Positions 1 through 28,882 of a stretch of DNA of 28,882 bases are shown one piece after another. Each line of letters begins with the position of its first letter. Position 1 is the first letter of the stretch. A program made the translations under genes and the position numbers. The notes under the pieces are model-generated. The model was not told where the DNA came from. It worked only from the letters and a program-made list of their open reading frames with translations, and searched no databases. Source of the stretch: a virus. The DNA lies in the IMG/VR virus record IMGVR_UViG_3300025122_000105, positions 1 through 28,882 of that record; one strand, written 5' to 3'.

Positions 1-7037: not shown

Positions 7038-9050
7038 ATGCCACTTGGAGCACTATACAGGACGCAAGGGCCGCAGCCCGTGATGGACCCGACGCGGCCG
7101 TTCTTCCCCGAAAACTGGAAGAAGGCGCTGGCGAAGGTGCCCCTGTCCGTAGGCCCGGGGCGGTCCATACAGAAGGCCATGGGCAAGGAGCCGAAAGGCC
7201 CGAACTTGCGCGATGCCTTCGAGATGATGGTGCCGCAAAACTTGACGGACGTGGCCTTGGAAATGGTGCCCGTAGGCGCCTTGGCTGGCGGGGCACTTGG
7301 ATTGATACGGCGCGCGGCGAAGGCCGGTGGCGTGGCAGCCGTAGGCAGCAAGACAGCGCGCAGTGCCGCCAGGGAAGGCGCCGAGGCCCTTGGCCGCAAG
7401 GTCAAGAAGGCGGCGGAGAAGGTTCCGTTTAGCAGGAAGATGTTTCGTGGCGCGCCGAAGGTCGAGCGGGCCGGTTCGGTGGTAACTGACGGGGGCTATT
7501 ATGGCAGCGGCCGTACGTTTACCTCATCCGAGGGCGTCGCAGAGGTATATGCGAAGCGCACTCCTTCCGGCGTCGTGAAGGAGGAGACGGTTGATCTTGC
7601 CAATCCATTCACCTTGGATTTCAGTACGCCAGAGGCTTTTTCTGCTACGAAGACCAAGGCTAGGGAGTTGGGGCTTGAGCTTAATCACAACGGGACAGTG
7701 GCTGACGCGGACAAGTTCACGGAAAAGCTAAGGAGTTTGGGCCACGATGGAGTTGTTGTAAAACCTCAGTTCCAGGATGAGCCTCTTGAGGTGGTGGTGT
7801 TCCCGAGAGCTACCGTGAAGACAGGCAAGGCACTCGGCAAAGCTGGCAAGGCGGCATACGAAGCACCGAGCATTGCCTCTCGCAAGGTCAAGAAGGTGTT
7901 CCACGGCACGCCGCACACGTTTGCACCTGCACCCGACAATCCGCTCGGAAAGTTCGACCTTAGCAAGGTCGGGACGGGCGAAGGCGGGCAAGCGTTCGGG
8001 CACGGAATATATCAAGCCGAAAACATTGCTGTTGGAAAAGGCTACCGGAAGCGTTTAAGTGATAATGCTTATCGTCACGAAGTGACCGTAGACGGAGTCC
8101 CGTGGAGAGAGACAAAGGGCTTAAATTACGAAGAAACCGCCGTTCTTTCAGACATAGAACATTACGGAGGCGTCGACGCGGCCATAGCGAATTTGAAAAA
8201 GCAGCAGAAAGAATTTGGTGGCAAGTACTATGGCAACCAGGTCAAGTTGGCCGAGGGGTTGCGAGGGCGGGTCAAGGTAGAGGAGGAGGTTTCGGGGAGC
8301 TTGTATGAAAGCCTGATCCCCGACGAGGACGACTACCTGCTCTTGGATGAGCCATTGAGCAAGCAGTCTCCGAAGGTGAAGAAAGCCTTGAAGGAATTAG
8401 GGTATGATGTCCGCAAGGCCGCGGAACCCGATTGGAAAGATTATAGCAAGCCGGTTGAGTTTGAGCTGTTCGGGTCCGAAGTGTACGATGAGTTGTCCAC
8501 GGGCGTCCAGAGGATGCCAAAGGACGTTGTCGATGCGTTTGAGTCCTTGGGCAACCTTGGCTACGACAGCGCGGGCCAGGCTATGTCGGGCGTCAGGCAC
8601 CAAGGCTCCAACTGGAAACTAGTTTGGGATGTCCTGCCGGACGACAAGGCGGAGCAGAAGGCGGCAAAGATCATAGAAGAATACCGATCGAGGCGGAAGC
8701 CGCCCGGCAGTCCGAAAGAGGCAAGCGAACTGCTGCTCTCCAAGGGCGTCAGGGGCAACAAGTTCCTGGATCAGGGCAGCAGGAACCTGGAGCCGATTTT
8801 TTGGGTGGTAGACAAGGAAGGGAAGCGCGTCGCGTCGGAAGGGAGCCGAGACGCTGCAAATCGGTTTATTGAGGATTTGGGGCCGGAACGCGGAGGCGAC
8901 TTGAGTATTAGGGAATTTGCCCCGGAGCGAACTTACAACTACGTCATGTTCGACGACAAGGACGTAAGCATAATCAAGATGCTGGCTTCGATTATGGCGA
9001 TGTTCGGCGCGGGCGCAGCGGCACAGAAGGCGGAGGCACCTACACCATGA
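7038..9050 (+). CDS. Polyvalent-type protein with two ADP-ribosyltransferase-like domains
   Basis: The protein has 670 residues. A Gly/Ala-rich hydrophobic stretch (about 76-101) precedes domain 1 (about 134-258): KMFRGAP, GYYGSGRTFTSSEGVAEVYA and LRSLGHDGVVV are in the order of R-G...S-x-A...Y ART-fold motifs. Domain 2 (about 287-650) is much clearer: VFHGTPHTF, FDLSKVGTGEGGQAFGHGIY, GSLYESLIPDEDD, ASELLLSKGVRGNKFLDQGS and YNYVMFDDKDV match the ART domain of phage and conjugative-element polyvalent proteins. A short insert (590-620) splits domain 2 near its end. Such domains are known or predicted to modify proteins or nucleic acids with ADP-ribose from NAD. It lies among virion genes and may be packaged and injected. 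Base composition from about 7480 is visibly more A+T-rich than its neighbours, suggesting transfer. The target is unknown. Confidence 0.8.
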   Translation: MPLGALYRTQGPQPVMDPTRPFFPENWKKALAKVPLSVGPGRSIQKAMGKEPKGPNLRDAFEMMVPQNLTDVALEMVPVGALAGGALGLIRRAAKAGGVAAVGSKTARSAAREGAEALGRKVKKAAEKVPFSRKMFRGAPKVERAGSVVTDGGYYGSGRTFTSSEGVAEVYAKRTPSGVVKEETVDLANPFTLDFSTPEAFSATKTKARELGLELNHNGTVADADKFTEKLRSLGHDGVVVKPQFQDEPLEVVVFPRATVKTGKALGKAGKAAYEAPSIASRKVKKVFHGTPHTFAPAPDNPLGKFDLSKVGTGEGGQAFGHGIYQAENIAVGKGYRKRLSDNAYRHEVTVDGVPWRETKGLNYEETAVLSDIEHYGGVDAAIANLKKQQKEFGGKYYGNQVKLAEGLRGRVKVEEEVSGSLYESLIPDEDDYLLLDEPLSKQSPKVKKALKELGYDVRKAAEPDWKDYSKPVEFELFGSEVYDELSTGVQRMPKDVVDAFESLGNLGYDSAGQAMSGVRHQGSNWKLVWDVLPDDKAEQKAAKIIEEYRSRRKPPGSPKEASELLLSKGVRGNKFLDQGSRNLEPIFWVVDKEGKRVASEGSRDAANRFIEDLGPERGGDLSIREFAPERTYNYVMFDDKDVSIIKMLASIMAMFGAGAAAQKAEAPTP

Positions 9051-9745
9051 CTCCTGACTACATCATGACGATAGCCCTCCGTCGTGCGGGGATACACCAA
9101 CCGTCGACGGCGCAGAAGGCGAACGCCCGTGACTACATGAACCTGATCAAGGGTGAGATCGAGGGCGAGACGGTATGGCGGTTCCTGTACAAGATCGGCA
9201 CAATCACGACGGTAGCCGACCAGCGGGAGTATGACCTCGCCAGCGACGTGCTCGAGCCGGGCGACTTCTTCGACGTGACCAACAACAGGCCAATCAGGGC
9301 GGTGCACCCCTCGGACGTGGATGAGGATGACCCGGATCAGGACTACGATGGCGAGCCGGAGATAATGGCCCTGACGGGGATCGACACGACGACGGGATAC
9401 TGGCAGGTCGACCTGTTCCCTACGCCGGACACGGCGGGCGAGACGATCAAGTATCGGTATTATGCTACGCTGGCGGACCTGGCGTCGGGCGACGACTCTA
9501 CCGACCTGGCCCCGAAGTATCCGCGCTATATCCAGGCTCCAATCTTGTGGGGCACCTGCGGGATGTACAAGGGTGAGAAGGAAAACAACTCGGAGGCGTT
9601 CGAGTGGCAGAGGTACGGCCGTTCGATGAAGTCCGCCATGTCCGTCAACAGGCGCCTGGCGATAGCACAGAAGATCACGCTGCCTCGGTCTGAGGATGCC
9701 GACGCGGGCCTTCCTACCATAAGCGGCATTGTGCAGGTGGACTAG
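9047..9745 (+). CDS. Head-tail adaptor, P22 gp4-like
   Basis: The 232-residue protein starts in an ATGA overlap with the preceding gene. The pattern of an N-terminal helix (ALRRAGIHQP), a second helix with DYMNLIKGEIEGETVWRFLYK, then TVADQREYDLASDVLE, a beta region (GYWQVDLFPTPDTAGETIKYRYYATLADL) and a C-terminal helix pair with the YGRSMKSAMSVNRR segment is the common layout of gp4-like adaptor proteins that seat on the portal ring. The next gene encodes a tail hub, which is the expected neighbour. Assignment rests on pattern and order, not on catalytic residues. Confidence 0.72.
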   Translation: MTPDYIMTIALRRAGIHQPSTAQKANARDYMNLIKGEIEGETVWRFLYKIGTITTVADQREYDLASDVLEPGDFFDVTNNRPIRAVHPSDVDEDDPDQDYDGEPEIMALTGIDTTTGYWQVDLFPTPDTAGETIKYRYYATLADLASGDDSTDLAPKYPRYIQAPILWGTCGMYKGEKENNSEAFEWQRYGRSMKSAMSVNRRLAIAQKITLPRSEDADAGLPTISGIVQVD

Positions 9746-9748
9746 GAT

Positions 9749-11287
9749 ATGCCTGAAGCCAACGAAAGTAGCCCTCGTGGACCCTGGTTCCGGGGCAACG
9801 ACTACTCCCGTCCTGCGGATCAACTGGACGCGAACACGCTATATGCCTCCGAGAACGTCATGATCGGCAATGCTGGCCAGGCGGAGAAACGTCAGGGCGT
9901 GGCGGCAATAAACTCGTCGTCGCTCAACAGCGACGCGACGGTCACGGCATTGGGGCGGCATCCGTTCACCGCCGGAGCCAAGGAATACGCCATTGCCGGC
10001 GATAAGTTCTATGAGGACATCGACGGCACGCCCCTGGATCGAACGAACGGAAAGACGATCACGGCGGGCGATGACAACGTCTACAGCCTCGTAAATGCCG
10101 GCGGGACGCTGATAGGTCACAACGGCGTGTCGGGCGACGACCTTATCAAGTGGTCCGCCTCGGGCAACATAGCCACACTGGACGTGGACTCGCGGTTCAC
10201 CACGGCCGAATTTTGGGAGTACTGGGATCGCCGGGCGTGGGCGGCGTACACCAACAATGCGGCAGACGAGTTGTGGCACTCGGATTCGGGCGACAACGAG
10301 ACGTGGGCCGCGACGAGCTTTTTCAACACAGGATTCAACCTGACGGGCGTCAGGAGGTGGAGCAACGGCATCCTTGTGCACATGGAGCAGGCCCTGGCGC
10401 TGTTTCAGCCTACGGGCATCGCCGCGACTCCCTACCGGAAGAACGACATCGTCCTCGGCGAGGATAACGGCGGCCTCGGGGGTTCGGTGTCCGGGTATGC
10501 GATCGTCAACGTGCCCTACGTCGGGCAGTGCTTCCCCCGCCGCGACGGCATCTATACTTTTGCGGGCGGCAAGATCGAAAAGATCAGCGAGAAGCTGGAT
10601 GGCGGACGGTATTGGGATACGATCAACAAGGACAGGCTGCAGGAGTCGTTCGCTCAGATATATCCGAACCGAAATGAGGTCTGGTTCTGGCTTCCCTACG
10701 GGTCGGGGCAGACCAACATGAATCACGTCATGGTCCTGAACTACCGCCTGACGCGGCAGAACGGGGAGCCGACGTGGTACGGTCCCTACGTCGACCTGAC
10801 GCGCAACTGTGCGGCCCTGGTTGACGACCTGCCCTCGTTTGGCGGTTTCGACGGATTCGCCTACAAGCACGACACGGGGAACGCCGACGTCGCCGTAGCT
10901 ATAGATGCCTACTTCGAGACGGGGTCGCCGCCGCCGCACGGCGGGACGATCGACGTGAAGTGGAAGAAGAACAGGGTGTTCTTCGAGGTCAAGGGCAGCT
11001 ACGAGATCGAAGTGCAGGAACAGTCTACCGACGTCGCCGCGAATACAGAGACTATCGAGATGGGCGGCACGTACGACGCCATTGAGACGTCGTTCACCAT
11101 CGGCAAGTCGAAGATCGCCGGCGAGGGCATCGTCGAGTATGCAGACCTGGACCTTTCGGGCAGTTCGCCCTTCAAGAAGCTGCGCTTTCGCAATCCGAAC
11201 GCCTCAGAACCTTTCTCGATACGCCGCGCGGAGTTGAACTACGAGACTACGGGTGCGGTGCGCCGAGATCAGTCTGGAGTCCACTAA
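9749..11287 (+). CDS. Tail hub / stabilisation protein, beta-propeller type (P22 gp10-like)
   Basis: The 512-residue protein starts PWFRGNDYSRPADQLDANTL then YASENVMIGNAGQAEKRQG, the typical opening of podovirus tail-hub proteins in which the N-terminus lists non-zero data points before a run of propeller blades. Blade-like repeats with W and Y follow (EFWEYWDRRAWAAY, GVRRWSNGILVHM, NEVWFWLPYG, NGEPTWYGPYVDL). The last 120 residues form a separate strand-rich domain (RVFFEVKGSYEIEVQEQ). By analogy it forms the hexameric nozzle below the gp4-like adaptor. It ends one base before the next start. Family name is inferred; P22 gp10 and T7-type gp12 are both possible relatives. Confidence 0.68.
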   Translation: MPEANESSPRGPWFRGNDYSRPADQLDANTLYASENVMIGNAGQAEKRQGVAAINSSSLNSDATVTALGRHPFTAGAKEYAIAGDKFYEDIDGTPLDRTNGKTITAGDDNVYSLVNAGGTLIGHNGVSGDDLIKWSASGNIATLDVDSRFTTAEFWEYWDRRAWAAYTNNAADELWHSDSGDNETWAATSFFNTGFNLTGVRRWSNGILVHMEQALALFQPTGIAATPYRKNDIVLGEDNGGLGGSVSGYAIVNVPYVGQCFPRRDGIYTFAGGKIEKISEKLDGGRYWDTINKDRLQESFAQIYPNRNEVWFWLPYGSGQTNMNHVMVLNYRLTRQNGEPTWYGPYVDLTRNCAALVDDLPSFGGFDGFAYKHDTGNADVAVAIDAYFETGSPPPHGGTIDVKWKKNRVFFEVKGSYEIEVQEQSTDVAANTETIEMGGTYDAIETSFTIGKSKIAGEGIVEYADLDLSGSSPFKKLRFRNPNASEPFSIRRAELNYETTGAVRRDQSGVH

Positions 11288-11288
11288 C

Positions 11289-14200
11289 ATGGCCCTTCTG
11301 GATACTACTGGAAACGCTCCCGATACGGCGACACCGAAGCGTCGCAAGCTGTCCAAGGTTGACGATCCAGTTTTCGACCTCGCCGGTGAGCGCATAAAGG
11401 AGCAGCTTGCCACGGACTTCACGACGCCGGATGCGATCACCGAGGCGCGTCTGAGCGAGTTCGGTGCGCAGCGAAAGAAGGCCGAGGCGCAGCACCGTGA
11501 GGATCTGAACAGGCTCAACATCTTGCGTGGCGGCGGCAAGACGGCCGACGTGCTCGGCGAGTTCACGGCGGGCACCCTTCGGGGCGAGCAGGACATCAAG
11601 GCGCAGGGCATCCAGCGCAGGCAGAACGCCATACAGGACGCCATGAACTTCGCCACGGTCGGGCAGGCAGGTGTGCGTCTTTCTGAGGACGTGGTGGCAC
11701 GAGATCGGTCGCAGACGGAACAAGAGCGCGCGGCACAGGCCGGGGAGCGCCTTTCCGAGGCTCAGATCAGGGGTGAACTCGAAGGCCAGGCGACAATCGG
11801 CGGTCGCGCGCAGACGGTCGAAGAGCGGCGTGTTGCCGTCCAGGAGTCGCAGCAGACCCTGTCGCGCGAGATACAAACGGGGCAGCTCAACCTGGCGCGG
11901 GCCTCAGAGATATTCGATCAGACCTTCGCACAGGGCAAGCTGACGGGAGTGCTTAATACCGTGGATCCGGGTCGGCTGAATGCCTTTGATGCGGCATTTG
12001 GGGCCATACAGGGCGACAAGAACTATGACGCTACGCTGGACGTGAACAGTGACGGAAAGGTCGGCCTCGAGGATATGGTCGACTTCGTCGAGCGCGAGGG
12101 CGTGGGTCTTTCGACGCTCGAGCTGCAGCAGATGCGCCAAGATGCCGTCGAATTCGACCGGCAGATGAACGTCGCTGAGGCGGACCAGAAGCTGACGGAG
12201 GAGATACAGAAGGGGCGCCTCAACCTCGACAGGGCGGGGCAAATCTTCAACCAGACGCTGGCGCAGGGCAAGTTCACGGGTGTCCTCAACACGATCGACC
12301 CTGCACGCCTCTCGGCGTTCGATGCCGCCTTTGGCACAAAGGAAGGCGAGGAGGGATACAACCCCGCTCTGGATGCCACGAACGACGGCTGGATCGGCAT
12401 GGAGGACATGGTCGCCTGGGTCGAGCAGCAGGGCATTGCCGTGCCGGGTGTCGAGCTCCAGCAATTGCGGCAGTCGGCGGCGCAGTTCGACAGGCAGGCG
12501 GACCTCGCAGAGACGAATGCCGCGATCGACAGGGCTGTGGCGGAAGGCCGGGAGACGGGAACATACACCGATCCTGAGACGGGCAAGGAGCTTACGACGC
12601 TTCAGGCGGAGCTGTCGCGCCGGCAGCAGGTGGAGGTCGAGAGATCGGCGCAGGCCGGTGAGAGGCTGACAGAGGGCGGGCTGACGGGTCAGATAACGGG
12701 CGGCGAAAGGTTGTCCGACATTGCGACGAAGGCGAGGCTCGGGCTGCCGGAGACCGTAACAATAAGAGAGCTGGACAGGAAGGCTCTCGCTGCGGGCTTC
12801 ACGAAAGACTTCGCTACGGGGCAGTACACGGCGCCGACGCGGGAGACGCTGGCATCGAAGGCGACGACGAGCCAGATCGACCTCGGCGAGCGGGCGATGA
12901 CGATACAGGAGTCGCAGCAGAAGTACGACCAATGGAAGGAAGTCGGCACGCTGACGGGCGAGCTTACGCTGCTCGACGGCGAAGGCAACCCGGTAATGCG
13001 CGTCAACCCGAAGACAGGCGTCGAGGAGCCGATGACGATTTCGACCTTGGCGGCGCGCGACATCGCCCTGCGGGAGGGGCAGGCCGTCGGCAAGGTTGGC
13101 GACGATCCTACGGTCGAACAGCAGGCGCTGGACCTGGAGGAGAAGATCAAGAGCGGAACGCTGGCCCTGCAGACGGCGGCACAGACACACGGATTCAACG
13201 TCGACGAGGCCACGCTGACGGGTGTCTACAAGGCCATGGGCACGCAGGAGACGGGCCAGTTCATGGCGTCCATGGGCAAGAAGCTCGACGGCGACGAAGC
13301 TGGATACAACCCGAGGTACGACTTCAACGGCGACGGCACCGTGGACCAGGTGGACTACATCGAGTTCCAGCGCATAGCGGACGGCGACGGGGCGACGACA
13401 CTCGCCGGCCAGAAGCTGGCGGGAGACAATGCTTCCCGGACGTTCCAGGAGACGATGCAGAAGGCTGGCATGCTTGGCAGGCTCGGTGGAGAAACGATCG
13501 TCGCGGAAAGACAGCGGATGTTTGACAACTTGATCACCGAGGCGAATACTTTCGCCGACGTGCAACCTACGTCGTTTACTAGCGGAGATTTCCAGTCGGC
13601 GGCAGGCGCCAAGAAAGGCGACAGCAACTTCAGGGCGGACCTGGACCTGGACGGAGACGGAGAAATCACCTCTGCGGATTACGTGTCGATGATGTCTTCG
13701 GGGCGCGCGACAGACGAAAATGGAGACGTAGTTGCCCCTGGCGAGGACGTGTACACTTGGGAGGACAGTTTCTTCGAGGCGGCCTTTAACTCGAAAGAGG
13801 GCGACGAAAACTACAACGAGCGGTACGACATGAACGGCGACGGAGAGATCGGCTTTACGGATCGAGTTGCGTTCGCACAAGCGGCAAAGCAAGAGCCTAC
13901 CGACCGGGCGTTCGTGTATCAGCCCGAAGGCAAAAGGACGGCCCTCGCCGCGAAGCTAGGGATCGAGGAGCGGCAGCTTACCGAGTCAGTGCGGCAGATG
14001 GACACGCAGATTGACAACGCCTCGGCGCAATGGCAGAGCATGTTTTCCGGGGTAATGGTCAATGAGGACGGCTCTCCGAACCGGATCTGGGATCCTGAAG
14101 AGCAGACGTGGCGTCAGCCGACGTCACTGGAGCGCGAGGCACACGAGCAGAATGTGATAATCTTCAATGATCGGATGGAACAAGACGCTGGCAGCCTGGC

Positions 14201-14561
14201 AGGGCGGCTCGGGTTGATACCAGACAACCGGCAGGCAGTCGAAGTGGCCTGGGAGGGCTTGTTTGCCCGTGAAGGCGCGCGCGCAGTGGCCAAGACGCGA
14301 CTCAACGAGAGAGTCATAGCCACGTTGCAGAATCAGAACATAGAGGCCACGCCTGAGAATATACAGTCTGTGCGGTTGGCACTGATGCAGTCGGCGCTTC
14401 TGGATGATTTACCCGAAGAGCAGAGAGTAGCAATCGCCGGAACGATGGCGCAGGTCATGTTTGGATCTCAGTTCAACGTGCAGTATGGACCCGAAAGTGG
14501 CCTTGGTGCGGCCGTCGCTGGCGCTATTGGAACGGCGGCCGGTGCATTCCTTGGCAAGTGA
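11289..14561 (+). CDS. Large internal virion protein with five dockerin-like calcium loops
   Basis: I chose ATG 11289, directly after the preceding stop; a GTG at 11253 would add 12 residues. The 1,090-residue protein is mostly helical and coiled (for example ERAAQAGERLSEAQIRGELE). It carries five 12-residue EF-hand/dockerin loops starting at residues 251, 362, 678, 786 and 847, reading DVNSDGKVGLED, DATNDGWIGMED, DFNGDGTVDQVD, DLDGDGEITSAD and DMNGDGEIGFTD. Each follows an F-x-A-A-F/K-x-G-D-x-x-Y-like helix. The C-terminus has a Gly/Ala-rich hydrophobic end (GAAVAGAIGTAAGAFLG) that could insert in a membrane. Position and size fit an ejection or internal core protein. Calcium binding is inferred from the loops; dockerin-like pairs normally serve adhesion or assembly in bacterial secreted proteins. 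Confidence 0.7.
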   Translation: MALLDTTGNAPDTATPKRRKLSKVDDPVFDLAGERIKEQLATDFTTPDAITEARLSEFGAQRKKAEAQHREDLNRLNILRGGGKTADVLGEFTAGTLRGEQDIKAQGIQRRQNAIQDAMNFATVGQAGVRLSEDVVARDRSQTEQERAAQAGERLSEAQIRGELEGQATIGGRAQTVEERRVAVQESQQTLSREIQTGQLNLARASEIFDQTFAQGKLTGVLNTVDPGRLNAFDAAFGAIQGDKNYDATLDVNSDGKVGLEDMVDFVEREGVGLSTLELQQMRQDAVEFDRQMNVAEADQKLTEEIQKGRLNLDRAGQIFNQTLAQGKFTGVLNTIDPARLSAFDAAFGTKEGEEGYNPALDATNDGWIGMEDMVAWVEQQGIAVPGVELQQLRQSAAQFDRQADLAETNAAIDRAVAEGRETGTYTDPETGKELTTLQAELSRRQQVEVERSAQAGERLTEGGLTGQITGGERLSDIATKARLGLPETVTIRELDRKALAAGFTKDFATGQYTAPTRETLASKATTSQIDLGERAMTIQESQQKYDQWKEVGTLTGELTLLDGEGNPVMRVNPKTGVEEPMTISTLAARDIALREGQAVGKVGDDPTVEQQALDLEEKIKSGTLALQTAAQTHGFNVDEATLTGVYKAMGTQETGQFMASMGKKLDGDEAGYNPRYDFNGDGTVDQVDYIEFQRIADGDGATTLAGQKLAGDNASRTFQETMQKAGMLGRLGGETIVAERQRMFDNLITEANTFADVQPTSFTSGDFQSAAGAKKGDSNFRADLDLDGDGEITSADYVSMMSSGRATDENGDVVAPGEDVYTWEDSFFEAAFNSKEGDENYNERYDMNGDGEIGFTDRVAFAQAAKQEPTDRAFVYQPEGKRTALAAKLGIEERQLTESVRQMDTQIDNASAQWQSMFSGVMVNEDGSPNRIWDPEEQTWRQPTSLEREAHEQNVIIFNDRMEQDAGSLAGRLGLIPDNRQAVEVAWEGLFAREGARAVAKTRLNERVIATLQNQNIEATPENIQSVRLALMQSALLDDLPEEQRVAIAGTMAQVMFGSQFNVQYGPESGLGAAVAGAIGTAAGAFLGK
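11870..12440 (+). repeat. Tandem repeat of about 333 bp inside the internal virion protein gene
   Basis: Two consecutive copies of about 111 codons encode the pattern (Q/K)GRLNL-x-RA-x-(E/Q)IF-x-QT, then AQGK(L/F)TGVLNT, DP-x-RL-x-AFDAAFG and a dockerin loop followed by a short helix. The first calcium loop starts at 12039 and the second at 12372, 333 bases apart. DNA identity is partial, so the duplication is not recent. A further, more divergent relative of the calcium unit occurs three times between about 13270 and 13880. Confidence 0.7.
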
Positions 14562-14574
14562 TAGGAGATAGCAC

Positions 14575-16281
14575 ATGCCTAACTTGAGCTCATTGGCATC
14601 AACGACACCGCAGGCGACGCTGCCACGGGATCCGAAGATACGCATCCAGGAGCTGCTCAACAAGGGCCGCGCGGGCACGATTACGCCGCCGGAGGAGGCA
14701 GAGCTGGGCCGTCTTCTCCAGACCACGCCGACGGCACCTGGCCCGCAGGGCGGTCCACCTGTGCCTACACCTCCTGCGCCTAAGCCGGGGCTGGCTGCCC
14801 TCGGGCCTGGTGGAGGCCCGCAGGTCGGTGCGGCCGCACCTTCTGGCCTGCTAGGGCCGCCCGTGCCGGCGAGCCCGAATACTGGCGCTCTGAGTAGCTT
14901 GGCCCCGCAAGTCAGGACGGCGGGCGCCCCCGGTGCCGTATCCCAGACGCCGCTGTCGAAAATCGCTACGCCTCCGCCTCCGCCGACCGGCCCCGAGCCG
15001 AAGGCGCAAGATCCTACAGAACTGCCTCCGAATGTCATGGACGAGAAGGGCAACATCAAGTGGCTGGCCCTGCTTGCGCCATTGCTTGGCGCGGGTGCGG
15101 GTGCGGCCTTCGGTGGCAAGCGTGGCGCCGCCCTTGGTGCGCTCGGTGGCGCACAGGCGACAACGACCTTCACGCAGGGCGTAGAGCGGCAGCAGGTGCG
15201 GGCAGACGCAGCCTTCGAGAAGGAGCAGGAACGTGCGTCGAGAGAAAAGATCGCAGGGCTTCGGGCTTCGGGGCGTAGCACTGCAAGTGCGGACAAGGCG
15301 AAAGTAGCTGAAGGAAAGCAACAGATTCTGAACCTCGGCATGGAGGGCGCCGTCACTGTCGGTGGCAAGCCAACGCAGGCCGCACAGGCGATCATTGACA
15401 AGTACGGGCAGGAGGCGTGGACGCAGGCCTTTGCGGAGTTCAAAAAGGAGGGCGTGGCCCAGTTCGAGGCAGGCCAAACCAAGTTCACGGAGTCCCTGGC
15501 AAAGGTCGACGCGCTAAAGAAGGGCCAAGTTGAGGATGTCAGGGCCGAGAAAAGGCTTCAAATTGCCGAGGAAGGCCTGGATCTTCGCAAAACTGCAGCA
15601 GAGGACGAGGAAGTCGTCGTCGACGAAGGCATCTTGAAATTGATCATGGCCGATCCGTCTCTACTCCTTGCCTTGACAGGAGAAGAACGCCTGGCTTATA
15701 TGGCTGCGTATGCGGAAAAAGATGGAGACGCCAAGCGTATCCGCGAGAAGCCCGAGAAGATGCCGAAAGAGGAGTCCATTCACAAGATTGCCGAGCGCAC
15801 CGTGGACAGCTATTTTAACATGCAGTACGGCAAAGACGGCAAGCCGACAACTGAATCCACGAAGGCCAGGAATGACGCCGTAGAAGACGAGAAAGATCGG
15901 CTCCGCGAGGTGTTCCGGAGCCAGATCGAAGGGACGGAAGTTCCTCCGATGCCCGAGGTTGTCCCTCCTGCCGGTACCGATGTCGTCCCGGGGCTTGGCG
16001 GGGTGCCGCCTCCTCCGCCTGCCGCATCGGAGGATGTCGAAAATGCAGTTAGGATCATGACGGGTATGGCTCCAGAAGAGCAGGAGCGCCTGATCAGGGA
16101 ATCGAAGGATCTGGATGCTACCGAAAAGGCCGAGGTTCGCAAGAGGCTTGGCCTGCCGGAGCCGGCGGGGGAGACTCTGCCAGGCGCACCAAGGCAGGCG
16201 GGGTTCGGACAAGAGATTGGGCAGGGGCTCGGGAATTTAGGCAGGGGACTGCGCAAGGCTATATCCACGGCGACTCAATAG
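14575..16281 (+). CDS. Proline-rich internal virion protein with glycine-zipper segment
   Basis: The 568-residue protein has AGGAG upstream of its ATG. The first 150 residues are Pro/Gly/Ala-rich and probably disordered. Residues about 162-195 (WLALLAPLLGAGAGAAFGGK and RGAALGALGGA) form a glycine-zipper hydrophobic hairpin, followed by a long coiled-coil region (residues about 200-370). A second Pro-rich linker and a helical C-terminus (EEQERLIRESKDLDATEKAEVRKRLGL) follow. Glycine-zipper helices with coiled coils are common in ejection proteins that line a trans-envelope channel, and the neighbours are of the same class. No enzyme motif is seen. Confidence 0.6.
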   Translation: MPNLSSLASTTPQATLPRDPKIRIQELLNKGRAGTITPPEEAELGRLLQTTPTAPGPQGGPPVPTPPAPKPGLAALGPGGGPQVGAAAPSGLLGPPVPASPNTGALSSLAPQVRTAGAPGAVSQTPLSKIATPPPPPTGPEPKAQDPTELPPNVMDEKGNIKWLALLAPLLGAGAGAAFGGKRGAALGALGGAQATTTFTQGVERQQVRADAAFEKEQERASREKIAGLRASGRSTASADKAKVAEGKQQILNLGMEGAVTVGGKPTQAAQAIIDKYGQEAWTQAFAEFKKEGVAQFEAGQTKFTESLAKVDALKKGQVEDVRAEKRLQIAEEGLDLRKTAAEDEEVVVDEGILKLIMADPSLLLALTGEERLAYMAAYAEKDGDAKRIREKPEKMPKEESIHKIAERTVDSYFNMQYGKDGKPTTESTKARNDAVEDEKDRLREVFRSQIEGTEVPPMPEVVPPAGTDVVPGLGGVPPPPPAASEDVENAVRIMTGMAPEEQERLIRESKDLDATEKAEVRKRLGLPEPAGETLPGAPRQAGFGQEIGQGLGNLGRGLRKAISTATQ

Positions 16282-16289
16282 GGTAGGTC

Positions 16290-19200
16290 ATGGCCACTCT
16301 TGATGACATGCTGGAAGAGGAGCGCCGCAAGAAGCGGGGTGCGGCGGTGGTATCTCTCGACGACGCACTAAGAGAGATGCGCGGCAAGCCTGCGGCCGCT
16401 CCACCGGAGCCGGTTGCTGCCGAGCCCGACATCAGGGGCAAGGACTCGTACGTGTATAAGTTCGAGAAGCCAAGCCAGCGCAAGTTTGTGCGCTCGACGA
16501 TGAAGGAGACCAGAAACACGGCGCGAAAGTTGCGAAGGACGCCGCGTGGTGCCGAGCTGCTCGAGGAGGAGCGGGAGCGCGACGAACCTGGTCTTTTCAG
16601 TACGATGACAAAGCCGGTTCTCGACATGCTGACGCTCGGTGAGGTGTCCGCGCCATTCGTTCATGAGATGCTTCAGTCTGGAGACAAGGCGAAGGCCTTC
16701 AGCCGCGCGGTCAACGAGCTAGGCGACAAGCTGCCTGGCCTCGACGTCGAGGCGGGCAAAGAGCATACGGTTTGGACGGACGTCATCAAGCTGACTGAGG
16801 ATCTTACAGGTAGAGGCTTGGGCCACGCGGCCAGGTCTCTTGTGGATCCGGTGACAATGTCCAAGAATCTGATCTCGCTCGCCGGCGTAGGTGACGAGAA
16901 GGCGTTCAAGAAGACGACCACGCAGCAGTTCGACACGCTCGCCCCACTGGCCCTCGGGTTCGTTCTGGACGTTTTTACGGACCCGATTACCTACGCTGGA
17001 GGCCTTATACCGAGCGGTATAGTCAAGGGCGGCCGGGCGCTTAAGTCTGGCCTGAAGGCGATTCCCGGAGTTTCGAGGGAGGTCGCAAGGGCGAAGAAGA
17101 CCCTTGAGCCGGCTTTCGAGGCTATGATGCGCGGCATCGACCTGCTGCCCGAAGGGCATCAGTGGTTTACTCGCTATGGCAAGCTGAAGGAGATGGCACG
17201 CAGGCACGCAAAGGAGCCGCCGACCGAAGGGCTGCCGCCCGTCACACAGGAGGGCATCGACTTCTTCAGGCAACGAGTGGATGAGGCCGAGACGCTGAAG
17301 GAAGTTGGTGTAGACGAGATGTACAGGGCCATAGAGAAGAAGTTCGAGGGCGCCTCGCAGCAGGAAAGGGACATCATCGGTTTGTTCCTGGATCAGTCGA
17401 AGGTCGTCAACCGCGAGATTCGGGCACTCTCCGAGACGCCGGAGGAGGTCAAGGCCCTGGACGGCATCGTCGAGTTTTTGCGCGAGTTTTACACGAAGCG
17501 ATACAAACAGGAGACCGGCGCGAAGATCATGGACGAGGGCACCTTCGCTGCGCACTACTCTCCTGGAATAGCGCCCGTGACGGCAGCGAGCGAGAAGCGG
17601 CTGCTCGGCTACCAGGAGTCTATAGGTGTGGAACCGCTTGGCAAGAGGCTCACGGGTGCGATGGCTCAGGGCCGGCGCCTGATAGGGCAGGGCGAGGTCG
17701 CGCAGTCGCACCGCGCGGTCTACCCGAACATGCAGGCCGCTGTCCTGGCTGGTGAGCGCCGAGAATTGGACGCCGCCCTGATGGCAATGCGCCGTGGCGA
17801 GGTTGGCGTTACGGAATCTATCAACAGGCTCCTGATACAGTCTGTGATCGACAACCCGGCGATAAGCCGGAAGATCGAAGATCCGTCTTTGCTGAGGAAT
17901 AACGCCTTCACTACGCAGATTCTTGAGCAGGGTTACGACATCTGGCGTCCGTTCCGTAAGGGCGAGCACGCCTTCGTCATGCCGGCGCCGATCGTCAAAG
18001 ACCTGGAGCGTATGCAGAAGGGCTTCGAGGATCCAGGCACCTTCATGGAGTGGGTCGGCCTGTTTCGTGCCTTGCAGAACTTGTGGAAGGGATATGCGGT
18101 GTTATCGCCCGGCTTCCACAACCGGAACATGCAGAGCAACATCTTCAACAACGCGGTCGCCGGCGTGACGGATCCAGCCTACTATGGCGACGCCCTGAAG
18201 CTGCAGAGGGGTGAGGGCGGCGTCTCCAAGACGCTCGGCGCGGATTGGGATTTGCCAAATACCGAACTGCTCACGGAGAACGTCCGCCTCTTGGGCGAGG
18301 CGACCGAGGATGGTCGCCTGTTGCTCAAAAAGGGCACGGAGCTTGCCGACAAGGACTTGCGCAGCGTCCTGAAGGTCATGGGAATAGAGACCTCGGGACT
18401 GTTCTCGCGCGACATGGCAACGTCGATGGAGGGGAAGTTGCTCTCAGCCCTGAGCAAGAAGAGAAAGCACAAGGGGCTGTCGACGGGCGTGCCAGAAAAG
18501 CTAGAGGAGGGCATGTTCGCCAGTGCCAAAGATGCCAAGGGCACCCTGACTGATGAGCTTCGCAGCCTACAGGCGGAGAGGGAGGCAATCCTCGGGACCT
18601 TGACGCCGGCGAGGAAGCTGGAGCGCGAGGTAGGCAAGCAGGGCCGGCCATCGTTGGCTGACGAGCTGGACGACATGGGCGGCGCAAACTTCGAAGTGTC
18701 GGGCATTGCAGGAGAGTTTAGGGGGCTGCCGAACCACTACTACATGCAGGGCGTGCTGTCGAAGCAGGGCGGGACGTCAACGGACAAGGTGGTCGACCAC
18801 CTGGCAAAATACCGCCCGGAGTTAGGGATCCAGACCGAGTCGGACCTGGCCAAGGCGCTGCAGGAAGGCGGCGATCGGGTCTTTGCAAAATACTCGGAGC
18901 ACGACCTCGACATCCTGCGGCGCGAGGATGAGCTTGCCAAGCGCATGGGTGGCGTCGGCGACGAACTCGGCCTCCACCAAACCGAAGACCTCGAGGGAGA
19001 GCTGCTCCTCGTAAACGATCAAATCGGCGACCTGAAGCGGAGCATCGATGAGGCCGACGTGCCGATACAGCAGGGAATGGCGGAGGCCTTGCTTGAGGCC
19101 GAACCGAAGGCGATGCAGGGGTTCATCCGGAGGACCTTCGGGCAGGAAGGCACGGTTATGAACCTGAACAGGTGGTACGGCAAGCAGGTGGAGAACAACG

Positions 19201-19964
19201 CCCGCATGGGTCACGCCCTATATCAGATAGATCAAGGCCTAAGTGCCAGCGAGGTGCGCGAGAAGATCATCACGTACAACTTCGACTATGGCAACCTGAC
19301 GCCGACGGAGAAGGAGGTCTTTAAGACGGTAATGCCCTTCTATGCGTGGATGCGGTTCAACGTCCCGCTGCAGGTCAAGTCGCTGTTGAGCAATCCGGTG
19401 CGTTACGCTCGCGTGCCGAAGGCTTTCAACGCACTGGAGGCGTCAAGCCCGGAGTATGACAACATCACACTGCCGGACTACTTCCAGGAGCTAGATGCCA
19501 GGCGGACGCCATTCCGCACCGCAGAGGACAAGCCGGTATATTGGAATCCGAACTTGCCGTACCAGGATCTGAACCGGGTGAACTGGCGCGACATCGCAGG
19601 CGGCTTTACGCCGTTGCTCCGTGTGCCGGTCGAGACGATGATGGGTGCCGAGGGCCGAGGTTTCTCGATCTTCCTGGGCCGCGAACACGAGCGGTATCCA
19701 GGGGAGGGGAGCCGCGTGCTGCCCTTCGTAAGTCGGAAGTGGGAAGCCGCCGCCGAGGGGCTCATACCGCCTCTAGGCAAGGCGTTCAGGATGATTCATA
19801 GGGCCAAGCAGGGCGACATATGGCCTCAGCTCTCAACAGAACTTGGCGGCGTAAAGCTGACGACTGTGCATCCGGAGCGCACGAAGATGACGAAGGAGCG
19901 GAAGCTGCGCGATGCGGGGCGTCGGGCCGTAAAACGGCAGAAGGAAGAGGCACTCAAGCAGTAG
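16290..19964 (+). CDS. Giant internal virion / polyvalent-type protein
   Basis: This is the largest gene here (1,224 residues), eight bases after the preceding stop. It is mainly helical. A region around residues 575-630 (FVMPAPIVKDLERM, LWKGYAVLSPGFHNRNMQSN) and one around 1005-1040 (LTPTEKEVFKTVMPFYAWMR, FNVPLQVKSLLSNPVRY) match two conserved blocks I know from large phage and mobile-element polyvalent or internal virion proteins. The first block suggests membrane or partner interaction and the second lies near a conserved C-terminal core. No lysozyme or protease catalytic motif is evident to me. It likely is ejected with DNA into the host. The stop codon is one base from the convergent HNH gene. 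Confidence 0.65.
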   Translation: MATLDDMLEEERRKKRGAAVVSLDDALREMRGKPAAAPPEPVAAEPDIRGKDSYVYKFEKPSQRKFVRSTMKETRNTARKLRRTPRGAELLEEERERDEPGLFSTMTKPVLDMLTLGEVSAPFVHEMLQSGDKAKAFSRAVNELGDKLPGLDVEAGKEHTVWTDVIKLTEDLTGRGLGHAARSLVDPVTMSKNLISLAGVGDEKAFKKTTTQQFDTLAPLALGFVLDVFTDPITYAGGLIPSGIVKGGRALKSGLKAIPGVSREVARAKKTLEPAFEAMMRGIDLLPEGHQWFTRYGKLKEMARRHAKEPPTEGLPPVTQEGIDFFRQRVDEAETLKEVGVDEMYRAIEKKFEGASQQERDIIGLFLDQSKVVNREIRALSETPEEVKALDGIVEFLREFYTKRYKQETGAKIMDEGTFAAHYSPGIAPVTAASEKRLLGYQESIGVEPLGKRLTGAMAQGRRLIGQGEVAQSHRAVYPNMQAAVLAGERRELDAALMAMRRGEVGVTESINRLLIQSVIDNPAISRKIEDPSLLRNNAFTTQILEQGYDIWRPFRKGEHAFVMPAPIVKDLERMQKGFEDPGTFMEWVGLFRALQNLWKGYAVLSPGFHNRNMQSNIFNNAVAGVTDPAYYGDALKLQRGEGGVSKTLGADWDLPNTELLTENVRLLGEATEDGRLLLKKGTELADKDLRSVLKVMGIETSGLFSRDMATSMEGKLLSALSKKRKHKGLSTGVPEKLEEGMFASAKDAKGTLTDELRSLQAEREAILGTLTPARKLEREVGKQGRPSLADELDDMGGANFEVSGIAGEFRGLPNHYYMQGVLSKQGGTSTDKVVDHLAKYRPELGIQTESDLAKALQEGGDRVFAKYSEHDLDILRREDELAKRMGGVGDELGLHQTEDLEGELLLVNDQIGDLKRSIDEADVPIQQGMAEALLEAEPKAMQGFIRRTFGQEGTVMNLNRWYGKQVENNARMGHALYQIDQGLSASEVREKIITYNFDYGNLTPTEKEVFKTVMPFYAWMRFNVPLQVKSLLSNPVRYARVPKAFNALEASSPEYDNITLPDYFQELDARRTPFRTAEDKPVYWNPNLPYQDLNRVNWRDIAGGFTPLLRVPVETMMGAEGRGFSIFLGREHERYPGEGSRVLPFVSRKWEAAAEGLIPPLGKAFRMIHRAKQGDIWPQLSTELGGVKLTTVHPERTKMTKERKLRDAGRRAVKRQKEEALKQ

Positions 19965-19965
19965 G

Positions 19966-20853
19966 TTAGAACAGCGCCGCCTGCGGCATGTCGGGGCGGT
20001 GCTCCGAGATCCTAACACCCTTGGAACCGTTACAGGAAGCACACAAAGGCTGGATGTTTTCAATGAAATCGGATCCTCCACGAGACAGCGGCACCACATG
20101 GTCGGGGCTCAACTTGATCTCAGGCTCCTTCTCGCCGCAAGCCAAACAGGTGAAACCGTAATGCTCCTTCAGGGCATTCCATTCTTCGAGAGTGAAAGAA
20201 CCAGGGGCGTTGCGCTTGCGGGATCTGCGCTTCCAGCAATTTGCGTAGACCTTGTCTCGGTTTTCGAGTTTCCACTTCTTGCTTACCGCGTTCAGGCGGC
20301 CTTTGTTCTTCTCGCGGTAGGCGCGGGCTTTCTCTCTGAGTATGTCCTTGTTCTTGGCTGCGTACTCACGGTGATATTCGGCAGTGCGTTCTTTGTGGCC
20401 TGGCCGTGCACGGTATTCTCTGGCTTTCTGCATATAGTGTTCAAGGTTTTCGTCGTAATAGGAGCGCGAGCACTGCTTGCAACGGGGCGAGTATCCATCT
20501 TTTCGTTTCTTGTCTTTGGTAAACTGGTCGATCGGCTTCGTCTCTTTGCATCTGCTGCAATGCTTCTCGGTAAGCGTTGGATTCGGCTCGTGCGAGAGCA
20601 CGGTCTCCGTGCACTTGCGGCACTTGCCCGTTCCGTTCGGCAGAACCATGTGTTTTCGGAAGGCATTGCCGAGCTTCTCCTCCCCGCACAGGATGCACGT
20701 CCTGCGCAATCGGACTTTCGGCGGCGGCTTTCGGGCATCCCGGTAGGCCTTCAGGCAGACTTTGCACCAGGGCCACAACCCGTCGGACCGGCTACGATCT
20801 TTAGCAAAGGCCTCAAGCGGCTTCTCGGTTTCGCATCGCTTGCAGAGCTTCAC
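19966..20853 (-). CDS. HNH homing-type endonuclease with zinc-ribbon repeats
   Basis: This 295-residue gene is the only convincing one on the minus strand. The GTG start has AAAGGAGGT at 20859-20867, six bases away. Three N-terminal CxxC...CxxC zinc-ribbon repeats (CKRC/CKVC, CILC/CRKC, CSRC/CKQC; residues about 4-127) are followed by a Lys/Arg-rich helical linker and a C-terminal HNH domain: CLACGEKEP, SPDHVVPLSRGGSD, NIQPLCASCNGSKG. The family nicks or cuts double-stranded DNA. It sits between two virion genes, convergent with one and divergent from the other, which is typical of a free-standing homing endonuclease invading a phage late region. It carries its own promoter. The flanking genes look intact. 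Confidence 0.88.
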   Translation of the reverse strand: MKLCKRCETEKPLEAFAKDRSRSDGLWPWCKVCLKAYRDARKPPPKVRLRRTCILCGEEKLGNAFRKHMVLPNGTGKCRKCTETVLSHEPNPTLTEKHCSRCKETKPIDQFTKDKKRKDGYSPRCKQCSRSYYDENLEHYMQKAREYRARPGHKERTAEYHREYAAKNKDILREKARAYREKNKGRLNAVSKKWKLENRDKVYANCWKRRSRKRNAPGSFTLEEWNALKEHYGFTCLACGEKEPEIKLSPDHVVPLSRGGSDFIENIQPLCASCNGSKGVRISEHRPDMPQAALF

Positions 20854-20879
20854 AGGCCACCTCCTTTAGGATTAGTTGT

Positions 20880-20908
20880 AACATAGACAGCAATTGTAAC
20901 CTTGTCAA
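20880..20908 (-). promoter_or_regulatory. Sigma-70-like promoter for the HNH endonuclease
   Basis: Read on the minus strand, TTGACA (20908-20903) and TATGTT (20885-20880) are separated by exactly 17 bases. The -35 is a perfect consensus and the -10 matches four of six. It points at the endonuclease start, about 27 bases beyond the -10, with a strong AAAGGAGGT between. The -35 box lies inside the leader of the plus-strand tail-fibre gene, 11 bases before its ATG, so the two elements are interleaved. Confidence 0.75.
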
Positions 20909-20918
20909 GGGGTGAGTC

Positions 20919-23003
20919 ATGGGCACCGTTGAGCAAACTATTACCTTTGTAGTCGACCTTGTTCCGACAGCCGCAGATTGGGCCAACCAGTTTTCGAGTT
21001 TGTATAATCTGGTCAACGGCCAGATTGACAAGGCGAATGTAGACTCGTCCTCGTCGGACGGCATCGTGACGATGGATGAGGCCCAGACGATCACGGGCGC
21101 CAAGACGCTGACGGGGGCGTTGGTAGCCAACGGCGGCGCCGTCTTCAACGAGGGCTCTGCCGACGTCGACTTCCGGATCGAGACGAATGCCATTTCGAAC
21201 GGCTTCATTGTTGACGGCGGCCTGGACGTATTCGCGTTCGGCGCTGCTGCTGCTGACGATCAGTTTGTGACTATCTCCCCGCCGGCGGCTACGCATACGG
21301 CAACGACAAATACGTACAACCTACAGGTCGGCTCGGGTGGAGCGCAGACGATACCTACGGGCACGACGACGTATGTAGGCACGGTGAACCTCGATGAGCC
21401 GAACATCACGGCGACGGGCACGGTAACGAATGCATTCACTCTGCGCATTGCGGGGGCGCCGACGGAGGGGAGCAACAACTACGCCCTGTGGGTCGATGCC
21501 GGCGCCACGCAGCTTGACGGCGCGGTCACTGCAGGCAGCACGCTGACGGTTGGTGGCGTCCTGTCTGTCGACGACACGACGGAAACGACTTCAGGCACGA
21601 CAGGTTCCATACATACCGATGGAGGCCTGGGTGTCGCCAAGGATATATACCTGGGCGACGATCTCTTCATAGCCACGGGTGCCGTGTTCAATTGGGACGG
21701 CGGCGACGTTACTCTCACTCATTCGGCGAACACGCTGACGCTGGGTGGCGGGAACATGGCTTTCGGGACCGGAACTCTGACTGTCGCGGCACTTTTGGCG
21801 AACTCGGATAATTCTGGCGCCCTCGGCGCGTCCGGTACCGCCTTCTCCGATCTCTTTTTGGCTGATGGTGGAGTCATCAACTGGAATGCGGGCAACGCAA
21901 CGCTGACACACACGGCCGGAACGCTGACGTTCAACGGCGACTTCGTTGCGACGGACGTGGACGCCATTATTGGCAGCAACACGCCAGCCGCGCTGACTTG
22001 CACTACGTTCACGAGCACAGGTATCGACGATAACGCTACGGGCGAGATTTTGCAGATCACGGACAGCGGCGCGACGGTAGCGGGCGATTTCTCCGCCACC
22101 GATCTTGACGGCATCCTGGGGTCGAACACTGCCGCAGCGGCCACGGTGACGACGCTGACGGCCAGCGGCATCGTGTCTGTGGATGACACCACCGATTCCA
22201 CCAGCACGACAACGGGATCTATACACACAGATGGCGGAGTCGGCATTGCCAAAGATTTGATTCTTGGTGCCACCTCGACAATATTTGTCGGCGACACGGA
22301 GAATGCTCGTCAGGCCGTCGGTATAACGATTCAGCAGGGCACGAACGATGATGAGGCACTCGCCCTCAAGAGCAGTGATGTGGTACATGTAGTTACGGGT
22401 GTAGCTGAATCCGACACCTACGGCGTGCTGTCCAAAGCATCTGCGACTGCCGGGGGATTGCAGATCACGGGACTTCGTGACGGCGATGACAACCCGTGGG
22501 CTGCCGTCACGATCCGTGGAATACTGGATGAGGCGGCGGCGGATACTACCAAGTCAACGGGCGGCTTTGGGGTCATCCAATGCCTGTCATACCTGGAGAG
22601 CGGCAATAGCGTCGGCTTGTGCGGCGCCGATGAAAATCTGTTCTCGATCTCCAATGGCGGCACCACCAGATTCATCTTCGACGCCGAAGGGTCGGGCCAT
22701 GCTGATGTGGCATGGACAACTTACGACGCAGAAGATGATTTCCAGATCGTCAAGGACGTTGAAGCCCACTTCGTGCCGGAACTCTTTGGTGAAGCTGTCA
22801 AGTACAAGGCGAAAGACCTCGAACGCCTGGGATTGTTCCACGACATACGGCGTGAGCCCGATGGCAAGATGCGAGGCATGATGAACTGGACGCGAATGTC
22901 GATGTTCCACCATGGTACATTGCACAAGGTAATAAGGGCACTGGAAGACGCATACGCAGAGATCGGGCAACTCAAGAGTAGACTTCAACTGATTGGAGCG
23001 TGA
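20919..23003 (+). CDS. Tail fibre with internal repeats
   Basis: The 694-residue protein has AAGGGGTGAG before its ATG. It is rich in Thr, Gly, Ala, Asp and Asn with many short strands, as expected for a trimeric fibre. Internal repeats include VDDTT(E/D)(T/S)TS-TTGSIHTDGG with (L/V)G(V/I)AKD, twice; the N-W-x-x-G-(D/N)-x-TLTH motif, twice; and (I/L)GSNT-x-AA, twice. This Thr/Ser-rich, GG(V/L)G-(I/V)AKxL repeat is common in phage tail fibres. A coiled-coil end (TLHKVIRALEDAYAEIGQLK) follows an alpha/beta receptor-side region (residues about 555-670). It probably recognises the host. The N-terminal 60 residues would attach to the tail. The HNH gene just upstream interrupts the late-gene order. 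Confidence 0.75.
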   Translation: MGTVEQTITFVVDLVPTAADWANQFSSLYNLVNGQIDKANVDSSSSDGIVTMDEAQTITGAKTLTGALVANGGAVFNEGSADVDFRIETNAISNGFIVDGGLDVFAFGAAAADDQFVTISPPAATHTATTNTYNLQVGSGGAQTIPTGTTTYVGTVNLDEPNITATGTVTNAFTLRIAGAPTEGSNNYALWVDAGATQLDGAVTAGSTLTVGGVLSVDDTTETTSGTTGSIHTDGGLGVAKDIYLGDDLFIATGAVFNWDGGDVTLTHSANTLTLGGGNMAFGTGTLTVAALLANSDNSGALGASGTAFSDLFLADGGVINWNAGNATLTHTAGTLTFNGDFVATDVDAIIGSNTPAALTCTTFTSTGIDDNATGEILQITDSGATVAGDFSATDLDGILGSNTAAAATVTTLTASGIVSVDDTTDSTSTTTGSIHTDGGVGIAKDLILGATSTIFVGDTENARQAVGITIQQGTNDDEALALKSSDVVHVVTGVAESDTYGVLSKASATAGGLQITGLRDGDDNPWAAVTIRGILDEAAADTTKSTGGFGVIQCLSYLESGNSVGLCGADENLFSISNGGTTRFIFDAEGSGHADVAWTTYDAEDDFQIVKDVEAHFVPELFGEAVKYKAKDLERLGLFHDIRREPDGKMRGMMNWTRMSMFHHGTLHKVIRALEDAYAEIGQLKSRLQLIGA
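21560..22265 (+). repeat. Divergent internal repeats in the tail-fibre gene
   Basis: Two related segments, about 21567-21655 and 22177-22265, encode the VDDTT...GSIHTDGG module described for the fibre. Between them lie two N-W-x-x-G TLTH units and two (I/L)GSNT units. Repeats differ at many bases, so this is old duplication of fibre shaft modules rather than a fresh copy. Confidence 0.6.
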
Positions 23004-23004
23004 A

Positions 23005-23271
23005 ATGGCAACGGTAGCGAACCTTAAGGCCGCTCTTTCCAGCGGCAGCAACATCTTCAACGACGGCCATACCGTAGGTTCTGGCGCTGTGGCTCGGGTC
23101 CAGGCGTGGTTCGAGTCAGACTATGCCGAGCAGCTTGACGGTGCCAGCATGTCGCCCGATGATCTGTCGGCGTGGCTGTGGCGTCAGCTTGCGGGCAAGG
23201 TTCTCAACTACGAGCGCAGGGTCGAAGAGAACGCGATAGACGACCCCGACGAACTGGAGGACACGCCGTAA
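23005..23271 (+). CDS. Small hypothetical protein after the tail fibre
   Basis: ATG 23005 follows the fibre stop by one base and has GGAG upstream; a TTG at 22993 is possible but less likely. The 88-residue protein is helical, with SMSPDDLSAWLWRQLAGKVLNYERRVEENA and an acidic end. It contains no membrane segment. It may be a fibre assembly or attachment partner, since fibre chaperones are often encoded directly downstream of fibre genes, but no family is recognised. Confidence 0.6.
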   Translation: MATVANLKAALSSGSNIFNDGHTVGSGAVARVQAWFESDYAEQLDGASMSPDDLSAWLWRQLAGKVLNYERRVEENAIDDPDELEDTP

Positions 23272-23282
23272 GGAGGGCGCAC

Positions 23283-23477
23283 ATGGAAGCCGAGACGCTG
23301 AAGAAGATGATTGCGGAGCTGAAGGGCCGGGCGGAGCAGAGGTCCAGTTTTCTGCAGAGCAACGACGCGCAGTTGCAGGCCCTGCTGAATAAGGCGGCGG
23401 CCTACGAGGAGTGGTGCGCGGACCTGGAGGGCGACGGCAAGCCAGACAAGCCAGAGGAACCGAAAAAAGGAGCATAG
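23283..23477 (+). CDS. Small coiled-coil protein
   Basis: The 64-residue protein has the GGAGGGCGCA motif two bases before its ATG. It is one amphipathic, Leu/Glu/Gln-rich helix (ETLKKMIAELKGRAEQRSSF...LQALLNKAAAYEEW) followed by a Lys/Pro/Glu tail. It resembles small coiled-coil accessory proteins of lysis or tail operons in shape only. No function can be assigned. The previous and next genes are one to twelve bases away, so it belongs to the same operon. Confidence 0.6.
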   Translation: MEAETLKKMIAELKGRAEQRSSFLQSNDAQLQALLNKAAAYEEWCADLEGDGKPDKPEEPKKGA

Positions 23478-23478
23478 C

Positions 23479-23676
23479 ATGCTCGGGATACTGAAGAAGC
23501 TGAAGCGGATCTTCACGTTCGGCAAGGACATTGCTGAGGCCGTGCAGGCGTGGCAGGCGGTGGCGGCGGAGGCTGACGACCTGGCGCGGCGGTATAGCGA
23601 CCTGCCCGATGACGTGCAGGCGTTTTTCAAGGCGGTCCGCCGGGCCTTTGACGAGACCAAGGACATCGTGACGTAG
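23479..23676 (+). CDS. Small amphipathic protein
   Basis: The 65-residue protein starts at an ATG with an AAAAAAGGAG leader. The sequence begins MLGILKKLKRIFTFGKDIAE, a basic amphipathic helix that could lie on a membrane, and continues as helices with VQAWQAVAAEADDLARRYSDL. No transmembrane segment is long enough. In this location (before two membrane proteins) an involvement in host lysis is possible but not shown. Confidence 0.58.
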   Translation: MLGILKKLKRIFTFGKDIAEAVQAWQAVAAEADDLARRYSDLPDDVQAFFKAVRRAFDETKDIVT

Positions 23677-23693
23677 GGTCATGAGGTGAGACC

Positions 23694-24098
23694 ATGGCTC
23701 CCGAGAACTGCGGGGCACGTATCACGCATCATTTGCGGCGAGTAGGGGAGGCGACCACCGTGTCCAAACGAGACTTTGTTACGTACCTGATCACGGCTTG
23801 CCTGACCGCCGTATCCGCGTTCGGAGCCGTGCAATTCAGTATTGGTCGCCTTGAGGCTCGGGTCGAGCAGAACACTGAAAACGTCATGAAACTTGACCTC
23901 GAAGCGCTCCGCCACAGAGAACGTGCTGGACATCCACCGATAACCGAGCGCGTCAATGCGGTTTGGGGCGACGTCAAGGTGATGAAGGCTTCGTGGCTTG
24001 ACGACGATGATGTGCAGCGGCTACGCACCGAAATTACATATCTGCGCACGGCGGTTGTGGACCTGAAGGTCGAGATGGCGAAACTCAACAGCCGGTGA
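23694..24098 (+). CDS. Membrane protein with coiled coil, possible dual-start holin/antiholin-like protein
   Basis: The 134-residue frame has ATG 23694 with GAGGTGAG upstream, and a GTG at 23760 with GGGGAGG seven bases before it. The shorter form starts MSKRDFVTYLITACLTAVSA, so both forms keep the single membrane helix (residues about 28-48 of the long form). A coiled coil with RLEARVEQNTENVMKLDLEA and a terminal helix follow. Two ribosome-binding sites in front of one membrane protein recall the holin/antiholin pairs of some phages, though the membrane segment is single and the tail long. XhlA-like or spanin-like function is an alternative. The call is contextual. Confidence 0.58.
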   Translation: MAPENCGARITHHLRRVGEATTVSKRDFVTYLITACLTAVSAFGAVQFSIGRLEARVEQNTENVMKLDLEALRHRERAGHPPITERVNAVWGDVKVMKASWLDDDDVQRLRTEITYLRTAVVDLKVEMAKLNSR

Positions 24099-24102
24099 GG
24101 TA

Positions 24103-24492
24103 ATGAAAAGGCCCCTTGACATACCGAACAACATAAAGTCGGCGGAGGCCCTGCGCGAGGACCTGGCAGAGGCCCGGGCGGAGCTGAAGCGCAAGGAGGA
24201 TACGATAGCCGAGATGCTGGACCGCAACGTCCACGTATCCCGGCAACTCGAGCACACCAAGCGTGTGATTGTGCCGAAGAAGAAGAAGGGGCAGGTCGAC
24301 GAGCTAGGGTGGCGGTATATCAAGAAGCAGATACAGTATCAGATGATCGCCAACTTGCTGACGATGCCGGCAATGTTGATTGCCGCCGTGCAAACGGGGC
24401 AGTACACGCATTTCCTACTGGCGCAGGCACTGCTGAATGCGGTGATACCGCCCGTACAGGTCTGGGCTCAAAAGCGGGCAGAGGTACATTAG
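24103..24492 (+). CDS. Membrane protein with N-terminal coiled coil, lysis-region protein
   Basis: The 129-residue protein starts with a coiled-coil-like helix (residues 12-52), then a basic patch VPKKKKGQ, then two hydrophobic segments at about 81-98 and 102-121, and ends RAEVH. The order of coil, basic patch and membrane hairpin suggests an inner-membrane protein with a cytoplasmic coil. Together with the upstream membrane protein and the downstream DUF5675 protein it forms a likely lysis cassette. It could be a holin or a spanin component; neither is proven. Confidence 0.58.
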   Translation: MKRPLDIPNNIKSAEALREDLAEARAELKRKEDTIAEMLDRNVHVSRQLEHTKRVIVPKKKKGQVDELGWRYIKKQIQYQMIANLLTMPAMLIAAVQTGQYTHFLLAQALLNAVIPPVQVWAQKRAEVH

Positions 24493-24493
24493 C

Positions 24494-24943
24494 ATGCTAC
24501 TCCATCTGATGCGGTTGTCGTCAACGGAGCAATCGACGGTAGGCGCCCTGTACCTCGACGGCGTGTTCGCCTGCTGGACGCTGGAGGATCCGTGGCGGGC
24601 GGAAAAAATTGCCGCCGAGACCCGGATACACCCGGGGCTTTACGACCTGAAGCTGCGCGTGGAGGGCGGCCTACACCTCAAGTATCTCGATCGATACGGC
24701 GATATGCACCGCGGCATGATCTGGCTCCAGGACACGCCGGAGTTCCAGTGGGTATACCTCCATACGGGTGTAAATGTTCGGCACACGGAGGGGTGCGTCC
24801 TCGTCGCGGATACGGCACACCAAAATGTCACGCAGGACGGCCTGATAGCGTCCTCGCGCAAGGCCTATCGTCGGATCTACCCCCCGATCGCCGAGGCCAT
24901 AGGTTCGGAGGGCGCCGCTATACGGATCTCTGACATCGCGTAG
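24494..24943 (+). CDS. DUF5675 family protein, possible lysis-related cell-wall protein
   Basis: The 149-residue protein begins LMRLSSTEQSTVGALYLDGV and continues CWTLEDP and TRIHPGLYDL, the usual opening of DUF5675 proteins of phages. It keeps the H...x(10)...G-C pattern at His90 and Cys101 (YLHTGVNV and TEGCVLVAD), which recalls the His/Cys arrangement of YkuD-type L,D-transpeptidases. Because it closes a cluster of small membrane proteins at the end of the late operon, a peptidoglycan-directed role is plausible, but DUF5675 has no function I can cite with certainty. Full length appears intact. Confidence 0.68.
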   Translation: MLLHLMRLSSTEQSTVGALYLDGVFACWTLEDPWRAEKIAAETRIHPGLYDLKLRVEGGLHLKYLDRYGDMHRGMIWLQDTPEFQWVYLHTGVNVRHTEGCVLVADTAHQNVTQDGLIASSRKAYRRIYPPIAEAIGSEGAAIRISDIA

Positions 24944-25048
24944 GAGGCCCTTAAACGGCCTATCTTTCTGGACGACCTGGTGGTGGCTCGGGCGGAGATC
25001 GCCTGTTTTACCCGCCACAGGGCGCCCTGGAAGCCCTGGACGCTGCGT

Positions 25049-25083
25049 TCCTGGCATCTGCTACGGTGCCGGGACCTTTTTTT
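25049..25083 (+). terminator. Intrinsic terminator at the end of the late operon
   Basis: TCCTGGCAT (25049-25057) pairs with GTGCCGGGA (25066-25074) as a nine-base-pair stem with two G-U pairs and an eight-base loop. After two C bases comes a run of seven Ts (25077-25083). It lies 106 bases after the DUF5675 stop and 31 bases before the -35 of the next promoter. A smaller stem, AGGCC/GGCCT at 24945-24961, follows the stop codon but lacks a T-run. I see no gene between 24944 and 25114. Confidence 0.78.
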
Positions 25084-25114
25084 GCCCGGAAGCCTTGTAT
25101 TGTGCAATCAGGTC

Positions 25115-25143
25115 TTGACATCGGCATTGCAGTATGCTATAAT
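25115..25143 (+). promoter_or_regulatory. Perfect-consensus sigma-70 promoter for the second operon
   Basis: TTGACA (25115-25120), a 17-base spacer and TATAAT (25138-25143) are all exact consensus. TGC immediately before the -10 also gives the extended -10 element. AAGGAGGT and an ATG follow within 22 bases, so the leader is short. Promoters this strong usually serve early phage transcription and need a repressor. Confidence 0.92.
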
Positions 25144-25150
25144 ATAGTAT
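25134..25150 (+). promoter_or_regulatory. Operator-like palindrome overlapping the -10 box
   Basis: CTATA-A-TATAG (25137-25147) is a perfect palindrome around one base. Outer bases AT/AT (25134-25135 and 25149-25150) extend it with one mismatched pair. It covers the -10 and the expected transcription start, so a bound protein would block RNA polymerase. The first gene behind the promoter encodes a ribbon-helix-helix protein, a class that often binds short palindromes in its own promoter. Autorepression is inferred. Confidence 0.6.
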
Positions 25151-25164
25151 CCAAGGAGGTAGCG

Positions 25165-25320
25165 ATGCGAGTTTCGATGTTCGTCTATGTTGAGGACGCG
25201 GACCGGGAGCGTTTCAAGGCCGCGGCGGAGCGTGAGGGCCTGTCGCTTTCGGCGTGGATACGCCAGATAGCAAAGCGGGAGGCACGCAAGATGCCGCGTA
25301 GCATGGAGAGCGAGGCATGA
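25165..25320 (+). CDS. Ribbon-helix-helix DNA-binding protein, probable autorepressor
   Basis: The 51-residue protein has AAGGAGGT five bases before ATG 25165. It starts with one strand, MRVSMFVYV, then helix A (ADRERFKAAAEREG), a turn LSLS, and helix B (AWIRQIAKREARKM): the Arc/MetJ/CopG layout of strand-helix-helix, with Gly and Ser in the usual turn. Dimers bind the DNA major groove with the strand. It is the first gene of the operon and sits under a promoter with an overlapping palindrome, so it most likely represses itself and the genes behind it. The stop overlaps the next start (ATGA). Confidence 0.8.
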   Translation: MRVSMFVYVEDADRERFKAAAEREGLSLSAWIRQIAKREARKMPRSMESEA

Positions 25321-25586
25321 CGATTACGTACGTTCCTATGCTCACAGTCTACTACACGGTTGCCGAGGCCGCCAAGCTGAAGGGCGTTTCCCGGCAGTCG
25401 ATCTACAACGCGATCGACCAGGACCGGATTCGATCGGTTGTTCAGGGTGATCGGGCGATGGTTTTTTGTGACGCGAAGTTCGCTAAGTGGTTGCCAGACA
25501 GCAAGAAGCAGGCGGCAGGTAAAGTGGCTGCCGAAACCAGGAGGGCGCGAAATGCCAGACCAAAAGGTGCAGAGTGCGGAGGTTGA
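25317..25586 (+). CDS. Excisionase-like helix-turn-helix protein
   Basis: The 89-residue protein carries a MerR/excisionase-type winged HTH: YYTVAEAAKLKGVSRQSIYN at residues 12-31, then AIDQDRIRSVVQGDRAMVF, where the wing would be. The C-terminal tail is Lys/Arg/Ala-rich and may bind DNA non-specifically. Proteins of this shape serve as excisionases, phage regulators or replication cofactors. The start is coupled to the ribbon-helix-helix gene, and the end overlaps the next gene by 35 bases. No integrase is in the window, so an Xis role cannot be tested here. Confidence 0.75.
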   Translation: MTITYVPMLTVYYTVAEAAKLKGVSRQSIYNAIDQDRIRSVVQGDRAMVFCDAKFAKWLPDSKKQAAGKVAAETRRARNARPKGAECGG

Positions 25587-26175
25587 GCCTCTGGATGAGC
25601 GGTTTGTGACCGTCGAAGTGGAAGGGATCGGCGACGGCCTGCTCCTCCACGCGGTAGGAGATCCGGATTGGGATAAGCCCAAGGGCACAGGGAAGGCAAA
25701 GAAGCCGACAACGCACGACGAGTTCAAGTCGGCGCTCTACCGCGTGGAGAATGGAAGTTGCTACGTGCCGGCCATCATGTTCAAGAAATCCATGGTGCAA
25801 GGTGGCTGCCGGAAGGAGTTCGTTCGGAGCATGAGCAAAGTGGTAGGGAACATGCTCTTTCAGTGCTACGGCCCTGATCCTGAAGAGCGGGCATGGTCTT
25901 CGATTGAAGGTAGCAAGCCCGAGCCGCTGACGATGCCAGTGCGGAATCCCAACACGGGAAATTGGACCATGTGCACGCGGGCTTACCTTCCCCTGCCATG
26001 GACTGCGAAGTTCACGGTGCACTACCTCGGAGACGAGTTGGAGCTTCCGATTCTTCTCAAGATCATCAACAAGGCGGGTTTCCATGCGGGCATCGGGGCT
26101 TACCGTCGTGGCCTGAGTGGTCCCTATGGCGGATTCCGGCTCGTTCTTGGCCAGACGGCAGAATCGGATGTTTGA
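25552..26175 (+). CDS. Phage protein with RAMP-like sequence features, function unknown
   Basis: ATG 25552 is chosen because GGAGGGCGCG lies just upstream; an earlier in-frame start at 25438 lies inside the HTH gene. The 207-residue protein has a first strand (FVTVEVEGIGDGLLLHAV), a linker, then CYVPAIMFKKSMVQGG, resembling the (Y/F)-I-P-x-x-x-x-K-x-x segment of RAMP-fold proteins. It ends GFHAGIGAYRRGLSGPYGG followed by FRLVLG, resembling the Gly-rich GIGxxR...GxF end of that fold. Similar proteins occur in phages and conjugative elements without CRISPR loci; here I see no repeats or Cas genes. Possible roles include RNA or ssDNA binding. Fold assignment is a by-eye inference. Confidence 0.6.
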   Translation: MPDQKVQSAEVEPLDERFVTVEVEGIGDGLLLHAVGDPDWDKPKGTGKAKKPTTHDEFKSALYRVENGSCYVPAIMFKKSMVQGGCRKEFVRSMSKVVGNMLFQCYGPDPEERAWSSIEGSKPEPLTMPVRNPNTGNWTMCTRAYLPLPWTAKFTVHYLGDELELPILLKIINKAGFHAGIGAYRRGLSGPYGGFRLVLGQTAESDV

Positions 26176-26245
26176 GCACCTTGGCGGTCTCCCAGACGAG
26201 GTACAGCGGTACTTCAACGGACTAAGGGGGGTGCTATTAGCATGA
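26168..26245 (+). CDS. Coupled 25-residue micro-ORF
   Basis: ATG 26168 lies eight bases inside the preceding gene's 3' end, and TGA 26243-26245 overlaps the next ATG (ATGA at 26242). The peptide MFEHLGGLPDEVQRYFNGLR plus GVLLA forms a plausible short helix pair. It fills the otherwise empty 66-base gap exactly, which favours a coupled leader peptide that carries ribosomes to the DUF3037 gene. The same gap also holds AAGGGGGG as a ribosome-binding site for that gene, so the micro-ORF is not strictly required. Confidence 0.42.
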   Translation: MFEHLGGLPDEVQRYFNGLRGVLLA

Positions 26246-26823
26246 ACCAGAACGTCCATACCTTCACTGTCTTGCAGTACTATCACGACGCCGTGAGCCG
26301 TGAACGTTTCAATGTTGGGGTGGCTCTGCTCGCACCCGCAGCTGCGTTCTTCGACATCAAGCTCATCAGCAGGTACCATCGAATATCCAGGGCGTTCCCG
26401 AATTTGGATGGTGCTGCGTTCTTGCGTACGCTGAATCCTATTGCACATGAACTCCGTCAGCTGTGGAAAACAACGTCTGGTGGCCTTGGTTTCGAGCGCG
26501 TAGAAGGAGTCCGTCAGCTTACGGACCGCGTCTTGGTGCCAGACGATTCAGCATTGCAGTTCTCCGAACAAGGGGTAGGATTCGCCGACGACCCTGAGGA
26601 GGCACTGAGCGGACTATTTGAACGCTACGTCGAGAGGCATTGGAACACTCCGGCAACGGTGGGCCGTGATGACAAGGACGTCTGGCGCCTTTTCAGGGGG
26701 AAATTCGAAGCACAGGAGATCTTGTCCCACCTCAAGAAGCGCACGGTTAGGGGGCAGTACTACGCCCACGAATTTGAGCATACCTGGAATAACGGGATCC
26801 TTAACATCGAGGAGGCGGAGTAA
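26242..26823 (+). CDS. DUF3037 family protein
   Basis: The 193-residue protein opens with FTVLQYYHDAVSRERFNVGV followed by ALLAP, the signature of DUF3037 (YSxLxYxPDxxRGExxNVGV in most members). The central part is helical with RAFPNLDGAAFLRTLNPIAHE. A conserved R/Y-rich segment follows. In many bacteria DUF3037 genes sit beside HipA-like kinases; none is visible here. The protein is probably intact and is followed by the pentamer-phased repeat region. Biochemical function unknown to me. Confidence 0.78.
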   Translation: MNQNVHTFTVLQYYHDAVSRERFNVGVALLAPAAAFFDIKLISRYHRISRAFPNLDGAAFLRTLNPIAHELRQLWKTTSGGLGFERVEGVRQLTDRVLVPDDSALQFSEQGVGFADDPEEALSGLFERYVERHWNTPATVGRDDKDVWRLFRGKFEAQEILSHLKKRTVRGQYYAHEFEHTWNNGILNIEEAE

Positions 26824-26826
26824 GGC

Positions 26827-26988
26827 AAGTGGCGTAGTCTGGCGCGGGGTCTACTACAGTACGGTGCGGCAATGCAACGCAAGTGCAGTTGTGTTCTGTT
26901 GGGCCATGCGTAGTGCCGCTGTGTTCTGCAAAGCAAGTGGCGTAGTCTGGCGCGGGGTCCGCTACAGTACGGTGCGGCAATGCAACGC
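26827..26988 (+). repeat. Three 54-bp blocks of pentamer-phased repeat, non-coding
   Basis: Starting three bases after the DUF3037 stop, AAGT occurs at 26827, 26881 and 26935, each followed by exactly ten five-base units. All 30 units end in (G or C) then (C or T), and 26 end in G then C or T: for example GGCGT AGTCT GGCGC and GCAGT TGTGT TCTGT. Blocks 1 and 3 are near-identical (57 of 59 positions when flanks are included). Block 2 differs in sequence but keeps the 5-base phase. The pattern continues for three more units after block 3 (to 27003). The five-base phase does not fit codons, so a DNA- or RNA-level role is favoured. Confidence 0.85.
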
Positions 26989-27003
26989 AAGCCTTGTCGA
27001 GTC

Positions 27004-27064
27004 ACCCGTCGCCTGGTGTCGTCAAGCACTCTGCTCTAGGGTAACGTAATGTAAAGGTTTCGAG
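27004..27064 (+). other. Leader with three GTAAN pentamers before the next gene
   Basis: GTAAC GTAAT GTAAA occupies 27041-27055, ten bases before ATG 27065, and overlaps the only ribosome-binding-like stretch (AAAGG). It is a different pentamer from the upstream blocks but has the same five-base spacing, and may be part of the same element. I see no gene between 26824 and 27064. Confidence 0.55.
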
Positions 27065-27580
27065 ATGCCGAAAGTGACGTATTACGCAGCCGCAAGCGCC
27101 GGGTTCGATGATGCGAAAGCCGAGATTTACGGTAAGCGGCTGCAGGGCATCCATGAGCTTGAGAACGGGCTGCCCGCCGCCGCGGTAGTTGAATATGCCC
27201 GCGACAAGAAGGACCCGCTACATCCTCTGTTCGAGTGGAACGACACCAAGGCCGGCGAGTTGTATCGTCGGAACCAAGCAAGGCTTCTGATCAGAAGCAT
27301 CGAGCTTGAAATCAAGGGCATCCGGGTTCGCGCTTTTGAGAATGTAGTCTTGAGCGTGCAGCAGAAGGACAGCGACGAACTTAAGCCTGTTCGTCTATAT
27401 CTGGATCAGGCCACAGTTCACAAAGATCCGGATCTGCACGAGCAGACACTCCGGAAGGCTCTCGGGGCTTTGGTGCACTTCAGGAAGCGGTATTCATACA
27501 TGAAGGAACTTGGCCCCGTGATCAAGGCGATCGAGCAACTTGAACTCGAGATGGAATTAGTGCCACTTGTCGCAGGATAG
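27065..27580 (+). CDS. Conserved phage hypothetical protein
   Basis: The 171-residue protein contains RLQGIHELENGLPAAAVVEY, then DPLHPLFEWNDTKAGELYRR followed by NQARLLIRSI. This segment (PLHPxFEWxDxxAxxxYRxxQARxLI) is one I know from many phage and mobile-element hypothetical proteins of about this length. The rest has a strand VRAFENVVLSVQ and a C-terminal helix EQTLRKALGALVHFRKRYSY. No catalytic motif is apparent. It lies between two unusual non-coding elements and in an operon with nucleic-acid proteins, so a role in replication or recombination is conceivable. Confidence 0.72.
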   Translation: MPKVTYYAAASAGFDDAKAEIYGKRLQGIHELENGLPAAAVVEYARDKKDPLHPLFEWNDTKAGELYRRNQARLLIRSIELEIKGIRVRAFENVVLSVQQKDSDELKPVRLYLDQATVHKDPDLHEQTLRKALGALVHFRKRYSYMKELGPVIKAIEQLELEMELVPLVAG

Positions 27581-27585
27581 GAAAA

Positions 27586-27741
27586 GGGATGCCAGGGCAT
27601 GGCAGTAGCACGATTCGACGCCGGCACAAGTATGGCCGGAGGCGCTGTCGCGGTTCGGGCCTGGGGATGCCCGAACCACAGGCCCTCCGTGCCGGGGAAT
27701 CCGGCGTCTGTGGGTTGTAACAACACCATGCCAGGCATCCC
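27586..27741 (+). ncRNA. Candidate multi-branched structured RNA
   Basis: The ends pair: GGGATGCC-A-GG-G-CATGG (27586-27602) with CCATG-CC-A-GGCATCCC (27726-27741) forms 15 base pairs with one A-A mismatch and one bulged G. Inside are CCGGC/GCCGG (27621-27625/27635-27639) flanked by CGAC/GTCG (27616-27619/27647-27650); a perfect nine-base-pair hairpin GGTTCGGGC/GCCCGAACC (27652-27660/27669-27677); GCCGG/CCGGC (27691-27695/27701-27705) within ACAG/CTGT (27678-27681/27708-27711); and GTTG/CAAC (27714-27717/27721-27724). It starts five bases after a stop codon and contains no convincing gene. It does not match a tRNA, tmRNA or riboswitch I recognise. It could be a cis-acting leader for 27894 or a processed small RNA. 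Confidence 0.65.
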
Positions 27742-27893
27742 CCAAAGGGAGGTGCGGTCCGGGTCACGAGTCGGCCTGTCACACAAACGAACTCTCCTTG
27801 ACAGGGCGAAGCGAAAAGCCAATGTCGCAACGGCTTGGGGGAGAACCGGGCGACGGCAGACTTGGACCGCGCTTCCTGAAAAGAGGAGATCCC
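27742..27893 (+). other. Leader between the structured RNA and the next gene
   Basis: CCTGTCA (27775-27781) and TGACAGG (27799-27805) form a seven-base-pair hairpin. CCCCCAA (27739-27745) could pair with TTGGGGG (27835-27841), competing with the last bases of the upstream closing stem, so alternate folds are possible. GAGGAG (27883-27888) is the ribosome-binding site of the next gene. No gene is evident. A TTGACA at 27798-27803 has no acceptable -10. Confidence 0.5.
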
Positions 27894-28154
27894 GTGACTT
27901 TAGCTGAAGCAACGGCAGAGATAGACAGGCTGGCTACGCCAATGGATGCACCGCCGCCGAAGGCGATCATCGAGCGTCGGCTGCGGCTGGTACAGGCGCG
28001 GTGGCACACGAAGCTGAAGTTTAACCTGATACCGATCGAGTGGCGGGAGCGCTGGTTCGTGCGGATGGAGAGGGCCAAGGAACAGCACAAGAAGCACGAG
28101 GCACGAGAGCGGCGCGACCGGGCACGGGAGAGGATGGAAGGCGATGTCGGATGA
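27894..28154 (+). CDS. Small charged hypothetical protein
   Basis: The GTG start has GAGGAG five bases upstream. The 86-residue protein begins TLAEATAEIDRLATPMDAPP, then a basic helix RRLRLVQARWHTKLKFNLIP, a short WRERWFVRM, and a strongly charged end (KEQHKKHEARERRDRARERM). It looks like a small RNA- or DNA-binding or adaptor protein, but I do not recognise it. Its stop overlaps the exonuclease start region (ATG 28144), so the two are translationally coupled. Confidence 0.65.
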   Translation: MTLAEATAEIDRLATPMDAPPPKAIIERRLRLVQARWHTKLKFNLIPIEWRERWFVRMERAKEQHKKHEARERRDRARERMEGDVG

Positions 28155-28882
28155 CAAGGTTCGGCTGGTAGCTTTCGACTGCGAGACGACGGGCCTGGAC
28201 GTGTACGAAGATCGCATCGTCGAGATCGCAATTCTTGAGTATCCTGACACGGAATTGCTCAATGTCCGTATCAAGCCCGACGTGAATATGACCGCTCAGG
28301 CGACTAAAGTCACGGGCATAACGGACGAGGACTTGTCCGACTTCCAGCCGTTCGCCTTTTGGGCAGAGTCAGCACAAAAGGCTATCGACGGGGCTATCCT
28401 GCTCGGGTATGGATCAAGGCGTTTCGATACCCTGATCCTGGACTCCGAGTTGCGGCGTGCCGGGCAGCCGGGTATCGACCTTGGGACGGTGCAGGAGATC
28501 GACCTCTACCGGGTGTGGACGGCGTGCGAGCCTCACACCCTGACGGGTGCCCTGCAGCGGTTCCTGGCGGTCGAGCACAGCGACGACGCCCACGGTGCGC
28601 TTCAGGACACGCGGCACCTGTTCGACCTTGCCACGACACTCTCCGAGGAGTTCGGGGTGGACCGCCATAAGATGATAGAACTGTCCAAGCCCGATGACGA
28701 GGCAGACCGGAGCGGCCGGCTGAAGCTGGACAGCGAGGGTGAGCCTATCTACAATGTTACGAAACACCGGGGGTCGCGCCTGAAGGACTACCCGGGGCTT
28801 ATCAAGTGGATGCTGGACAACGATTTCCCTGCGGACACAAAAAAGTACCTGCGCGAGTACCTCGCCAGGACGCAGAAAGAGC
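28144..28882 (+). CDS. DnaQ-like DEDDh 3'-5' exonuclease, 3'-truncated by the window edge
   Basis: Translation from ATG 28144 gives 246 residues before the sequence ends. Exo I is FDCETTGLD (Asp12, Glu14), Exo II is LLGYGSRRFDTLILD (Asp95), and Exo III is DDAHGALQDTRHLFDL (His150, Asp155): the DEDDh set of proofreading and RNase T-type exonucleases. After residue about 195 a new segment (YNVTKHRGSRLKDYPGLIK, then WMLDNDF) resembles the small DUF3820-type C-terminal domain often fused to phage DnaQ-like proteins. It would digest single-stranded 3' ends during replication or recombination. The frame has no stop before the edge. Confidence 0.9.
   Translation, partial: MSDDKVRLVAFDCETTGLDVYEDRIVEIAILEYPDTELLNVRIKPDVNMTAQATKVTGITDEDLSDFQPFAFWAESAQKAIDGAILLGYGSRRFDTLILDSELRRAGQPGIDLGTVQEIDLYRVWTACEPHTLTGALQRFLAVEHSDDAHGALQDTRHLFDLATTLSEEFGVDRHKMIELSKPDDEADRSGRLKLDSEGEPIYNVTKHRGSRLKDYPGLIKWMLDNDFPADTKKYLREYLARTQKE

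Follow-up and report, generated by a model that had tools for sequence, protein, structure and literature searches.

A probable VIPR guide-RNA array with a relaxed pentamer motif and four-base register marks in a viral genome sequence

The stretch of viral DNA analysed here, referred to as the window (28,882 nucleotides; IMG/VR record IMGVR_UViG_3300025122_000105), very probably contains at positions 26827-27052 a vrRNA array of a Viral Interference Programmable Repeat (VIPR) system, which would be read by the Vipr protein encoded upstream and would block transcription in competitors. VIPR systems are gene-silencing systems described in a preprint of April 2026 and consist of a Vipr RAMP, a vipr-accessory protein (vap) and vrRNAs. 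A vrRNA contains 9-16 YNNGG repeats and guides a RAMP filament to DNA by base pairing of its NN dinucleotides, one base of the target being passed over (PMC13142463). The initial annotation of the window had not recognised the array as a described element, a judgement that no longer stands because VIPR vrRNAs are described in this preprint. For relatives of the system, RNA co-purification, programmable repression, natural targets in satellites and prophages and a role in inter-phage conflict were reported (PMC13142463). The preprint distinguishes seven VIPR types and more than one array architecture, gives the repeats as 'GGY/NN motifs, or a related consensus', mentions 'staggered arrays with overlapping vrRNAs', names the accessory genes vap1-6 and describes a pseudoknotted 3' tail for the SUSP1 clade only, with other architectures elsewhere (PMC13142463). 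It has been proposed that CRISPR effectors descend from VIPR and that VIPR represents a minimal RNA-guided DNA silencer, and tail-less marked arrays with a relaxed motif bear on how the filament measures a guide and where a guide ends. The features of the locus are as follows:

25317-25586, plus strand: HTH_17 / excisionase-like regulator, directly 5' of vipr
25552-26175, plus strand: vipr, RAMP/Cas7-like, 207 aa, phrog_4652 family; the start codon is a prediction
26242-26823, plus strand: DUF3037 protein, 193 aa, between vipr and the array (Pfam DUF3037, E 4e-14)
26827-27052, plus strand: probable vrRNA (guide RNA) array of four GY/NNN blocks (HMM extent 26827-27056)
26827-26880, plus strand: vrRNA block 1, AAGT mark and 10 pentamers
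26881-26934, plus strand: vrRNA block 2, AAGT mark and 10 pentamers
26935-26988, plus strand: vrRNA block 3, AAGT mark and 10 pentamers, near copy of block 1
26989-27052, plus strand: vrRNA block 4, AAGC mark and 12 pentamers, followed by AAAGG
26989-26992, plus strand: four-base register-shift mark AAGY, counterpart of AGGY in relatives; the others start at 26827, 26881 and 26935
27065-27580, plus strand: putative vap, 171 aa, phrog_15946 family

The array is made up of 46 consecutive units, 42 of five and four of four bases, all of which end in [GC][CT] (39 of 46 in G[CT]), and base use at the free positions 1-3 of the 42 pentamers is approximately uniform. The three 54-bp blocks of AAGT plus ten pentamers that were seen initially at 26827, 26881 and 26935 were confirmed, and the phased units reported up to 27003 are present as well, but the pattern runs on from there to 27052 and forms a fourth block. 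Blocks 1 and 3 differ at two of 54 positions, both free and both in one pentamer (CTACT>CCGCT); these differences would be expected of two guides directed at variants of the same target but are too few to carry that claim (chance 0.35). Neither block 2 nor block 4 is a copy of block 1 or 3. The original proposal, that selection and not copying accounts for the spacing, was borne out. The GY phasing of block 2 was not equalled in any of 20,000 dinucleotide shuffles, and the SY phasing of block 4 was likewise beyond all 20,000. The phase signal also persisted against shuffling of the whole window: in the best stretch of 11 phased units all 11 fit GY, compared to no more than 9 in any of 100 shuffles of the window and no more than 7 of 11 elsewhere in it. 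Three additional units in phase (26812-26826) run across the stop codon of the DUF3037 gene; their phasing may be due to chance. The AAAGG after block 4 plausibly doubles as ribosome binding site of the gene at 27065. The predicted RNA fold of the array region (26805-27064) was no better than that of shuffles (z -0.20) and contained no 3' tail structure, a search of Rfam gave no match, and our searches returned no near-identical relatives of the array or of its two flanking genes.

Viral contigs were scanned for (GYNNN)x13 GY, i.e. fourteen GY at step five, and at least 120 stretches were obtained; some of those listed were simple repeats and many were long, non-repetitive arrays with two to three of five positions fixed. 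This search for phase-5 GY arrays, which had been suggested with the first description of the region, found them, mostly beside a phrog_4652 gene: clustering of the neighbouring proteins yielded one family of about 200 aa in 53 of 100 array loci, and an iterated HMM placed the phrog_4652 family in 89 of 122 array loci among those listed, including the window. In most loci the array either begins 0-20 nt past the stop codon of the phrog_4652 gene or ends just ahead of its start, and the repeat in most array loci reads GGYNN on the sense strand of this gene. When loci were instead fetched by protein alone (one clade with at least 52% identity to the query; 450 flanking bases tested), period 5 outranked all other periods from 3 to 9 at 65 of the 66 distinct Vipr loci obtained, and the sequence of the single exception ends at the gene. 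The array also adjoins vipr in all six kinds of cultured Vipr phage tested, the cultured carriers being Felixounavirus ESCO50, LESphi2, Medea1 and DSL-LC04 (these four found by tblastn), Gordonia phage Pipp and cluster-F mycobacteriophages.

Among the possible readers of the pattern considered initially, the most likely one is now an RNA-binding protein that covers five bases. This would be the RAMP/Cas7-like Vipr, which is encoded 0.65 kb upstream on the same strand. The window's vipr, for which the phrog_4652 match was obtained on a longer ORF, encodes a protein that matches the family HMM with E 7e-35, and the phrog_4652 family profile matches PDB entry 36pp, 'SUSP1 Vipr protein', with E 4.7e-41; Csm5 and Cas7-11 were only marginal matches of the same profile. 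When an AlphaFold2 (AF2) model of the window's Vipr (pLDDT 83) was compared with PDB, 61 entries matched at E<=0.001; the best 50 of these 61 were all CRISPR RAMP-containing entries (Csm3/Cmr). The predicted fold and the RNA-coating role would be shared with the RAMPs of CRISPR class 1 systems (Csm3, Cmr4/Cas7), whereas the step is a pentamer instead of six bases, sequence similarity is marginal, and neither a repeat-spacer array among the tandem repeats of the window nor a cas gene among the genes scanned around the array was found. Within its family the protein is very divergent, with a long branch and at most 29% identity to the other Viprs compared, and it groups with the phrog_15946-carrying clade with moderate support (82).

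Compared with VIPR type II (Escherichia phage SUSP1; Pseudomonas fulva prophage; PMC13142463), the window likewise has a Vipr RAMP gene, a small adjacent putative vap and, between genes, a tandem array of RNA pentamers in which some positions are constant and others hypervariable. Type II has 9-16 repeats per guide, and the blocks in the window comprise 11, 11, 11 and 13 units with the marks counted. The array is intergenic and on the same strand as vipr, though the DUF3037 gene intervenes. In contrast to the GGY/NN of type II, the consensus of the window is GY/NNN, which departs from a strict GGY and corresponds to the 'related consensus'; and in place of structured 3' tails, a feature of the SUSP1 clade, the window has head-to-tail guides that abut, with four-base AAGY marks between them. 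By BLAST, the putative vap of the window shows no similarity to the second gene of the SUSP1 type, and the inserted DUF3037 gene and the low Vipr identity further set it apart. The window is a divergent VIPR member with a relaxed motif and a tail-less marked array, features that, given the 'staggered arrays' and the 'related consensus' mentioned there, may partly be described already in PMC13142463.

Among the VIPR loci compared, HMM matches to phrog_15946 occurred exclusively in the window's Vipr clade. The AF2 model of the window's phrog_15946 protein reached a pLDDT of 90 and had no fold match in PDB at E<=0.001. The DUF3037 gene was not found in any other VIPR locus compared; its product is related to the candidate defence protein PDC-M66B (PADLOC E 1.5e-45), and no HipA-like partner gene was noticed in its vicinity. 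The HTH_17 / excisionase-like neighbour probably lies outside the VIPR system. The array had also been assigned to an operon with an exonuclease; the start of this gene lies 1.1 kb downstream of the array, and its presence near such arrays is not conserved. The DnaQ-like exonuclease frame occupies 28144-28882 and continues past the end of the window.

Four-base units are more frequent in the window's clade: 12 relatives contained 64 of them per 938 pentamers, compared to 17 per 5,564 pentamers in 73 other loci (odds ratio 22). AGGC or AGGT accounted for 46 of the 64 units in the clade, the spacing between marks was mostly 9-14 pentamers (mode 11), and the unit preceding a mark almost always ended in C, giving the consensus DWGGCAGGY. 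The counterpart in the window, AANGCAAGY, is read as the clade mark with one G replaced. The marked loci with a phrog_15946 vap (L119, L120, L096, L030, L060, L063, L049, L114, L064, Pipp, Gorge, Brocalys, Quico and ByChance) resemble the window in Vipr clade and/or vap family and in the four-base marks, and the order vipr-array-vap is common to the window, Pipp and L114. However, these relatives are without the DUF3037 gene, and all three positions of their constant motif (GGC or GGT in the main) are retained, whereas the window has lost one.

Family, fold, position and period together suggest that the copy in the window works like its relatives, and the following mechanism can be envisaged. 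The vrRNAs would be transcribed together with vipr, and one Vipr subunit would grip one pentamer via the constant GY, which is GGY in most relatives, whereby the RNA would become coated with a filament. The intervening, non-constant bases would remain available for pairing with DNA, where the target is gapped and takes up three bases per pentamer, and the bound complex would block transcription in a competing phage or satellite. One block of 10-12 pentamers would represent one guide. AAGY, which shifts the register by one base at the very point where the next guide would start, would constitute the guide boundary in the tail-less branch; we propose that the mark delimits guides and sets their ends because a filament stepping in fives cannot stay in phase across it, the ends being fixed at the mark either by processing or by a stop of assembly. 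The third free base of GY/NNN may be unread, or it may pair with the target base that GGY/NN systems skip; since a pentamer corresponds to three target bases, the geometry allows both. Only tentatively, we consider that in tail-less guides the AGGY/AAGY shift acts as a comma, at which the filament stops or restarts or the RNA is cut, and that a GY/NNN guide, itself noncontiguous, may read three bases per pentamer on a contiguous target.

The first base of GGY is free in the window (about 0.14 bits). While most array loci profiled are GGY/NN, GY/NNN with a free first base also occurred in L042, L069, L086, L021 (and near copies), L081 and L095. On the Vipr tree, loss of the first G was scattered, with seven changes for seven rows, and a grouping of the GY/NNN arrays as one lineage was rejected on this ground; from its distribution the loss looks like a repeated relaxation. 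CGC/NN (L033, L016, L078, L118) was clustered on the tree, and the other constant motifs observed were GAC/NN (L056), GTC/NN (L032), TGT/NN (L008) and AGY/NN (L055, L106). In L042 (1101-1460) and L033 (6322-6952; both in coordinates of the vipr sense strand), guides are set apart by a repeated spacer of similar form (around ATTC, TTTATG and TTTC), a likeness that spans two different constant-motif classes.

A decayed or decoy VIPR array, the guides of which no longer have a target or the RNA of which only titrates the Vipr of another phage, is an unlikely alternative, although it fares best among those considered. It would account for the lost first base of GGY, for the near identity of blocks 1 and 3 and for the fact that no target was found in the collections scanned. 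Exact gapped targets were absent for block 4 from viral and genome contigs and for blocks 1 and 3 from viral contigs. Block 2 gave one gapped match with 20 of 20 fixed bases, in a prophage of Pasteurella bettyae, where it lies within a tail-assembly gene (L128/L129 148-176, minus strand), the skipped base being the codon wobble position. This match was rejected as a target and is probably due to chance, since about 0.5 such matches are expected in the genome contigs by our own estimate for 20 fixed bases, 257 billion bases and two strands, the third free base agrees in only 3 of 10 cases, and the G+C content is 39% as opposed to 60% in the window. BLAST against phages with all free triplets as a contiguous target gave a best E of 7, cross-targets among the array loci compared showed no clear excess under rules skipping 0-3 bases when the circular block 2 hit was omitted, and guides of the cultured mycobacteriophages yielded nothing above background against parts of Che8, Tweety and Giles and the loci compared. 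Decay is, however, difficult to reconcile with the ending kept in all 46 units, with the intact frames of vipr and vap and with the recurrence of first-G loss in otherwise intact loci.

The initial annotation had further offered a protein that touches DNA on alternate faces at half-turn steps. A DNA-level element of this kind, such as a nucleoid, partition or packaging site, would fit the intergenic position and a period of about half a helical turn, but it is very improbable: with the four-base marks the mean step is 4.9, which drifts from the 5.25 bases of a half turn, the orientation of the arrays strictly follows vipr, a RAMP-fold protein adjoins them, and in relatives they are transcribed and bound as RNA (PMC13142463). 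Translation into a protein of 18-residue repeats, for which an open frame spans the array (+2 frame, ORF 26618-27049), can practically be dismissed, because this frame overlaps the conserved DUF3037 gene, the constraint has period 5 and not 3 or 15, in agreement with the non-coding nature assumed at the outset, and gp43 of Pipp, annotated over a homologous array, is probably a similar mis-annotation.

Cultured relatives in phages of Mycobacterium smegmatis and Gordonia terrae make the clade accessible to experimental tests. Gordonia phage Pipp carries vipr (gp42), a marked array and vap (gp44), and gp43, which is annotated over the vrRNA array (L127 2724-2993), is probably not a protein gene. 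Marked arrays are also present in the cluster-F mycobacteriophages Gorge, Brocalys, Quico and ByChance, among which both number and content of the guides vary; a check of the number of blocks among relatives had been suggested initially. In Mycobacterium phage Gorge, vipr appears to be split over two frames and fused to vap in one gene of 405 aa (gp54, L126 2152-3369), an arrangement that suggests a frameshift. In Brocalys, Quico and ByChance, the upstream gene and vap are annotated separately.
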